A DNA stretch of 64,000 nucleotides. It comes from Candidatus Poribacteria bacterium. Lineage in GTDB: Bacteria; Poribacteria; WGA-4E; PCPOR2b. The stretch lies in assembly GCA_022822005.1 (NCBI GenBank), contig JAJECO010000097.1:1-64000 (forward strand), read 5' to 3'. Below the pieces are notes generated by a model that was not told where the DNA came from, did not search any database, and saw only the letters and a program-made list of their open reading frames with translations. The position numbers and the translations under genes were made by a program. Shown here piece by piece: positions 1 through 64,000 of this stretch (position 1 is its first letter; every line of letters starts with the position of its first letter).

Positions 1-522
1 ATTTACATTTGGGATATTCCGCACGGATAGATAGATGTTTGATTCGGGTTGACCGAGGACAAAGAGGACTTTATCTGAAAGCCCTAAATTCCCCAGAACT
101 TGGACTATATCCTTTGTTCTTGGAGCATCTAATGTAAAGTCTTCAATCAGAACGCAATCATCATTTTGGAATTTACTTACTAAAGCCGAGTGTAATCCGA
201 GTTGACGCACTTTCTTCGGCGTTTACTGACGATAGCTGCGAGGCTTGGGACCAAATGCAACGCCGCCATGTACGCGTATGGGAGATTTGGCATCCCCGAC
301 ACGGGCGCGTCCCGTCCCTTTCTGGCGATATAGCTTTTTACCGCTTCCTTGGACTTCTGACCGTGTTTTAGTAGAAGCCGTTCCTCGACGTTGATTGGCG
401 AGGTGTGCAACGACGCATTGATGTATAACTGCTTCATTAACAGTTGCATTTACAAGTGCGTCCGATAGCTCTCTTTGTCTTTGGGTATCTCCAGAACGAT
501 TATATACATCTAAAGCTGCCAT
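1..522 (-). CDS. rplD: 50S ribosomal protein L4, 3'-partial, with in-frame TAA
   Basis: Primary rRNA-binding protein of the large subunit that also lines the exit tunnel. The ATG at 522 (MAALDVYN) has a GAGGAC ribosome site about 9 bases upstream. The first 99 codons carry the L4 core, including the [16 protein letters not shown] and [15 protein letters not shown] blocks. The next codon is TAA (223-225), and the same frame then continues for 74 L4-like codons ([14 protein letters not shown] and onward) to the window edge with no frame change. The frame is therefore intact apart from one codon. L4 is essential in most bacteria, so a sequencing or assembly error, or a point mutation, is more likely than true loss. 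TAA ends tuf and other genes here, which argues against codon reassignment. It is last in the visible str/S10 cluster. Confidence 0.9.
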
Positions 523-548
523 ACACAATAGTCCTCATAGGGGTATAT

Positions 549-1187
549 TTACTGTTCGCCCTTCGTTGCTTTTTTGATAATAAGTAATCCATTGGTCGGA
601 CCGGGAACGGCACCTTTCACAAGGAGTAGGTTCCTGTCGGCATCTGCTTGGACAACCTGCAGATTCTGGGTTGTTACCCGCTTCCCACCATATCGTCCAG
701 GCATCTTTTTGCCTTTGAAAACACGTGAGGGCCATGCACTGTGGCCAATGGAGCCTGGTCGCCGATGGTTTTTCTCACTACCGTGGGTTTGCTTCATGCC
801 AGAAAAGCCCCATCGTTTAATCACACCAGTGAAGCCGCGTCCTTTCGACGTGCCCGTTACATCGATGAGGTCTCCGGGGGAGAAGATACTCACGTCAACG
901 TTTGAACCAACCTCCAGACCCTCTGTGCTATCAACACGCATTTCCCGCAAAAACCGGTGAGGCGCGACATTTGCTTTTTGGTAATGTCCACTCTCAGGGC
1001 GATTGACCTTGTTTTCCCGTCGATAACCGAAACCTAATTGGACGGCATCATAACCCTCGTGGTCTTGAGTTTTGATCTGCACTATTGGGCAGGGTCCTGC
1101 TTCGACCACCGTGACTGGAATCGCAGTCCCGGATTCGTCAAAGATTTGTGTCATGCCAACCTTTTTTCCTAATATTCCATTACTCAT
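549..1187 (-). CDS. rplC: 50S ribosomal protein L3
   Basis: Early-assembly large-subunit protein that binds 23S rRNA near the peptidyl-transferase centre. The 212-residue product has the usual bacterial length and signature blocks: GILGKKVGMTQIF at the N-terminus, VTGTSKGRGFTGVIKRW in the middle, then HGSEKNHRRPGSIG and PGRYGGKRVTTQNL. The ATG at 1187 is preferred over an upstream TTG at 1202 because GGAGA lies at suitable spacing and L3 proteins start immediately before the GKKVGM motif. It sits 44 bases after rpsJ and 26 before rplD, as in the standard S10 operon, and is presumably cotranscribed. Confidence 0.97.
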   Translation of the reverse strand: MSNGILGKKVGMTQIFDESGTAIPVTVVEAGPCPIVQIKTQDHEGYDAVQLGFGYRRENKVNRPESGHYQKANVAPHRFLREMRVDSTEGLEVGSNVDVSIFSPGDLIDVTGTSKGRGFTGVIKRWGFSGMKQTHGSEKNHRRPGSIGHSAWPSRVFKGKKMPGRYGGKRVTTQNLQVVQADADRNLLLVKGAVPGPTNGLLIIKKATKGEQ

Positions 1188-1231
1188 GTTACATCTCCAC
1201 AACGAGGGTGTTCAGGTTCAACAACGCGTGC

Positions 1232-1543
1232 CTATAGAAGCGTAATTTTGACATCAACACCAGCTGGTAGATCTAAGCGCATCAGCGCATTGACTGTCTT
1301 GGGGGTCGTCTGTAAAATATCCAATAATCGCTTGTGAGTTCGCATTGCAAACTGTTCACGGGACTTTTTGTCTTTGAAGGTCGATCGCTGTACAGTATAT
1401 GTATGCTGCTTGATCGGCAGCGGGATCGGACCGGAGACTACTGCGCCTGTCCGCTTAGCGGTCTCTGCGATCTGGCCTGCGGAATGATCTAACAAACGAT
1501 AATCAAATGATTTCAGCCGAATCCTTATTTTCTGGTTGTCCAT
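1232..1543 (-). CDS. rpsJ: 30S ribosomal protein S10
   Basis: Small-subunit head protein, also known as antitermination factor NusE. The 103-residue product has the diagnostic [17 protein letters not shown] start, the [25 protein letters not shown] loop region and the [12 protein letters not shown] end. The start is the ATG at 1543, which has GGAG five bases upstream; the preceding TTG at 1546 is poorly placed. It lies between tuf and rplC, giving the fused str-S10 order. A strong hairpin separates it from tuf, so its expression may be partly uncoupled from the upstream genes. Confidence 0.97.
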
Positions 1544-1626
1544 CAATACTCCAACTATGCAACTTCTTGCGCTTAAAAAATTGACTCTATGGTCTCATGA
1601 GACGAGTCGTGAGAGGAAACTAAGAG

Positions 1627-1656
1627 GTGTGAAAGCCGGCGGAGCGGCTTTCACAC
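1627..1656 (-). terminator. Strong hairpin between tuf and rpsJ (processing site or attenuator)
   Basis: A perfect 12-bp inverted repeat (GTGTGAAAGCCG / CGGCTTTCACAC) with a 6-base loop lies 13 bases past the tuf stop codon. No uridine run follows on the minus strand, so it is not a classical Rho-independent terminator. It may limit read-through, stabilise the upstream mRNA or mark a processing site. Confidence 0.5.
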
Positions 1657-1669
1657 TTGGTTATAAGTA

Positions 1670-2869
1670 TTACTCAATAACCTGCGAAACAACGCCGGCT
1701 CCGACGGTGTGTCCGCCTTCACGGATTGCAAATCTCAGTTCCTCTTCCAACGCGATGGGCTTGGTGAGTTCAACGGTAATTTGGATATTATCCCCAGGCA
1801 TTACCATCTCAACACCGTCGGGCAGATTCATTACACCCGTGACATCCGTTGTACGGAAGTAGAACTGCGGACGATAGCCGCTGAAGAATGGTGTCCAGCG
1901 CCCACCTTCGTCTTTGTTCAGAATATAGATTTCAGCTGCAAATTGTGTGTGCGGGGTGATACTCCCCGGAGCAGCGAGAACTTGCCCGCGCTCAACGTCG
2001 TCACGTTCAATGCCTCGAAGCAGGACGCCGACGTTATCGCCTGCGCGGCCTTCGTCAAGCAGCTTACGGAACATCTCCACACCGGTGGCAACTGTTTCGG
2101 TGGTTGGTGCCAGCCCAACAATCTCAATTGTTTCTCCAACATTAACAATACCGCGTTCGACGCGACCTGTCACAACTGTTCCTCGTCCCGTGATTGAGAA
2201 AATATCTTCCACGGGCATCAGGAAGGGACGATCCACATCTCGAACCGGCTCCGGAATCCAGCTGTCACATGCTTCCATAAGATCTAAAATTGGCTTGCAG
2301 TCATCGGAATTCGGATCTCCGCCACTTTCCATAGCTTGGAGGGCGGACCCGCTAATAATTGGGATGTCGTCACCCGGGAACTCATATTCACTGAGTAGCT
2401 CCCGAACTTCAAGTTCTACCAACTCTAAGAGTTCTTCATCATCGACCATGTCTGCTTTATTCAGGAAGACAACGAGACTCGGCACGTTCACCTGTCGTGC
2501 AAGGAGGACGTGCTCGCGAGTTTGGGGCATAGGACCATCAGCCGCGGAGACGACAAGAATTGCGCCATCCATCTGTGCGGCACCGGTGATCATGTTTTTG
2601 ATGTAGTCAGCATGTCCGGGACAGTCTACGTGAGCGTAGTGCCGATTTTCGGTCTCATACTCAACGTGCGCGGTGTTAATAGTAATCCCGCGTTCCTTTT
2701 CCTCGGGAGCTGCGTCAATTTCTTCGTAGGTTTTTACGTACTCGCTCCCAGAGAGATTTGACAGCACCATGGTAATTGCAGCCGTTAATGTGGTTTTACC
2801 ATGATCGACGTGTCCAATTGTACCAACATTGACGTGTGGTTTAGTCCTCTCAAATTTTTCTTTTGCCAT
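1670..2869 (-). CDS. tuf: Translation elongation factor EF-Tu
   Basis: GTPase that delivers aminoacyl-tRNA to the ribosomal A site. The 399-residue product is full length. Visible GTPase motifs are G1 GHVDHGKTT near residue 19, the switch I block [14 protein letters not shown]3 DCPGHADY and G4 NKADM. Domains 2 and 3 follow, with [13 protein letters not shown] and the conserved C-terminal [22 protein letters not shown] precedes the ATG. It lies 93 bases downstream of fusA and ends in TAA, so TAA is used as a normal stop codon. Only one copy is seen in this window. Confidence 0.98.
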
Positions 2870-2962
2870 GTGTAAATCTCCTCAATTCTACTTAAGCTTA
2901 AATATAACACTCATCACTCACCGTTAAACTATGGCTGTGCGCCATGTCAACAGTGGTAACGG

Positions 2963-5104
2963 TTAAACAGAAAATCCTTGCGACGAGATAATTTCCTCAG
3001 CAATGCTCTGGGGAACGCCACTATAATGTGCAAACTCCATCGAATACGTTGCCCGTCCTTGCGTCAGTGAACGAAGCGTTTTAACATAGCCGAACATTTC
3101 AGCAAGCGGCACATTGGCTTTGATAACTTGTGTTCCGGACTTGGGGTGCATATCTGTATGGAGAATTTGTGCGCGACGCGCATTTAAGTCCCCCATTACC
3201 TTTCCCAAATAGTCATCTGGAACAGTCACTTCAATCTCCATGATTGGTTCAAGCAGCATTGGATCTGCCCGTTTCACTGCGTCTTTGAGGGCAATCCGAG
3301 CAGCGTTTGAAAATGCGATCTCTGAAGAATCAACGGCATGGTAAGAGCCGTCATACAATCGCACACCGATATCAACGAGAGGGTAACCTGCTAAAATTCC
3401 GGCGGTTATTCCCTCCTCAAGTCCCTTACGGACAGCGGGTATATACTCTTGAGGAATGACACCTCCCTTTATGTCGTTGACAAATTCAAAGCCAGATCCA
3501 CCCTCTACCGGGTAAATTTCGATAGCTACATGGCCATATTGACCGCGCCCACCGGATTGCCGGACATAACGTTCGTTGGATTCTGCGGGGCGTTGAATAG
3601 TTTCACGATACGAAACTTGAGGCTGGCCAATCTCTGCTGAAACCTTAAATTCTCGAACCAGACGATCGACGATAATCTCCAGGTGCAATTCGCCCATGCC
3701 GGACAGGAGTGTTTGCCCTGTTTCTGGGTCCTGATGGATCTTAAAGGTTGGGTCTTCTTCAGCCAACTTCGATAGGGCTATGTTCATCTTTTCGATGTCC
3801 GACTTTGTTTGAGGCTCGATAGCGATGGACATTACTGGAGATGGAAACGCCATTGATTCCAAGACAATTGGGTCACTCGGCTCGCAGATGGTGTCACCGG
3901 TCATCACGGATTTGAAGCCAATGACGGCAGCGATATCGCCTGCATAGATGGCTTGACGTTCTTCACGCTTGTTTGCGTGTAGCTGCATCAACCGCCCGAT
4001 CCTTTCAGATTTGCCGTGCGTACTGTTGTATACAGTCATTCCTTTAGCTAAAACACCGGAGTAGACGCGGACGAATGTCAATTTACCGACATGTGGGTCG
4101 GTCGTAATTTTGAATGCCAGTGCAGAAAAAGGTGCATCATCGTCTGCTGCGCGCGTCCCTTCCTCTTCAGTCTCCGGATCCAAGCCGGTTACAGGTGGCA
4201 CATCTATTGGAGAGGGTAGGTAATCGACTACTGCATCTAGTAGTGGTTGAACGCCTTTATTCTTAAGGGCAGTGCCGCACAGGACGGGAACGATTTGTCC
4301 GCTCAACGTCGCATTTCTCAAGCCTGCTTTAATCTCTTCTTCCGACAACTCAACCCCATCAATATATTTTGCCAGGAGTTCATCGTCACATTCAGCAATT
4401 GCTTCCAACATCTGTTCCCTATATTCTAGGGCGCTTCCCATCATTTCATCTGGAATATCTGTGTCATACATTATGGATCCGAAACTGGCTTCGTCCCATG
4501 CTAATCCCTTCAGTGAAACCAAATCAACAATTCCACTGAAACTTTCGGCGGAGCCGATCGGTAGTTGAATGGGTACTGCTTTGGCACCGAGTCGGTCGCC
4601 CATCATTTCGACCGTTCGGAAAAAGTCAGCACCGGTTCGATCCATCTTGTTAATGAGTGCGATACGTGGCACCTGATATTTATCTGCTTGTCTCCAGACA
4701 GTTTCTGACTGGGGTTCTACGCCGCCTACTGCGCAGAAAACAGCGACTGCTCCATCAAGGATTCGCAGCGATCTTTCGACTTCGACTGTAAAGTCGATGT
4801 GTCCGGGGGTATCAATAATGTTGATACCGTATCCGTCCCATTGGCACGTTGTTGCAGCAGCGGTGATGGTAATACCTCGTTCCTGTTCCTGTGCCATCCA
4901 GTCCATTGTCGTGGTGCCGTCGTCGACCTCTCCCATACGATGTACTTTGCCTGTGTAGTAGAGCATGCGTTCGGTCACAGTTGTCTTGCCTGCATCGATA
5001 TGTGCCATGATGCCGATGTTGCGTGTATGGGTCAATGGAAACCGGCGTTGCTCCATGGCGCGCCGACTTTCAGAGGTCATTTGATTTCGTTTTGTAGATC
5101 TCAT
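2963..5104 (-). CDS. fusA: Translation elongation factor G
   Basis: Ribosomal translocase GTPase. The 713-residue product is full length for bacterial EF-G. It has [14 protein letters not shown] (G1), [15 protein letters not shown] (switch I), [18 protein letters not shown] (G3), NKMDR (G4) and the domain IV block [15 protein letters not shown]. The chosen start at 5104 has AGGA very close upstream. The ATG at 5056, directly before the conserved [14 protein letters not shown] segment, is an alternative that would remove 16 residues but has no evident ribosome site. It sits between rpsG and tuf, the usual str-operon position. Confidence 0.97.
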
Positions 5105-5164
5105 TTTCCTAAAACTTTCCGTGATACATCATAAAGATAAAGGGTTGGCGTTGCTGCGTTCAGG

Positions 5165-5635
5165 TTACCAACGGTAATGTGCGAACGCTCGGTTCGCTTC
5201 TGCCATGCGGTGTTGATCGAGTTTTCTGCGAATTGAAGCCCCATCATTTCTGGCGGCATCTAATAGTTCTCCCGCCAACCGCTCTGCCATCGTCTTCTCG
5301 TTGCGTTCTCTTGCAGATTGAATGATCCAGCGGAGTGCTAATGTCGTGCGACGTTCCGCTTTGACGTCAACTGGGACTTGGTAGGTTGCTCCTCCAACGC
5401 GCCGAGACCGGATTTCAAGGACCGGTTTAACGTTGTTAATTGCTTCCTGAAAAACTGTGAGGCCATCTTGGTTGGCGCGCTTCTCAACGATGTCTATACT
5501 GTTGTATAGGATTGCTCGAGCAACACTCTTTTTTCCGCGAGCCATTAAGAAGTTTATAAATTTGGCGACCAGCTTACTATTATATTTTGGATCTGGGATT
5601 ACGTCCCGTTTAACAACCTCTGCACGACGTGGCAT
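5165..5635 (-). CDS. rpsG: 30S ribosomal protein S7
   Basis: Primary 16S rRNA-binding protein that nucleates the 30S head and contacts tRNA at the E site. The 156-residue product is the standard length. It begins [20 protein letters not shown], has [18 protein letters not shown] and the [16 protein letters not shown]-type beta-hairpin region, and ends [22 protein letters not shown] is well placed before the ATG. It lies 11 bases after rpsL and 60 before fusA. In Escherichia coli S7 is the translational repressor of the str operon; whether that applies here cannot be read directly. Confidence 0.97.
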
Positions 5636-5646
5636 TCATTCCTCCT

Positions 5647-6018
5647 CTAGCCGGCACTCTTTGCACCATATTTTGATCTGGCTTGCCGTCGATTTTCAAC
5701 ACCGGCGGTATCCAGTGTGCCTCGGACGATATGGTATCTGACGTTGGGTAAATCCTTGACTCTTCCACCTCGCACCAGTACAACCGAGTGTTCTTGAAGA
5801 TTATGATCTATGCCGGGGATATAGCAGGTAGCTTCCTGACCATTCGTAAAACGGACACGAGCGACCTTACGAAGCGCCGAATTCGGTTTCTTAGGTGTTA
5901 TTGTCCTAACTTGTAGGCAGATGCCTCGTCGTTGGGGACAACTTTCCAAGACTGGAGATTTGCTTTTCTTGCTCGATCTTTTACGAGATTTTCTGACTAA
6001 CTGATTTATTGTTGGCAT
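5647..6018 (-). CDS. rpsL: 30S ribosomal protein S12
   Basis: Decoding-centre protein of the small subunit. The 123-residue product shows the [12 protein letters not shown] start, [21 protein letters not shown] and [32 protein letters not shown], and has the usual wild-type-like Lys in the PKKPNS loop that streptomycin-resistance mutations alter. It is the first gene of the str cluster. A leader of about 170 bases with a consensus promoter and a small hairpin precedes it. Confidence 0.98.
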
Positions 6019-6057
6019 ATCGACCTCGACTGGTTAATGATGTGCAGGCATAAATAA

Positions 6058-6075
6058 AGCCCCGCTATGGGGGCT
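6058..6075 (-). terminator. Hairpin plus T-rich tract in the rpsL leader (possible attenuator)
   Basis: Read on the minus strand, AGCCCC and GGGGCT form a perfect 6-bp stem with a 6-base loop, followed by TTATTTATG. This is terminator-like and lies inside the transcribed leader, about 120 bases after the predicted start site and 40 before rpsL. It could be an attenuation or autoregulatory site. The stem is short and the T tract is interrupted. Confidence 0.4.
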
Positions 6076-6198
6076 CACAAAGTTGTCCGCTATGACGAAG
6101 TAACTGTGAAAAACACACCAAAGTGTTTTAGAACTATAAAGTCCTCCCCTTTTCCGCCTGATTCAGGGCAGAAATCCAGAGTTAGCGTCAAAGGGCGA

Positions 6199-6227
6199 AT
6201 TATACCAAACACATCGTTGAATGTCAA
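6199..6227 (-). promoter_or_regulatory. Consensus sigma70 promoter for the str/S10 ribosomal cluster
   Basis: On the minus strand TTGACA (6222-6227) and TATAAT (6199-6204) are both exact consensus hexamers with a 17-base spacer, the optimal geometry. Predicted transcription start is near 6192, giving a leader of about 170 bases before rpsL. No competing gene lies between 6019 and 6311. Confidence 0.9.
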
Positions 6228-6311
6228 GCCTTTTTCTGCATTTTTTATTAAGTTTTTTTATACCGCCCTCAAATTAACGAAATATTAGAGATTTTGTTTC
6301 CTATAGGTCAG

Positions 6312-7319
6312 TTACATCCGTATTGCGGGTTCTTGCACTGCGTCTAACAGTTGGGTGATTACGGCATCGGAATCAACGCCCTCGGCTTCCGCGTGAAAAT
6401 TGGTGAGTACACGATGCCGGAGAACCGCGTGTGCCACCGATTTGACATCATCTATGGATGCGTTTACACGTCCCCGCAGAATGCCGCGTGCCTTCGCACC
6501 AAGGATTAGGTACTGTCCCGCCCGCGGACCAGCACCCCATCTTACCCACTGTTGGATGAAGTCAGGGGTATCTTTGCTTTTGGGACGGGTTGCGCGCGCT
6601 AATTTGACTGCATACTGTACAACGTTATCAGCGGCTGAAACCCGGCGAACAATCTGATTCAGGGTTATGATGTCTTCACCGGAAAGCACGGTTGTAAGTT
6701 CGGGTTCATCAACGCTGGTGGTTGAGGAAACAATTGCGACCTCTTCCTCCTCACTCGGATAGTCGATCACAATCTTGAACATGAAACGGTCGAGTTGTGC
6801 TTCTGGGAGTGGATATGTTCCTTCCTGCTCAATCGGATTCTGTGTGGCAAGGACGAAGAAGGGTTGTTCCAGATTATACATGGTGCCGCCCGCTGTGACG
6901 TGGTACTCCTGCATCGCTTCGAGTAGTGCAGCTTGGGTCTTGGGCGGGGTTCGGTTGATTTCATCGGCGAGCAGGATGTTGGCAAATATGGGACCTTGGA
7001 TAAAACGGATCTCCCGATGACCGGTGGAGCGTTCTTCTTCCAAGACGTCTGTGCCGGTGATGTCGGCGGGCATCAGATCCGGTGTGAACTGAATTCGTTT
7101 AAACTGAAGATTGAGGATCTGGGCAAGTGTCTTAATGGTCAAGGTTTTGGCGAGCCCGGGCACACCTTCAAGCAAACAGTGACCTCCCGCAAAGAATGCC
7201 ATCAACATCTGATCGATTACTTCCTCTTGACCGACGATTACTTTTTTGAGTTGCTCCAAGATGAGGTCTCTGGCATCCATCAATTTTTCTATTGCTTGAA
7301 CTTCCTCTGTCGCTGGCAT
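6312..7319 (-). CDS. MoxR-family AAA+ ATPase
   Basis: MoxR ATPases act as chaperone-like motors that insert cofactors into, or mature, von Willebrand-domain proteins and other complexes. The 335-residue product has Walker A GVPGLAKT (residues 52-59), Walker B ILLADEIN (115-122), sensor-1 [23 protein letters not shown] and the family C-terminal lid with [26 protein letters not shown] lies upstream of the ATG at longer than usual spacing. MoxR genes usually precede DUF58 and VWA genes; none is present here, so this copy is an orphan between the ribosomal cluster and the dioxygenases. Its partner is unknown. Confidence 0.92.
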
Positions 7320-7372
7320 AGTGTCTATGACTCCTTTTTAATCTCAATAATGGCTATTTCTTCTGATAATCC

Positions 7373-8536
7373 TCACGACTGGTGTGGGTTCGTCCAACTT
7401 GCTACGAAATCATTGATGTCGAAGGCGGGCATCTCGTTGAAGATGTAGGGGGTTGGCTCCTTGTTCTGAAAACCGGGCACGAGTTGAGGCGAATCGGTCT
7501 GAAGTGTGCTATCCAACGCGAGGAACCGCTGCCAGAGCAGGTCGCGCTCCGACTCCGTGAAACGCTTAGCCATTGACTCGCGCGGATGATGGCGTATGTT
7601 CTTCGCCCGTTTAGACAACAGCACGAGGCATGTCATTCGACCTTCTGCCCCCGGGTGTAGTTCAGCCAATCCTCCACGGAATTCCTTTTCATCTAACCCG
7701 ATAATCGCACGGAAGATACGTTCGATCAGTGCGAGTTCGTCCTGTTCCAGATCGAGGAAATGTTTAAACTTAACCCCCAGATGTGTTGGTAGCCTATCAA
7801 TCAACTCCGGCTGCCAGACGAAGGAGTGTGCATGTGGGTATATGTCGCCTCCAAAGGCACGATAGGTATACTGCAAGGTCCGGCGGTGTTTCGGGCTGTA
7901 GTTGCTCCCCCAATGAAGGATTGTATTCATGTATACGACACCATCGCCTGCTTTCAACTCGATTGGGATCCCGCTGTCCAACGGCTCATGTTCGCTTTTG
8001 GATAGCTGCCGATTTTCCGCCTCGGTATTAAAACGCCTATGGCTACCGGGAACCGCCCACAGTACGTCATCGTCGTATAGTGGGATATTCCATTGCGTGT
8101 ATGCCGGAGGGTTTGCCAGGGAATCTGTGAACAATCCTTCCAACGGTCCCTCGCGCCACGACCGGATATCGCGGTGCCAATCCCAGGGACCGTGATCTGC
8201 CCGTGGGTTGCAGAACATGCCGAATTGTAGCGGCGCTACTTCCTCCGCCCCCATGAGCTGTTTACTAATTCCGTAGGTATTCTGGTGGAACACGAATTCT
8301 ACTGACTCTGCGGCTTCTGGATCGACCACCCGATCAAACAGGACCCGTGGCTGAGGACCCGATTCCCACTCTCCGCCCGGTGGTTCATCCGGCTTACGAT
8401 TGTCTGCCCACCACCCCTTATGGCGTTCAAGCATCCCCTCGCAATGCTCTCGCAGCGACTCAAGTTGTCCCGGTGGTACACAGTCGCGCACGATGATGTA
8501 ACCTTTGTCTTGGATCTCTTTCGTGTCTACGGGCAT
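7373..8536 (-). CDS. Phytanoyl-CoA dioxygenase (PhyH) family protein, copy 1
   Basis: Predicted non-haem Fe(II)/2-oxoglutarate oxygenase on a double-stranded beta-helix. The 387-residue product has the iron-binding HRD triplet at 121-123, distal His208 (ILHWG) and an Arg near 218 suited to binding the 2-oxoglutarate carboxylate. The AVPGSHRRF segment near 161-169 is typical of the family. The substrate cannot be inferred; members hydroxylate anything from fatty acyl-CoA to small secondary metabolites. It is the longest of the three neighbouring copies, with a C-terminal extension of about 120 residues beyond the core. No strong ribosome site precedes the ATG. Probably cotranscribed with the next two copies. 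Confidence 0.88.
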   Translation of the reverse strand: MPVDTKEIQDKGYIIVRDCVPPGQLESLREHCEGMLERHKGWWADNRKPDEPPGGEWESGPQPRVLFDRVVDPEAAESVEFVFHQNTYGISKQLMGAEEVAPLQFGMFCNPRADHGPWDWHRDIRSWREGPLEGLFTDSLANPPAYTQWNIPLYDDDVLWAVPGSHRRFNTEAENRQLSKSEHEPLDSGIPIELKAGDGVVYMNTILHWGSNYSPKHRRTLQYTYRAFGGDIYPHAHSFVWQPELIDRLPTHLGVKFKHFLDLEQDELALIERIFRAIIGLDEKEFRGGLAELHPGAEGRMTCLVLLSKRAKNIRHHPRESMAKRFTESERDLLWQRFLALDSTLQTDSPQLVPGFQNKEPTPYIFNEMPAFDINDFVASWTNPHQS

Positions 8537-8600
8537 TGTTACGGTGTTCGTCCTCGATGTATCGGGGTGTCAATGCTTGGGATAGCCTAAATAGTTTTTA

Positions 8601-9542
8601 TCACTTTTTTTGAATCTCTGCTGTTTGCTTGGCAACCGTTTCAAGTTGGTCTTCATCCCACTCTTCTTGCTGCTGCAATGCGTACAGCGATGTATAACCT
8701 CCCGACCAGTCTGGAGGCACAAGGCATGGTCGATCGTCGTGGTGCGCCCAGCGTGCCGGTTTGCCCCGTACAATGGTGCCTTCATATCGACTGGGTAACG
8801 GGTTGGCGGTGTAGGTGAAGGCATCGGCTGACGAATAGATATTCAGCAACAGAGGGCGTCCTTGGTCGGAAAGATTCGGTTTGGAACCGTGAATCACGCG
8901 GCAGTTATGAATCGTGATGGATCCGGCGGGTCCCTTCAGATATTCAACATTCTCCGTGTCAACGGTTTTGGCGTCCTCGTCGCTGAGGCAACCGACCCAT
9001 TGATTGCCCTCATTGTATTGATTGAAAAGTTCGCCTTTATGGCTTCCGGGGATGGCACCGAGGGGACCTTGATCATCGCCTACATCGTGCAGATAAACGC
9101 CGATTGTGAGCGGACTATAGTTGGTGTGGGGCCAATAGGTGATGTCTTGATGCCACTTGACCTCTTCGCCGCCCTCTGCCCATTTGAAATTCAATTTTGA
9201 GTGATGGAATTTTACGTCGGGTCCCACCAGATCCGCCGCCACGTCAACAATAATCGACTGCGTGGCGAACTCCCAATAGGTTGGGTGATGTTCGACTGGA
9301 CTGGTTAATCGGCGCAGACGTGGATTGTCCGCTGTGTGTCCCGGCTCCAGATCAAATATCATGTCGGACTTGTCCAAGGACCGGCTGCGCTGCACCATGT
9401 CGTCCGTAACGTCGATCAGACGTTCGACCCAATCCTGCGGTACGATGCGTTCAACGAGCAGGTATCCGTTATCAAAGTAAAATTGACGTTGCTCTTGGGT
9501 GAGTACCTCCGGTTTGTGCGACAGTATCTTCTCAGGTGTCAT
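8601..9542 (-). CDS. Phytanoyl-CoA dioxygenase (PhyH) family protein, copy 2
   Basis: Predicted Fe(II)/2-oxoglutarate-dependent hydroxylase of 313 residues. HQD at 131-133 and His218 (VIHGS) complete the facial triad, with Arg229 positioned for 2-oxoglutarate. GAIPGSHKGELF near 162-173 is the usual family loop. AAGGAGG is ideally placed before the ATG at 9542. Sequence outside the motifs differs strongly from the flanking copies, so the three are probably functionally distinct rather than recent duplicates. It lies 49 bases downstream of copy 3 and 64 upstream of copy 1. Confidence 0.9.
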   Translation of the reverse strand: MTPEKILSHKPEVLTQEQRQFYFDNGYLLVERIVPQDWVERLIDVTDDMVQRSRSLDKSDMIFDLEPGHTADNPRLRRLTSPVEHHPTYWEFATQSIIVDVAADLVGPDVKFHHSKLNFKWAEGGEEVKWHQDITYWPHTNYSPLTIGVYLHDVGDDQGPLGAIPGSHKGELFNQYNEGNQWVGCLSDEDAKTVDTENVEYLKGPAGSITIHNCRVIHGSKPNLSDQGRPLLLNIYSSADAFTYTANPLPSRYEGTIVRGKPARWAHHDDRPCLVPPDWSGGYTSLYALQQQEEWDEDQLETVAKQTAEIQKK

Positions 9543-9591
9543 CGGATAGCCTCCTTCTATGCGGAATCAACAATACGGTCTACCTTTTCCT

Positions 9592-10422
9592 CTAATCGGA
9601 TTTTCGCTGATACAAAACCCGCCCGTACGGTTCAGCGTTGCCGTCGTATTTTGGGTTCAGGCGACGAACCATTTCCTGCGCTTCTGGTGACCAATCTTCG
9701 GGGATGGGGTGTGTCTTACTTGTCAGTTGTGCCTTGATACGTTCCGGCAAATTGCAAAAGTCGGGTTGGAACCAGAGCGTGATGACCGTGCGGCGGTCGT
9801 CGGAGTTGTTGGCGTAGGAAGCGTGCAGTAAGCGTGAATCACCAATTAACAGGTCACCCGCTTTGACCGGGACATCGACTTCGTCAGGGCGCCTTGAAAA
9901 CTCGGGGCGGTTCAAATCCTTTGCCGATGAAATCTCACCGGCGTGTGGTTCCATTATCAGATCGTGGAGCGGATTATGTTTGTAGTGTGATCCTGGGATC
10001 ACGCGGAGACAACCGTTATGCGGCGTGGTGTCCGTCAGGTAGTACATGAAGAAGACCTGCTGGGGACGTGGGTCGTAGGTACTCGGATCTTCCCAGCCGA
10101 ACCAGTCGTAGTGCCAAAACAGCGGTGGACTGTGCGGCGGCTTGCTGAGGATATAGCCACTGGTAAAGGTTGAATCTTTGAATCCCATTGATTTCAATGC
10201 GTCAAGCGATAGCTGCCACGCGATCAGTTCCGCGAAAACCGGGTCCTCGTAGGTTCTGAATGCACTTCCTTGGGAGCGGAAATAGCTTTTATGTTCCTCT
10301 GTCATATTTTCGCAGAGTTGATCTGTCACGCTTTGAAGTTGGTCGAGTAGCGCATCGCTTAGGATATTCTCAAAGATACAGTATCCTTCATTGACGAGTT
10401 GATTATATTTCTCTTTCGACAT
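9592..10422 (-). CDS. Phytanoyl-CoA dioxygenase (PhyH) family protein, copy 3
   Basis: Predicted Fe(II)/2-oxoglutarate hydroxylase of 276 residues. The start at 10422 (MSKEKYNQ) is preferred over a TTG 12 bases upstream because GAGGAG lies four bases before it. HYD at about 104-106 and His200 (LLHAS) provide the metal triad, with Arg residues near 210. RVIPGSHYKHNPLHD is the conserved loop after the jelly-roll core. It is first in the row of three PhyH genes, 158 bases after the propeller-type gene. Its substrate is unknown. Confidence 0.9.
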   Translation of the reverse strand: MSKEKYNQLVNEGYCIFENILSDALLDQLQSVTDQLCENMTEEHKSYFRSQGSAFRTYEDPVFAELIAWQLSLDALKSMGFKDSTFTSGYILSKPPHSPPLFWHYDWFGWEDPSTYDPRPQQVFFMYYLTDTTPHNGCLRVIPGSHYKHNPLHDLIMEPHAGEISSAKDLNRPEFSRRPDEVDVPVKAGDLLIGDSRLLHASYANNSDDRRTVITLWFQPDFCNLPERIKAQLTSKTHPIPEDWSPEAQEMVRRLNPKYDGNAEPYGRVLYQRKSD

Positions 10423-10580
10423 GCTGCTCCTCAAATTGCGGATTGAAAGACCTGCGTTAGCTTCAAGATACCAAGACTGTTGTGCTATAGTCGAGACTCA
10501 ATCAGTCCGGTGTCTTGCACAACCGTTTCTGGTATTGGCTTTGAGGGTTCAACGACTTACCAAGACGTCCGCGACCAATG

Positions 10581-11996
10581 TCAAGAATTGATCTTAAAGG
10601 CGTATAGGTGAGCGTTTTGTAGATCGAGCTTCAGACGTATTGTTTTCCCAATTAAAGGTGCCAGGTCGGCATGATTTGCCCATCTGGGTTGTAGTTGCAG
10701 TTCGTCCATGCCTTTGATATCTCGGCACACCGCTTTGGCGAAGCCGGGAATCTGCCCGCCCGCTGCGTCCAGGATCTCTACAGAAATCTGTCCCTGAGAA
10801 GTATCGGTGTTGAGCTCAAGTTGACTGCCTTCCAGTTTGAATGGTTTGGTCGTGACCATGCCCGGAACCGGGCCAGCTTCCAAAGACATGAATCTGTCCA
10901 GCGGCAAGGTCGCTAGCCCGATCGACATCCGATTTTCTAAGTCTTTATGGCCCTTATCCATTGCTCCGTAGTACAGCCAATGGCGGTTTTTCCACGTCAC
11001 AATCTGTGAGAAGGGAAACGCTCCCGCCGCATCGAAGCTGCCTTTCGGACCAGGGGGAATGAACGGTTCGCCCGCATAGACCCAACTTAAGTCCCAATGA
11101 GAAGCATCACGACTCGTACCAATGTAACAATCGATTAAGCCCCCGGTCCGTAGTACGCTCATCAGGGCGAAGTGAACACCCTGGTACATCCAGTCTGTCA
11201 GTGCATAAATTTGCCGCCGTTTGTATTCTGAATCTCCCTCGTGATCGAACTCCCAGCTTTGAACCAAGGTCCACCCCCTTGGATCCGCTTTCACGTCAGG
11301 ATTGGTCATGGTACGGCTGCCGCGACTTATCTTTCGGTCACCTTCCTCAACAGGTCCGGCGTAAATATCGCGGGTGAAGATCCGGTATACTTTCGCATCG
11401 CAATCCCAGTTTATCTGATTATGGGTATCCGATGCAGTGACGTAACTTCGCCCTTCGATTTGGGGGTGAGGGATCGCGGTGCGGGACAATACAGCCTTTC
11501 CCTTGTTATAGGCAGTCCAATGGATGCCGTCTGGAGAATGGGCGAGATGAACCGCCTTCTGACTTTTTTCCCAGCGACCGGTGGGACCGTATGCCCCCTT
11601 GTACCTGTGATTCGGGTCTTTCTCATTCGGGTCGATAAAACAACTGAAACCGTGTCCTCGAAAAACGAAGTTATCCCTACCGTCCTTCCCGACGTTCAGG
11701 CGTTTCCATTGAATGCCATCTTCGGATTCAGCATATCCGATGTCGTAGTTGGGCCTGTTTGTCGCCAGATACCACATCTTGAATTTGCCATCGTCTCGCA
11801 GCACAGTTGAATAGACGCCAAAGTAGAGGGGATATTCCCGCTCATTGGGCACCATGAGCGGTTGGGTTTCCTTCGTAACTGTTCCCAGCCGACGGGTGAC
11901 GTTTGACCTCTCGGCAACGATGTAATCATCCACGAAAAGCTGTTTCCGCTTACCTATTTTCAGAGGCTCTTCGACTTGAGCGTTTTCAGCTGTCAT
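10581..11996 (-). CDS. Glycoside-hydrolase-like five-bladed beta-propeller protein
   Basis: The 471-residue product resembles uncharacterised proteins with a GH32/GH43-type propeller. KRKQLFVDDYIV near the N-terminus, KMWYLATNRPNYDIGYAESEDGIQW and later repeated Trp/Tyr-rich blades support this, followed by a C-terminal beta-sandwich ending PLIGKTIRLKLDLQNAHLYAFKI. The ATG at 11996 has AGAGG upstream. A TTG at 12119 would add 41 residues with no signal peptide and is less likely. No secretion signal is visible, so a cytoplasmic or unannotated export role is open. Position upstream of three PhyH genes is consistent with a carbohydrate or osmolyte catabolic locus; the substrate is unknown. Confidence 0.7.
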   Translation of the reverse strand: MTAENAQVEEPLKIGKRKQLFVDDYIVAERSNVTRRLGTVTKETQPLMVPNEREYPLYFGVYSTVLRDDGKFKMWYLATNRPNYDIGYAESEDGIQWKRLNVGKDGRDNFVFRGHGFSCFIDPNEKDPNHRYKGAYGPTGRWEKSQKAVHLAHSPDGIHWTAYNKGKAVLSRTAIPHPQIEGRSYVTASDTHNQINWDCDAKVYRIFTRDIYAGPVEEGDRKISRGSRTMTNPDVKADPRGWTLVQSWEFDHEGDSEYKRRQIYALTDWMYQGVHFALMSVLRTGGLIDCYIGTSRDASHWDLSWVYAGEPFIPPGPKGSFDAAGAFPFSQIVTWKNRHWLYYGAMDKGHKDLENRMSIGLATLPLDRFMSLEAGPVPGMVTTKPFKLEGSQLELNTDTSQGQISVEILDAAGGQIPGFAKAVCRDIKGMDELQLQPRWANHADLAPLIGKTIRLKLDLQNAHLYAFKINS

Positions 11997-12234
11997 AATC
12001 TGTGCCTCTGTGGTCGTTATTTGACATCGGACGCTGCCGGTCAATCTAACGGCTCGATAGACGAATTCAATTCTGAGTTGTTTTCCCGTTGCACCTACCA
12101 ACCGGTCTAACGATGGCAAAGTAATGAACGTGTTATCCGGATCGAGTAGGCGATCGAGCTGCGCCTCGTCGGGTCAAAGACTTCGATTATTGTAGTCGAA
12201 CAAGGAGAACAAAGTCAAGAGTAGAAATTTGCAA

Positions 12235-12293
12235 GGGGGTTAGGGTGGGTGATTCTCAGTTATCAAACTGGGGTTCGATTCCCTCAAGCCCCA
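12235..12293 (+). other. tRNA-like remnant (T-arm and acceptor half)
   Basis: A TTCGATT T-loop (12274-12280) sits in a mostly paired stem and is followed by AAGCCCC and A, as in a tRNA 3' end. GGGGGTT at 12235-12241 pairs with six of those seven acceptor bases. The whole spans only about 59 bases, so at least one arm is missing, and no CCA is encoded. It is probably a degenerate tRNA or an attachment-site scar rather than a working tRNA. Confidence 0.35.
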
Positions 12294-12337
12294 GCGGGCC
12301 GACATGTGTTTTGCATCAATGCCGGTGATTTTGGTAA

Positions 12338-12546
12338 TTATCCACAATTACTCACAAAATCTAACATTAGCTAACTAATGGGCATGGAGGGTAGGTGATG
12401 GATCGCTGTAGCGGCAGGTCTTGTACCCCTCCATCAGATAACTACCAACTTACGTAATGCGTAAGAAAAGGTGCGTGGGGATCTCTGGTGAATCGGAGTC
12501 GAAAAGTTATCCACAATGACTTGGCAAAATCTAACAAAATCTAACA
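12338..12546 (+). other. DnaA-box and iteron cluster, candidate replication origin element
   Basis: TTATCCACA, the exact consensus DnaA box, occurs at 12338-12346 and again at 12507-12515 in the same orientation. A one-mismatch box, TTACTCACA, lies at 12348-12356. Each exact box is followed 9-10 bases later by the 11-mer AAAATCTAACA (12356-12366, 12526-12536), with a third copy at 12536-12546 overlapping the second by one base. This repeated box-plus-iteron layout in an AT-rich gene-free stretch resembles a chromosomal or plasmid-type origin. No dnaA, dnaN or rep gene is adjacent, and DnaA boxes can also be regulatory. Confidence 0.45.
12384..12434 (+). other. Long hairpin between the two DnaA-box repeats
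   Basis: ATGGAGGGTA (12384-12393) pairs with TACCCCTCCAT (12424-12434) with a single bulged base. The loop of about 30 bases contains a further GC-rich palindrome around CGCTGTAGCG. It could be a structured RNA, such as a copy-number antisense RNA, or a DNA structural element of the putative origin. Confidence 0.4.
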
Positions 12547-12993
12547 CTTTTGAAAAAAATTCGACGTTTTCCAGTCAGTTTGTTGGGGTGATTTGCAAAA
12601 TTTACCCCCTCCGTCAAACCCGCTCCCTGCCTGGGTTTGGACGGATTCGGCGACAAAAAAATTAAGGTGATTTTTGGCGAACTAATTAACATGTGTTACC
12701 CTATGGAGTGTTAGAAATCAATAAATGGCATAGAATTGATGCCGAAAATAGCCCACATTTACCACTAATTAACCTAAGTTGTGGGTTATAGAAACCATTG
12801 CAAACCGAGCGAATGAAAGCTAAGTTGAATCAATTACCGCCCCGATAAATCCCCGACACATCCCCGATGAATCGGGACTCCGTGCCGAGACCAGGCAGGC
12901 AGGATTCAAAGCAACTTGGATATATCTATCCAAGCCAAGCGGGGTGGACAAATAGCAACTTGCGTTAAGGTATTGAAAAAGTTGCAAAGTTTC

Positions 12994-13022
12994 TTGACAT
13001 TTAGTCGATGTTCATTTATAAT
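12994..13022 (+). promoter_or_regulatory. Consensus sigma70 promoter facing the DUF3800 gene
   Basis: Exact TTGACA (12994-12999) and exact TATAAT (13017-13022) have a 17-base spacer. The predicted start is near 13029-13030. No plus-strand gene lies downstream; the next coding sequence is convergent on the minus strand, so the promoter most simply drives the short RNA at 13030-13105. Confidence 0.8.
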
Positions 13023-13029
13023 GCTAATT

Positions 13030-13105
13030 GCTAGGGACAAAATTCGGCTCCATGCCGTGTGATTGTCGAGCCGCGGTTCGCTCAATCCTATATCCCTGGC
13101 TTTTT
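13030..13105 (+). ncRNA. Putative small structured RNA with its own promoter and T-run
   Basis: The predicted transcription start coincides with GCTAGGGA (13030-13037), which pairs along its length (one G-U) with TCCCTGGC (13093-13100), directly followed by TTTTT. Inside the closing stem are CGGC-TCCAT-GCCG (13045-13057) and a GAGC/GCTC hairpin (13068-13083). An alternative 6-bp pairing, CGGCTC with GAGCCG, would exclude both, which suggests a possible two-state fold. Its last 13 bases overlap the 3' end of the convergent DUF3800 gene. No match to a named RNA family is recognised. Confidence 0.45.
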
Positions 13106-13951
13106 ATTTGACCGTCTCCACCCCAAAGTCGCTGCGTTGAGCGGCTTTTTTTGTGTGTAATACACGCCATAGCCTGCCTCACGTCTATCGTCAATATCCT
13201 GGACCAACCGAAAAGCTTTCCACAGATAATTCGTATACCGCTCCTCGTTGCGCTCGTAGAGTCTCTGTAACGCCCAAGTGAAATAATCCACAGCTTGTAG
13301 ACCGGCTTGGTCTTTAGGGCGCGCCTGAGATACTTGCAGGGATGCATCACTTGTGATTTTATGTTGTTCTGCAAAACGGTCCTGTGCACTTTGGAGCGCC
13401 TCACGCAAAGCGGCGGTACGATCAGATTTTCCCCGTTTCGAAAAAGTAATATGATATTTACTACTCTGATGTAATCTTTGTTTGAACAAACGCCGCACCA
13501 GATAGTCGTAAAGTTCATTGGGGTGATAACGATAGTCAGGATCGCTTTCATTCTGTTCTCGGACATACTCCAGCGCGCGCCATTTGTCAGCAACGACAGC
13601 AAAGAAACGTAACTCTTCCGCGCCACGCAAAAGCCTAAAAACTTCCCTCCGCACTTCAGGCAGGTCGTCCTTCGCATGAAAGGCTACTGCTGTTTTCCGC
13701 CACTCGACCTGCATGGAGGGCACATCGTTGAAATATGGATCGCTCATCAACCGTGCCCGTAGGTCATCAAAGGTATGCTGTAACGCTACCGGGTCTGGCA
13801 CCTCTAGCAAGCCAAGTATAAAAAAGCGGGAACACCCCTCTGTGCCTATCAGCACCTTCCCTCTTTTGGAGAACAATGTGCCATCGCCGCCTTCATCTAT
13901 ATAATAATGACGGATTGAGGTGTCCGTCTCTTGAGATTGGTTATCTGCCAT
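13088..13951 (-). CDS. DUF3800 domain protein (RNase H-like fold predicted)
   Basis: The 287-residue product matches the DUF3800 pattern: an N-terminal acidic motif YIDEGGDG, a central alpha/beta region with YLVRRLFKQRL, and the C-terminal signature ARPKDQAGLQAVDYFTWALQRLYER. These proteins are predicted nuclease-like and are often seen in mobile or defence contexts; no biochemical role can be assigned. GGAG lies seven bases before the ATG. It sits alone between the structured origin-like region and the divergent sugar-isomerase gene, and its 3' end is overlapped by a putative small RNA on the other strand, a possible antisense or toxin-antitoxin-like arrangement that remains untested. Confidence 0.8.
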   Translation of the reverse strand: MADNQSQETDTSIRHYYIDEGGDGTLFSKRGKVLIGTEGCSRFFILGLLEVPDPVALQHTFDDLRARLMSDPYFNDVPSMQVEWRKTAVAFHAKDDLPEVRREVFRLLRGAEELRFFAVVADKWRALEYVREQNESDPDYRYHPNELYDYLVRRLFKQRLHQSSKYHITFSKRGKSDRTAALREALQSAQDRFAEQHKITSDASLQVSQARPKDQAGLQAVDYFTWALQRLYERNEERYTNYLWKAFRLVQDIDDRREAGYGVYYTQKKPLNAATLGWRRSNKKPGI

Positions 13952-14229
13952 ATTTTCTCCGACTCAACATCATTCCTGCCAAGCTGCCCTGAAGAACTAT
14001 TCTACGAGGTGGAGTTGCTTGCACGCAACGATCCTATCCATGTAGACGACAACGATGGTTTTCTGGTTGCACTGATTTCTTGGTTCGGTTGGGAGCAGGG
14101 CGTTGTCGAGAAGGAGGGGTGCCGAACGCCAGGTAGCAGCTCGTGCTGTTCTATCCGTTATTTCGTTGACTTCCTGTCTATGATTCATGTATGATTGGGC
14201 TATCAAATTGGTGTGGTGGGGGAGGGCTG

Positions 14230-15108
14230 ATGATTAAACTCGGTTGTAATAGCTTGGTGAAGGACAGAGACAATCCCGGCGGGTGGATCGATATTGAGAC
14301 GATGATCGATTTAATCCACACGTTGCGGCTCGATATGATTGATTTTCAACTTGATAGGGGGTTCCGTTCTGTCGAACCGGCGTATCTTCGCAAGGTCAAG
14401 ATTTTGTGCCATAAGTACGGCTTACCGATCGGTTTCATAGGAGCCGGAAGTGGGTTTGTTGGTACTGCTCAACTGCCGGATGGGGGTGTGGTCGGCGCGG
14501 CGCTATCATCGGACGAGTTACAACGGCGGGTTGATGAGGTCAAGAGAGCGGTGGACGTTGCCGTGTTTATGGGCGCACCGCTGATTCGCCTGTTTGGCGG
14601 AGGGGTGCCTGAAACTACAGAGAACTGGAAGGGCGTGTGGTCAACGATGATCTCCGGGTTCCAAGCGGTCTCCGATTACGCCGCTGAGAAAGGCATCCTC
14701 ATCGGTCTTCACAATCATCCGCCGGTTGTGGAGCCGACGAGCGATGATATCTTCCGCATCCTGAATGACGTTGACCGTGAGAACTTCACCTTCATCTTGG
14801 ATACGGGTCGGTGGCGCGGTGCGCCGACAAGCAGGGAAGAGACTTCCGATTCAAGTACGGATATTTACAGATACATGGAGCAGACCGCGCCCTACGCCTC
14901 ATACGTGCGCGCTAAGATCTATAAGGTCGATAGCGGCGAGGAGGAGTTGCTCGATTATAGGCGCATTATCTCTATTCTGAAGAAGGCGAACTTTAACGGG
15001 AATATGTCGATTGTTTACGAGGACCAGGGCAATCGGTGCGGTTACGCCGAAGCCATTGGGTTGGCGGTCAAACATTTACGGGGGTTGCTTGCAGAGTCGG
15101 AGGTGTGA
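14230..15108 (+). CDS. Sugar phosphate isomerase/epimerase (xylose isomerase-like TIM barrel)
   Basis: The 292-residue product belongs to the AP-endonuclease-2/xylose-isomerase-like superfamily. Features include an N-terminal IKLGCNSLVKD strand, PLIRLFGGGVPE, the metal-site strand IGLHNHPPVV (HNH at about 161-163) and FILDTGRWRG with Asp at about 191. GGGAGGG precedes the ATG at 14230; an upstream start at 14191 is weaker. Such enzymes isomerise or epimerise sugars, inosose or hydroxypyruvate, or act as sugar-acid lyases, and the precise reaction is unclear. Its stop lies six bases before the next gene, so the two are coupled. Confidence 0.85.
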   Translation: MIKLGCNSLVKDRDNPGGWIDIETMIDLIHTLRLDMIDFQLDRGFRSVEPAYLRKVKILCHKYGLPIGFIGAGSGFVGTAQLPDGGVVGAALSSDELQRRVDEVKRAVDVAVFMGAPLIRLFGGGVPETTENWKGVWSTMISGFQAVSDYAAEKGILIGLHNHPPVVEPTSDDIFRILNDVDRENFTFILDTGRWRGAPTSREETSDSSTDIYRYMEQTAPYASYVRAKIYKVDSGEEELLDYRRIISILKKANFNGNMSIVYEDQGNRCGYAEAIGLAVKHLRGLLAESEV

Positions 15109-15114
15109 GAGGTG

Positions 15115-17139
15115 ATGGCCTCAACCCAAAAGCGTGAAATCCCGTGGGCGGACATAGGGGAACCGTTGGTGGATCTGCTTCAGTATGAACGCGAGATCGG
15201 TCACTACGAACACGCAGGCTACGCTTTACTGTCAACGGTTGTCCACGAGCCTGCGGATTCGGCGTGGCGGCAATTCCTGTTGGCGGGGGATAATTTTGCT
15301 GCGGTGGTCCGCCAAGTCATCGCTATATCTGATAGAGAGTCCAAAAATCCCAAACAGGTTCTTGATTCAATCCGCGAACTTGTCGATACTGCTTACGCCC
15401 ACGCGCCAGAAAGAGCTGGGCAGTTCCTGCAAGCATACCTGAAGCACAGACCGAGTTTTCCAGATCCTATCCGAGAGAGGTTGGACGCGCTCTCAATGCA
15501 GGGGAAACGGCGGATAGTCCTTCGCGCAACCGCTTTCGCAGCGGAGATGGAGCGGCTACGACCGTTCGAGCCGTACAGTGATGTAGCAGAAGCGGTGTCC
15601 GAACATTGGTACGAACAAATTCTGCAAGGGAGCATAACCGCACGCCAAATACGTAGAATACCGGCACGGATACTGGCTGCGAAAGAACGCTTACTCGACC
15701 ATCTGCGTGAGGTTGAGGCGGATAACCAGATCGATGAGGAAACAATCTTTGAGGGGTATGCGGGTGTTTTTCAGTCAACTGATATTTTGGCGTTGGCGGA
15801 TATTATCGTTAATATGCCCCATTTCAACCTGATACATCGCTTTCATGTCAAGTTCGGTGTAGCGGAGATTGAGCTTTTCTTGAAAAACTTCTCGAAGGTG
15901 GAGGTGCTCAACCGCTTTGAGAGACTGGAAACGTGGCTGAGTAAACATCACAAGACAAATCACGATGGCACAATACTAACTCCACCGCTGGTCAATTTTT
16001 TATCGCAGCAAGCGGATTTTGACTCCCTTCTGTTTGAACTGGACCGATATAGAGCGGATACACGGAACGGACGATTTGACGTAACCAACATTTTGCAACG
16101 GGATCTGGAATTCAGGCGCTTCGTCTACGAGTACACACGGGTGCTGGAGCCGCTGACCTACCAACTCCAGAATCGATATCCACCGCCGAAGTCGCACAAG
16201 GAGTTGTACCGATTATTCGACCAACTTGAGGAATTGCCGTCGGTTGCTGCAGATGAATCCGGTTTGAGCGAGCAACATCTCGCGGAGGTCGGTCGAACTG
16301 CATACGAGGCTGTGGAGTTTCTCAAGTTTTTGAGAGGGTTCCAGGCGCGTACCAGCAGGCATATTGTGGTAGTGGGGAACGACCGTTACGGGCGGCAGTG
16401 GGTTGTGGAACCTATTGAGGCATATCTCAAAGAGGGGTTCACGCTTAGGTATGACCGCGTGCGCTCTGGTACTTCTACGAGGCTGAGTGTACCCTCCGCC
16501 TTCCCAAGGGAATTTGTCAAAGAGATTAGTGAACAGATGCCCCATATCGTGATTGTTGATGCGTCCCATGCGCCGCCGGATAACGACGTGATGCAGCTTT
16601 CCCGCGGTCTCCGAGGCTATGCCCACTGGTTTGCTGTTTTCAATGACCTTCGTGCTGAGGGCGATCTTGCCAGATACCGGGATGAGAGTTCACTTCCCGC
16701 GGAGCATTTTCCCGAACTGATGAAATGGTATGACTACGTTGCACGGAGAGGGGAGTTACGGGAATGGGTTTCGCCGGGACAGACTTACCGGGTGACAACT
16801 TGGGCACCGGAGTTGAGGGACACTGTGATACTGGGTGACATGCGAGTGAAGCGGTATCCTCCGGTTTCCCATGAGGAGATAGGGGGCAATCTGCCGATGG
16901 TGATTCTGGCGAATCCTATCATATACCGCACAGAGGGAGACGACCTGCCAGATGCGCTGCGGGGGACCACGCCGCGCCACTTCGATGACCCTGAAGCCCA
17001 TGCAGTGGATAGTATTGTGTTTGGGTTTGGTGCACACGGACTTGAAACCCGACTGGAAGGAATGAGCACAGAGCAGTTCGTTCAGACCGCTCAAGGACAC
17101 ATCAAGAAGGAGATTGATAGGCTGTTAGCGGAATCGTAA
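15115..17139 (+). CDS. Conserved hypothetical protein, 674 residues
   Basis: No family is recognised. The N-terminal two-thirds look alpha-helical, with amphipathic stretches rich in Leu, Arg and Glu, and Asp/Glu-rich segments around 210-330. The C-terminal third becomes alpha/beta-like with RHIVVVGNDRYGRQWV, HIVIVDASHAPPDNDV and LPMVILANPIIYR, followed by a GxGxxG-like VFGFGAHGLETR. HIVIVDAS recalls a nucleotide- or phosphate-binding strand-loop, but that is only suggestive. No signal peptide or membrane segment is seen. The ATG at 15115 has GAGAGG just upstream; a GTG at 15112 is the alternative. Tight spacing to the sugar isomerase suggests joint expression and a linked role. Confidence 0.8.
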   Translation: MASTQKREIPWADIGEPLVDLLQYEREIGHYEHAGYALLSTVVHEPADSAWRQFLLAGDNFAAVVRQVIAISDRESKNPKQVLDSIRELVDTAYAHAPERAGQFLQAYLKHRPSFPDPIRERLDALSMQGKRRIVLRATAFAAEMERLRPFEPYSDVAEAVSEHWYEQILQGSITARQIRRIPARILAAKERLLDHLREVEADNQIDEETIFEGYAGVFQSTDILALADIIVNMPHFNLIHRFHVKFGVAEIELFLKNFSKVEVLNRFERLETWLSKHHKTNHDGTILTPPLVNFLSQQADFDSLLFELDRYRADTRNGRFDVTNILQRDLEFRRFVYEYTRVLEPLTYQLQNRYPPPKSHKELYRLFDQLEELPSVAADESGLSEQHLAEVGRTAYEAVEFLKFLRGFQARTSRHIVVVGNDRYGRQWVVEPIEAYLKEGFTLRYDRVRSGTSTRLSVPSAFPREFVKEISEQMPHIVIVDASHAPPDNDVMQLSRGLRGYAHWFAVFNDLRAEGDLARYRDESSLPAEHFPELMKWYDYVARRGELREWVSPGQTYRVTTWAPELRDTVILGDMRVKRYPPVSHEEIGGNLPMVILANPIIYRTEGDDLPDALRGTTPRHFDDPEAHAVDSIVFGFGAHGLETRLEGMSTEQFVQTAQGHIKKEIDRLLAES

Positions 17140-17166
17140 TCTTACAATGTTTTGGAGGAACCGATT

Positions 17167-17988
17167 ATGGCAAAAACTATTGTCTCGGTAGCGGTGGTGG
17201 GGTCGGGACCTACCAAGGAGATGAATCCTGCTGTACCGTATACGCCCAAAGATATTGCACAAGCGGCGATTGAGTCGAGTCGAGCCGGTGCGGCGATCGC
17301 ACATATCCATGTGCGCGACCCTGAAACAGGGATCGTATGTTCAAGGCTTGAACTCTTCGCAGAGGTTGTGGATCGGATCCGCCAAGAGTGCGACATCCTG
17401 ATTAATCTGACGACGAGCGGCGGGAATATACCCGGAAAAAACATCATTGAGGAACGCCTTGAACCCGTTACACTAAAACCGGAAATCTGTTCCCTTGATG
17501 TCGGTTCACTGAACTTTGGGGATAGGATGTTTCTCAACCCACCGGAGTGGGGACGGGCTGCTGCCCGACGGATGCGTGAGCAGGGGGTCAAGCCTGAAAT
17601 TGAGGTCTTCGATGCGGGACACATACGGCAGGCGCTGCACTTGATTGATGAGGGGCTGTTTGAGGATCCCCCGTATATCCAATTGTGCATGGGAGCAGGC
17701 TGGGGTATCGAAGCGACGCCGGATAATATGCTGTTCATGAAGAACTTATTGCCGCCCGATATCCCTTGGTCTGTTATGGGTGTGGGTCGAACACAGTTAC
17801 CGATGATTACGATGGGCATTATTCTAGGAGGGCATATCCGCGTCGGGTTTGAGGACAATATCTATCTCCGCAGGGGCGTTCTGCTGAAAAGTAATGCCCA
17901 GATGGTCGAAGTCGCCGTGAATTTGGTTCAGCAGCTACAAGGCGAGGTTGCCACACCGAGCGACGCCCGTGAAATCCTTGGGATATAA
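17167..17988 (+). CDS. Beta-keto acid cleavage enzyme (BKACE/DUF849, Kce-like)
   Basis: BKACE enzymes use acetyl-CoA to cleave a beta-keto acid, yielding acetoacetate and a new acyl-CoA; the founding member, Kce, acts in lysine fermentation. The 273-residue product has the zinc-binding AHIHVRD with His46 and His48, matching the family numbering, then NLTTSGG near 80-86, [16 protein letters not shown], and the C-terminal metal-site strand [11 protein letters not shown] with His223 and Glu229. The ATG at 17167 has GGAGGA upstream. Lysine-fermentation partners are absent, so the substrate is probably a different beta-keto acid. A thioesterase-like gene follows. Confidence 0.88.
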
Positions 17989-17993
17989 AGTAA

Positions 17994-18091
17994 AACGTGA
18001 AACGTGAAGCGTGAGAAAAAACAACGCAAAGGTGCCAAGGCACAAGGACGCAAAAAAAACTTCCGCCTTAGCGACGTTGCGTCTTTGCGTT
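17994..18091 (+). repeat. Heptamer tandem repeats and long inverted repeat
   Basis: Three tandem heptamers AACGTGA, AACGTGA, AGCGTGA run from 17994 to 18014. They are followed by an inverted repeat AACGCAAAG (18023-18031) and CTTTGCGTT (18083-18091) with further GACGC/GCGTC pairing inside. It lies between the Kce-like gene and the thioesterase. The heptamers are the reverse complement of the repeats at 37788-37815. Confidence 0.8.
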
Positions 18092-18115
18092 AAATTTTCA
18101 GGAGGTTCTCGCCTG

Positions 18116-18991
18116 ATGGTACAGACAAAGGGTTCACAGGATTTCTTGGAGGGTGTTACGGAAGAGACTGTTGAGTGGCGGATGCTCAATATGGATTCCG
18201 AGTTAATCACAGCCAATCTGAGCCGCACAATCGGTCCCGGCATTCACAGTACCCTCGATCCTCATTGGAATTATAACGTCAAACGCGGTGACGGGGTTGT
18301 TCCGCTCAATAACATCTTGCGGTTTGAGACTTTTGGCGAACGCTGTCCATTGGGGACGAAGCTGCGACAGGAGACACGGCTACGACTGGTCACAACACGG
18401 GACGAGGACGGGAGTTTGAAACGCGGTCATTTGGCGATGAATTGCGAACTGTTCAACAAAGATGCCGACTCTCAGCGACGAATCGGATGCGCCGAATTTT
18501 GGATGGCGCTCACCCGTCCGCTTGCTCCCCCGGGTCAACATAGGCCAACCGATGTGCCGGAAGCGATCCGGTTCTTGAGGGAGCATGAACCGACCGAAAA
18601 CGATCTGGTCAGTCGGGATATCGAGTCATACCGCTGCGAGGCAGCCGATGATGGACGAGCCTTCCATAACACGATGCCGTTGGCCTTCCACATGGACCGG
18701 TCGGATATCTACCGTCACATTAACACGGCTGTGTACATGAACCAAGCGCAGGATTACCTTGCACTCCTGTATCATCAGAGCGGTGGGGATGCTGGACGGC
18801 TGCGGTTCCGCGAAATCACGATCTATTTTCGGAAACCCTTTGTGCCGGGACAGGCGGCGGAGGTGGAGTTAGATTTTGTCGAATATCCAGACCGTTTCCA
18901 CGGCGCTGTCCGCTTCTACCATGCTGACGGTGACGGGAGCAGAAGTGAGCGGATTTCTATGGCGATGGAAGCGCGAGGACCCCTACAGTGA
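18116..18991 (+). CDS. Acyl-ACP/acyl-CoA thioesterase-like hotdog protein
   Basis: The 291-residue product is long enough for two hotdog folds. The second half has DIYRHINTAVYMNQAQDYL, matching the thioesterase helix (H-x-N-x-x-Y), then REITIYFRKPFVPGQAAEVELDF and RISMAMEARG. The first half has VPLNNILRFETFGERCPLG and is more diverged. AGGAGG lies ten bases before the ATG at 18116; a longer frame from 18011 would cover repeat DNA and is rejected. Directly downstream of the BKACE gene, it may release CoA or ACP from the acyl product. A MaoC-type hydratase role cannot be excluded. Confidence 0.7.
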   Translation: MVQTKGSQDFLEGVTEETVEWRMLNMDSELITANLSRTIGPGIHSTLDPHWNYNVKRGDGVVPLNNILRFETFGERCPLGTKLRQETRLRLVTTRDEDGSLKRGHLAMNCELFNKDADSQRRIGCAEFWMALTRPLAPPGQHRPTDVPEAIRFLREHEPTENDLVSRDIESYRCEAADDGRAFHNTMPLAFHMDRSDIYRHINTAVYMNQAQDYLALLYHQSGGDAGRLRFREITIYFRKPFVPGQAAEVELDFVEYPDRFHGAVRFYHADGDGSRSERISMAMEARGPLQ

Positions 18992-19064
18992 CGACCAACT
19001 ACAGCAACACAGCACACATGAATCTATTCTTACACAGCGGCACAGAGGATACCGAGTTTTTTTT

Positions 19065-19096
19065 GTTCATTAGTTCATTGGTTCACTGGTTCATTA
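19065..19096 (+). repeat. Four tandem octamers GTTCAYTR
   Basis: GTTCATTA, GTTCATTG, GTTCACTG and GTTCATTA are arranged head to tail without gaps, 63 bases before the GMC oxidoreductase. It belongs to a scattered family of 7-mer and 8-mer tandem repeats found only in intergenic DNA here. Confidence 0.85.
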
Positions 19097-19158
19097 ATTA
19101 ACCGATGTACTAACATTGTTTCTGTGTTTTCCGTGATCATAGATTGAGGAGAAGACCA

Positions 19159-20718
19159 ATGAGGTACGACACCATTATCGTCGGAGCGGGCGCGGCTGGG
19201 GCGATACTTGCGGCCCGGCTCACCGAGGATCCGGGGCGATCTGTCCTGTTACTGGAGGCGGGTCCTGACTTTCCAGAGGTTGATCAACTGCCGGAGGAGA
19301 TCAAGTACGGTTATGGACGCGACCGCAACATCTGGGCGCGAGCTTTTGGGCGTCCGACCAAATTCGGTTGGGGTTACACCGCCCGTGCTACCGATAGGAC
19401 ACCCACTATGTTTGTCCCACGCGGCAAGATCGTTGGCGGGTCAACCGCGGTGAACGCGCAGATTTTCCTCCGCGGTGTGCCCGAAGACTACGACAGTTGG
19501 GCTTCCTTGGGCAACGACAAATGGAGTTACGAGGAGCTGCTCCCTTGCTTCCGTAGAAACGAGGCGGATCCCGACTATAGCGATTCCTACCACGGGAACA
19601 CGGGTCCCATCCGCGCTCGGCGGCACACATACGAGGAGTTGAATCCCGAACAGGCGGCTTTCTACGATGCTGCTCTGGCTGCTGGATATCCGGATTGTCC
19701 CGACCACAACGACCCGGATTCTACGGGGGTCGGTACGCTCGCGCTCAATAATCCGGACGGCATTCGGTGGAGCACGACTATCGGCTACCTAAACCCGGCG
19801 CGTCATCGCTTGAACCTCACGATTAAAGCGGGCTGCTTGGTGCACCGTCTCCTCTTTGAGGGCAAACGCGCGGTTGGTGTCCGGGTGGAGAGCGGCGGCG
19901 AGATGTTCGATGTCTACGGCGAGGAGATCGTTCTATCCGGCGGTTCTATCGGTTCGCCGCATACCCTCATGCTTTCGGGTATCGGACCCGCCGATCACCT
20001 CAAGACGGTTGGCATTCCTGTGACCCACGACCTACCGGGCGTTGGACAGAATCTGAGAGACCATCCGCAGGTGTCGGTAACCTTGCGGGTAAAAGAGGAA
20101 TTTCTGCCTGATGGCACGGAACCGCGATTGCAGATCGGGCTTCGCTATACAGCGCAGGGTTCCGACCTACGCAATGATATGTTTCTGCTTCCGACCGCTT
20201 TCGCCACCGAGGAGGGGTATCTTGTCGAATCCCACTCTGTGCCTTTGGGATTTCACGTCGCTGCTTGTATATACTTAGCCGTTGGCGCGGGCGAAATTCG
20301 GCTCGCTTCTTCCGATCCGCATCAACAACCCGCCTTGGATTATAACTACCTGACAGAATCCTTTGACCGCGAACGGCTGCGCGAGTCTGTGCGTATTATC
20401 ATTGATCTGCTCGAACACGATGCGTTCAGAAAATTGATTGCGGAACGGCTTGCGCCGACGGACGCTGATTTAGCGACGGACAAAGCCTTGGACGAATGGT
20501 TGCTGCGACAGGTGAGCACCAGTCACCACATCTCATCGACGTGCAAAATGGGACCGGACTCTGACCCGATGGCGGTGGTTGATCAGTACGGCAAAGTCTA
20601 CGGTGTCGAGGGGCTGCGGGTGGCAGATGCTTCAATTATGCCCGACTGCATCCGCGCCAATACCAACGTGACGACTATGGTCATCGGAGAGCATATCTCG
20701 GACTTTATGATGGAGTGA
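19159..20718 (+). CDS. GMC-family FAD-dependent oxidoreductase
   Basis: GMC enzymes oxidise alcohols such as choline, glucose or polyethylene glycol using FAD. The 519-residue product has the dinucleotide fold VGAGAAG (residues 8-14), LLEAGPDFPE for ribose binding, the GMC block PRGKIVGGSTAVNAQIFLRG, LSGGSIGSPHTLMLSGIG, and the active-site His pair near 456-457 (SHHISSTCKMG) with an Asn near 503 (ANTNVTTM). GAGGAG lies upstream of the ATG at 19159. No signal peptide or betB/betI neighbours are present, so choline oxidation is not implied. It ends the plus-strand metabolic block. Confidence 0.92.
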   Translation: MRYDTIIVGAGAAGAILAARLTEDPGRSVLLLEAGPDFPEVDQLPEEIKYGYGRDRNIWARAFGRPTKFGWGYTARATDRTPTMFVPRGKIVGGSTAVNAQIFLRGVPEDYDSWASLGNDKWSYEELLPCFRRNEADPDYSDSYHGNTGPIRARRHTYEELNPEQAAFYDAALAAGYPDCPDHNDPDSTGVGTLALNNPDGIRWSTTIGYLNPARHRLNLTIKAGCLVHRLLFEGKRAVGVRVESGGEMFDVYGEEIVLSGGSIGSPHTLMLSGIGPADHLKTVGIPVTHDLPGVGQNLRDHPQVSVTLRVKEEFLPDGTEPRLQIGLRYTAQGSDLRNDMFLLPTAFATEEGYLVESHSVPLGFHVAACIYLAVGAGEIRLASSDPHQQPALDYNYLTESFDRERLRESVRIIIDLLEHDAFRKLIAERLAPTDADLATDKALDEWLLRQVSTSHHISSTCKMGPDSDPMAVVDQYGKVYGVEGLRVADASIMPDCIRANTNVTTMVIGEHISDFMME

Positions 20719-20744
20719 GAAAACCAGAAAGCGCAAAGACTGAA

Positions 20745-20776
20745 AGTGAGAGAGTGTGAGAGTGGGAAAGTGAGCA
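20745..20776 (+). repeat. Four tandem octamers AGTGNGNN
   Basis: AGTGAGAG, AGTGTGAG, AGTGGGAA and AGTGAGCA are contiguous in the gap between the convergent GMC and MFS genes. No terminator-like stem is seen, so the repeat occupies the only space available for one. Confidence 0.75.
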
Positions 20777-20801
20777 AAGAGAAAGACGTGTAACCGCTAT
20801 T

Positions 20802-22004
20802 CTATTTGCGTGGTCGAGAGGTTTCCGGTACCAACCAGAGAAAGATCGCGACCGCCATATACCCTACCCCTGCAAGAGCCACAGCGGAAAGCCCCAATCC
20901 CGACACATCTGCAATCTCACCGACGATCCATGGACCCGTTGCGTGACCGACATCACCGATGAGCCTCCAGACCGAAAGAAACTCGCCTGTGCCGTCCCGT
21001 GGGGCAAGGTCCGCCCCCGTCGTCATCATCGTTCCGGAACCGAGTCCGTTGCCGAGTCCCATCACAATGCCTGCAATCAGTAGGGTCAAGTAGCTACCTG
21101 TCAAAGGGACCATCGCCATCCCCGTTGCGAAAATGAAGAAACAGGGAACAATGGCGTATCTCCTGCCAAACCGATCCATGATAAATCCTGCCACCGGAAA
21201 CATCACCATATCAATAAATGACGAGAGACTGAAGATTAGCCCCACTGTCTGACGGTCTAACCCGATGACATCACGTCCGTAGAGAATAATGATGATTCGT
21301 CTACCCGCTCGGAGGGTTTGGACGCAGATTTGCCCCATTCCCGCTGTGAGTAATGCGCGGTAGTGTGTCTTCAATATGTCAACGAACTGTTTCAGGTGCA
21401 ATCGGCGGGGCCCTACGACTGAAGGACGTCTTGTTTCGTGGATGAAGAAGAGGCAGAATAGGAAATTAACTCCCATAATCGCTGCGCAGGCGAAGAATGG
21501 AGCGCTTAGACCGTAGTGCTTACCGATAAAGCCGCCAATCGCAGGCCCTAAGAAAGTGCCAATTCGACTGACGCCGCCGAACATTGCGAGTGATCTACCC
21601 CGTTCCTCAATCGGGACAGCATCCGTCAGATAGGTATATCGGGCAATGGTCCACAGGGCGCTGCCAATTCCCGCGATAAGTTGGTAGATAAGCAGTTCGA
21701 GGACGCTGTGGGCAAGTCCGACGCCGAGGGTGGAGAATCCTACCACGGCAGCACCGATTAACATTGACGATTTGCGTCCCGTCCGCTCGATTAGGATACC
21801 GGCGGGGACGTCCGCGATCAGGACACCGACGCCCTGCATACCGAGGACGAGTCCCATCAAGCTGTAGGAAGGGTTGAACGATTTTGCGTATTCGGGGAAG
21901 ATTGGGATGAGGATGCCGCCGCCGACGGAGAGCAGAAAGGCAGGAAAATAGATCGGCAGGATGAGCGATCGCCGCGTAAACGGTTGCTCTTGTGAGTTCT
22001 GCAT
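20802..22004 (-). CDS. Major facilitator superfamily transporter
   Basis: The 400-residue product has about twelve hydrophobic segments and resembles DHA1-type drug or metabolite exporters. MFS signature loops are visible: ADVPAGILIERTGRKSS between segments 2 and 3 and FIMDRFGRRY between segments 8 and 9. The chosen ATG at 22004 (MQNSQEQPF) starts 13 bases after the MetE-like gene ends. A longer frame from 22118 would overlap that gene and add a charged, non-membrane segment. The substrate is unknown; coupling to a methyltransferase-like enzyme suggests transport of a related small molecule, but this is only positional. Confidence 0.85.
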   Translation of the reverse strand: MQNSQEQPFTRRSLILPIYFPAFLLSVGGGILIPIFPEYAKSFNPSYSLMGLVLGMQGVGVLIADVPAGILIERTGRKSSMLIGAAVVGFSTLGVGLAHSVLELLIYQLIAGIGSALWTIARYTYLTDAVPIEERGRSLAMFGGVSRIGTFLGPAIGGFIGKHYGLSAPFFACAAIMGVNFLFCLFFIHETRRPSVVGPRRLHLKQFVDILKTHYRALLTAGMGQICVQTLRAGRRIIIILYGRDVIGLDRQTVGLIFSLSSFIDMVMFPVAGFIMDRFGRRYAIVPCFFIFATGMAMVPLTGSYLTLLIAGIVMGLGNGLGSGTMMTTGADLAPRDGTGEFLSVWRLIGDVGHATGPWIVGEIADVSGLGLSAVALAGVGYMAVAIFLWLVPETSRPRK

Positions 22005-22017
22005 AATCGAGTTGTCG

Positions 22018-23085
22018 CTATCCGTACCTTTCTCGAAGAATTTCTGCCGCTTTCGCCTCGTTTTTGAGTTTTTGGTATGCCTCGTCGATGGGGATTTCTG
22101 CAGCACTGCCGGGTGCAAATCCGCAGTCTGGGTTGAGGGTGATACGTTCGGGACTCAGGTGGCGCAGTGCGTTCTCAACGCGTGCAACGATCTCTTCGGG
22201 TGTGTCGATATGCTCGCCTCGACAGTCGACGCAGCCGAGCCCCACGGTCTTATCTTCGGGGATCTCCTGAAGCACGGCGAGATCGCCCGCGACTGGGATC
22301 GTGAACTCCATCAGGTACTGATCGACCTTGAGCCGTTTGAGGTAGGGTAGGATCGGCTCGTACCCCCCTTCGCCGATCCAGCCGTCACGTCCCTTATTGC
22401 GCCGACAGAGATGGATAGCAATCTGAATCCCGTCAACACCATCAATAATCTGGTTCAGGAGATCGACGCACAGGTCCATCTCGCGATCGGGATTTTCGTA
22501 ACTTGAACGGACGGACTGATCGACGAATAGGCATAGATGCGGGTCATCAAACTGGGCGACGGTCGCTCCGGCATCCCTGATAGCGATGAGTTCGGTTCGT
22601 AAGATATCGACAAGATCATACATGAACGATTCGCGGGTTGGGTAGGCGTCCCTCGATTTTTCCGGGTCCCACATCCGTTGTCCCAACAGATATGGGGACG
22701 GGAGACATACCTTTGTCAGTCGATCGGTGTGCTGCTGCAGAAATGCTGCCTCTGCCGCGATAACCCCCGGTTGCTTGAGGCGTATTTTATCGACTGCGGT
22801 TGTCCAGTGCATTCCCTCGTGCATACTCAGCTCGAATCCGCTTGCGATGTCCGCAATTACGCCGATGTAGGACCGTCGCCGCCATTCGCCGTCGGAGATG
22901 ATGTCGATCCCAGCGGCTTCCTGCACTGCAATGATGTATCGCACGGCGGCGTCCATCTCTTTTTCTGTTTCGGCTTCGGAGCGTTGTGGTTCGTTTTCTA
23001 ACGCAAGTAAATCGCGAACAAAATCAGACCGTGGCATGCTGCCCACGACTGTGGTTGGGAATAGGGGAAGTTTTTGATTTGGCAT
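22018..23085 (-). CDS. MetE-like cobalamin-independent methyltransferase family protein
   Basis: The 355-residue product corresponds to the C-terminal catalytic barrel of MetE and its single-domain relatives in the UROD/MetE superfamily. All four zinc-site residues can be placed: His225 and Cys227 (AIHLCRRN), Glu260 (YLMEF) and Cys321 (LNPDCGF). TTVVGSMPRSD near residue 11 is the usual start and SDGEWRRRSY follows. It lacks the N-terminal folate-binding duplicate barrel, so the methyl donor need not be methyltetrahydrofolate; thiol methyl or alkyl transfer or cleavage is equally possible. It is coupled to the MFS gene. Confidence 0.87.
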   Translation of the reverse strand: MPNQKLPLFPTTVVGSMPRSDFVRDLLALENEPQRSEAETEKEMDAAVRYIIAVQEAAGIDIISDGEWRRRSYIGVIADIASGFELSMHEGMHWTTAVDKIRLKQPGVIAAEAAFLQQHTDRLTKVCLPSPYLLGQRMWDPEKSRDAYPTRESFMYDLVDILRTELIAIRDAGATVAQFDDPHLCLFVDQSVRSSYENPDREMDLCVDLLNQIIDGVDGIQIAIHLCRRNKGRDGWIGEGGYEPILPYLKRLKVDQYLMEFTIPVAGDLAVLQEIPEDKTVGLGCVDCRGEHIDTPEEIVARVENALRHLSPERITLNPDCGFAPGSAAEIPIDEAYQKLKNEAKAAEILRERYG

Positions 23086-23095
23086 AGAATATGTT

Positions 23096-23119
23096 AGGTC
23101 ATTAGTTCATTTGTACATT
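23096..23119 (+). repeat. Three tandem octamers NGNTCATT type
   Basis: AGGTCATT, AGTTCATT and TGTACATT run contiguously upstream of the MetE-like gene. They are close relatives of the GTTCATTA octamers at 19065. Confidence 0.7.
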
Positions 23120-23144
23120 AATTGGTATAACGCGCTTTACGCTG

Positions 23145-23678
23145 TCATGAGAGCGCGTTCTCATAGCCTGCGTAGGTTGCATCGTCAAAGAGAACGAAAC
23201 GGACCTCTTCGATCCCATCGTGCGTTTCCAGGAATTCCTTCACCGCGTTGAGAGCGGTGGTTGCGGCTTTATCAATCGGGTAGCCGTAGATGCCTGTACT
23301 GATTGATGGGAACGCAACTGTCTTGATGCCGCCCTCAAGTGCGAGGCTTAAACTCTCTCGATAACAACTGGCGAGGAGGTTGGGTTCGCCGGCGTTTCCG
23401 CCCCGCCAGATCGGTCCCACAGTGTGGATGACATGCTTCGCGGGCAGGTCTCCCCCTGTTGTGATCACAGCACTTCCTGTCGGGCAACCGCCCTGCTCGG
23501 CGCGGATCTCGTTGCATTCTGCCATGATCGCTGGTCCTCCGGCACGGTGGATTGCGCCATCGACACCGCCGCCTCCCATGAGTTGTTCGTTCGCAGCGTT
23601 GACGATTGCATCAACACCTTCTTTGGTGATATCTCCTTGTACGAGGGTGAGGGTCGCTTGGTTAATTTTGGTTTGCAT
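23145..23678 (-). CDS. Macrodomain protein, probable ADP-ribose hydrolase
   Basis: Macrodomains bind ADP-ribose and in the MacroD/YmdB group remove it from proteins or from O-acetyl-ADP-ribose. The 177-residue product has LVQGDITKEGVDAIVNAANEQL (residues 12-33), the glycine loop GGGGVDGAIHRAGG (35-48), VITTGGDLPAKHVIHTVGP, and the phosphate loop SISTGIYGYP. GGAGGA lies directly before the ATG at 23678; a start at 23726 is rejected. It is flanked by 7-mer and 8-mer repeat clusters and is not obviously part of a phage-defence cluster. Confidence 0.93.
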   Translation of the reverse strand: MQTKINQATLTLVQGDITKEGVDAIVNAANEQLMGGGGVDGAIHRAGGPAIMAECNEIRAEQGGCPTGSAVITTGGDLPAKHVIHTVGPIWRGGNAGEPNLLASCYRESLSLALEGGIKTVAFPSISTGIYGYPIDKAATTALNAVKEFLETHDGIEEVRFVLFDDATYAGYENALS

Positions 23679-23699
23679 AGGTTCCTCCGAAAGAATAAT

Positions 23700-23775
23700 G
23701 CGTAATCCGTAATGCGTAAGAAACAATTATGGAGAGACTAACAATGTTTTCCCTACGTATTACTCGTTACGAGAC
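23700..23775 (+). repeat. Heptamer repeats GCGTAAT with imperfect inverted partner
   Basis: GCGTAAT, CCGTAAT and GCGTAAG are tandem at 23700-23720. About 35 bases later the roughly inverted string CTACGTATTACTCGTTACGAG-like region (23754-23774) can pair imperfectly with it. The cluster separates hydantoinase A from the macrodomain gene. Confidence 0.65.
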
Positions 23776-23784
23776 GCTTCCATA

Positions 23785-25947
23785 TCATTCAGTTACGGGA
23801 CTCATAAGGATATTTCCTTCGCTATCCAGATATCCGCGATAGTCAGGTGGAACGACGATGGTAGAATCGTATTCGTCAATAAGCAGGGGACCGGTTGTGC
23901 CTTCGTCTCCCAGATCGTGACGCGAGATGACGGGGGTATCGATTGTTCCCCACGATGTGCCGAAGTAAGCCTCCCGCCTTGCTGCGCGTGCGCCGAGACG
24001 TTCCGCCGGATTGAGGGTGCCTTGTTGGCCGCGTATACCCGCCTGCCCGATCAGCCGGACCGCTACAACTTCGACTGGATTGTCCGGATCGGATCGGTGT
24101 CCATAGAGCCGTTCATGCTCTGTCTCAAAGGTTGTGTGCAACGTCCCCACTGTTGTTTCGGTGAAGTTCTCATCGGCTACTGCGATACGGATTTCTGATG
24201 CCTGACCCTTAAAACGGATGTCTACGCTGCAACTCAGCGTCACTTGATCGGCGAGATAGCCTTCGGTCTCGAATTGGGTGAGCATATTACGTTGCATCTC
24301 CCCTTTGATTTGTTCCAAAGCTGTTGCGTTGAGCGTTTCGCCGGAGAGAAGACAACTCCGGACATCGTGGTGTTCGACGCCGGAGAAGAGTAGACCGAGG
24401 GTGCTGAATAGACCGGGCAGCGGCGGCACAATAACTTGGCGGATCAAGAGTTCTTTTGCCAGCCCCGCTGCGTGGATTGGACCAGAGCCGCCAAACGCCA
24501 TCAGGACGAACTCCCGTGGATCGCGTCCACGCTCGGTAGAAACAGCGCGTAGTGCCCTCATGGTGCGGGCATTGGCGATCCGGTGAACCCCCTCTGCTGC
24601 TTCAAGCAGGTCCATTCCGAGGGGCACGGCGATCTGATCGTGTATCGCTCGGCGTGCGGATTCGATATCGATGCTGACTTCGCCGTCAGCCAATTCGCCG
24701 GGACGGATATAACCTAACACGACGTTGGCATCGGTGACAGTCGGTTCTGTCCCTCCACGTTGATAGCAGGCGGGACCCGGGACAGCACCGGCGCTGCGGG
24801 GACCGACGTGCAGACCGCCCGCGCCGTCCAGATACGCGATGCTGCCGCCGCCGGATCCAACTTCGGCGATATCGATACTCGGCGCACGGATAAGTTCACC
24901 GCCCCCACCGACAAGTCGGTTTCCTGCCGAAATCGATGCGCCAACCTCATATTCTGGACTATAGGCGACTGCGCCATCTTCAATCATTGACGCTTTGGCG
25001 GTGGTGCCTCCCATGTCGAGTGTGATGAGGTTATCCGTTCCCAAGCGCTGTGCCGTGAATCCGGCTGCTAACACACCGGCAGCCGGTCCTGATTCCAAGA
25101 CAAAGACCGGTAGTTGTGCAGCGTCCGCCTCTGGCGTTAAGCCGCCCGCTGATTGCATCATCAGCAACGGTCCCTCAATCCCCATTTCTTGTAAACCGCT
25201 ACGCATCGCGTTCAGGTAACGCTGCATGACCGGACGAACATAAGCGTTGACAACGGTGGTGGCGGTGCGTTCATACTCTTTACGTTCCGGGAGGACTTCG
25301 GAAGAGAGCGAAACGGGGACATCTGGTAACTCTGTTCGCAGAAAATCACCGACGATATTCTCGTGTTGCGGGAAGGCGTAGGCGTGGAGGGTACAGACCG
25401 CTACAGATTCGACCGCCTCTTTCTCCAACGTCTCCTTAAGACGCCACAGTTCTGACTCCGATAGCGGGGTCAGAATCTCGCCGGACGCAGAGATCCGTTC
25501 TGTGAGTTCAAAGCGCAGATAGCGTTCGACAAGTGCTTCCGGTTTTTCAAAGAACAGATCGTACATCTGGGGTGCACGGATGCGCCGCAGTTCGAGGACA
25601 TCTCGGAAGCCTTTGGTGGTGATCAGTGCGGTTTTTGCGCCCCGTTTTTCCAGAACGGCGTTGGTTGCCACCGTGGTGCCGTGTGCGACTTCGCTGACAG
25701 TTGTTCCTAACCCCCCTGTCAAGTCCCGATTCATCGGGATTGTCTTTCCCCCCTTGTCAGGGGGGGTGGCGTCGGTTGTGTTTAACAGATGCTCGATTGC
25801 GTTTAACACCGCTTGCTCGAAGTTGGGAGGTGTAGAAGGGACTTTATGGGTCCAGAGATTTCCGTTGGCGTCGATCAGGACGACATCGGTGAAGGTGCCG
25901 CCGACATCCGCACCGATTCGCATTGTGTTTTGATTGGTTGTCGTCAT
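23785..25947 (-). CDS. Hydantoinase A / N-methylhydantoinase A family protein
   Basis: HyuA-type enzymes carry an actin-like ATPase core and open hydantoin or oxoproline rings with ATP. The 720-residue product has RIGADVGGTFTDVVLID (10-26), HGTTVATNAVLEKRGA (near 89-104), FVLESGPAAGV, LDMGGTTAK and GGGSIAYLDGAG. The ATG overlaps the CocE stop codon in an ATGA, so the genes are coupled. No hyuB partner follows; a repeat cluster and the macrodomain gene come next. Residues 59-83 (25 aa) are encoded by a palindromic DNA element inserted in frame, absent from the usual family alignment between LLNTT and VSEVAHG. Substrate unknown. Confidence 0.9.
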   Translation of the reverse strand: MTTTNQNTMRIGADVGGTFTDVVLIDANGNLWTHKVPSTPPNFEQAVLNAIEHLLNTTDATPPDKGGKTIPMNRDLTGGLGTTVSEVAHGTTVATNAVLEKRGAKTALITTKGFRDVLELRRIRAPQMYDLFFEKPEALVERYLRFELTERISASGEILTPLSESELWRLKETLEKEAVESVAVCTLHAYAFPQHENIVGDFLRTELPDVPVSLSSEVLPERKEYERTATTVVNAYVRPVMQRYLNAMRSGLQEMGIEGPLLMMQSAGGLTPEADAAQLPVFVLESGPAAGVLAAGFTAQRLGTDNLITLDMGGTTAKASMIEDGAVAYSPEYEVGASISAGNRLVGGGGELIRAPSIDIAEVGSGGGSIAYLDGAGGLHVGPRSAGAVPGPACYQRGGTEPTVTDANVVLGYIRPGELADGEVSIDIESARRAIHDQIAVPLGMDLLEAAEGVHRIANARTMRALRAVSTERGRDPREFVLMAFGGSGPIHAAGLAKELLIRQVIVPPLPGLFSTLGLLFSGVEHHDVRSCLLSGETLNATALEQIKGEMQRNMLTQFETEGYLADQVTLSCSVDIRFKGQASEIRIAVADENFTETTVGTLHTTFETEHERLYGHRSDPDNPVEVVAVRLIGQAGIRGQQGTLNPAERLGARAARREAYFGTSWGTIDTPVISRHDLGDEGTTGPLLIDEYDSTIVVPPDYRGYLDSEGNILMSPVTE
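25705..25774. repeat. In-frame palindromic element inside hyuA
   Basis: A 70-base insert contains TCCCGAT-TC-ATCGGGA (25724-25739) and CCCCCC-TTGTCA-GGGGGG (from 25748). It is flanked by GTTGT at 25700-25704 and 25775-25779, a possible 5-bp target duplication. Insert plus one duplicate is 75 bases, exactly 25 codons, so the host frame survives. The 17-mer CCCCCCTTGTCAGGGGG recurs at 59702-59718 in intergenic DNA. Confidence 0.75.
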
Positions 25948-27611
25948 CTTGGGATTACCGGTAATGTAATGTGAGAGGGATATTGTGTGTTATGATAGAT
26001 TGTCTGATGCGCCACCTCGATTTCGGCGTCCAGCCCCGGTGTGCTGCCGGTATTTTGGTTCCGGTCAAAGCGCGGGAAGTTGCTACTGGAGACTTCAACG
26101 CGAATTTGGTGCCCCACCTTGAAGAGGTTGCTTGTTTCCCAGAGTATAATCTTGTAAGCACAGATGGTTTCGGGTTCGATCAACGTTGGTTCTTCATAGG
26201 AATTGCGGAATCTCGCACGCACAATGCCTTCGCAGATGTTGATGGCTTTCCCTCCCGGATGGACATCGACGAGCGTTGCGGTGAAATCGGTATCGGGGGC
26301 GGTGGAGGCCGCATAGAGCGTCAGTTCAATCTGTCCTGTGACTTCTAAATCCTCGGTGAGCGGGGGTGTTGAATAGACCAATACATCGTCTCTGCGTTCC
26401 ACAGATCGCCGATCTTGTGGACCGGTGTTATCAATAAACATGCTTTGGCCGCCCACAGTGGGGACAGGATTTTCCGGATCATAAGTGAAGGAATCGGTTG
26501 GTTCGTTTTGTGGCGGTTGAGTCGTAAGCTCGCCATCTCCGTGGAGAGAGTTGGCGCGTCCGCCGCTGTGTAGGTAGAACTTGGTGTATTGCGTCCGCGC
26601 AAGGGGCCATTCGTGCTCGGGGCGCCAGATATTCGCTCCCATCACGAAGATTCGGACAGGTGGCTCGTTGTCGATGCCGGTGTCGATCCCTTTTAGTCGT
26701 TGATCGTACCAACGCAGATGCGCGTCCGGAATATCCACCATTGCGTTTGAGCCGAAGTCAACATCACCGAACGGTTCGGCGCTGCCGATCGCGGAGTGTG
26801 TCCACGGACCCACGAGGAGTTTTGTTTTCGATCGAGTTTCCGAGGTCCGGGCGTGTGTCGTCCAACCGGTGAAACACTTGAAACCTTCGTGAACGAGGTT
26901 ATCGTACCAGCCGGTGATAAAATAAGCAGGTGTTTCGACTTCGGTATACCTATACTTCATGCTGTAGGATTTCCAGAAATCATCGAAGGCGTTGTGTCGG
27001 ATCACCTCTCGATAGAATGGACGATCACCGATACTATCAAGGGCGGAGATCAGCGGCAGCCTTCGATAGACCTCCTCCCAGTCAATCAAGTCTCTCGGTG
27101 CGTTCTGGTTTGTGCGGTCACCGAGCCAGATGAAGTTCATGGCGTTCTGGAGTTGCAGGACGCCGTTATACCGCATGTGGCCGTAGTTGTCCTCTTGGTT
27201 GGCGATTGGGACGAGTCCCTTGACGTATGGGCTGCGGAGCGCCGCCGGTAAAATCTGCGTGAATCCGGGATAAGAAATGCCGAAAGTGCCGATATTTCCG
27301 TCGCACCACGGTTGAGTGCCCAGCCACTGTTGTGTGTCGTAGCCGTCGTTGGTCTCGTCGATGTAGGGTCGCCACACCCCCTCCGAATCGTAACGTCCGC
27401 GGGAGTCCTGCATCACCACTGCGTACCCGCTTTGTGCGAAGCGCACCGCCCAATCCACATACCGCGGGTGTTGGGTGCTGTAGGGGGATCGGATGAGCAG
27501 CACAGGGAACTTATCGCCTACAGCCGGACGGTACAAGGCGCCGTAGAGTTGGATACCATCGCGCATCGGGATTTTGATATCTAACTGGATGCGGAGGTCG
27601 TGGTTTGGCAT
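25944..27611 (-). CDS. CocE/NonD family alpha/beta hydrolase
   Basis: Members of this X-Pro dipeptidyl-peptidase (S15)-like family hydrolyse esters, amides or acyl groups. The 555-residue product has MRDGIQLYGALYRP, the oxyanion region VVMQDSRGRYDSEG (65-78), the nucleophile elbow FGISYPGF with Ser113, an Asp/His-bearing core (SAIGSAEPFGDVDFG), and the C-terminal jelly-roll domain from about residue 320 to the end (TGQIELTLYAAS, IRVEVSSSNFPRFDRN). AAAGGGA precedes the ATG. It overlaps hyuA by four bases. The pair probably acts on one amide- or imide-type compound. Confidence 0.9.
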   Translation of the reverse strand: MPNHDLRIQLDIKIPMRDGIQLYGALYRPAVGDKFPVLLIRSPYSTQHPRYVDWAVRFAQSGYAVVMQDSRGRYDSEGVWRPYIDETNDGYDTQQWLGTQPWCDGNIGTFGISYPGFTQILPAALRSPYVKGLVPIANQEDNYGHMRYNGVLQLQNAMNFIWLGDRTNQNAPRDLIDWEEVYRRLPLISALDSIGDRPFYREVIRHNAFDDFWKSYSMKYRYTEVETPAYFITGWYDNLVHEGFKCFTGWTTHARTSETRSKTKLLVGPWTHSAIGSAEPFGDVDFGSNAMVDIPDAHLRWYDQRLKGIDTGIDNEPPVRIFVMGANIWRPEHEWPLARTQYTKFYLHSGGRANSLHGDGELTTQPPQNEPTDSFTYDPENPVPTVGGQSMFIDNTGPQDRRSVERRDDVLVYSTPPLTEDLEVTGQIELTLYAASTAPDTDFTATLVDVHPGGKAINICEGIVRARFRNSYEEPTLIEPETICAYKIILWETSNLFKVGHQIRVEVSSSNFPRFDRNQNTGSTPGLDAEIEVAHQTIYHNTQYPSHITLPVIPR

Positions 27612-27695
27612 AAGGTGTCCCTTTCAACGTCTGAATCGTACAAAAATAGCAAATAACTCTTTTTCGATCAACCGATCAGCTATAATCTGCGATTA

Positions 27696-29270
27696 TTATA
27701 TGACTCCATTTTTCACCAAGTCTGAAGCTATCTGAACTAGCTCTCCATCGTGCTGTGCGCTCTCCAAGAAAGAGTTTCGTCGTATTGCTTCCATATTTTT
27801 CAGACAACAAATGATATCGCACTTTTCTATTTCATCATCTAATTCAGAATAAAGCGATTCGAGTCTTTCTAAATCCGCACTTGTACCAAACTCTCCAACT
27901 AGCTTCCTGCTTACAACCTTCAAATATTTGGGTTGAGATTTATCGAAAGCCATCTGGCGTGCAATCTCTAATAAATCTTCGGAAGGTTTTTGGTTGCGCT
28001 CGCCGAACCATTCTAAAATCTGATAGTTTTGATAGGGATAGACAGCGTGTGCAGACTGTAGAAACTCAACAACTAAATCTTCAATTTGATTAATGACGTC
28101 AGTGGATTGGAGATATTTAAGGATATATTTGGTTTCCTCAGGGCGTGTCTTCAATAGCTTCAGACAATGAACAACGGCACTATCATTTTTACTTTTTCCG
28201 AGTTGGTTTAAGAGGAAGTGAAATAGAGTTTTATCAAAATCTTCCTCTTTTGTATCAATGAAATGTTCTTGGAATGCTTGTTCTAATAGTTCAATAGGTC
28301 TATCCGCTTCCATTTGCTCAAGCGATTCATCCACATCCACTCGGGCGACTGAAAAATACGGATTGTCGATGTAAAAAGCTTTGATAAGATTCTTTTTTAT
28401 CGGCTGCAATACAGGTTGGATACCATCTATTATAATCTGAGCTTCATCAGATTTATGAATTTTGGTCTTGGCCGATTGCAGACTTAACCCTCTCTTGCGT
28501 AGCAATTCAGTAAGATCAACTAGAGCTTTCTTAGCTTCAACTTCGTCTTTACAGAAAATCCTAATATCATCAACATACCTGAAATGGTCATACCCCATTG
28601 CCCTTAAATTCAGATCAACCGAATTAAAGTAGAGTTTCCCAAGAAAGTCAGATGGAGCATATCCCTGTGGAATCCCTCTACCCATACTCTGAGCCCATCG
28701 ATCTAGACAACTATTGAGCAAATTTACAATATCGTCGTCAGTGTGTGCGTTTTTCAAATCTGACATCAGAGTCGTTATATTGATGCTCTCATAGTAGTTG
28801 GAGATGTCAGTCGTTATGATATACGAAATACCATTTTTGATTTTTTGTAGACTCATGGTACGAAACTTGTCCCAACCGATGAATAGATTTTCCAACCATT
28901 TAGCATTCTCGAACTCGTTAGATATTTCGTATGAGAAATCGACAATTCCCTGAGACCATTTAAGTGTTTCGTAAATATTTGGCATGCATGCGCCCACACA
29001 TGCATAAAAAACGATTCTATCATCAACTGATAGAATCGATCCAGGACGGACTAACCCGTCCCCTTTTGGCACATTGCATATGTACGTTGGTTTGGGATGA
29101 TATTCATCATTGCGGATTCGCGCACTAAGGTCGTCGAGGTAACCTGTTAAATCCGCTTCAAGTAACTGTACCTCAAATGGGTTTTTTATGAAAACATGGT
29201 GCGGAATATCTAACTTTACCCTCTTCCATGCTAATTCTAAATCGAGTAATTCTGCTAGCTCCTTTGACAC
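27696..29270 (-). CDS. Stand-alone reverse transcriptase with helical C-terminus (Abi/UG-like)
   Basis: The 524-residue product has a complete RT core: IITTDISNYYES (motif A, Asp155), GRGIPQGYAPSDFLGKL (motif B, about 197-213), YVDD (motif C, 232-235) and GLSLQSAKTKI (motif D). YICNVPKGDGLVRPGSI lies in the fingers. All catalytic aspartates are present. From about residue 285 the protein is helical with repeated Leu-rich helices, resembling the alpha-repeat tails of Abi/unknown-group RTs such as AbiA or AbiK. There is no intron maturase X domain and no retron msr/msd or CRISPR nearby. It starts with GTG preceded by AAAGGA. Base composition is clearly more AT-rich than its neighbours, suggesting transfer. 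A phage-defence role is inferred. Confidence 0.85.
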   Translation of the reverse strand: MSKELAELLDLELAWKRVKLDIPHHVFIKNPFEVQLLEADLTGYLDDLSARIRNDEYHPKPTYICNVPKGDGLVRPGSILSVDDRIVFYACVGACMPNIYETLKWSQGIVDFSYEISNEFENAKWLENLFIGWDKFRTMSLQKIKNGISYIITTDISNYYESINITTLMSDLKNAHTDDDIVNLLNSCLDRWAQSMGRGIPQGYAPSDFLGKLYFNSVDLNLRAMGYDHFRYVDDIRIFCKDEVEAKKALVDLTELLRKRGLSLQSAKTKIHKSDEAQIIIDGIQPVLQPIKKNLIKAFYIDNPYFSVARVDVDESLEQMEADRPIELLEQAFQEHFIDTKEEDFDKTLFHFLLNQLGKSKNDSAVVHCLKLLKTRPEETKYILKYLQSTDVINQIEDLVVEFLQSAHAVYPYQNYQILEWFGERNQKPSEDLLEIARQMAFDKSQPKYLKVVSRKLVGEFGTSADLERLESLYSELDDEIEKCDIICCLKNMEAIRRNSFLESAQHDGELVQIASDLVKNGVI

Positions 29271-29318
29271 GCTTGTGGTCCTTTATGAGAATAAACGATT
29301 TGAGGACAATTTACCGAA

Positions 29319-29327
29319 ATTATAGCA
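29319..29327 (-). promoter_or_regulatory. Extended -10 promoter candidate for the RT gene
   Basis: Read on the minus strand, TGCTATAAT provides an exact -10 with an extended TG motif about 50 bases before the GTG start. No good -35 is visible at 17 bases. It suggests the RT gene is transcribed by itself rather than with the aldo/keto reductase upstream. Confidence 0.4.
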
Positions 29328-29389
29328 TAGTTCTCCCCTAGAACAGATAAAAAAGTGTTGGGCTCCCGTGGTAACTATTGATGTGAATA

Positions 29390-30280
29390 TTATGTGATCT
29401 GATTTAGCTCTTGGCACAAGGATGATAGTAACGGTCCCATCTCCGACGCTTGGGCGACATCCTCAAGTTCAGGGATGTTCGCTGCACCGCTGGAAACCGT
29501 GGTTACCCTTGAATCAGCGAGGATATATTGGAAGGCATTTTGTGCGTGTGTGCCCGGCAGGTCCTGAAGTCGTCCGAGGACACGCTGGACGCGTTCCCTT
29601 TCCGCTTCATCTTCTATCGCTGCGACCGCCTCTGAGCGACGGGGTTCGTCGGCGAACAGCAATCCCGCCAACGGTGTAGCGACAACGATCCCCATGTTGT
29701 GAGCGGCGGCAGACGGAATGACCGCTTTCGCTGCCTTTTGCGAGCAGGGGTGGTAGTCGTGGTATACCAGCACGGTGTCAAATTCCCCGGTATCCGCGAG
29801 TTTTGCTAAGAGTGGGATGGCTCTGCCCGTGATCCCGATCCTTTCACAGAGTCCGCGCTTTTTCGCTTCCTTCAAGCCGTCGAGCGTTCCGCCCGGTTCC
29901 GTGATTCGGTCCCAACCCGCCATATTGACCTCATGGATCTGGGCGATGGAAAGTTTTGGGATGCGCAGCCGTTGCAGGCTCCGTTCAATACTCCAAAGGA
30001 CACTGTCTCCGCGGTAGTCGAAGTTCGGGGGATCGTAACCGACTTTGGTGGCGACGTAAAAGTGTTCCGCTACGCCTTCGAGGGCACCGCCTAACAGTTC
30101 CTCGCTCTTACCGTAGAGTGGGGCGGTGTCGATATAGTTGATCCCTAATTTGAGTGCGTGTCTCAGGACTTCGTTCGTGCTTTCCTGAGCACGTTCGGGA
30201 TCGGTTCCCATCAGGTACGCGCCGCCGAGACTGACTTCGCTGATCTGCCAACCTGTACTTCCCATCGTTCGATATCTCAT
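29390..30280 (-). CDS. Aldo/keto reductase family oxidoreductase
   Basis: NAD(P)H-dependent reductase with the AKR TIM barrel. The 296-residue product has the catalytic tetrad visible as Asp51 and Tyr56 (YIDTAPLYG), Lys79 (ATKVGYD) and His116 (QIHEVN). SLGGAYLMG and GITGRA are typical barrel segments. GAGGT lies just before the ATG. The fucose-dehydrogenase-like style of the sequence (GKSEELLGGAL) fits sugar oxidoreduction, but the substrate is not determined. It follows creatininase and enolase-superfamily genes on the same strand, separated from them by a hairpin terminator. Confidence 0.9.
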   Translation of the reverse strand: MRYRTMGSTGWQISEVSLGGAYLMGTDPERAQESTNEVLRHALKLGINYIDTAPLYGKSEELLGGALEGVAEHFYVATKVGYDPPNFDYRGDSVLWSIERSLQRLRIPKLSIAQIHEVNMAGWDRITEPGGTLDGLKEAKKRGLCERIGITGRAIPLLAKLADTGEFDTVLVYHDYHPCSQKAAKAVIPSAAAHNMGIVVATPLAGLLFADEPRRSEAVAAIEDEAERERVQRVLGRLQDLPGTHAQNAFQYILADSRVTTVSSGAANIPELEDVAQASEMGPLLSSLCQELNQIT

Positions 30281-30323
30281 TTTTTACCTCGCAGTTTTCG
30301 CTCATGTTAAGAAATGGTCAGAA

Positions 30324-30379
30324 TTTACGCAGCTAACCGTAGGCGGAGCATCTTGCCCCGCCCTGAAATGCGTAAGTCC
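30324..30379. mobile_element. Short MITE-like element with TTTACGCA ends
   Basis: Ends TTTACGCA (30324-30331) and TGCGTAAG (30369-30376) are inverted. The core GTAGGCGGAGCATCTTGCCC (from 30339) is the reverse complement, with one mismatch over 21 bases, of 46781-46801 in the larger element at 46726. It is probably a shortened copy of the same family. No target duplication is evident. Confidence 0.5.
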
Positions 30380-30390
30380 TAATGGTATAA

Positions 30391-30424
30391 AGAAACCGAG
30401 TTTTGAAGAAAAAACTCGGTTTCT
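30391..30424 (-). terminator. 14-bp hairpin, probable terminator after the creatininase gene
   Basis: AGAAACCGAGTTTT and AAAACTCGGTTTCT form a perfect 14-bp stem with a 6-base loop, 38 bases beyond the creatininase stop. On the minus strand TTATACC follows; on the plus strand CTTTACGTTTT follows. The stem is very stable but the T tract is weak, so it may be bidirectional or a dispersed palindromic repeat acting as a terminator. Confidence 0.6.
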
Positions 30425-30461
30425 CTTTACGTTTTACTTTCTTTTGACATGAACCCAGTTT

Positions 30462-31364
30462 TTATTCAGGTGGGGGCCAAGGGAGCCCTTTTTCCGTCGC
30501 ATCAATCATTTTCTGGAGTTTGTCAGCGATGTATTGGGTGTGGAGGTCGATGAGCGCTTCGCCTTTTTCGACAGTGGCAAACAGGGCGTTCTCTTGACGG
30601 GCACGGTCACGCGGGTTTTCTGGGTTCGGTCCGCCTTGGGGCCAACCTTCTTTGGAAAAGGGTTCGAGATATGCCTCGACTTCGGGCGATAGATTATGGG
30701 CGTAATCCAAGTTCGCGGCGTCATATTCCTTCATTGTGAACGCGCGCACCCGTTGTGGATATGCGGCTAACATCACGGAGGTCTCATCCTCAGAGGCGTG
30801 GTTCAGCGCAGTTTGCCGCGCCACTGTGTCCAGCTTACCGTCCCTTAGGTCTCGGTAGCCTTGGAGGATAGTTACCTTGTCCTCGTCTGTGAGTCCCATC
30901 CAGTAAGATTCCTTGTCCATCGTGATATCCAGTTCACGTCGCCACGCGGGCAGCACCTCCCGAAGCAACCCGTGGTTACCGCCGTGACCATTGACAACCA
31001 GAATCGTGCGGATGCCGTGGGTTTTCAGGCTCTGTGCGACATCGAAGAGATATGCCTGCATCGTCTCCTTGCGCAACGTCAGCGTACCCTTCCGTGCCAT
31101 GTGGTACGGGGAGTAGCCTACCGGACAGGGTGGAGCGACGGTGACTTGGGGATAGAGCTGCAAGGCAGCCTGCTGGGAGATGAACGTAGAGAGGACAATA
31201 TCTAAGTCCAAGCTTAGGTGTTCGTTGTGCTGCTCAACTGCGCCGATAGGGATGATGGCAGCTTTCAATTCGCCGCGCTGCAACGCTTCCCGAATTTCCT
31301 TTCGGGTGCATTCACCTAACATGACCTTGTAGGGACTGATGTATCGGTTACCCGTATTTGCCAT
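30462..31364 (-). CDS. Creatininase family amidohydrolase
   Basis: The family hydrolyses cyclic or linear amides such as creatinine or the formamide in FAPy-type intermediates, using two metal ions. The 300-residue product has GAVEQHNEHLSLDLD with Glu44, His46 and Asp53 as metal ligands, NGHGGN at 125-130, and NHASEDETS with Glu194. AAAGGAG precedes the ATG at good distance. It lies 14 bases downstream of the enolase-superfamily gene, so the two are an operon. The combination with an amidohydrolase and an aldo/keto reductase suggests catabolism of an amide- or lactone-bearing sugar compound. Confidence 0.9.
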   Translation of the reverse strand: MANTGNRYISPYKVMLGECTRKEIREALQRGELKAAIIPIGAVEQHNEHLSLDLDIVLSTFISQQAALQLYPQVTVAPPCPVGYSPYHMARKGTLTLRKETMQAYLFDVAQSLKTHGIRTILVVNGHGGNHGLLREVLPAWRRELDITMDKESYWMGLTDEDKVTILQGYRDLRDGKLDTVARQTALNHASEDETSVMLAAYPQRVRAFTMKEYDAANLDYAHNLSPEVEAYLEPFSKEGWPQGGPNPENPRDRARQENALFATVEKGEALIDLHTQYIADKLQKMIDATEKGLPWPPPE

Positions 31365-31378
31365 TCGTTTAGGCTCCT

Positions 31379-32632
31379 TTATCCTTCTAATCGCCGGACG
31401 GTGCTGCCCCCCTGCACGGCATCATAGATTTCCTTGAACCCATCGCTTCCGTCGTCGGGAACAGCTATCAGATTAGATCCCGCCTCGCAGGTCGGCATGG
31501 CATCGTTCGGATAGACTGCGTGGAGGTCCTGCTTGCTGCAACCGTAGTAGGTGGTCTCTCCGCTTGCGCGGGTATAGCGATAGACGTGGCGGGGCGGATC
31601 CACGAAGGAGTAGTCTACCTTGTATCTCTGCACCGCTTCTTCGTCAACCTCTACGCCGATGCCCGGTTTTTCTGGGACACGGTAGAAACCGCCGCGCAGT
31701 TCGATCGGTTCTGTGATGAGTTGGCTCTCCCAGATGTTCATGCAGGTAATCGCGGGCCACTTGGCTTGCGGACATACGGCGCCGAGATGGGCTGCCCACG
31801 TTGTGGTGATGCCGGTGCCGACGAGTTGCAGCCAGAAGGGTTTGTTCGCTTCCTCGCAAACGGTTGCCTGTTTCAACAGACGATATGCGCCCACACCAAT
31901 AACAAAGCCGTCCGCCACATCCTCGTGCAACGTGGTCAAGATGGGTGGGGAGCCGTAGTGCATTGCCACCGGTCGATTGATTCGTTGGCGGATCTGTTTG
32001 TTCCCGGCCACATCGCCCTGAGGGATCGGGGATTCGATCATCGCGACCTGCTCGTACTGTTCGAGGGTCTTGAGGAACTCGACGGCGTTGGCTGCGTTCG
32101 CTAAGGTTGCATTGAAGTCCAGATCCAGTTTGAACTGCGAGGGCACATCTTCGATGATAGCTCCGATGGCTGCGTGTAGGTCGTACCAGGTCCGCGCTTT
32201 GAGTTTGGAGGACATATACCCCTGTTCTGCTGCATCAGCGCACTGTTGTGCCCAATCTTCCGGCGGCATGTCCATCGCCCACCAGGAGAGCGGACACCAC
32301 TCTCGGACTTTCGTTCCCAGAAGGCGATAGGCGGGTGTGTTTAAGGATTTGCCGACAGCGTCGAAGAGTGCGATTTGGACGCCGGCGCCCAGACTGTCCT
32401 CCCATAATAGATCGCCAGCCTCGCGTCCTACGATCTGTTCTGCAATGTCATCGGACACCTGCGCCCAAGTGTAGTTGGGAATGGTCTCGCCCCAGCCGAC
32501 GACGCCGTTGTCGAGTGTGATTTTGCAGATCTGGACAATGTGCCAGTGGGGCAGCCAATACTGCATATGCTCATTTGTATGTGGTGTGAAGGGAACGTCT
32601 AAGTAGGTAAGTTCAACATCGGTAATTTTCAT
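31379..32632 (-). CDS. Mandelate racemase/muconate lactonizing enzyme family protein
   Basis: Enolase-superfamily barrel that abstracts a proton alpha to a carboxylate, often as a sugar-acid dehydratase. The 417-residue product has Lys143 and Lys145 (SSKLKARTW), metal ligands Asp170 or Asp172 (KLDLDFN) and Glu200 (MIESPIP), and a later DVADGFVIG strand. The N-terminal capping domain begins MKITDVELTYLDVPF. The ATG at 32632 has AAGGAAGG upstream; the longer frame from 32695 is rejected because it reads through heptamer repeats. The C-terminal tail beyond the barrel is longer than usual. Substrate unknown. Confidence 0.87.
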   Translation of the reverse strand: MKITDVELTYLDVPFTPHTNEHMQYWLPHWHIVQICKITLDNGVVGWGETIPNYTWAQVSDDIAEQIVGREAGDLLWEDSLGAGVQIALFDAVGKSLNTPAYRLLGTKVREWCPLSWWAMDMPPEDWAQQCADAAEQGYMSSKLKARTWYDLHAAIGAIIEDVPSQFKLDLDFNATLANAANAVEFLKTLEQYEQVAMIESPIPQGDVAGNKQIRQRINRPVAMHYGSPPILTTLHEDVADGFVIGVGAYRLLKQATVCEEANKPFWLQLVGTGITTTWAAHLGAVCPQAKWPAITCMNIWESQLITEPIELRGGFYRVPEKPGIGVEVDEEAVQRYKVDYSFVDPPRHVYRYTRASGETTYYGCSKQDLHAVYPNDAMPTCEAGSNLIAVPDDGSDGFKEIYDAVQGGSTVRRLEG

Positions 32633-32658
32633 GATGGTATCCTTCCTTAAAAAATAGT

Positions 32659-32707
32659 GCGTAACGCGTAATACGTAAGGAGCTTCTTTACGCATTACAT
32701 ATTACGC
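32659..32707. repeat. Inverted triplet of heptamers forming a long hairpin
   Basis: GCGTAAC, GCGTAAT and ACGTAAG (32659-32679) are followed by a 7-base spacer and then TTTACGC, ATTACAT and ATTACGC (32687-32707). Each arm is three exact 7-base units, giving a 21-bp imperfect stem upstream of the enolase-superfamily gene. It may also act as a processing or termination signal after the amidohydrolase. Confidence 0.8.
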
Positions 32708-32730
32708 AGCCTTATTCTCCTTGGTATACC

Positions 32731-33627
32731 TTAACGGTTGAAGAAGAAATCTTCCGCTGTCTTGAACAGGATCTGTTCCTTGTCCGAATCGCTCAGAAAA
32801 TCGGCGCGGTCGTTGATAAGCGCGATTGCTGCAGGAAAATCGGTATGTGGGTTATCCATTACCACTGGACCGCCGCTGTCGCTTTCCCACATACAGCGCT
32901 CAGGTCCAAAGGCGTCTACTACTCGCCGGATCAGTGGCAGGAGATCCAGATACGGAGCCTTTCCATCTCCCAACGCTTGGAAGGGCCCCAGCTTGACCAT
33001 CACGCGCTTGTGCTTTGCCATAGCGCAGAGCGTTTTGAGGTCGTCTTCGGGGAAGATACCGTCTCGTATCCGCACCCCACAGATATGATCGAGAATCACA
33101 GGGGTGTCGGGGAAGCGGGTGCACATTCGATCCAGATCCGGCAGATCGTCGAGCCCCATCAGGAAACTCAAGGCGAGGTTGTGCGCTGCTCCGGCTGCAA
33201 ACATCGCCTCATATCCTGGATAGTCGAGCCATCGGGAGACATCACCAATCGGCATACGCGCGGTTTTGCCACCGCGCACACGAAAGGCGTAGATGCCCCG
33301 ACGGGACAGTGCGATCATCGTTTTATCTGGACTGGCGAGCGATACATCCGTCACCGCTGGAATAATGCCTGTGCCCACAAAGGTGTCCGGGGCGTTGGCG
33401 ATCAGATCTATAATATAACTGTGATCGAGACCGTACCATGTCATCTGGACAAGATTTATCCGGACTTTGCCGACCGAACGGCTGTATTCGAAGTGCTGGT
33501 CTGGGGTAAAGGAGGGCAGCCACAGGTCGCTTGGATCGAAACCGGAGGCGAGCGGATAGTTTTTAAAGTCGTTTGTCCAGACGTGGATATGCGCGTCAAT
33601 GACTCTATCTTGTATTGTTATGCCCAT
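32731..33627 (-). CDS. Amidohydrolase-2 family metal-dependent hydrolase
   Basis: TIM-barrel hydrolase or decarboxylase of the lactonase/ACMSD-like group. The 298-residue product has DAHIHVW (11-17), ILDHICG with His181, VMVKLGPF with Lys212 and WESDSGGP with Asp250, the expected metal and catalytic residues. AGGA precedes the ATG at 33627. It is first in the run amidohydrolase, enolase-family enzyme, creatininase. Members of this family often hydrolyse sugar lactones, which would complement a sugar-acid dehydratase; this pairing is inferred from context. Confidence 0.9.
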   Translation of the reverse strand: MGITIQDRVIDAHIHVWTNDFKNYPLASGFDPSDLWLPSFTPDQHFEYSRSVGKVRINLVQMTWYGLDHSYIIDLIANAPDTFVGTGIIPAVTDVSLASPDKTMIALSRRGIYAFRVRGGKTARMPIGDVSRWLDYPGYEAMFAAGAAHNLALSFLMGLDDLPDLDRMCTRFPDTPVILDHICGVRIRDGIFPEDDLKTLCAMAKHKRVMVKLGPFQALGDGKAPYLDLLPLIRRVVDAFGPERCMWESDSGGPVVMDNPHTDFPAAIALINDRADFLSDSDKEQILFKTAEDFFFNR

Positions 33628-34095
33628 TTGCTTTTCCTATTTTCCGTAAGCATTCTTGTGTTCCTTCCGTTAATAGATGGGTGTGTTTCCGGTACCTCTG
33701 GCGGCTGACTCCAATGAGGTATTCCAAGCTGAAAGCATCTCTTCCCCCTTTTGACTCGTTTAAGCGATTGATGCTTCTTGAGATGTTATCACAGATCCCG
33801 GTGGGAAACCATGAAAAACTTCACTGGGGGAAAGCGGCTATTGTGGCATTTTTGCGACGCCGGTGTAGCACAGTTTCGACGCCTTCCTTGTGAACATGAG
33901 ACTCCCTCTGCGGTTTACAAACCATATCAAGGGTAATTATATAGGTGTTTTCCGATAGATTCGGTTTTCGCACGATACGCTTTGCATGATTCGGGTTAAT
34001 TATGGTATCTAAATTGCATACGGTTGTGGAGCCAGGTGAATTTTGCGTGAGAACTATTTGGATTGAATCCCATCCGGCTTTATTGAAATATGAAC
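33628..34095. other. Gene-free gap before the ECF sigma locus
   Basis: About 470 bases with no supportable gene. A long minus-strand frame covering its right half continues antisense through the sigma gene and has no family likeness. An interrupted inverted repeat, AAAGCATC and GATGCTT, near 33740-33780 is the only structure seen. It probably carries divergent promoters for the amidohydrolase operon and the sigma-factor operon. Confidence 0.5.
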
Positions 34096-34119
34096 GGAAC
34101 TTAGTGAACCTTTTTAGTC
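34096..34119 (+). promoter_or_regulatory. ECF (sigma-E type) promoter for the sigma-factor operon
   Basis: GGAACTT (34096-34102) and GTC (34117-34119) match the -35 and -10 elements used by sigma-E-like ECF factors, with 16 bases between GGAAC and GTC. The sigma gene itself starts at 34151, so this looks like positive autoregulation. A second GTCC at 34121 could serve as an alternative -10. Confidence 0.6.
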
Positions 34120-34150
34120 TGTCCAACACTAAAAGGGGTGGGAGGACATT

Positions 34151-34690
34151 GTGGTAAGGGATATTGGAGAATATTACTCTCAGATTGCGCAGTTTGTTGA
34201 TGAGCTCTGTCGTGTTTATTATACACACAGCCAGCCCGATGACCGTAGGGATATCAGCAGCGAGGTCGCCCTGATCGCCCATCAAAACCGCGAACAGGTC
34301 GCGGACGAATCCGAAATGGCGTTTTTGGCGTGGCTCCATGAGATTGCGCGGAATGTGGTTCGGAACTGGTCGCGTCGTGAAGGGACTGCGGCGAGACGGG
34401 TACTTGGCAGTCTGGACGACGAAAATTTTGGCGTTGAGAGGATACCATCAGATTTGCGTGCGCCAGAGGCGGATCTTCTCTTTCAAGAGAGAATGGCGGT
34501 TGTTCGGGACGCAATCTCTGAACTTCCCTTGATTCATCAACAGGTGGTTTGGTTATTCTACATCGAAGAACTCTCGGTGAAGAAAATTGCGGTGAGGCTT
34601 GGCATTAGAAAAGGAACGGTTAAAAGCCGTCTATACCATGCAAGAGAGCAGCTCGCGACGCGTTTAGCATCCTATTTTGCCGAGAGTTAA
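34151..34690 (+). CDS. ECF-family RNA polymerase sigma factor
   Basis: The 179-residue product has the two-domain ECF layout. Region 2 is short and diverged (FLAWLHEIARNVVRNWSRR near 57-75). Region 4 is clear: LPLIHQQVVWLFYIEELSVKKIAVRLGIRKGTVKSRLYHAREQL near 124-168, including the helix-turn-helix. It begins with GTG, with GGGAGGA five bases upstream. Its promoter at 34096 matches the ECF consensus. A zinc-finger anti-sigma-like protein is encoded three genes downstream rather than adjacent. Probable regulon includes the lipoprotein, receptor and caspase-like genes that follow. Confidence 0.92.
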   Translation: MVRDIGEYYSQIAQFVDELCRVYYTHSQPDDRRDISSEVALIAHQNREQVADESEMAFLAWLHEIARNVVRNWSRREGTAARRVLGSLDDENFGVERIPSDLRAPEADLLFQERMAVVRDAISELPLIHQQVVWLFYIEELSVKKIAVRLGIRKGTVKSRLYHAREQLATRLASYFAES

Positions 34691-34710
34691 TAGTCAGAGG
34701 AAAGGAAACT

Positions 34711-35061
34711 ATGAAGCATCAAGCACTACTCCTTGTCATATCTTGTATGGCACTCTCGATCGTTCTTGGTGGGTGCCATGTAGAGGTAAATGTAAAAGAA
34801 GAAGAGGAAGAGGGTTTTTTGACAGTCAAGAACCGTTCAAATGTAACAATCACGAGTATTTTTATCGCTGCTGCCGAAGATAATTCTTGGGGAGCAGATC
34901 AACTCAAATCCGATGTGCTACTACCCGGTACTATAGTAACTTTTACTATTGAACCCGGCACCTATGATGTCAGGGTTGTATCTGAACATCATCGAGATTT
35001 CATATATGAAGCTGACATCTCGAGCGGGTGGACGACAACCGTGGCAGTCAGATTCAGATAA
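34711..35061 (+). CDS. Small predicted lipoprotein
   Basis: The 116-residue product has a hydrophobic signal with lipobox VLGGC, lipidated at Cys22, followed by an acidic run EEEEEG and then one compact beta-rich domain (LTVKNRSNVTITSIFI, GTIVTFTIEPGTYDVRVVSE, GWTTTVAVRFR). The domain resembles a small immunoglobulin-like or PEGA-like sandwich, but no family is firmly recognised. GAGGAAAGGA precedes the ATG. It lies 20 bases after the sigma gene, so it is almost certainly in the same operon. It may be a sensory or assembly factor in the envelope. Confidence 0.8.
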   Translation: MKHQALLLVISCMALSIVLGGCHVEVNVKEEEEEGFLTVKNRSNVTITSIFIAAAEDNSWGADQLKSDVLLPGTIVTFTIEPGTYDVRVVSEHHRDFIYEADISSGWTTTVAVRFR

Positions 35062-35121
35062 AGAAGCTGCAAGAACGACCTGCTTGCAAAGAAACCACGT
35101 TGAGAAAGGAATAAAACAGTA

Positions 35122-37623
35122 GTGAAACACCCCTTATTGATATGGAATGCGAGTTTGTATCTGTTCTTCATTCCTTTGTTGTTAATTCTCTTACTCCCAC
35201 TTGCAGCGCTATCTCAAACTGGGACGATTGAAGGCACCGTTTATGATGGGAACACCAACGCACCGATAGTCGGCGCAGAGGTCCATCTCCTCGGAACCGA
35301 TGAACGCCAAACAACGGACACGGAAGGGAAGTTCTGGTTTATAGAAATTGCTCCAGACACCTACACCGTGTCAATAACTCACAAAATGTACGACACCCCT
35401 ACAGAAACCGATATAGAGGTAACCGCAGGTCATACCACCCAAGTAACGCTTTTCCTTGGCGAGGTACTCATGCTAGAAGAGGTGATTGTTGAAGGGGAAC
35501 GGCTCCCACCGACAGTTAGCCGAAAGGACATCCGTGGTAGTGAACTGATGCGTATCCCCGGTGTGGGTAATGATGCGCTTAAGGGATTGACGACGCTTCC
35601 GGGCATCGGTGTTCCCAATGATTACTTCGGCATACTCTATATCCGTGGCAGTGAGCCGGGTTCTAACCTCTACTATTTCGACCGGACACCGCTCGGATAT
35701 CCGTTTCACTGGGGCGGTCTCCTCTCAACCGTCAGTTCGGAGGTCATTGATAAAATTGATGTCTATGCTGGCGGCTACGGTGCGGAATTTGGGTTGGATT
35801 CGCAGGCAGTGCTGGACATCCACTCACGTGATAGCATAGAAGAGCAGATAAGCGGTAAATTTAACCTAAATCTTCTCTACTCTGAGGGAATGCTCGAACG
35901 CAGGCTTGGCGATGAGGGATACGCCTCCATCGCCGGACGACGGAGCTACATCGATCTCATTGTTGGACGGTTCATTGATGAACAGCAGTTTCCCTACTTT
36001 TCGGATTATCAACTCAAATTTGCTTATCCCCTCGGTGAAAAGCATCACCTGACGCTCAACAGTTTTGCTGCAACCGACCATTTCCACATTGAGGAAGCGA
36101 CATCTGTAGAGGTTACGGAAGTTAGGATGGACGAAGGTGAAGTGGAAGAGGGAACACAGGCATTTGAAGGGGCGCGCACCTCTTTCTTTTTCAAAAATGG
36201 GTTTAACGCGCAAGGCATCCATCTTCGTTCAAATTTCACTGAAAATCTCACCTCCCAACTCTCGCTCACCCGTTCGTTCAATTTCCTCACGATCAACTTT
36301 GAGTCACCCATCACTGAGTCGTATGAATTTGATTCTGATGGAGAACTTGTGTCTGAAGTGGATTATGGTCACTACGACATAAACATAAAGGTTCCGGTCT
36401 ATACGCTTAGGGAGGACGTATCTTATAGGTTAGACCTCCGTCCTGATGATACTGGTAGCGAAAATGCGTCTGCTGCATTAGAAACAGGGTTCCTGTTCTC
36501 CTTCAGTCCGGCCAATAGTTTCGAGGACAGCAGGATCCCACAATATATAGGGAGCGAGGAACCTACAGAAATGGTTACCCCGGTCGTTGAAGATGGAGAG
36601 GTGGTGGGAGAAATCGTTGTGTATGAAGAGCAATGGGAGTTAGCCGATATTGAAGAAAGTCACTACGAATTCGGGCACGATTTCTTCCGTGCTGAAGGCT
36701 ACCTACAGGGTCGATATGACCCGCTGCCCTTTCTATCTGGTGCACTGGGCCTCCGGTTGGATTATCTGGATGTGACAGGGCAGCTTTCCATTCAACCGAG
36801 AGGCAGTTTAAGTTTTGCACTGCCGAGCGGTTCCAACCTCCGGTTTGCGTATGGACACTATGAACAGAGTCCGCAGCCGCATCAGATCCTATCGGAGAAC
36901 GGGAATTCTGCGTTGGAATCGAGCCTTGCACGGCACTATATCATGGAACTTGAAGGCGAACTTTCAGCTCGAACAGAATTCAAGTTTGCTACCTATTACA
37001 AGGACATGCAAAAATTGGTCACAGCGGATGAGACAGCGAATTATCTTAATCAGGGGGTTGCGTATGTTAGCGGTGCCGAGGCGTTCCTGCGGCACCGGGT
37101 GCCAGATAAATTCTTCGGTTGGATCTCGTATGCTTATACACACGCTGAGCGGCGCGAGAATCCTGAGAGTTCCTATCAACCTTATTTCTTTGATAACACG
37201 AACATTGTTAGCGTTGTTGCTAACTATAACTTCACGCCCAAGTTTGAGATTGGTGCAAAATGGCAGTATTTGAACGGAACCTCCGAAGTGCCAATCAGCT
37301 CGGTCATTCTCATCCAAGACCCAATGACACGCGGATTGAACCCGCTTTTGGCGGATGTTGATGAAGCCGTCACTGCTGAACTGACCCCGTACCACAAGTT
37401 AGATCTCCGGGTGAGTTACAAATTCGACTTTATGGGCTTACGGATAGGTGCGTTTCTCGATATTCTGAACGTTTACAACCGAAAAAATACCGTGAAATTC
37501 GTCTTTACCCCGGATGAGCCGCTTGAGGTCCAAGGTGAAGAGGTGGAAATCGAAGAGCCTGAGATCTTTGAAGCGCAGCAATTCCCGCGCATTCCCTATT
37601 TTGGTCTGACGGTTGAATTCTGA
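35122..37623 (+). CDS. TonB-dependent receptor with N-terminal carboxypeptidase-like domain
   Basis: Outer-membrane receptor of 833 residues. A signal peptide ends near residue 31. Residues 34-112 form a CarboxypepD-regulatory-like domain (GTIEGTVYDGNTNAPIVGAEV), EEVIVEGER at 119-127 resembles a TonB box, and the plug domain follows to about 235 (LYIRGSEPGSNLYYFDRTPL, VYAGGYGAEFG). A long beta-barrel ends in YFGLTVEF with the expected terminal Phe. It starts with GTG, with AAAGGA upstream. Its ligand is unknown; the lipoprotein before it is not SusD-like. In Bacteroidetes such receptors can signal to ECF factors through N-terminal domains, so a sensory role here is plausible. Confidence 0.9.
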   Translation: MKHPLLIWNASLYLFFIPLLLILLLPLAALSQTGTIEGTVYDGNTNAPIVGAEVHLLGTDERQTTDTEGKFWFIEIAPDTYTVSITHKMYDTPTETDIEVTAGHTTQVTLFLGEVLMLEEVIVEGERLPPTVSRKDIRGSELMRIPGVGNDALKGLTTLPGIGVPNDYFGILYIRGSEPGSNLYYFDRTPLGYPFHWGGLLSTVSSEVIDKIDVYAGGYGAEFGLDSQAVLDIHSRDSIEEQISGKFNLNLLYSEGMLERRLGDEGYASIAGRRSYIDLIVGRFIDEQQFPYFSDYQLKFAYPLGEKHHLTLNSFAATDHFHIEEATSVEVTEVRMDEGEVEEGTQAFEGARTSFFFKNGFNAQGIHLRSNFTENLTSQLSLTRSFNFLTINFESPITESYEFDSDGELVSEVDYGHYDINIKVPVYTLREDVSYRLDLRPDDTGSENASAALETGFLFSFSPANSFEDSRIPQYIGSEEPTEMVTPVVEDGEVVGEIVVYEEQWELADIEESHYEFGHDFFRAEGYLQGRYDPLPFLSGALGLRLDYLDVTGQLSIQPRGSLSFALPSGSNLRFAYGHYEQSPQPHQILSENGNSALESSLARHYIMELEGELSARTEFKFATYYKDMQKLVTADETANYLNQGVAYVSGAEAFLRHRVPDKFFGWISYAYTHAERRENPESSYQPYFFDNTNIVSVVANYNFTPKFEIGAKWQYLNGTSEVPISSVILIQDPMTRGLNPLLADVDEAVTAELTPYHKLDLRVSYKFDFMGLRIGAFLDILNVYNRKNTVKFVFTPDEPLEVQGEEVEIEEPEIFEAQQFPRIPYFGLTVEF

Positions 37624-37693
37624 AGGTTCGTGGTTGAAAAACACTCCCACATAATAATCTTTGGTGCGAGTTAGTGAGGAGATTGAGTTCAAA

Positions 37694-37815
37694 CGTTCAT
37701 TCGTTCAGAAGTTCATTGGGGAGTGATGAGCGAGAAAACGAGCGAATGAAAGGTAAAATGCAAAACGTAAGGAGGTTACTGTTTTTTTCACGTTTCACGC
37801 ATCACGTTTCACGCA
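37694..37815. repeat. Octamer and heptamer tandem repeat cluster
   Basis: CGTTCATT, CGTTCAGA and AGTTCATT (37694-37717) are octamers. TCACGTT, TCACGCA, TCACGTT and TCACGCA (37788-37815) are four exact heptamers, the reverse complement of those at 17994. They fill most of the 210-base gap between the receptor and the anti-sigma-like gene. Confidence 0.85.
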
Positions 37816-37833
37816 TAAGGAGGTTGAACAAAG

Positions 37834-38505
37834 ATGAAATGTAATCAAGTACAGGAAAGGTTACTCGACTCTATTGATAAGGAGTTGTCTCCACAGATCC
37901 GAGCGCATCTGCTTGGCTGTGAAGAATGCGAGCAGAAATATAGAATCTTGCAGGAGACACAGAAATCTCTAAAAGATTTTGGAGCTGCTGTTCGGGATGG
38001 TTCTATCTCGACGGAGGCACCTCCATTTCTGCCAGTTCGACGGCGTTCCTTCTGGATCGAACTACGCGATAGCCTGAAAACACCTGTGCCGGTGTGGGTG
38101 CCTTCCCTTATTGGTGCGGTGGGGGTGTTGTTGTTCGTTGCGGCGATTTTTACACCGTTCAGCTCAACGGTGGAATGGGGTGCACAAAAAGGGAGTGGAA
38201 GCACAGGACGCATCGCCCCGCCGCTCTCAGCGGAGGGGATGCTGGAGTTTCTCATTGTGCCCGAACCGACGGATGCGGGCCAACTCACTGCCTCAATCGA
38301 AGCGGTTGAGACGTTTTTGACGATGCATCCCAACGATCTCGCTATGCACGTCAAACTGGTTGAGTTGTACCAATCTCGGCTCGAGTTGGGGGAACTTCCC
38401 GCTACCGAGCGCGAGGCTATGACAGAGAAATTATCGATTGAACGCCAACGTTTTTCAGACCTGTTAGAAGATTTTACGAAAGGAGCGCAGGGTGGTTCAA
38501 AATAA
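37834..38505 (+). CDS. Zinc-finger (zf-HC2) membrane anti-sigma-like protein
   Basis: The 223-residue product begins with a zf-HC2/ZAS-type motif: Cys3, His25, Cys29 and Cys32 in AHLLGCEEC, the module by which anti-sigma factors bind ECF sigma factors. A membrane segment spans about 86-108 (VPSLIGAVGVLLFVAAIF), leaving about 110 residues outside the cytoplasm. AAGGAGG is ideal before the ATG. The 3' end overlaps the caspase-like gene by 14 bases, implying translational coupling. It is the likely inhibitor of the sigma factor at 34151, although unusually far from it. Confidence 0.85.
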   Translation: MKCNQVQERLLDSIDKELSPQIRAHLLGCEECEQKYRILQETQKSLKDFGAAVRDGSISTEAPPFLPVRRRSFWIELRDSLKTPVPVWVPSLIGAVGVLLFVAAIFTPFSSTVEWGAQKGSGSTGRIAPPLSAEGMLEFLIVPEPTDAGQLTASIEAVETFLTMHPNDLAMHVKLVELYQSRLELGELPATEREAMTEKLSIERQRFSDLLEDFTKGAQGGSK

Positions 38506-41500
38506 ATTAGGGGCAACGATTCTGTGGGTGTTTTCAATCTGCAGCTTTTTTGTGATGTTTTCACAGCCCATCCACGCTGAGCAACACGCCATCTTGGTGG
38601 GTGTCTGGGACTATGAAAATCCAAATTTGCAGCTTGACGCTCCACCAAACGACCTGGAACTGATGGAGGCACTCCTCTCAGCGCACGGTGTTACACAAGC
38701 ACGGATGCACATCCTCGCCAATCCAAATAAGGCGCAGATTCAGCGGAAATTTCGAGAACTCAGCCAACGCCTGACCCCTTCTGATAGTCTGCTTTTCTAC
38801 TTTAGTGGACATGGAACGCAGATTATTGACAAACTCGGGACTTTCCCGGGGGATGAAGCGAAAGGGCGATATCCGGATAGGAACGACGAAGCGCTGTTGC
38901 CTGTGGATGCGGACTTAGCATCGCCGAAGACATACCTCTTGGATGATGAACTTAACACTTTGTTGCAAGAGCTTCCAACGCGGCGTGTCTCCTGCATTAT
39001 TGACACATGCTATTCCGGTGACATACTTCGAGAGATCCGCTTAGGACGCCCTAAAGGTTCACCGGTGACGGACACCTCAATGGGAGTTATTCAACCGACC
39101 CAGACCGTGAGCCATACGGAGGACATCTTAGATGAATCCGCGGACTTTGCACTGCTACTGGCAGCGGCTGCTTACAATCAGGTTGTTCACGAACTGCGCA
39201 TCCCGATTGGCGAGACCTACCTGCCTATCAGCGCGATGACCTATTCCCTCTATCGAGGGGTGTTTGCGCGCTCGCAGCCTCCTGCCGATCAGGCGGGCGC
39301 GAGGCAATGGGGTGACAGACTGACGTACCGCCAAATTATTCAGCACATCCAGAACGACCATAAACAGTGGAATCTAGCGTGGCAGCCTGTCCTTGAGGGA
39401 CCAGGAAATCGCTTCAATGAAGTGTTTCTCCCTAGTAACTTGATGGTGCAGTGGGAAAAAACATTAACTCTCACAACGACAAAGGGGCAGTCGATAGAGG
39501 TGAGTCGGCGGACGTTGGCGCTTGCCGGTGGTGGCAACTTCCAGCTCGGCGCTGCGAGCGGGGTCAACACTCGACATTGGGCGGTTGTTATCGGGGTGGA
39601 TGCCTATCCGTCGCCCTTCCAATCGCTCAAGTATGCCGCCGATGATGCCAAAGCGGTCGCACAGGTGTTCCAAGACGCGGGTGTCAACGTGACGTTGATG
39701 ACGCCTGATAGCCTGATTCAGCCGACGAAGGCGAATGTGGTTGCGCAGCTTCAACGACACGCTCAACTTGAAGCGGTAGATCTGCTGACTGTTTATCTCT
39801 CCGGCCACGGTGAGGATGTCGATGGAACAGGTTACTTCCTGCCGATGGATGTCACCGATCCACTCGCGGACAGTGGGCTGAGTCTTGAGAATCTATTTGC
39901 GATTCTCAACCGTGCAAACGCCAAGCACCGCTTTGTCATTGTTGATGCGTGTCGTGTGGCACCGAAGGAGTATTTCGTTGCATCATTGTCCCGTTATAGT
40001 GAAGAGAGCAATATTATCTTCACTGCGTGCGATAGTAACCAGTGGGCACCTGAAGTGCCACGGCTGAAACATGGGTTGTTCACCTACTTCCTGCTCAAAG
40101 GGCTGCGCGGCGACCACCAAGATCGGGGCGCAGCGGGTCCCGATGGAACTGTCACGGTGTTGGGGCTATTGGATTATGTGACGCGTGGGATTGAGGAGTG
40201 GCATTCCCATCTGCCCGAGGCGCAACACTATCCGCAGCAGATTACGCCCCGTGTTTTTTATAACGGAAAATATATCTCACTGCTGAACAACCAAGGGATT
40301 GATCCGACGGTGATCAACAATGAAGGGCTGCTTCCCCAAATTACCAATACGTTCCGACATCAACTCACCCGCAATTTGGAACTATTACTCCCTTCAGAAA
40401 GGAATGGTGGTGTTACACCGTCAACCCCGAAAGGGGGCGATTTACATCTGCCTGTGACCATTTCGCTGATTCCGTGGATAAGCACTGTCGGATTTCAGGA
40501 GTTTAACCGCAATGTCACAACGAACCTGTCCCTCAACATCATTGCGGGCTATCACACGAAGCTCGATGGCATCGAATTGGGTGGGGTTTTGAACATGAAG
40601 GGGGTTGAAGTGCGAGGTGCACAGTTTGCTGGGGTCGGCAATATCGTCGGTGGCGATGTAGATGGCTTTCAAATTTCAGGTGGACTCAACGCTGTTGGCA
40701 GAAATGTGGAGGGTTTCCAAATTTCGGGAGGTCTCAATGCTATTGGTGGAAGTGTCCAGGGCTTTCAAGCCGCTGGCGGGGGTAATTTTGCAGCCCGTAA
40801 CCTTCAGGGGTTGCAGATTACCTCTGGGCTAAATTTCGTTGGAAGAAACGTGTTAAGTCAAGGTCTACAAATCGCAGCCGGGCTCAACATTGCCGGGAAT
40901 TTAGAGGGAACACAAATCAGCGCAGCCGCCAATATCGCGCTTGGTCGGGACCAAGAGGCAAATATGCCGTACGCCGGCACACAGATTGGGGTGGTCAATA
41001 TCGCGCTTGGTAATATTGGGACACAGGTTGGACTTCTCAACATCGCTGGGCATGTGAGTACGACACAGGTTGGGCTTCTCAACGTCTCCGGGCGGATGTC
41101 GGGCGTCCCGATTGGACTAATCAGTTTTGTTAAGGATAACCCGTTACATCTGCAACTGTGGGGTAGCGATACGGAGGTTGCGAACCTTGGGATTCGACTC
41201 GGTAGCCGACACGTTTACAGCCTGTTGATGGTCGGCAGCTACCCACACGGCGATTTGGGCAGATGGTCGTCTGGATTTGGTATCGGTGGGCATATTCCGC
41301 TCGGCAAGCGACTTTTTCTGAACGTTGACTTTATTACGCGGACGGTGGGCTATACCGATGGGTCAAGCCGGAACACTTGGGAGTATGGTGAACATACTGC
41401 TCTGAACAAACTGCGCCTTGGGTTTGGCTGGGAGCAGCACAAGTGGTTTAGTGTCTTTGGTGGCCTTTCGCTCAACTTCCTCGTATCGGATAGATGGGAC

Positions 41501-41596
41501 ACTTCGGATTTTGGATACGGATTTGAGCACGTATACCGAACAGATGATACGACGCTTCGGATTTGGCCTGGATTCTTTGCGGGGGTTCAGTTTTGA
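38492..41596 (+). CDS. Secreted protein with two caspase-fold domains and outer-membrane-like C-terminus
   Basis: The 1034-residue product has a signal peptide ending near residue 29 (IHAEQ). Caspase-like domain 1 spans about 30-300 with the His107 (FSGHG) and Cys173 (DTCYSGD) dyad. Domain 2 spans about 360-600 with His439 (LSGHG) and Cys487 (VDACRV). Residues 655-880 hold degenerate repeats of the form G-x-Q-x-(G/S)-x-x-N-x-x-G, as in surface-repeat proteins. The last 150 residues are beta-strand rich and end in GFFAGVQF with a C-terminal Phe, typical of an outer-membrane barrel. Both catalytic dyads are intact. GTG start, AAAGGAG upstream, overlapping the anti-sigma-like gene. Metacaspase or orthocaspase activity is inferred, not shown. 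Confidence 0.88.
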   Translation: MVQNKLGATILWVFSICSFFVMFSQPIHAEQHAILVGVWDYENPNLQLDAPPNDLELMEALLSAHGVTQARMHILANPNKAQIQRKFRELSQRLTPSDSLLFYFSGHGTQIIDKLGTFPGDEAKGRYPDRNDEALLPVDADLASPKTYLLDDELNTLLQELPTRRVSCIIDTCYSGDILREIRLGRPKGSPVTDTSMGVIQPTQTVSHTEDILDESADFALLLAAAAYNQVVHELRIPIGETYLPISAMTYSLYRGVFARSQPPADQAGARQWGDRLTYRQIIQHIQNDHKQWNLAWQPVLEGPGNRFNEVFLPSNLMVQWEKTLTLTTTKGQSIEVSRRTLALAGGGNFQLGAASGVNTRHWAVVIGVDAYPSPFQSLKYAADDAKAVAQVFQDAGVNVTLMTPDSLIQPTKANVVAQLQRHAQLEAVDLLTVYLSGHGEDVDGTGYFLPMDVTDPLADSGLSLENLFAILNRANAKHRFVIVDACRVAPKEYFVASLSRYSEESNIIFTACDSNQWAPEVPRLKHGLFTYFLLKGLRGDHQDRGAAGPDGTVTVLGLLDYVTRGIEEWHSHLPEAQHYPQQITPRVFYNGKYISLLNNQGIDPTVINNEGLLPQITNTFRHQLTRNLELLLPSERNGGVTPSTPKGGDLHLPVTISLIPWISTVGFQEFNRNVTTNLSLNIIAGYHTKLDGIELGGVLNMKGVEVRGAQFAGVGNIVGGDVDGFQISGGLNAVGRNVEGFQISGGLNAIGGSVQGFQAAGGGNFAARNLQGLQITSGLNFVGRNVLSQGLQIAAGLNIAGNLEGTQISAAANIALGRDQEANMPYAGTQIGVVNIALGNIGTQVGLLNIAGHVSTTQVGLLNVSGRMSGVPIGLISFVKDNPLHLQLWGSDTEVANLGIRLGSRHVYSLLMVGSYPHGDLGRWSSGFGIGGHIPLGKRLFLNVDFITRTVGYTDGSSRNTWEYGEHTALNKLRLGFGWEQHKWFSVFGGLSLNFLVSDRWDTSDFGYGFEHVYRTDDTTLRIWPGFFAGVQF

Positions 41597-41618
41597 GTTT
41601 AACATATACGCAAGCATC

Positions 41619-41639
41619 GGGGCAAGATGTCCCTCCTAC
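41619..41639. repeat. Copy of the 21-bp palindromic core repeat
   Basis: GGGGCAAGATGTCCC and following CTCCTAC match 19 of 21 bases of 46781-46801. It lies 23 bases past the caspase-like gene and 68 past the opposing nucleoside-transferase-like stop, where it could help terminate both convergent transcripts. Confidence 0.65.
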
Positions 41640-41706
41640 AGAAAAACTAAATGACCCTATATTAACCCAACGACTTACTGTTGTTCCCCTGCTTTTCGTG
41701 TTACTA

Positions 41707-42171
41707 TCACTCCTTTGCCCAACCCACTAGTGCTTTATCGGGGGAGGCAATGTCGTTGATGGATGTATAATAGTAGCGTTCCCAGTCGAGACGAGGTAGA
41801 CCGGTGAAAATCATCAGGTTGAGTGGGTATTCATCAGTATCGGCGGCACGTCGGAAGTCGTCCCGAAACAGAAAGGTGGGCTTACCGAGCGCTATCGCTA
41901 TCCCTAGCTCGATCATGACCCCTTCATCTGGGGGCACGCCGTTCACGACCGCAAAGATTGCGTCCGCATCGAATACATCCTGTTTGTCCTTTTGTCCGAG
42001 TCTGTACGCCCAGCCGGGTGAAAATCTGTCTTGGTTGTTTCGTTCAAATGGTTCCCATACCTCTAAGCCAACGGCTTCCAATGCCTTAACGAGAGCGGGT
42101 AATACAGTTTCTCGCTGTTGCTCTGAGAAGCCGTAGGGGTTTGCAAGATATATTGTCTTTTTTTCGTTCAT
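41707..42171 (-). CDS. Nucleoside 2-deoxyribosyltransferase-like protein
   Basis: The 154-residue product matches the short nucleoside 2-deoxyribosyltransferase/DUF4406-type fold: YLANPYGFS near the N-terminus, DVFDADAIFAVVNG (residues 66-79) and PDEGVMIELGIAIALGKP with the catalytic Glu at 88. The family transfers deoxyribose between bases or acts as a nucleotide hydrolase. No strong ribosome site is visible before the ATG. It stands as a solitary gene facing the caspase-like gene. Physiological role is probably nucleoside salvage or sanitation. Confidence 0.85.
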   Translation of the reverse strand: MNEKKTIYLANPYGFSEQQRETVLPALVKALEAVGLEVWEPFERNNQDRFSPGWAYRLGQKDKQDVFDADAIFAVVNGVPPDEGVMIELGIAIALGKPTFLFRDDFRRAADTDEYPLNLMIFTGLPRLDWERYYYTSINDIASPDKALVGWAKE

Positions 42172-42233
42172 GGTTGGGTCCGAAGATACTGCTTCCCATC
42201 GGCAGTTTGCTCAGTTAACTTACCTATCCCTCC

Positions 42234-42605
42234 CTACTCCCATTTAGTCTGGACAGAGGTGCTGGTGTGCTTATTGTACTGGTCGATATAGTCCTCCCGT
42301 GGTGGGGTGAAGATATCGAGGACGCGGGCGGGTCCCTTTGCGACAACGCCTGAATGCACCACATTTGGTGGAACAATAAATGCTTCCCCGGACTTTAGGA
42401 TTTTTTCCTCTGAACCGATTCTGAACTGCAATTCCCCGGACAACACCAAGCCGGCTTGTTCGTGTGGATGGCTGTGCTCTGGAACCTCGCTGCCTTCTGC
42501 CATCTCCAAAAAGGAGAGCATTAGACCTTCCCCTGCAACAATACCACTGAGTGCGCCCGGAAATAGTTCCATTTTTGGTAGTTCCTCGGCGGCGATAAAC
42601 GGCAT
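42234..42605 (-). CDS. Cupin-domain protein
   Basis: Single-domain cupin of 123 residues. Metal ligands fit the pattern: motif 1 PEHSHPHE (His44, His46, Glu49) and motif 2 PPNVVHSG with His84. AAGGAGGAG lies just before the ATG at 42605; the 6-residue-longer version is rejected. Such small cupins are dioxygenases, isomerases or binding proteins, and nothing in the sequence separates these. The gene is 64 bases downstream of an NTF2-fold gene on the same strand and may share its transcript. Confidence 0.88.
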   Translation of the reverse strand: MPFIAAEELPKMELFPGALSGIVAGEGLMLSFLEMAEGSEVPEHSHPHEQAGLVLSGELQFRIGSEEKILKSGEAFIVPPNVVHSGVVAKGPARVLDIFTPPREDYIDQYNKHTSTSVQTKWE

Positions 42606-42669
42606 ATTTCTCCTCCTTAACATACAAAGTAGTCTTACCGAAAACTTCTGTCCTCTGACATGTTTCTCG

Positions 42670-43125
42670 CTAGTTCAGTGATGGCGCGGCTGCGGTGCCA
42701 GAAAGCGCCACCTCTCTCGGCAGGGGAGAGGCGTGGTGATGTACCATCTTCCAATCCTCGCCCTCATGTTTGAAAACGTTCGTCGCTTGTGCGAAGGATA
42801 TTCCCATCCTGCCACCGGCAAAGGTGTGGATGGATTCCACGCAGGTGACCCAAGCAAATTGGCTATCGGTATGGATTACAACCTCGCTGGGTTGGATATG
42901 CATCCGATGTGTATTTTGAAAGATATTTACCCAACTCGCGCGAATATCGTCCCATCCGATGATCGTCTCCCAATTTGGGTGAATACATTGCACCCAATCC
43001 GCTTGCAGCCATACGGCGGCCATCATGTCGATGTTCAGGTTTTGCATCGCTTGGTAAAAGTTGAGGTTTGCACCCTCGACCCCGATGCGATCGGGATTCA
43101 AAGCAACCTGTTCTTGTGCTGTCAT
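42670..43125 (-). CDS. SnoaL/NTF2-like fold protein
   Basis: The 151-residue product has the NTF2-like cone pattern seen in SnoaL_3/DUF4440 proteins: LNFYQAMQNLNIDMMAAVW, VQCIHPNWETIIGWDDIRASW, an FAWVTCVES strand and ATNVFKHEGEDWKMVHHHASP at the end. Members bind or isomerise small hydrophobic molecules, but many have no known activity. GGAG lies seven bases before the ATG at 43125; the longer frame from 43251 overlaps the preceding gene and is rejected. Confidence 0.85.
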   Translation of the reverse strand: MTAQEQVALNPDRIGVEGANLNFYQAMQNLNIDMMAAVWLQADWVQCIHPNWETIIGWDDIRASWVNIFQNTHRMHIQPSEVVIHTDSQFAWVTCVESIHTFAGGRMGISFAQATNVFKHEGEDWKMVHHHASPLPREVALSGTAAAPSLN

Positions 43126-43142
43126 TTGTGTCTCCGTTTCTT

Positions 43143-43793
43143 CTATCCTTGTCTTCGTCCTATCCAACCATCTATAACCGCATATCCCCAAAAGATCAGG
43201 AGTTGAATTAGTCCAGTAATCTTGAACTGCCAACGGGGTCGGAACCGCCATTGCGCAGTGCTATAAACATCTAACCCGTATTCGCTTTTCCTCACGGAAT
43301 AGGTTTGGTAGTAATCATCTATCAGCCACCAAGCCCCTTCTTTTTTGGTTGAAACTGTTGCGCCTTTGTAGACCAAGACTTTATGCTTCCGAAATTCTCG
43401 CACCAGTTCCGCTGAAAGTTCTTTGCCATCTACCAGATAGCTCTCCACATCTTCGGTAATCCGAAACATGAATTTGCTGTCAGAGGTGTATAGGGGATAG
43501 CCGCGCCATTGTCTCGGATCTTTGTCTGCGGAGTCAGAATCATCTGTTTCTGAGTGTGTTTCCGCTTGTTCTGTTGCACCCTTCTCGTCTGGGGATGTTT
43601 CCGTTCGATCTATGCGCGTCAGATCGTGCCAACTGTTCACGGGGAGCGAGTTGGCGTAGATGAGCAGCATTGCGGAGGCAATACCTAAAAGTATGATGAT
43701 ACCCTTGAGCGGTCTTCGGAGGTAGAGCTGTGCCAATCCGGGGAGGATCATTGACAGCAGTATGGCACGGTATGATCGCCTTGCTTTTACCAT
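43143..43793 (-). CDS. Small membrane protein with paired N- and C-terminal hydrophobic segments
   Basis: The 216-residue product has hydrophobic stretches near 11-22 and 30-47 (ILLSMILPGLAQLYLRRPLKG, IIILLGIASAMLLIY) and one near the C-terminus (ITGLIQLLIFWGYAVIDGW). The first pair resembles the DUF5683/TM2-type PGLAQxYxxxxxKG signature found in small integral membrane proteins. The middle is an acidic linker (about 60-95) and a soluble region with EGAWWLIDDYYQTYSV. Function unknown. It lies between rarA and the NTF2-like gene on the same strand. Confidence 0.75.
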   Translation of the reverse strand: MVKARRSYRAILLSMILPGLAQLYLRRPLKGIIILLGIASAMLLIYANSLPVNSWHDLTRIDRTETSPDEKGATEQAETHSETDDSDSADKDPRQWRGYPLYTSDSKFMFRITEDVESYLVDGKELSAELVREFRKHKVLVYKGATVSTKKEGAWWLIDDYYQTYSVRKSEYGLDVYSTAQWRFRPRWQFKITGLIQLLIFWGYAVIDGWIGRRQG

Positions 43794-43849
43794 TCTGGTT
43801 TCTTTCCTTCTTGCCAGTACACAGCGCCTTTACGCTGCTTGACATGCAG

Positions 43850-45166
43850 TCATTTTTTCGTTTTTGCCAGATACTCGCGGATGCGTTGTTCATGCCCAAT
43901 CTTGGTGGGTTCATAATATTGCTTATCGCGCAAAGCGTCGGGAAGGTGGTCCTGTTCCGCGATGTGGTTTTCAAAGTCGTGATCGTATTTGTATTCTTTT
44001 CCGTAACCGAGTTCTTTCATTAGCTGCGTTGGGGCATTTCGTAGGTGGAGCGGCACAGAATAGGCGGGTTTTTCGCGCACATCTTTTTGCGCGGCAAGTA
44101 AAGCCATGTAAGCAGCGTTGCTTTTTGGGGCGCAAGCGAGATAGATGGTGGCGTGTGCCAAGTTGATTTGTGCTTCTGGAAGTCCAACAAATTCAACAGC
44201 GCGTGCGGCTGCATCTGCGATCAGCAGCCCCTGTGGATCAGCGTTTCCAACATCCTCAGATGCGAGGATAACTAGGCGTCGTGCGACGAAGCGCGCATCT
44301 TCTCCTGCCTCCAAGAGGCGTGCTAACCAATAGATGGCGGCGTCGGGATCAGATCCGCGTATGCTTTTGATGAAGGCAGAAATCAGGTTGTAGTGTTCAT
44401 CGCCTGATTTGTCATGGCGCAGCATCCGCTTCTGCACAGCTCTGCGAATGGTTTCGGCGTCCAGGTAACGTACCCCTTCCTCGTCCGGCTTGCAGGTCTG
44501 CACAGCAAGCTCCAATGCGTTGAGGGCGAGGCGCACATCACCGTCAGCCACCTGAAGCAGCGCGTCTGTGCCGTCTTCCGAAAGCGAGGTTTGGTATTTT
44601 CCGAGACCACGCTCTGAGTCAGCGAGGGTGCGTTCTATCAACGGAAGGATATGGGTCGATTCCAATGGTTGGAATGGATACACCTGCATCCGAGAGAGGA
44701 GTGGGGCATTGACCTCGAAGGAGGGGTTTTCGGTTGTTGCACCAATCAGCACAAGTGTTCCATCTTCCACGAAAGAGAGCAGAAAGTCCTGTTGCGCTTT
44801 ATTGAAGCGGTGAATTTCGTCCAAGAACAGGATAGTGCGCTGACTTTGGAACTTGAGGCGTTCTTCAGCTTCCGCAACCTTTTTACGGAGTTCCGGCACA
44901 CCGGTTGTGCTGGCGTTGACATGCTCAAAATGCGCTTTTGTGCGTTGAGCGATGATTTGCGCGAGGGTGGTTTTCCCGCAGCCCGGCGGACCCCAGAAAA
45001 CGCAGGACATCACCGTGTCATCCGCGATCGCAAGCGAGAGGGGCTGCTCTGGTCCCAACAGGTGTTCCTGTCCCACAAATTCGTCAAGCGTGTCGGGACG
45101 CATCCGGTGCGCCAGCGGACCAGATCGCTTTCGGTTCTGCTGTAGATTCTGGTCAAACAGGTCCAT
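43850..45166 (-). CDS. rarA: Replication-associated recombination protein A (AAA+ ATPase)
   Basis: RarA/MgsA is the bacterial WRNIP1 homologue and acts at stalled replication forks. The 438-residue product is standard length, with Walker A GPPGCGKT (59-66), Walker B ILFLDEIHRFN (112-122), sensor GATTENPSFEVN, the arginine-finger region SRMQVY, and the C-terminal domain containing DPDAAIYWLARLLEAGED and ASEDVGNADP. AGGATAGCC precedes the ATG. REP-like hairpins separate it from the upstream thiamine-binding gene. No operon partner is evident. Confidence 0.97.
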   Translation of the reverse strand: MDLFDQNLQQNRKRSGPLAHRMRPDTLDEFVGQEHLLGPEQPLSLAIADDTVMSCVFWGPPGCGKTTLAQIIAQRTKAHFEHVNASTTGVPELRKKVAEAEERLKFQSQRTILFLDEIHRFNKAQQDFLLSFVEDGTLVLIGATTENPSFEVNAPLLSRMQVYPFQPLESTHILPLIERTLADSERGLGKYQTSLSEDGTDALLQVADGDVRLALNALELAVQTCKPDEEGVRYLDAETIRRAVQKRMLRHDKSGDEHYNLISAFIKSIRGSDPDAAIYWLARLLEAGEDARFVARRLVILASEDVGNADPQGLLIADAAARAVEFVGLPEAQINLAHATIYLACAPKSNAAYMALLAAQKDVREKPAYSVPLHLRNAPTQLMKELGYGKEYKYDHDFENHIAEQDHLPDALRDKQYYEPTKIGHEQRIREYLAKTKK

Positions 45167-45221
45167 GGCTATCCTATCCCCCGATAGATATAGTTATGGT
45201 AAACCCTAAAAATAAATGTAT

Positions 45222-45276
45222 GGTAGGCGCAGTTTCCAACTGCGCCTATGCGGTGCGGTTAGAAACCGCACCTACC
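45222..45276. repeat. REP-like double hairpin
   Basis: GGCGCAGTT-TCC-AACTGCGCC (45226-45246) and GGTGCGGTT-AGA-AACCGCACC (45252-45272) are two perfect 9-bp stems with 3-base loops. The whole is bounded by GGTAGG and CCTACC. It sits between the rarA start and the downstream end of the thiamine-binding gene and could stabilise or terminate the latter transcript. Confidence 0.8.
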
Positions 45277-45339
45277 GGGCCTGGGGGCAATGCGGTTCGG
45301 GTTGGAGTGTCTCAGTAATTCTAAAATCTCCTATAGTGA

Positions 45340-45645
45340 CTATCCTTCTGTCAGTTGATGGACAACGCTGTTTATCTTATCGTCCATTGTCTGCGCTCGA
45401 TCCGTACGTGTGCCGAACTTGAGCGTTGTGCTGATCCGAGGGGCACCCATTTCGTGCACAACCTGATGACACTGTTTAATTGCGTCGAAGACCGTATCCC
45501 ACTCCCCTTCGATATTAGTGCCGTAGGCGTGTAGTTTGGTTTTCAACCCTGCATCCTTGAGGATACGTTCGCACTCGGCGACATATTTGGAGACCGATAC
45601 GCCGACCCCTATCGGAACAACGCATAGATCTGCGATCACATTCAT
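45340..45645 (-). CDS. MTH1187/YkoF-type thiamine-binding family protein
   Basis: The 101-residue product matches the MTH1187 family of ferredoxin-like-fold proteins: VIADLCVVPIGVGVSVSKYVAECERIL, KLHAYGTNIEGEWDTVFDAIKQCH, and GAPRISTTLKFGTRTD. Members form tetramers and some bind thiamine or hydroxymethylpyrimidine. AAAGGAG lies before the ATG. It follows the PLP enzyme by 32 bases on the same strand and may be in its operon. Confidence 0.88.
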   Translation of the reverse strand: MNVIADLCVVPIGVGVSVSKYVAECERILKDAGLKTKLHAYGTNIEGEWDTVFDAIKQCHQVVHEMGAPRISTTLKFGTRTDRAQTMDDKINSVVHQLTEG

Positions 45646-45677
45646 GCTGAGTATCTCCTTTGGTCTGAAGTTACGAA

Positions 45678-46700
45678 TTATTCGGCTGTTCCTAAGATTT
45701 CATTTCCGTAGGCGAACAGGGCAGGCGTTCCACCGGTATGGACAAACACCACCGTTTGGTCCCCCGTGAATTGTCCTTGTCGGATGTGATCTATCATTCC
45801 CCCAAATGCCTTGCCCGTATAGACCGGGTCCAGCACCAGTGCCTCTGTTTGTGCAGCCAAAATGACCGCTTCTTTGCTACCGGGGGTTACCGTGCCGTAG
45901 GCGTCGCCTGCGTATTCTCCGTAACTCTCGAAATCGGCTCCTGAAAAATCCAGATCCAGATTCAGAATCTGAGATACTTCGTTGGCGACCTTTGCAAGAT
46001 TAGCGTTCGATTCCGCGTTGTCCTGTGGACTAGGGCTAATTCCTACAATCCGTAGTGGGATTCCCAATGCCCTTGCCCCAACGACCAATCCGACATGGGT
46101 ATGTACGCCTGAACAGACATAGAGTGCGTCGGGTTGGATGTTTCGGTCTTGGAGTTGGTCCCATAGTTCGAGGAAGCCGTCCACATACGATACGCTTCGC
46201 AGATAGTATCCATCGCTGCTGGTGTTGTAGACCCGTCTTCCTTCCGATTTCAGACGTTCAAGTATTGCTTCCCGCTCTTCAGCGGTTTCCACGAGATTAA
46301 CTTCCGCCCCGAAGAGGTGGCTCAACAGCAAATTTCCGTTCACCGGTTCGGCGCGGGCGTCCTTCCTGCCTACCATTACTGCTTTCAGTCCCAACCTTGC
46401 TGCGACCGCCGCCGTTAAACGTGACTGGTTGGATTGAGATGCGGCACCGTGCAACAGAACATCGTATCCGCCCTCCACGGCGGGAGCGACTGAGTACTCG
46501 AACTCTCGGACTTTGTTTCCTCCGAACGCCATTCCGGTCTGATCTTCCCGTTTAACGAGGATACGGGGACCGTCTAAGGCTTTAGATAGGCGTGGACAAT
46601 CGAGTAACGGCGTCGGCAGGTCTGCCAGATACAATCTCGGCAGCTGGTCGAGACGTGCTCGTAATTGGTCAGCAGTAACAACAGTTTTGATATTTGACAT
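45678..46700 (-). CDS. D-cysteine desulfhydrase/ACC deaminase family PLP enzyme
   Basis: Fold-type II PLP-dependent enzyme that deaminates or desulfurises amino acids. The 340-residue product has PTPLLDCPRLSKAL, FGGNKVREFEY with the cofactor Lys at about 63, HGAASQSNQSRLTAAVAARLG, the YVCSGVHTHVGLVVGARALG glycine-rich region, and VFVHTGGTPALF near the end. The start at 46700 (MSNIKTVV) follows AAGGGAAG; a GTG two codons upstream is possible. D-cysteine desulfhydrase and ACC deaminase are not separable by eye. A MITE-like element lies directly upstream and may disturb its promoter. Confidence 0.9.
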   Translation of the reverse strand: MSNIKTVVTADQLRARLDQLPRLYLADLPTPLLDCPRLSKALDGPRILVKREDQTGMAFGGNKVREFEYSVAPAVEGGYDVLLHGAASQSNQSRLTAAVAARLGLKAVMVGRKDARAEPVNGNLLLSHLFGAEVNLVETAEEREAILERLKSEGRRVYNTSSDGYYLRSVSYVDGFLELWDQLQDRNIQPDALYVCSGVHTHVGLVVGARALGIPLRIVGISPSPQDNAESNANLAKVANEVSQILNLDLDFSGADFESYGEYAGDAYGTVTPGSKEAVILAAQTEALVLDPVYTGKAFGGMIDHIRQGQFTGDQTVVFVHTGGTPALFAYGNEILGTAE

Positions 46701-46725
46701 AGGCACTTCCCTTCAAAAAGATATA

Positions 46726-46861
46726 GGACTTACACAGTTGAACGATGAAGTGTTGTCCTGCGACGATTCATCACCAATACGGGGCAAGATGCCCCGCCTA
46801 CAGGTCATCGTTCCCAACGCCCGATAAATCGGGCAACTACCAGCTGAAGTGCGTAAGTCCC
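46726..46861. mobile_element. MITE-like element with 9-bp target-site duplication
   Basis: A 136-base element begins GGACTTACACAG and ends CTGAAGTGCGTAAGTCCC, imperfect inverted ends sharing the core GGACTTAC. It is flanked by exact AAAGATATA direct repeats (46717-46725 and 46862-46870), the hallmark of transposition. Inside are GGGGCA-AGA-TGCCCC (46781-46795) and GCCCGAT-AA-ATCGGGC (near 46830). It encodes no protein, so it would need a transposase supplied elsewhere. Confidence 0.8.
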
Positions 46862-46884
46862 AAAGATATATAGAATTTGAGATT

Positions 46885-49800
46885 TCAATCAGCCGCACGC
46901 TCTCCAATGAGAGAGGTGTCGTCGAATACCGATTGGGGCACCCGCTCGCGCCTGATGAACAGTTCGCGTATATCCGCTGTTATCGCATATAAGGCGGGCA
47001 TGACGAACAACGTCAGCAAGGTTGCTGCGAAGAGACCGAAGATAATTGTGTACGCGATTGGCATCCAGATTGGGGATTTACCTCCCAAACCGATTGCCAT
47101 TGGAATTAAGCCGCAGATTGTGGTGACGGAGGTCAAGATAATGGGGCGTAATCGAACACTTCCGCCTTTTAAGATAGCTCGCCACTTGTTATAACCGTGT
47201 AACCGGTACTGATTTATAAAGTCTATCATTACAATGGAGTCGTTGACGACGATTCCCGCTAACGCGACTGTACCGAACAGTGCAACCATGCTCAACGGTG
47301 CTCCAATGATTAATAACCCAACCATTGAACCCATGAAACCGAACGGTACGGCAAAGAGGATGATGATCGGCTGAATAAACGACTTGAACTGTGCTCCCAA
47401 TATAACGTACATGATTAAAATTCCGACGAGAAATAGCCTTCCCAGTTGGCCAAATGATTCATTGATTTGATCGAAGACGCCGCGAAAATCGAGACGGTAA
47501 CCGGGATACAGCGATTCAATATCTTTAAAGGTCTGAATCAATACTTGGTTGACCGCGAAGGCACTGGTTTTCTCACCGTCCACAGCGGCGGATACAGTAA
47601 TTGCCCGCTCATTCTCAAATCGGCGGATTTCCGAATACCCACCCTCCTCTTGTGCTTCAACGACATCTCTGAGTGGCACCATCGTTCCGTTCGGTGCTGG
47701 AATCAGCAGCTCCTCAAGATTTGCAATCGATTGCAAATCATCTGAATCATATTTTACGATGACATCAACCGATTCATCGGCATCACGATAGGTTGTCGTT
47801 ATATTTCCTTGAAGGGCGTTGCGGACATTGTAAGCGATTTGAAAGATATTCAAGCCGTACTGATGTGCCCTATCTTCCTTAACGCGCAGCCGGATTTCCG
47901 ACTTTCCTGTCACAAAATCGTCCCGTATATCGTAGACACCGTCCATCTGATGTAATTTCTCTTTGAGTGAGTTCGCAATTTTTTCTAACGGCTCGAACCG
48001 TTCCCCTTTAACCTTCACCTCCACATCTGTTCCCTGTGGGGGGCCTCCTTGCTGTGCATCAAATGTGAGTTTTTCAATGCCGCTGATTGCGTCGATCTTC
48101 CCTCGGAGATCTGCGATAATCGCATCTGTACTCCGCCCCCGTTGGTTCTTTGGGACTAATTCAACAAGCACTTCGCCGACGTTGGAGCGGACGCTTGAAC
48201 CTTGTAGCAGTGAGGTTGGTGTGACCAGGCCGACGTTTGTGACGACAGCGACACGTTCATTAGATGGCAGGGACATGGCAGCTTCCTCGACTTTTGCCAA
48301 AACTGCGGAAGTCTCTTTTAGCCCAAAGGAAGGCGGCATTTCCGCTTTGATGTAAAATTGCGGAAAATCTTCGCCGGGAAACAGCTGCCTTTCTAACTGC
48401 GAAAATGCTCCGATACAGACCAAAATTCCAAAAACTAAGACCCCACAGACGACTGCATAACGCCGCCGAATCGTGCCTTTAAGAACATGGACATAACGTC
48501 TTCGGACGCGATCGAACCACACATGTCGCCGTTGTTGTCGACTTTGTGCCTTACCCCACTCGGCGATATGGGACGGTAGGATCATGAAGACCTCGAACAA
48601 CGATGCGAGTATCACCAAGATAGCGGTGATAGGAACGATTCGTAGAAACTGGCCTGAAGTGCCAGACATAAACATGAGGGGACCAAACGCAGCAATTGTG
48701 GTCAAACTTGCTGCAAGGACGGGCCACCCCACTTCTTGGGCTCCGGTGATTGCGGCTTGTTTGGGGGGCATCCCCTCCTGAATACGACGGAACACGTTTT
48801 CAATGACAACGATCGCATCATCCACAACGATGCCAACCACGAGGATTAAGCCGAATAACGCGACACCGCTGAGGGTATATCCTGACCAATGTAGAAAGAA
48901 GAAGGTTGCCATAAATGCGACCGGAATTCCTAATGCGGCAAAGAACGCATTGCGCCATCCCATAAAAATATAGAGTAGTACAACAACCAAGATTAATCCA
49001 AAAATGGCATTATTTTGTAGGATTCCTAACCGTTCCTGTAAGATAACGGAATAGTCGTTCACCACGGAGAGTTCTGTGCCTTCTGGCAGATTTTGTTTGC
49101 GCTGCTCGACCAGTTCCCGAATCTGTTTAACCAACCTGATAGTATTACCCTCAGTCTTCTTTTGGACGGATAGGCTGATTGAGGGTTTGCCGTTGATGTG
49201 CGATAAAGTACGCGGTTTTTCATACGTGTCGGAGACGGTTGCAACATCGCGCACCCGCAATGGTGTCCCTGTCTGTCGAGCGCGTATAATTGTATTTTCA
49301 ATTTCTGTTAGGTTGCTAAATTCCCCCATTGTGCGGACTAGATACTCCGATGTCCCCATCTCTAATGTGCCCGCGGGGAGGTTCAGATTATGGGTTCTTA
49401 ATGCATTGATGACTGCTTCGATAGGTAGATTATATGCTTTTAACTGATCCGGATCGACTTCGACCCAGATTTCCCTTTCCCGCACTCCCGCCAGTCGAAC
49501 ACCAGAGACGTTTTTGATTTCGCGAATCTCATCTTTCAGATCTTCGGCAATCTCCTTCATCTGATCTTCCGAGATCTCCCCACCGACGACAATGGTCAAC
49601 ATGGGAAAACCGCTTGATGTATTAATCTCCAGCACTTGGGGTTCGTCCAAAATCTCATTGGGAAGATCGTTGACTCTTTCAACTGCCGTCCGAAGGTTCT
49701 GAAACTCTTTGTCAAAATCGCGGTCGCTAATTTCCTCAAATTGGACGGTGACCAATGACCGCCCCTCTGATGAGATTGATACAATGATATCAGTTTTATT

Positions 49801-50025
49801 TACATTCTCTTCGATTGCATCTTCAATTGGCACAGTGACCAATTTTTCAACATCTTCGGAAGAGGCGCCGGGATAGAATGTGGTTACTGTTGCGGACTGA
49901 AAAGAGATTTCGGGAACCAACTCTCTGGGAAGGACAATCCAGGCGTAGACACCGAATATGATGATGATCATCATCAGTAGATTCGATAGGACTGGATTAC
50001 CCACGGATAGTTTCGGGATAGACAT
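46885..50025 (-). CDS. RND-family efflux pump permease (AcrB/HAE1-like)
   Basis: Inner-membrane proton-driven exporter. The 1046-residue product has the duplicated RND layout: N-terminal segment, large periplasmic loop, a cluster of membrane helices with GIVVDDAIVVIENV (proton-relay Asp pair) near 400, a second loop, and C-terminal helices with GIVVNDSIVMIDFIN. ASSEDVEKLVTVPIEDAIEENV is the usual porter start. No membrane-fusion or outer-membrane-channel gene is adjacent in this window, so partners are encoded elsewhere. It lies 28 bases downstream of the IMPase-like gene. Confidence 0.93.
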   Translation of the reverse strand: MSIPKLSVGNPVLSNLLMMIIIIFGVYAWIVLPRELVPEISFQSATVTTFYPGASSEDVEKLVTVPIEDAIEENVNKTDIIVSISSEGRSLVTVQFEEISDRDFDKEFQNLRTAVERVNDLPNEILDEPQVLEINTSSGFPMLTIVVGGEISEDQMKEIAEDLKDEIREIKNVSGVRLAGVREREIWVEVDPDQLKAYNLPIEAVINALRTHNLNLPAGTLEMGTSEYLVRTMGEFSNLTEIENTIIRARQTGTPLRVRDVATVSDTYEKPRTLSHINGKPSISLSVQKKTEGNTIRLVKQIRELVEQRKQNLPEGTELSVVNDYSVILQERLGILQNNAIFGLILVVVLLYIFMGWRNAFFAALGIPVAFMATFFFLHWSGYTLSGVALFGLILVVGIVVDDAIVVIENVFRRIQEGMPPKQAAITGAQEVGWPVLAASLTTIAAFGPLMFMSGTSGQFLRIVPITAILVILASLFEVFMILPSHIAEWGKAQSRQQRRHVWFDRVRRRYVHVLKGTIRRRYAVVCGVLVFGILVCIGAFSQLERQLFPGEDFPQFYIKAEMPPSFGLKETSAVLAKVEEAAMSLPSNERVAVVTNVGLVTPTSLLQGSSVRSNVGEVLVELVPKNQRGRSTDAIIADLRGKIDAISGIEKLTFDAQQGGPPQGTDVEVKVKGERFEPLEKIANSLKEKLHQMDGVYDIRDDFVTGKSEIRLRVKEDRAHQYGLNIFQIAYNVRNALQGNITTTYRDADESVDVIVKYDSDDLQSIANLEELLIPAPNGTMVPLRDVVEAQEEGGYSEIRRFENERAITVSAAVDGEKTSAFAVNQVLIQTFKDIESLYPGYRLDFRGVFDQINESFGQLGRLFLVGILIMYVILGAQFKSFIQPIIILFAVPFGFMGSMVGLLIIGAPLSMVALFGTVALAGIVVNDSIVMIDFINQYRLHGYNKWRAILKGGSVRLRPIILTSVTTICGLIPMAIGLGGKSPIWMPIAYTIIFGLFAATLLTLFVMPALYAITADIRELFIRRERVPQSVFDDTSLIGERAAD

Positions 50026-50053
50026 GTAGGGGAAATCTCCTTATTGTTACGAG

Positions 50054-50857
50054 TTATGTTTGTTTTTCTTCATTTTCTTCGAGAGTGCTTAGGCATTCCG
50101 CATGTATCTTGCCATTGGTTGCGAGAAAGGGGACATCATGTCCTTCATAGGCGGAGGAATCTGGTGCTATCGGGAAGAGTGGCGCACCCGATGGCTGGGT
50201 TATACTGCCACCGGCTTCTTGAAGAATAATGGCTGCCGCAGCGATATCCCAGAGTTTTGTGTAGAGGTCGAAACTTCCATCGAAGTAACCGGAGGCGACG
50301 GAACAGATATGAAGTGCTGCGGAACCGAGGCTGCGACCTTTACCAGCTTTCTGTATGAACGGATGAAGTATTTCGAGGACCGGCGATCCAAATCCGAATA
50401 GTCCGATGGGGTCTAATTCTTGGCGGTCGTTGACGTGAATAGGAATCCCGTTCAATGTTGCGCCGCCCTCCTTGGTCGCGCTGAACATCCGGTCGGTATT
50501 GGGATCGAAAACTACGCCCAGAACTGGGATGCCGTTGTGCAGCAGCCCAATAGCAACTGCAAAGATCGGGCAACGCGCTGCATAGTTTGCTGTTCCGTCC
50601 AACGGATCTGTGACCCAGCAGCTGTCCGATTGCACCGCAGACATTCCAAATTCCTCGCCGAGGAGGGCGTAGTCTGGAAAACGGGATTCCAGCCGTTCTG
50701 TGATGAGTTGCTCGGAGGCTTTGTCCGCTTCGGTTACAATATCACCGATACCCTTGTAGTCAATGCTATGAATTTCTCCATAGTACCCCATCAAAATGTC
50801 ACCGGCTTCTCGGGCGAGCCCTTCAACCGATTTTAAGATTTCCGCGGGTTCGTGCAT
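50054..50857 (-). CDS. Inositol monophosphatase family protein
   Basis: Mg-dependent phosphatase fold of 267 residues. Metal residues visible are Glu69 (LLGEEFG), Asp84 and Asp87 (WVTDPLDGTANYA) and Asp204 (KLWDIAAAAIIL), the full IMPase signature set. Activity on inositol phosphate, sugar phosphates, histidinol phosphate or phosphoadenosine phosphate cannot be told apart by these motifs. It is 33 bases downstream of the TPR cluster and directly upstream of the RND pump, all minus strand, so it probably shares a long transcript. Confidence 0.9.
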   Translation of the reverse strand: MHEPAEILKSVEGLAREAGDILMGYYGEIHSIDYKGIGDIVTEADKASEQLITERLESRFPDYALLGEEFGMSAVQSDSCWVTDPLDGTANYAARCPIFAVAIGLLHNGIPVLGVVFDPNTDRMFSATKEGGATLNGIPIHVNDRQELDPIGLFGFGSPVLEILHPFIQKAGKGRSLGSAALHICSVASGYFDGSFDLYTKLWDIAAAAIILQEAGGSITQPSGAPLFPIAPDSSAYEGHDVPFLATNGKIHAECLSTLEENEEKQT

Positions 50858-50890
50858 TCAGTCTATTATTCCTTTCCTGAAGTCAAATTT

Positions 50891-52930
50891 CTAATCTGAG
50901 TTTGTTTCCGCTTCAAGCTGTGCTTTCAACTTGCCGAGCCGTTGCCGCACCAGACGATTACGGTGGTTCCTTTTAAGGAAACCGCTCCACAATGCCTCGG
51001 TCTCATCGGTGTTGCCTTGCGAGATATAGTATTCACCGAGGGCGATGGCTGCGTAGTGCAATGTCGGATCCTTTTCCATAGATGCTTGGAACTCTGCGAT
51101 AGCGGTATCGGGTTCTCCCTTGAGCAGTGCCATCTGTCCATTTCCGTAATGTCTCAGTGCGTGATCAGGATATTCGGCAGCAATTGTGTCGAGCATCTCC
51201 TGCGCGTTATCTGCCATCTCGGCTCTGTAAAACGCCATCGCTGCATGCACCTGCGCGTAAATTATCCGATTGTCAAGGATGCGCTTTTCTTCCGGTGGCG
51301 TTGAGGCTTTTTTCTGGCGGCTCACAAGACCGGCAGCGGCTTTATATTTTGTCTTTGCCCAGGTATAGTTACCGTATTTGTAGCAGATTGCGCCAAGTTC
51401 TATTTCGCCTTCGTAACTGTTGCCTTGCCCTGTAGCCAAGTCAGCGAAAATTCTCGCCCGTTGTTTATCCTTGAGATGGCGGTCAAGTACGTACGCGAGG
51501 CTCTGGAGTGCATCGACATAGTCGGTTTTGGAGGCGATTGCACGTTCACAGAATTCCGCTTCTTTTTCGTAGTTACCCATTTTCTGGTAGACGAGCCCCA
51601 ATCTCCAGTAGATCTCAGGATCCCTACTCCGGTTCAGTCCCAAAATAGAGCTGTAAGTCTCAGTGGCTCGTTCGTACTCTTCATCTAAGTACTGATTATC
51701 ACCTGTTACGACAACAGCTTCAAGAACATTTATATCCCTTCTCACGGCTTCTCTTAACACTTCTGCCGCGCGCTGGTACATGCCTATTTTCCGGTAGCAG
51801 ACCGATAGACGGAGGAAGCTATACGGATCAATCCGTGCGTTTTCGCGTTTGGCAAGCTCGATTGCATAGAAGAATAGTACGGCGGCATCTCGATATTCTT
51901 GGAACTGCAACTTCAGAAGAGCAATTTTGAGCACGGTATCGTGATAAACTTCGGGCTCTAAGCCTTCCGCATCGGCACCTTCTTGCATAATCGTTTGCTT
52001 ATAGGGTTCCATAACTTCTTCGGGATTTACACCTAAACCGGAGTCTGGGAAGTCACTTGGCAATCCCGTTGCCGGGCTGGACTCAAAGCCTGCCGCTTCG
52101 CGTTCTGCTCGACGTCGATCTCGGTAATTGAGTCTACGGTTAAATTCTGTCGAGAGGTCCTGGGCATCTGGCTCATCGGGTTTAGGGATATGTGCCCCCA
52201 TCAGTTGAAGCGCCTTTTTCGCTTCCTCTACCGATTCCTCCGTGCCCTCGCGCGCACCGTACTGCTTAACGACGGACTGGTAGGTGTCCTGGGCGGCGGC
52301 TTGATTGTTGAGATATTCCTGCTCAATCCTGGCTTTATTGACTAACGCCTGTGTCGCTCGTTTGCCCTCCGGGTGACGGTTTGCCACATTATCGTAGACC
52401 TCTGCGGCTTTCTCATAATTACTGGCTTCCTCATAGCTTTTTGCCAACATCAGTTGGGCGTTATGACTACGCTCTGATCCCGGAAAATCGTTAACGATAG
52501 TGTCAAAGGATTGTTGCGCCAATTCATAATCTTCTGCCTTGAAGGCACGAAGTCCCAGCCGCCAGTGTGCTTCGGGGGCTTCATCACTGTCGGGTGCTGC
52601 AGCGAGAAGGTCTTGGTAGACTTTGACTCCTTGTTTGGGTTGATTCATTCTGTCGATATATAACTTGGCAATGCCCAATTGCGCCTGACGTGCCTCCGAT
52701 GTTCCGGGCTTAGAATCGATAATCGACTGATAAGCATCAGCTGCACCGCGATAGTCCTTCTCTTGGATGAGTTGATTGATCTGTTCGTCCATGCCCTTTG
52801 AAACGCAGGCATATTGGGTTATGGTCACTACAGTAACTAACAGAAAGAAGATGCCAAATCTAATAGTCCCGATGGGATCGGTTCCGTTCCGAGAATCCCG
52901 ACTTGTCGGGAAATTCAAAGCAATTTTCAT
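50891..52930 (-). CDS. Large TPR lipoprotein-like protein, copy 1
   Basis: The 679-residue product starts at ATG 52930 with GGAGGA upstream. A hydrophobic segment near 23-40 leads to TQYACVS, a lipobox-like cysteine lacking the usual Leu/Ala at -3. At least eight tetratricopeptide-like units follow in two blocks, separated by a Pro/Gly-rich hinge (SPATGLPSDFPDSGLGVNPEEV). Units such as DPEIYWRLGLVYQKMGNYEKEAEFCERAI are clear. Unlike copies 2 and 3 it ends after the TPRs. TPR arrays are protein-interaction scaffolds; YfgC/BepA- or BamD-like envelope roles are possible. The N-terminal region includes residues encoded by a CCCGAC palindrome. Confidence 0.85.
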   Translation of the reverse strand: MKIALNFPTSRDSRNGTDPIGTIRFGIFFLLVTVVTITQYACVSKGMDEQINQLIQEKDYRGAADAYQSIIDSKPGTSEARQAQLGIAKLYIDRMNQPKQGVKVYQDLLAAAPDSDEAPEAHWRLGLRAFKAEDYELAQQSFDTIVNDFPGSERSHNAQLMLAKSYEEASNYEKAAEVYDNVANRHPEGKRATQALVNKARIEQEYLNNQAAAQDTYQSVVKQYGAREGTEESVEEAKKALQLMGAHIPKPDEPDAQDLSTEFNRRLNYRDRRRAEREAAGFESSPATGLPSDFPDSGLGVNPEEVMEPYKQTIMQEGADAEGLEPEVYHDTVLKIALLKLQFQEYRDAAVLFFYAIELAKRENARIDPYSFLRLSVCYRKIGMYQRAAEVLREAVRRDINVLEAVVVTGDNQYLDEEYERATETYSSILGLNRSRDPEIYWRLGLVYQKMGNYEKEAEFCERAIASKTDYVDALQSLAYVLDRHLKDKQRARIFADLATGQGNSYEGEIELGAICYKYGNYTWAKTKYKAAAGLVSRQKKASTPPEEKRILDNRIIYAQVHAAMAFYRAEMADNAQEMLDTIAAEYPDHALRHYGNGQMALLKGEPDTAIAEFQASMEKDPTLHYAAIALGEYYISQGNTDETEALWSGFLKRNHRNRLVRQRLGKLKAQLEAETNSD
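52896..52911. repeat. Perfect palindrome in the signal region of TPR copy 1
   Basis: TCCCGAC-TT-GTCGGGA is a 7-bp perfect inverted repeat encoding FPTSRD in the leader of copy 1. Related CCCGAT/ATCGGG palindromes occur at 12863, 25724 and near 46830. Copy 2 lacks this segment, so it may be another small palindromic insertion. Confidence 0.6.
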
Positions 52931-52964
52931 ATTAATCCTCCGTTGTGGTGTTAGCAATTCGATC

Positions 52965-55643
52965 TTAGTTTAGATTGATGTTAAGTGGTATGTTCCGCGC
53001 TGTCACCAAAAGTTCCATGATACGGTAGTCTTTCAGTTTTGGTTTGTATTTATTGATGGTCCGATCTGAATTACGATCTTCGGCTGGATAGGTCGTGTAC
53101 ACCGTTGCTACCCAGCGTTCCGAATCAAGTTCCCAAACTATCTGAGCCTTTTGGACAATAAGGAAGTACTTGCTTGTATCGATTATTTCTTCGTTGATAA
53201 CATGGCAAGGTGTTGAGGCCAATGCGTCGGGAATTTCGCTTATCACGGAGGGATACTCTACCGGGCTGCCTGGTACTGCATTGATGTCTCCAGCGTAGAC
53301 TTTGCGGAATCCGAGTACTCCTTCTTCTCCGAGGATGAACTCTGAACCTTCAACGGTAGCGATCTGTGCTGCATCGCGTATGGGATCGCCGTAGGCTAAT
53401 CGCTTTGTGGAACTTGGGATGCTGGCTACAGCGGGCAGGGTTTGAGTTGGTTGTCCGTGTGTGTCGGTGACTTGACTCTCGCCCAATCCGACGAAGAATG
53501 CGGTCGGTAATTGCGATTTTGGGATACGGCGCTTAGGATAGATTGTGCGTCGTTTTGTGGGCAAGCTGGTACGCCTCGACGCGCCAGATCGTTTGGTAAT
53601 GCTGGGTTGGGGGGAGGGTGTTGATTTTTTTACACCACTTGGTTGTTCCGAATCCTCGGAATTGGAACTGACCCCGGTTGGTTCGGTGTTTATAGGAACC
53701 CGCTTTGTCAATTCGTGGAGACGGTGACGGACCACACGGTTCAGCGGATTGGCTCTGAGAGATTTTTGCCATAACGCGATTGCTTCTTCGGTATGTCCCT
53801 GTGACAGATAGTATTCGCCCAACGCGATCGGTGCTGCATAGAGGCTCGGATCTTGTTCTATCGATGCTTTGAAGGCGATAATTGCAGTATCCATATCACC
53901 TTCAAGGGCGGCGAGTTGTCCACGTCCATACGGTATGAGTGGGTGGTTGGGGTATTCAGAGGCGAGCGTATCAATAATTTCTTGCGCTTTCTCCTCCATT
54001 TCACCCTTGTGTGCTGCCATTGCTGCGCGTACCTTTACGTAGACAACCCGGTTGTCTATCCCCCTTCTCTGAAATGGGGTTGTATCCTCTGTCTTTTCGT
54101 TTTGGGCAATCCGCGCTGCGAGTTCGTACTTCGATTTTGCCCAACCGTAGTTACCATATTTGTAGCAGAGATTCGCCAACTCGTTTTCACCGGCGTAGGT
54201 TTCACCTTTCTGATCGACGAGATCTTGAAAGATTGCGGCTCTATCGGTATTTCTCAGTCGATAGTGCAGCACTTCGGCGAGACTTTGGAGTGCCTTGGTG
54301 TACTCAGTTTTCACAGCGATGGCGCGTTCAAAGGCTTCAACCGCACTGTGCGGATCGTCCATCTTTTTGTATGCTAACCCCATTCTCCAGTAGATCTCCG
54401 GGTCTTTGGTTCTGTTCAACCCTAAAATAGAGTTATAAGTATCAATGGCTTTTTCGTAATCTTCATCAAGGTATTGATTGGCAGCGGTCCTGATGATTGC
54501 TTCGAGCACTGTCCCATCTTTTTTGACTGCTTTCCTTATCATTTCGCTGGCGTGCTGACGCATGCCGACTTTGCCATAACAGAAGGAGAGACGAAGATAG
54601 CTATACGGATCAATCTGTGCTTGATTGTGTTCGGCGAGTCTGATTGCATGAAAGAAGAGTGCCCCGGCATCCCGATAATTTTCAGAATCCAAATTTAGTT
54701 GAGCGATTTTAAGCACAGTGTCGTGATAAACTGCGCCCTCAAGACCTTCTCCGCCTGCGCCCGCTTCCTGAATGATCTGTTTCCAGGGTCTCATGAGTTC
54801 TTCTGGATCTACACCAAAGCCGGAGTCTGAATAATCTGGCACGTCCCCTATCGCCGGACTGCGTTCAACCCTGCCGCGTGGGCGGTCTCTTTCGCGGCGC
54901 TGCCTTTGCCGTTCTAATGCACGCTCCATGTGTGTCAGGGACTGATCATCCGGTTCAGGGATGCTGGCGCCCATCAAACGGAGTTCCTGTTTGGCAGTGG
55001 TAACTGATTCTTCTGTGCCTTCGATGTTGCTGTACTTCTTGACGAGGGCTTGGTAGGTTTGTTTAGCCGCGTTTTGATCTCGGAGGCGTTCCGCCTGAAT
55101 TCTGGCTTTATTGACCAACGCCTGTGTTGCTCGTTTTCCGTCCGGGTGGCGGTTTGCTACATTGTCGTAGATTTGTACCGCTTGCTGATACTCGCGTACC
55201 TCCTCATAACTTTTTGCCAGCATGAGTTGGGCATTGTGACTGAACTCCGACGTCGGAAATTGATTGATGATAGTGCTAAAGGACTGTTGCGCTGATTGAT
55301 AGTCTTTTGATTTGAAGGCGTAAAGCCCCAACCGCCAATGTGCTTGAGCAGCTTCGTCGCTATCAGGGGTCGTAGCGATGAGATCTTGATAAATCTGAAT
55401 GCCCTTATCGGGCTGATTCATCTTTTCGACGTATAGTCCGGCGATGCTGAGTAGCGCTTGACGAGCCGCTGGTGTTTCGGGATTGGAATCGACTACCGTT
55501 TGGTATACTTCGATGGCACCTTGATAGTCCTTTTCCTGCAGACGCTTTTCGGCTAATTTCTGTGGGGTTGACGCAACACAAGCGTATTGGGTCACCGCTA
55601 TTAGAGCGATGAGGGCGAAGATATTGTGCCTAACGACTTTCAT
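52965..55643 (-). CDS. Large TPR lipoprotein-like protein with BamE-like C-terminus, copy 2
   Basis: The 892-residue product has a signal segment with the unusual lipobox TQYACVAS (Cys near 22), two TPR blocks around the hinge SPAIGDVPDYSDSGFGVDPEELM, then a low-complexity Ser/Pro/Thr linker near 650-710 and a C-terminal domain. FFVGLGESQVTDTHGQP resembles the SmpA/OmlA (BamE) motif, followed by a unique 130-residue stretch ending IMELLVTARNIPLNINLN. The ATG overlaps the end of copy 3 by 14 bases with AAGGGA inside it, so translation is coupled. It probably works at the outer membrane; the function is unknown. Confidence 0.85.
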   Translation of the reverse strand: MKVVRHNIFALIALIAVTQYACVASTPQKLAEKRLQEKDYQGAIEVYQTVVDSNPETPAARQALLSIAGLYVEKMNQPDKGIQIYQDLIATTPDSDEAAQAHWRLGLYAFKSKDYQSAQQSFSTIINQFPTSEFSHNAQLMLAKSYEEVREYQQAVQIYDNVANRHPDGKRATQALVNKARIQAERLRDQNAAKQTYQALVKKYSNIEGTEESVTTAKQELRLMGASIPEPDDQSLTHMERALERQRQRRERDRPRGRVERSPAIGDVPDYSDSGFGVDPEELMRPWKQIIQEAGAGGEGLEGAVYHDTVLKIAQLNLDSENYRDAGALFFHAIRLAEHNQAQIDPYSYLRLSFCYGKVGMRQHASEMIRKAVKKDGTVLEAIIRTAANQYLDEDYEKAIDTYNSILGLNRTKDPEIYWRMGLAYKKMDDPHSAVEAFERAIAVKTEYTKALQSLAEVLHYRLRNTDRAAIFQDLVDQKGETYAGENELANLCYKYGNYGWAKSKYELAARIAQNEKTEDTTPFQRRGIDNRVVYVKVRAAMAAHKGEMEEKAQEIIDTLASEYPNHPLIPYGRGQLAALEGDMDTAIIAFKASIEQDPSLYAAPIALGEYYLSQGHTEEAIALWQKSLRANPLNRVVRHRLHELTKRVPINTEPTGVSSNSEDSEQPSGVKKSTPSPQPSITKRSGASRRTSLPTKRRTIYPKRRIPKSQLPTAFFVGLGESQVTDTHGQPTQTLPAVASIPSSTKRLAYGDPIRDAAQIATVEGSEFILGEEGVLGFRKVYAGDINAVPGSPVEYPSVISEIPDALASTPCHVINEEIIDTSKYFLIVQKAQIVWELDSERWVATVYTTYPAEDRNSDRTINKYKPKLKDYRIMELLVTARNIPLNINLN

Positions 55644-58341
55644 AGGCTATCCCTTTGGGTTTTGTAAGGAACAGGTTCGGTGGAAGATTTGGCTTGGTCA
55701 CTAACAGTTCCATGATGTGATAGTCTTTGAGCTTAGGTTTGTAGTTGTTTATAGACTTATCAGAAGTGAAATCTCTGGCTGGAAAAGTTGCGTGTACCGT
55801 TGCCCACCATCGTTCATCGTTGAGTTCCCAGACAACCTGTGCTTTCTGGACAATGAGATTATATTTCTTTGCTTCAAAAACTTGCTCATTGATAACGTCG
55901 CAGAGTGTTACTTTCAGTTCGTCGGGAAGCTCGTTGAGCAGCGCGGGGTACTCGCTGCCGCCTCCTACCAGTGCGTTGACGTCGCCAAAATAGACTTTGT
56001 GGTAGCCCAGTACGCCGTTTTCGTCGAAAATGAACTCTGTCCCCTCCAAGCTGAAGGTGCTGGACATGCCCGGCACAAGGGCGCCGTAGGCAAATCGCTT
56101 TGTGGCGTTGGGTACATTGGATGGTGGTTCAAGGATTTCGATGGGTTCTCCATGCTTTTCGATGACTTGGTCTTCGCTCAATCCGACGAAAAGGGCGGAT
56201 GGTAGCTTCGATTTCGGGATCCGATTCCTTGGATAGATTGTCCGTCGTTTTGCAGGTAGGAGACTTTGTCGCTTTTTCGTGGGTCTCAGGGTAGCAGTCT
56301 GTCCTGATTGATCGGGATTTACGCCTGCTTCAGCTTCTTGTGACTGCTCCATTTGTGCTTCACGCTGCTGTTTCAGTGCGTTAAGACGGCGACGCACACC
56401 ACGGTTTTGTGGATACGTTTTGAGTACCTCTTCCCATACCCCCATTGCTGCATCAGGGTTTTCTTGTGAGAGGTAGTATTCGCCGAGCGCAATCGGGGCA
56501 TTACCAGAAGCCGGATCTGTCTCTACAGCTGTTTCAAAGTTGGCTTTCGCAATCTCGATATTTCCTTTGAGCAATGCCAACTGCCCATAGGCGTAGGGTA
56601 TCAATGCATGGTTGGGATGTTCAGCAGCGAGAGCATCTATTTTCGCTTGTGCTTGGACCCCGTTACCGTTTTGGTAGTCTGCCATCGCCGCATGTATCTT
56701 TGCGTATAAGATCTGGTTATCGAGAACCTGCCTTTCAGATGGAGCGATGTCATCTTTCTCTTTTTCACGTTGGGCGATGCGCATCGCCGTTTCGTACTTT
56801 GATTTTGCTCGGAAGTATTCGCCATACTTGTAGCAGATATTTCCCAGTTCTATTTCACCCGTCGTGGTATGACCTTTGGTGTCGATTATGTCCTGAAAGA
56901 TGATAGCTCGTTGTCTATCTTTGAGTTGATAGTTAAGTATTTCGGCGAGGCTTTGGATTGCATCTATGTAATCCGTGTCACTCGCAATACTGCGCTCGAA
57001 GGACTCCGCGGCTTTATACAGATTCCCCATTTTTTTGTAGGTTAGCCCCAGTCGCCAGTAGATCTCCGGATCTTTGATGCGATTCACCCCCGCGATAGGT
57101 TGAAGTTTTTCGAGCACTTTTTCGTATTCTCCGTCTTGGTACTCGTTCGCCGAGGAGGTGATCACGGCTTCCAGCACTATTACATTTTTTCGCGCGCCTT
57201 CTCGGAGTGTTTCCACCGCTCGCTCGTGCATTCCCACTTTTCGATAGCAGACCGATAGGCGGATGTAGTCGTAGGGGTCAATCTTTTTGCTGTTTTCTGT
57301 TGCTACTTCAATCGCCCGGAAGTACAGGGTTCCTGCGTTTCGATAGTTTTGGATGAGAAAATTGATGTCTGCAACCACTTTAATCATGGTTTGCGTTTCA
57401 TCGTCGTTCTGTCCTGACCGTCCGTGTCCCCCGCCTTCCCAAGGGTTGCCAAATTCCCTTATGACCTCTTCGGGGGTGACACCGAAACCGGGATCTCCGT
57501 ATGTTCCAAAGCCCATCGCGGGACTCAGTTCAGCTCCGCCGCGTGGGCGGTCACGCTCGCGACGTTTCATCCGCCGTTCCTGTGCCCGATCGTAAGCTGT
57601 ACCCGAGTTGATCTCCGGCTGAGGGACGCGCGCTCCCATTGATTGAAGTTCTCGTCTCGCATCATCGACGGTTTCCTCCGTTCCTTCGACATTGTTATAC
57701 TCTGTGATGAGAGATTTATAGATATCTTCCGCTGCAATTCTGTCGTTCAGATAGTCCTTTTGGATTCTCGCTTTATTGGCTAGAGCTTGAGCGGCACGCT
57801 CGCTCACTGGATGGCGATTCACAACATTGTCGTAGGTTGTTATCGCTTTCTTATAGGCTCCAGCTTCTTCATAGCTTTTTGCTAACATCAACTGCGCGTT
57901 ATGACTCAAATGTCCGAGGTGTGGAAATTTGTTCACAATAGCGTCAAAAGACTGTTGTGCGGACTGGTAATCCTCTATTTTGAAATAGTAAATTCCCAGG
58001 CGGTAGTGTGCTTCGGCGGCTTCTCCTCTATCAGGTGCAGCAGCGATGAGATCTTGATAAGCCTTGATGCCCAACTGGGGTTGATTCATCTTGTCGATGT
58101 ATAATCTGGCGATGCCTAATTGCGCCCGGTAAGCCTCTGGTGTTCCAGCTTTAGAATTGATGACCGTCTGGTATGTATCGATTGCACCTTGATAGTCTTG
58201 CTCATGAGCGAGTTTTTCTGCTTGTCTTTGCGTGCTTGTTGAGATGCATCCATATTGGGTAAGCATTGTAGTGATGATCATCACGAGAGCGATCATCCGC
58301 ATAATGGATGAAGTCGGGATATAGGGGTTTACAGTTTTCAT
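55630..58341 (-). CDS. Large TPR lipoprotein-like protein with BamE-like C-terminus, copy 3
   Basis: The 903-residue product is the first of the three in transcription. It has the signal segment with TQYGCIS (Cys near 30), two TPR blocks around SPAMGFGTYGDPGFGVTPEEV, a charged linker, and the C-terminal module LFVGLSEDQVIEKHGEPIEI plus YKPKLKDYHIMELLVTKPNLPPN. That end is strongly alike in copy 2, whereas copy 1 lacks it. GAGAGGA lies before the ATG. Tandem, overlapping genes with shared architecture indicate duplication followed by divergence, presumably as subunits of one envelope assembly. Confidence 0.85.
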   Translation of the reverse strand: MKTVNPYIPTSSIMRMIALVMIITTMLTQYGCISTSTQRQAEKLAHEQDYQGAIDTYQTVINSKAGTPEAYRAQLGIARLYIDKMNQPQLGIKAYQDLIAAAPDRGEAAEAHYRLGIYYFKIEDYQSAQQSFDAIVNKFPHLGHLSHNAQLMLAKSYEEAGAYKKAITTYDNVVNRHPVSERAAQALANKARIQKDYLNDRIAAEDIYKSLITEYNNVEGTEETVDDARRELQSMGARVPQPEINSGTAYDRAQERRMKRRERDRPRGGAELSPAMGFGTYGDPGFGVTPEEVIREFGNPWEGGGHGRSGQNDDETQTMIKVVADINFLIQNYRNAGTLYFRAIEVATENSKKIDPYDYIRLSVCYRKVGMHERAVETLREGARKNVIVLEAVITSSANEYQDGEYEKVLEKLQPIAGVNRIKDPEIYWRLGLTYKKMGNLYKAAESFERSIASDTDYIDAIQSLAEILNYQLKDRQRAIIFQDIIDTKGHTTTGEIELGNICYKYGEYFRAKSKYETAMRIAQREKEKDDIAPSERQVLDNQILYAKIHAAMADYQNGNGVQAQAKIDALAAEHPNHALIPYAYGQLALLKGNIEIAKANFETAVETDPASGNAPIALGEYYLSQENPDAAMGVWEEVLKTYPQNRGVRRRLNALKQQREAQMEQSQEAEAGVNPDQSGQTATLRPTKKRQSLLPAKRRTIYPRNRIPKSKLPSALFVGLSEDQVIEKHGEPIEILEPPSNVPNATKRFAYGALVPGMSSTFSLEGTEFIFDENGVLGYHKVYFGDVNALVGGGSEYPALLNELPDELKVTLCDVINEQVFEAKKYNLIVQKAQVVWELNDERWWATVHATFPARDFTSDKSINNYKPKLKDYHIMELLVTKPNLPPNLFLTKPKGIAYESR

Positions 58342-58460
58342 AAATTATCCTCTCTCCTCATTATAACGCATAGTTGATTCCTTTGCTGATGTTGTGCGTG
58401 CCTCATACGTTTATACATCGGTTTCGGTGTAAAGTTCCCCTTTTCCTCTCGAATGCGTAC

Positions 58461-59594
58461 TTAGTACATCTGCCTTGAGACACATTCGTCAATGAGGTTC
58501 AACACAGACTGGCGGCTGTATCCTTCTTTTTCGAGGATCGTATCGCAGTTGATCAACTGTTGTTGGTCCGGTTGTTTCCCTGCCTCGAGAATCGAATTGG
58601 TCAGCCAACTGGTACGGATGCCGTTGACCCCAGAGGTATAATTTGCGTTATATTCTCCCTTGACTAAACCGACGAGTTGATCGATTTTGCTTTCCGGGTA
58701 CCCTTCGGGGCGCTGGAATTCTAACGGTTGAGGCTCGCCATCTTTTGGGATCAATCGGATTCCGTCTTTGATTTCCAACGTGCCTTCATCGCCCTCCAAA
58801 ATGACCCATTCTTCAAAACCGGTGCGGGTATTGCCAAGTATCGTAACCGTGCCACTCGCGCCGTTGTCCATTGTGATGTTCGTTTTAGAGTTGATTTCAA
58901 CGGATTTCAGGACAAGTTGGCCCTCATCATCCTCAAAGTTCATATCAGTTGTTCCGTTCGCTTCCTTTGGTAATAAGCCTGTCATCCAGAGGAAGATATC
59001 CTGTAAATGACTTCCAGAATCGTTGGGTTGCCCCCCGCCAGAGAATCGTGGGTCACCGCGCCATCCGGCCGCTCCCCAGCGTTGGGCGAGATAGACGTCA
59101 AATTTCTGGATGGTACCAATTAGGCCTTCGGCAATTGCCTGTTTCCCAGCCATGTAAGTGTTTTCATAGTGGCGTTGGTAGCCGCCGACCAGATGCAAGC
59201 CGCTGCCCATGGCGATCTTGGTAATCGCAATTGCATCGCCGACAATATTTGCCATCGGTTTTTCTACCAGAACATGGCATCCTGTCCGCAGCGCGTACTT
59301 GACATGGATGTCGTGTAAAGAATGGGGCGAAAAAATCCCAATGATGTCAAGGTCTTCCCAGTTCAACATCTCGATGAACTCATATTCACCGACGTAACGT
59401 TTGAAACTGTTTTCTTTATAATTTTCTACCCGTTCTTGCAATCCCTTTTCTAGCGCGTCGAGGCTTTGCTCATTGTTGTCGGCTGCTGCAACAATTTCGA
59501 CATCGTCTCGTGTGGCAAAGGCGAGTGTGTTTCCACGTCCCGCACCACCCGGCCCTATGACACCAACTCTGACAACGCTGTTCTTACTTGCCAT
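58461..59594 (-). CDS. Gfo/Idh/MocA family oxidoreductase
   Basis: NAD(P)-dependent sugar or inositol dehydrogenase family. The 377-residue product has a Rossmann start RVGVIGPGGAGRGN, AAADNNEQSLDALEKG, FSPHSLHDIHVKYALRTGCHVLVEKPMAN with the conserved EKP at 111-113, and GGGQPNDSGSHLQDIFLWMTG, a typical active-site helix with a His. AAGGAG is 13 bases before the ATG, rather distant. The substrate is unknown. It is 119 bases upstream of TPR copy 3 and may head that transcript. Confidence 0.9.
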   Translation of the reverse strand: MASKNSVVRVGVIGPGGAGRGNTLAFATRDDVEIVAAADNNEQSLDALEKGLQERVENYKENSFKRYVGEYEFIEMLNWEDLDIIGIFSPHSLHDIHVKYALRTGCHVLVEKPMANIVGDAIAITKIAMGSGLHLVGGYQRHYENTYMAGKQAIAEGLIGTIQKFDVYLAQRWGAAGWRGDPRFSGGGQPNDSGSHLQDIFLWMTGLLPKEANGTTDMNFEDDEGQLVLKSVEINSKTNITMDNGASGTVTILGNTRTGFEEWVILEGDEGTLEIKDGIRLIPKDGEPQPLEFQRPEGYPESKIDQLVGLVKGEYNANYTSGVNGIRTSWLTNSILEAGKQPDQQQLINCDTILEKEGYSRQSVLNLIDECVSRQMY

Positions 59595-60202
59595 GATTTT
59601 CAGCTGTCTCCTTGGTTCGACGGTTCATCTTTGCTCTATTTCAGATTATGATAGATTTCAGAATTACTTAGACACACCCAATGCACAGCCAACCCCCCTA
59701 GCCCCCCTTGTCAGGGGGAAATTGGTCAGGGGACTTTGGAAGCTTCACTAAGGTCAGAGTATTGGTAAACGTTGCATTGGCGTACATCTACATAGGTGAC
59801 ATACTCCCAAACCTATAAGGATTGGGCTTTACGAGCTAAAACCTTCTTCGGTAAAAGTGTTGATTCTGTATCCGATTTGATAGACGTAATAGCTTGTCAT
59901 TTGGCTGAATTCACAGATAGTCCCGGGCTGCACATGCCGTGCTCGAAACCAACAAAGCCTATGGGGTGCGTGTACGCGCAGCTACCGCTCAAGCCTGTTG
60001 ATTGATCGGGCATCCGAGTTTCAGGCGTGAGAGAATAGGGAGGCCTATTGTCCCAATCGGTAAAAACAGCCGATTCATTTTACCATAGTCAGTGAGACCT
60101 TGCAACCGGGAAATCCTAACGGGTTCTTGGTAGATATTCCGATATGAGTGTGGGTTGTTGGTGGCGGTGTTGTTACGTTTGTAACGAGTGGGTAGAGGTC
60201 TA
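59595..60202. other. Gene-free gap with palindromic repeat and possible IS200/IS605-like end
   Basis: About 600 bases with no supportable gene. CCCCCCTTGTCAGGGGG (59702-59718) is the same 17-mer found inside hyuA. GGTGACATACTCCC (59795-59808) leads into CCCAAACC-TATAA-GGATTGGG (59806-59826), a layout reminiscent of IS200/IS605 ends, but no TnpA or TnpB frame remains. A 69-residue frame here has no family likeness. Confidence 0.5.
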
Positions 60203-62938
60203 TCACTGAGTTGACGAGGGGATTACGTACGGCTCGTGTCCAAAAATTACCTGTCCGTTAAACATCACCGGCCGGTTTTCCGAGGCATCCTTGGAAATCT
60301 GCCAAAGTTGACCGTTGGTTTCGTAGAGGATTGCTGATCCGTTGGGCAACCAGACCGGTTTTTCACCACCGTAGCGGGTCAATTGTTGTAAATGCGGTGT
60401 TCCCTTTGGACCGAACTCAACAAGCCAGATCTGGCGATGCTTTCCTTCTACGCGAGAAAAAGCAAGGAGATTTGGATCTGAGGGGGACCATGTAGGTTCG
60501 GCATCGTCTTCGGGACCCACGCTGATGGGTTCAACACGCCCACTCACATGAGCGTAGCTATAGATATTTCGGTCCGTGCCGACTTCTGGATTTTCGATGC
60601 TTCCTCTTGTGCTATATGCTAACAGTTCTCCGTTCAGATTCCATGCAGGTGTAGACATCTCTCGCGCTGTTGAGGGTATAGGGATCTCATCCCTGCTTGC
60701 GATATGCCGAATATAGATGTGTTGCCGCCCCATCTCTTGTCTTGCAAATGCGAGGTACGCACCATCTGGTGAGATGGTGACATCTGTTGCCAGTTCACGT
60801 CTTTCAAGCAGTAATCTCCCTCGTGGGGCGTCTGAGTCGTAGAGGATGACGTTTCCGTCAAGGTCCATATAGGTAAGTCTACCGTTCAGTGAAGCGGTTG
60901 GTCGTCTGCCAGCTGCCAACGGTTGTTGTATACCGGTCGTCGGCATACATTCCCAGATAATATCGTCGAAGCTATAGTAGAGCAGGCCGTTCAACGGGGA
61001 GGGTTCGGGTTCATCGGGGTGCGTTTGTTGGGGCTGCTGCTCCAACAGTTCCAGTTGTTTTAATGCTTCGGCTGTTGGTTCAAAATCTCTTCGGGTCTGT
61101 AATTTCCAACCGGCACCAACGGCTTCAAAGCGGAAACGGACCCCTTGGGTCCAATAACACCACTCCTCGATTTGCCGTCCAAAGCGGGAAAATTGAAAAA
61201 TATCTTCGGGTACTCCGTATTGCAGCTTAATCTCTGAACGTCCGCCATCCTCGATTTCAGCGATGTTACCCTCTACATCGATGTATATAGCAAAAATTTC
61301 GATGTCTATGTGTGGCGTGATGTAATCTGCAAACACAGCGACCCGTTGTAGCTCTTTGCTGAGGACAGGGTGCCGTGTGCCGTAGATACCAACGCCATCT
61401 TGTAAGCCCGATTTTCGATCTCCATCGAGATCAACAACTGCCATAACGTAGTAATCTCCCGGTGGCACCGAAACCTCATAGCGACCAGCGTCCTCCAGGT
61501 TTAAGGAGATTGCAACGGGTGACCGAAAGTCAGGTGTTTCGGAAAGTGAGAGGATTCCTTCTTTGAATGTTTTCCCGTCCCATCGGATCTGACCAGAAAT
61601 GCCGCCGCTACTTTCTCGGCTCAAGTCGATGGCCCCTTCAGCGATCGCTTCCAGTTGTCCCGCTTGGTTATACCGTGCACTCACGACGATTGTGATACTC
61701 GGGTTTATCCCTGCCGTTACGGTCAATGCAGCTGGCTGGATCCTTGTGATATCCGCAGTACCATAGCCCCCAAGCCCATCTCCTGGGCTATATTTGCCGT
61801 TGCCGTCCGCATCGACATTTGCTATGAGATAGTAATCCCCCGGCAGAACTTGAAGACTGAATTTTCCATCCTCACTCACGTTGGTCTGATATCCCTCTTT
61901 GAGCATTGCCGCCTCCCAAAAAGCTTGGATAACGCCCCCTTTCAATGAATTTCCTTCCCATCTCACCTCACCAGAAATCTGTGCTGTTGCTGCCCTAGCG
62001 GGATATACATCTACGTCAGATTCATCCATGGGAACGACCTGCCCACTCATTGTCTGCTTCCCTGCGATTGTGATATTGAGATTCGATGTGAATTGATTGG
62101 GGCTGACCAATACAGGTTGTGGAAATGCTTGGGATTCACGCAAATCGGTAACGCCGTGGATGCCAATCGCATCTCCTAAATCAAAAATGTCGGTGTTATT
62201 TCTATCGATGATCGCCATCAAGTAATACTTTCCGGGCGGTAGATTGAGTGTGAAACTGCCATCTGCAGCAACCTGTGCCTCTCCGGCGCGGTATTTCCAT
62301 GACAGATCAGTATAAGCGAAGACAAGCGCATTCTTGAACGACGCCTGCCCTTCATAGGTCACGTGTCCCTTAATGCCAGATGCAATCATCTCCAATTCGG
62401 ACTTAAATTGTTCGAATGGGTCTACTTGATAGTCAGATAGCGACACAATTTTCCCTTGTCCGCCAACGCTCTGCATTCTTGCTGTGATAACAATATCGAG
62501 ACCTCTAATTATTTGTCTATCTTCAACCCTGACGATCTGTTTCTGTTGATTTGTGTCATCCCAATTTGTGATGCCGAAAATTCCCATGCCGTCGCCGATA
62601 TCAAATTTGCCAGAGCGATTCAGGTCCACAAAAGCAACGAGGTAGTAGCGTCCCGGCTCAACGCGGACTTCAAATTCACCACTTTTTAACTGTGTTACGC
62701 CGGTGTAAAGATCCTGTAAGCCTTCATCTTTATAAACTTGTACGGTTGTCTGCGATAGATCTTGCCTGTCCCAAATAACCTTTCCCTTCAGCCCACTCGT
62801 CGCCCGTTCGGCAAAGTCCTCTATCATTTCTTGATCGGTTTCGGTTGGGATAGATTGTTGCGCCCAGATCTGGTTGTTAAGAAGCGCAATGGATATGATG
62901 GCGATCAAAAATATGAGCCAGCTTCGACGCGGTTGCAT
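60203..62938 (-). CDS. Secreted protein with four calcium-loop repeats and a C-terminal beta-propeller
   Basis: The 911-residue product has a signal peptide (residues 1-27). Four repeats of about 105-140 residues (about 49, 188, 321 and 446 onward) each combine a carboxypeptidase-regulatory/SpaA-like beta-sandwich with a D-x-N/D-x-x-G-K/D-x-x-x-G-D loop: DLNRSGKFDIGD (105-116), DRNNTDIFDLGD (245-256), DADGNGKYSPGD (376-387) and DLDGDRKSGLQD (503-514). These look like dockerin/EF-hand-type calcium loops. A TolB/PD40-like propeller follows from about 690 (SPDGAYLAFAR, PTWSPSDPNLLAFSR, PVWLPNGSAILYETN). GGAGGA precedes the ATG. Role is presumably structural or binding at the envelope. Confidence 0.82.
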   Translation of the reverse strand: MQPRRSWLIFLIAIISIALLNNQIWAQQSIPTETDQEMIEDFAERATSGLKGKVIWDRQDLSQTTVQVYKDEGLQDLYTGVTQLKSGEFEVRVEPGRYYLVAFVDLNRSGKFDIGDGMGIFGITNWDDTNQQKQIVRVEDRQIIRGLDIVITARMQSVGGQGKIVSLSDYQVDPFEQFKSELEMIASGIKGHVTYEGQASFKNALVFAYTDLSWKYRAGEAQVAADGSFTLNLPPGKYYLMAIIDRNNTDIFDLGDAIGIHGVTDLRESQAFPQPVLVSPNQFTSNLNITIAGKQTMSGQVVPMDESDVDVYPARAATAQISGEVRWEGNSLKGGVIQAFWEAAMLKEGYQTNVSEDGKFSLQVLPGDYYLIANVDADGNGKYSPGDGLGGYGTADITRIQPAALTVTAGINPSITIVVSARYNQAGQLEAIAEGAIDLSRESSGGISGQIRWDGKTFKEGILSLSETPDFRSPVAISLNLEDAGRYEVSVPPGDYYVMAVVDLDGDRKSGLQDGVGIYGTRHPVLSKELQRVAVFADYITPHIDIEIFAIYIDVEGNIAEIEDGGRSEIKLQYGVPEDIFQFSRFGRQIEEWCYWTQGVRFRFEAVGAGWKLQTRRDFEPTAEALKQLELLEQQPQQTHPDEPEPSPLNGLLYYSFDDIIWECMPTTGIQQPLAAGRRPTASLNGRLTYMDLDGNVILYDSDAPRGRLLLERRELATDVTISPDGAYLAFARQEMGRQHIYIRHIASRDEIPIPSTAREMSTPAWNLNGELLAYSTRGSIENPEVGTDRNIYSYAHVSGRVEPISVGPEDDAEPTWSPSDPNLLAFSRVEGKHRQIWLVEFGPKGTPHLQQLTRYGGEKPVWLPNGSAILYETNGQLWQISKDASENRPVMFNGQVIFGHEPYVIPSSTQ

Positions 62939-63011
62939 GTTTTCCTCCGGCTACAGCGATTTTGGAAAGGATGTATAACGTATTTTCATAAAATATGTTA
63001 GTTATCGTGTG

Positions 63012-63953
63012 TTAGGCATCAGAACGTTGGAGAAACCAATCAATGGTTCGCCGCAAACCTGCTTTAAGCTCAACTTTGGGTTCATAGCCAAGCAACTGCT
63101 GCGCTTTGCCGATATCAGCACAAGAATGGCGAACATCACCGGGGCGCGAGGCGGTGTAGACAGGTTTGGCATCGGTTTCCATCATTTCCCCGATAAGGCC
63201 CGCAAGCGTGTTGATTGATGTCTGTTGACCGCAGCCGATGTTAAACATTTCACCTGCAATGCCTTCTGCATGACAGGCAAGAAGGTTGGCGTGGACAGCG
63301 TTTGCAATGTAGGTGAAATCTCTCGACTGTTCGCCATCCCCCTCGATTGTTGGGGAGTTACCGTGTAGGTAAGTGTGAATGAACTTGGGAATAACCGCCG
63401 AGTATTGTGAGGTTGGATTCTGACGGGGACCGAAGATGTTGAAATATCGCAGCGCAACCGTTTCTAATCCGAACACTTGTGTGAAAACTCGACAGTAGCA
63501 TTCGCCGACATATTTGGTGATGGCATAGGGGGATGCGGGTTGTGGAGAGAGTGTTTCGGATCTGGGAAGTGTTGGTGTATTTCCATAAGCTGATGAGGAG
63601 GCTGCATAAACAACGCGCTTTACTCCTGCGTCTCGTGCTGCGACAAGGAGATTTAAGGTCCCATTGATATTCACATTGTTGCTCAAGATGGGATCGGCAA
63701 CCGATCTGGCGACCGAGGGACGTGCGCCTTGGTGGAAAACATAGTCGACGTTTGCAACTGCTTGTTGTACAGCATCGAGTTCCCGCAGGTCCCCATCTAT
63801 AAGTTCAATTTGATTTTTGAGATGTGCGACGTTCTCAGTCTTACCAGTGGAACAATTATCGAACACGCGCACACGGTCTCCTTTTTCTACAAGGGCTTCA
63901 ACAAGATGAGATCCGACGAACCCGCATCCACCTGTAACCAAATAATGCGCCAT
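63012..63953 (-). CDS. NAD-dependent epimerase/dehydratase (UDP-glucose 4-epimerase-like)
   Basis: Extended short-chain dehydrogenase of 313 residues. It has the NAD-binding TGGCGFVGSH (7-16), SSSAYGN with the catalytic Ser near 120, and Tyr143/Lys147 in YAITKY. ALRYFNIFGPRQNP, FIHTYLHGNSPTIEGDGEQSRDFTYI and the C-terminal GLRRTIDWF are as in UDP-sugar 4-epimerases of the WbpP/GalE group. Substrates such as UDP-GlcNAc or UDP-GalNAc are possible but not resolved. CGGAG precedes the ATG. The gene lies 74 bases upstream of the calcium-loop protein and points to surface polysaccharide or glycan biosynthesis. Confidence 0.93.
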   Translation of the reverse strand: MAHYLVTGGCGFVGSHLVEALVEKGDRVRVFDNCSTGKTENVAHLKNQIELIDGDLRELDAVQQAVANVDYVFHQGARPSVARSVADPILSNNVNINGTLNLLVAARDAGVKRVVYAASSSAYGNTPTLPRSETLSPQPASPYAITKYVGECYCRVFTQVFGLETVALRYFNIFGPRQNPTSQYSAVIPKFIHTYLHGNSPTIEGDGEQSRDFTYIANAVHANLLACHAEGIAGEMFNIGCGQQTSINTLAGLIGEMMETDAKPVYTASRPGDVRHSCADIGKAQQLLGYEPKVELKAGLRRTIDWFLQRSDA

Positions 63954-64000
63954 TACAATTCTCCGGACTTAACGTTTTCTGCTTTCTTGTTCCACCTTGG

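Follow-up and report, generated by a model that had tools for sequence, protein, structure and literature searches.

In a genome of Candidatus Poribacteria, which are sponge-associated bacteria, we identified a five-gene cluster whose core, in our best reading, consists of three genes encoding an ECF sigma factor, a membrane anti-sigma factor, and an exported tandem caspase. From sequence analysis, we propose that the exported caspase may be the dedicated site-1 protease of the anti-sigma factor in a self-contained three-gene signal-transduction module, and we give this reading a probability of about 0.5. Co-inheritance of the three genes suggests that the protease attacks this inhibitor on the outer side of the inner membrane. 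The analysis shows the gene unit, its co-occurrence across genomes, the gene overlap, the conserved dyads, a predicted topology, and the conservation of the promoter; we infer the direction of action, the cleavage, the cut site, and the signal.

Organization of the cluster

The cluster lies in a 64,000-nucleotide stretch of DNA, referred to here as the window. It is real, with all ORFs intact. As stated in a preliminary description of this DNA, the sigma, lipoprotein, TonB receptor, anti-sigma, and caspase ORFs share one direction (34151 to 41596, all on the plus strand), the anti-sigma gene (ending at 38505) overlaps the caspase gene (starting at 38492) by 14 bases, and the caspase protein carries two intact dyads. 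The features are as follows.

34105..34130, +, predicted sigma-dependent (autoregulatory) promoter TGAACC-N15-ACACT, conserved before orthologous sigma genes
34151..34690, +, ECF sigma factor, 179 aa, GTG start (Sigma70_r2 and r4_2 above cut-off; PDB match SigW)
34711..35061, +, small accessory lipoprotein, 116 aa (lipobox LGGC; conserved only within the genus)
35122..37623, +, TonB-dependent receptor, cargo, 833 aa, CarboxypepD_reg, plug, and barrel, no STN (Pfam/NCBIfam)
37834..38505, +, membrane anti-sigma factor, 223 aa: cytoplasmic N-terminal zinc domain, one TM helix, periplasmic helical domain (Hx3Cx2C, hydropathy, neighboring sigma gene)
37906..37929, +, codons of the Hx3Cx2C zinc motif (H25, C29, C32), invariant in 9 orthologues
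38092..38154, +, transmembrane segment, residues 87-107 (hydropathy 2.4)
38188..38190, +, K119, candidate cleavage site in the juxtamembrane linker (lysine in 8/9 orthologues)
38215..38388, +, anti-sigma periplasmic domain, residues 128-185, predicted helical bundle, most conserved part
38492..38505, +, 14 bases shared by the end of the anti-sigma gene and the start of the caspase gene (ORF coordinates)
38492..41596, +, exported protein of 1034 aa with tandem caspase domains and a C-terminal repeat/beta domain (two Peptidase_C14 matches; signal sequence; in the G065 orthologue, repeats of the LA_2272 type)
38579..39271, +, caspase domain 1, metacaspase-like; H107 at 38810-38812, C173 at 39008-39010 (PDB matches 7qp0, 4f6o; dyad and D54/S105/D171 invariant in 9)
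39566..40291, +, caspase domain 2, paracaspase/MALT1-like; H439 at 39806-39808, C487 at 39950-39952 (PDB matches MALT1; dyad and D385/D485 invariant in 8)
40457..41593, +, G-x-Q...N repeats with a C-terminal beta region whose last residue is F (VC2662/LA_2272 family matches)

The sigma factor and its promoter

The sigma factor consists of regions 2 and 4 only, in about 180 amino acids, as ECF sigma factors do. Both Pfam matches exceed their cut-offs (PF04542, 25.8 bits; PF08281, 49.9 bits), NCBIfam TIGR02937 matches at 69.6 bits, and the best PDB match is SigW (5wuq; E=7e-18). An ECF-type promoter had been described before this gene; a conserved predicted promoter does exist there, but it is not a GGAAC element. 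At this position, the candidate GGAACTT...GTC is confined to this genome and its sister G003 and was rejected. TGAACC-N15-ACACT instead precedes all eight orthologous sigma genes across the class (as the variant ACATG in G068), with a spacer sequence that varies among orthologues, and a second G068 copy is also preceded by an element of this type. A genome-wide regulon search with this motif gave counts no higher than those of a reversed control; therefore, only one promoter site in this genome besides that of the operon itself is credible, and it precedes a second TonB receptor.

Co-inheritance of the three core genes

We compared 85 genomes of the phylum and took matches above 250 bits as sigma orthologues. 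The preliminary description had proposed looking for conserved co-occurrence of the anti-sigma and caspase genes, and the two were found together in every one of the eight genomes with a sigma orthologue (hypergeometric probability of about 2e-10, ignoring phylogeny), with a ninth match on a 4.2-kb contig that carries the anti-sigma and caspase genes only. In each of the nine genomes that have both, the two genes overlap, by either 14 or 4 bases. Three distant genomes (G065, G066, and G068) have a minimal side-by-side operon of sigma, anti-sigma, and caspase genes, the last two overlapping, and the direct adjacency of the first two supports sigma and anti-sigma as a natural pair. Distant sigma matches in G062 and G063 are ordinary ECFs with no caspases nearby.

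The TonB receptor and the lipoprotein are cargo or accessory, outside the module core. Sensing by one or the other had been suggested, which the comparison did not bear out: the module occurs without both in G065, G066, and G068, and in G012 an unrelated small secreted protein takes the place of the lipoprotein. In the congener G001, the receptor gene is retained in place while the sigma, lipoprotein, anti-sigma, and caspase genes are lost from both flanks; receptor relatives are present in 65 of the 85 genomes, most of them without the module. The same data contradict Fec-type cell-surface signaling, in which the receptor would sense a ligand and signal through the anti-sigma factor, the caspase being incidental. 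Such systems likewise cluster ECF sigma, anti-sigma, and TonB receptor genes (PMC11637429), and the receptor gene does lie between sigma and anti-sigma genes in the genus and in G012 (38% identical). However, a domain search of both proteins found no match to STN in the receptor or to FecR in the anti-sigma factor, and the receptor, in contrast to that of Fec-type systems (PMC11637429), is dispensable. We regard this explanation as highly improbable.

The anti-sigma factor

The zf-HC2 match of the anti-sigma factor (18.4 bits) falls under the Pfam cut-off of 22.2. The protein has the features of class I (zinc) anti-sigma factors: an N-terminal helical domain of ~50 residues with Hx3Cx2C, and a gene next to that of the ECF sigma factor (in 3 genomes). 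C3, H25, C29, and C32 are invariant in nine orthologues. Between G000 and G065, the periplasmic domain is 57% conserved versus 41% for the zinc domain, as expected if the partner protein is periplasmic. K119 is followed by G or S in the eight orthologues that keep it, within a linker that is otherwise variable and predicted to be disordered; in G068 it is missing, with another lysine a few residues downstream, which counts against K119 as the site. In a single-chain structure model, only the periplasmic helices were confident (pLDDT mostly 78-89 from residue 151) and the zinc/sigma-binding region was poor; a Foldseek search with this model returned no match at E<=0.001. A profile of the protein found no full-length relatives in roughly 300 sampled genomes outside the phylum.

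The exported caspase protein

The protease had been described as secreted, and its sequence agrees: an N-terminal hydrophobic signal (residues 6-24) predicts export toward the side of the anti-sigma C-terminal domain. Both His-Cys dyads are invariant in every orthologue possessing the respective domain. By sequence alignment, D54/S105/D171 correspond to Asp95/Ser156/Asp211 of TbMCA2 and D385/D485 to Asp365/Asp462 of MALT1, so that both domains are predicted to have an acidic S1 pocket and specificity for a basic P1 residue. Metacaspases accept Arg or Lys at P1, and paracaspases accept Arg (PMC4357240). Given these acidic S1 residues, K119 fits the predicted specificity of both domains; that MALT1-type domains prefer Arg while the candidate site is Lys counts against the site-1 model. 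At a putative calcium site, D132, D151, and D152 align with metacaspase acids, but the acidic residue that follows the catalytic Cys is out of register.

The C-terminal repeat/beta region resembles the LA_2272 surface-repeat kind and is a probable outer-membrane or surface anchor. Its repeat number differs among orthologues, and G002 has a stand-alone copy of it. An AlphaFold2 model of the protein was unusable (mean pLDDT 35). The PADLOC match of the protein was to a generic caspase model.

The caspase protein could alternatively be a nonproteolytic regulator like RseB, one that shields the anti-sigma periplasmic domain until a signal on the repeat domain lifts the shield, with proteolysis elsewhere or on itself. 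The position of its gene, third and overlapping the anti-sigma gene (compare rpoE-rseA-rseB), and the conserved periplasmic partner surface of the anti-sigma factor would suit such a role, but a mere binder would not need strictly conserved dyads and acidic S1 pockets, and we consider it improbable.

Related operons outside the phylum

Five genomes outside the phylum have triads with the same gene order and the same C-terminal barrel family, built on another anti-sigma type. Their anti-sigma factors have a conserved K-G just beyond the membrane (TRIKG); their periplasmic domains are unrelated to the poribacterial one, which counts against the site-1 model. Of the six caspase-barrel proteins found there, one (G271) lacks an anti-sigma gene immediately upstream, a further point against the model. 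Operons of sigma-70 and metacaspase genes were reported in myxobacteria, Ralstonia, and Fibrobacter by Asplund-Samuelsson et al. in 2012 (PMC3501461), and the present cluster is likewise a predicted operon that combines a sigma gene with the gene of a caspase homologue; the triads outside the phylum are of this general kind too. In its section on operons, that paper gives neither an anti-sigma factor nor a mechanism and does not list Poribacteria. Compared with the triads outside the phylum and the 2012-type operons as that section presents them, the poribacterial unit differs in its zinc class I anti-sigma factor, its tandem metacaspase/paracaspase, and its unrelated anti-sigma periplasmic domain. 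Among the titles and abstract openings listed in literature searches, nothing on point joined Poribacteria with a caspase or with a sigma factor.

Proposed mechanism

In the site-1 model, the N-terminal zinc domain of the anti-sigma factor would hold the sigma factor in the cytoplasm, with the C-terminal helical domain extending across into the periplasm. The secreted caspase protein, probably anchored in the outer membrane through its C-terminal beta domain, would dock on that conserved periplasmic domain with both caspase domains. Upon an envelope signal, it would cleave the linker next to the membrane, the cut most likely falling after K119 (WG-x-x-K|G/S), and an M50 (site-2 type) protease encoded in the genome would complete sigma release. 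The freed sigma factor would transcribe its own operon from TGAACC-N15-ACACT, including, in this genus, the TonB receptor and lipoprotein cargo.

Co-occurrence, the minimal operon, joint loss in G001, the conserved periplasmic domain, the invariant dyads and S1 residues, K119, TRIKG, and the M50 protease all speak for this model. Against it, the C-terminal domain may keep the caspase at the outer membrane, distant from the short anti-sigma tail. The structure models of both proteins are too weak in quality to back docking. RpoE/RseA/DegS/RseP similarly pairs a membrane anti-sigma factor bearing a periplasmic tail with a site-2 protease, but its site-1 protease is a PDZ serine protease, whereas here the operon itself encodes the candidate, a caspase.

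The third gene of an ECF operon is frequently a target, and the caspase could be an output: sigma and anti-sigma factors would sense envelope stress otherwise, through a DegS-type site-1 protease, and induce a surface-anchored caspase acting on periplasmic or host/extracellular proteins. The location of the caspase gene inside an autoregulated operon, the export of its product, the surface-type repeats of varying number, and the sponge-associated host are in keeping with this. It leaves unexplained why conservation of the anti-sigma factor is higher in its periplasmic domain than in its sigma-binding domain, why the anti-sigma and caspase genes overlap phylum-wide, and why the triad recurs with another anti-sigma type; we think it unlikely.

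CRISPR-type defense circuits share the logic of a caspase-fold or Lon protease that cuts an anti-sigma factor and frees an ECF sigma factor (PMC10028731, PMC11417357). In type III-E systems, the caspase-clan protease Csx29 is proposed to cut Csx30, the inhibitor of the ECF factor CASP-sigma, relieving inhibition (PMC10028731); CalpL, CalpT, and CalpS form a triad of dedicated protease, anti-sigma factor, and ECF sigma factor (PMC11417357). The former uses a cytoplasmic, RNA-activated CHAT protease and soluble Csx30 (PMC10028731), and the latter a cytoplasmic Lon-SAVED protease driven by cA4 (PMC11417357), whereas here the protease is an exported C14 caspase and the anti-sigma factor a zinc protein of the membrane, not Csx30 or CalpT. 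No CRISPR-like repeat array was found in 25-64 kb of the window, nor were cas-like neighbors seen in the loci read, in agreement with the earlier remark that CRISPR components are not visible. A disguised circuit of this kind is contradicted at this locus, and we give it almost no weight. The Csx29/Csx30 precedent, invoked earlier, holds as a functional analogy to protease-released ECF sigma factors but not as kinship.

Implications

For most bacterial caspase homologues, no substrate is known to us. Here, gene overlap and co-inheritance bind a caspase to one membrane anti-sigma factor, which singles out one candidate substrate and supplies a candidate cut site and a reporter promoter; the caspase-substrate question is therefore open to experiment in ordinary laboratory bacteria, which is rare for the proposed role of a bacterial caspase. 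More tentatively, at somewhat less than even odds, Poribacteria and other lineages with different anti-sigma factors may share a class of envelope-signaling operon (sigma, anti-sigma, caspase-barrel) in which an exported metacaspase-like and paracaspase-like pair serves as dedicated site-1 protease, cutting at a conserved juxtamembrane lysine. If true, this would assign caspases to envelope signaling instead of cell death and would be a counterpart, minus CRISPR, of the CRISPR protease-sigma circuits.

Cluster architecture and flanking genes

The preliminary description had placed five genes in one direction, and all five open reading frames (ECF sigma factor, small lipoprotein, TonB receptor, zinc membrane anti-sigma, and exported tandem-caspase protein) are indeed codirectional and intact, with the anti-sigma and caspase genes overlapping by 14 bases as described. 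The genome (G000) is 6.0 Mb in size. A domain profile search found regions 2 and 4, and no others, in the sigma protein, whose nearest solved structures are SigW, SigH, and RpoE. In the anti-sigma, C3, H25, C29, and C32 do not vary across nine orthologues; class I anti-sigmas, which bind zinc, are recognized by an Hx3Cx2C motif (PMC7406223). A single membrane helix (residues 87 to 107) is predicted, with ~115 residues beyond it on the outer side. The caspase protein carries a signal sequence ahead of a pair of Peptidase_C14 domains, which are followed by G-x-Q...N repeats and then a beta-rich terminus. Compared with solved structures, the first Peptidase_C14 domain matches metacaspases and the second MALT1 paracaspase.

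The relatives compared here include genomes with the Poribacteria contigs JAJDUM010000124.1 (G003), PYIZ01000029.1 (G004), JAJEAL010000134.1 (G002), JAJDTR010000039.1 (G012), and JAAXHL010000083.1 (G079). A 14-base tandem repeat (TCACGTTTCACGCA) lies between receptor and anti-sigma at 37788-37816 of the window, and G003 and G004 have similar sequence. At L035:6371-7660 (G002:C33), the repeat/beta C-terminal domain makes up an exported 429-aa protein by itself, lacking caspases. At L036:1-3136 (G007:C500), a contig that begins within the gene for a similar repeat/beta protein, a TonB receptor gene comes immediately after that gene, so that the window order is reversed. A large helicase-like gene (identified by eye) lies 3′ of the caspase gene in G002 and G004 (L031:11416-13965 and L033:12216-15551) and 3′ of the receptor in G001 (L080:8290-10989); the window has no such gene at the corresponding position, and what lies downstream of the cluster therefore varies.

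Coinheritance of sigma, anti-sigma, and caspase

Profile searches found full-length anti-sigma relatives in 9 of the 85 phylum genomes and sigma relatives (>250 bits) in 8, the same set minus G079, whose 4.2-kb contig stops short of any visible sigma; the listed contamination of that assembly is 9%. Caspase proteins matching across the tandem domains were found only in these genomes. Co-occurrence of anti-sigma and caspase genes, the check proposed earlier, was positive in all nine, and each of the eight genomes with the sigma carries both (hypergeometric probability, ~2e-10, phylogeny ignored). The two genes overlap by 14 or 4 bases in 9/9 genomes. At least three lineages carry the triad: one genus of family f1, G012 in f2, and G065, G066, and G068 in f7. 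The f7 operon consists of sigma, anti-sigma, and caspase and nothing else, with sigma-to-anti-sigma gaps of ~35 to 50 bases and anti-sigma/caspase overlaps of 4, 4, and 14 bases; therefore, the sigma and anti-sigma of the window, whose genes are 3 kb apart, are each other's natural partners. We consider it close to certain (about 0.95) that the three genes form one functional unit. In G068 (L065:1392-4170), two separate genes encode the caspases, with one dyad each, and the barrel (the C-terminal repeat/beta domain) is missing, indicating that the barrel is not essential; by eye, the second caspase has a PEGA/LPP20-like tail in its place.

The TonB receptor had been proposed as part of the circuit, a role that did not hold up. 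The closed genome G001, which belongs to the genus of G000, retains the upstream neighbors and the receptor (84% identical) in place, with no sigma and lipoprotein on one side and no anti-sigma and caspase on the other, and receptor relatives occur in 65 of the 85 phylum genomes. The core is thus gained or lost together, and the receptor lies outside it. Ancestral absence from G001 is less favored than loss of the module, since a leader resembling that of sigma (82% over 46 bases) still precedes the G001 receptor.

Sigma promoter

By eye, comparison of upstream regions revealed TGAACC-N15-ACACT 5′ of sigma in seven genomes, which span two orders of the class; the G068 sigma reads TGAACC-N15-ACATG, and a second G068 copy (G068:C540:4-455, where the contig ends inside the gene) has the exact motif. 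Conservation between the orders does not extend to the spacer, which is what a protein-binding signal should show. Across the genome, the motif was no more frequent than a reversed-pattern control, which points to an autoregulated sigma with a narrow regulon. One further G000 site precedes a second TonB receptor and is accompanied by a sigma-gene remnant: G000:C96:72078-72103 holds an exact promoter copy plus ~80 bases of the sigma gene 5′ end, 187 bases 5′ of the receptor (locus L110, 704-2947, minus strand). Related receptors in G002, G003, G004, and G012 have no such copy. The site would be the product of promoter capture or else what remains of a second cluster that has decayed.

Similar triads outside the phylum

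Searching the caspase alignment against 387 genomes identified six genomes outside the phylum with proteins that combine caspase and barrel. In five (G112, G232, G370, G172, and G312), the genes immediately 5′ encode an ECF sigma and a membrane protein with one helix; their junctions measure a few bases and are for the most part 4-base overlaps. In the sixth, G271, the 230 bases present 5′ of the caspase gene contain nothing of this kind. These five anti-sigma candidates give at most weak anti-sigma matches, have no zinc motif and a different periplasmic domain, and carry TRIKG soon past the helix (5/5). The caspases at these loci retain their His and Cys (SGHS/SGHA, D-[SA]-C). Recurrence of the arrangement with an unrelated anti-sigma argues for a functional link between anti-sigma and caspase. 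The G312 locus contains lipoprotein-like sequences that, as a guess, resemble those of Fibrobacter.

Proposed action of the caspase on the anti-sigma

The periplasmic domain (residues 128 to 185) is the most conserved part of the anti-sigma (57% identical between G000 and G065, versus 41% for the zinc domain and 19 to 35% elsewhere; comparison with G068 gave the same top ranking), implying a constrained periplasmic partner. Of the exported products encoded alongside, the caspase alone is always present. By sequence alignment, both its domains retain residues that line the S1 pocket in TbMCA2 and MALT1; the metacaspase calcium site is matched in part only. Metacaspases accept arginine and lysine at P1, and paracaspases accept arginine (PMC4357240). 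On the outer side, the juxtamembrane linker varies in sequence and is predicted to be disordered, with K119 kept in 8/9 orthologues and followed by G or S; G068 lacks it and has a lysine a few residues further along. An M50 site-2 protease is encoded in the genome. From the conserved domain, S1 residues, linker lysine, and M50 protease, we infer a scheme in which the caspase would make the site-1 cut in the periplasmic part and the usual intramembrane step would follow. That the caspase acts on this part in some way is probable; that it is the site-1 protease is an even bet, and a cut after K119 is a tentative prediction, less likely than not to be right.

Relation to known systems

Sigma-70 factors in metacaspase operons were reported in Myxococcus, Anaeromyxobacter, Haliangium, Sorangium, Ralstonia, and Fibrobacter by Asplund-Samuelsson and colleagues (PMC3501461), whose operon section names neither an anti-sigma nor a mechanism. 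Known CRISPR systems include some in which a protease, of the caspase clan or of the Lon type, releases an ECF sigma (PMC10028731, PMC11417357). Relative to those circuits and to the operons as that section describes them, the present locus differs in its exported tandem metacaspase/paracaspase and overlapping zinc membrane anti-sigma. Within the open-access literature searched, these two features, together with the strict coinheritance and the promoter, appear to be novel.
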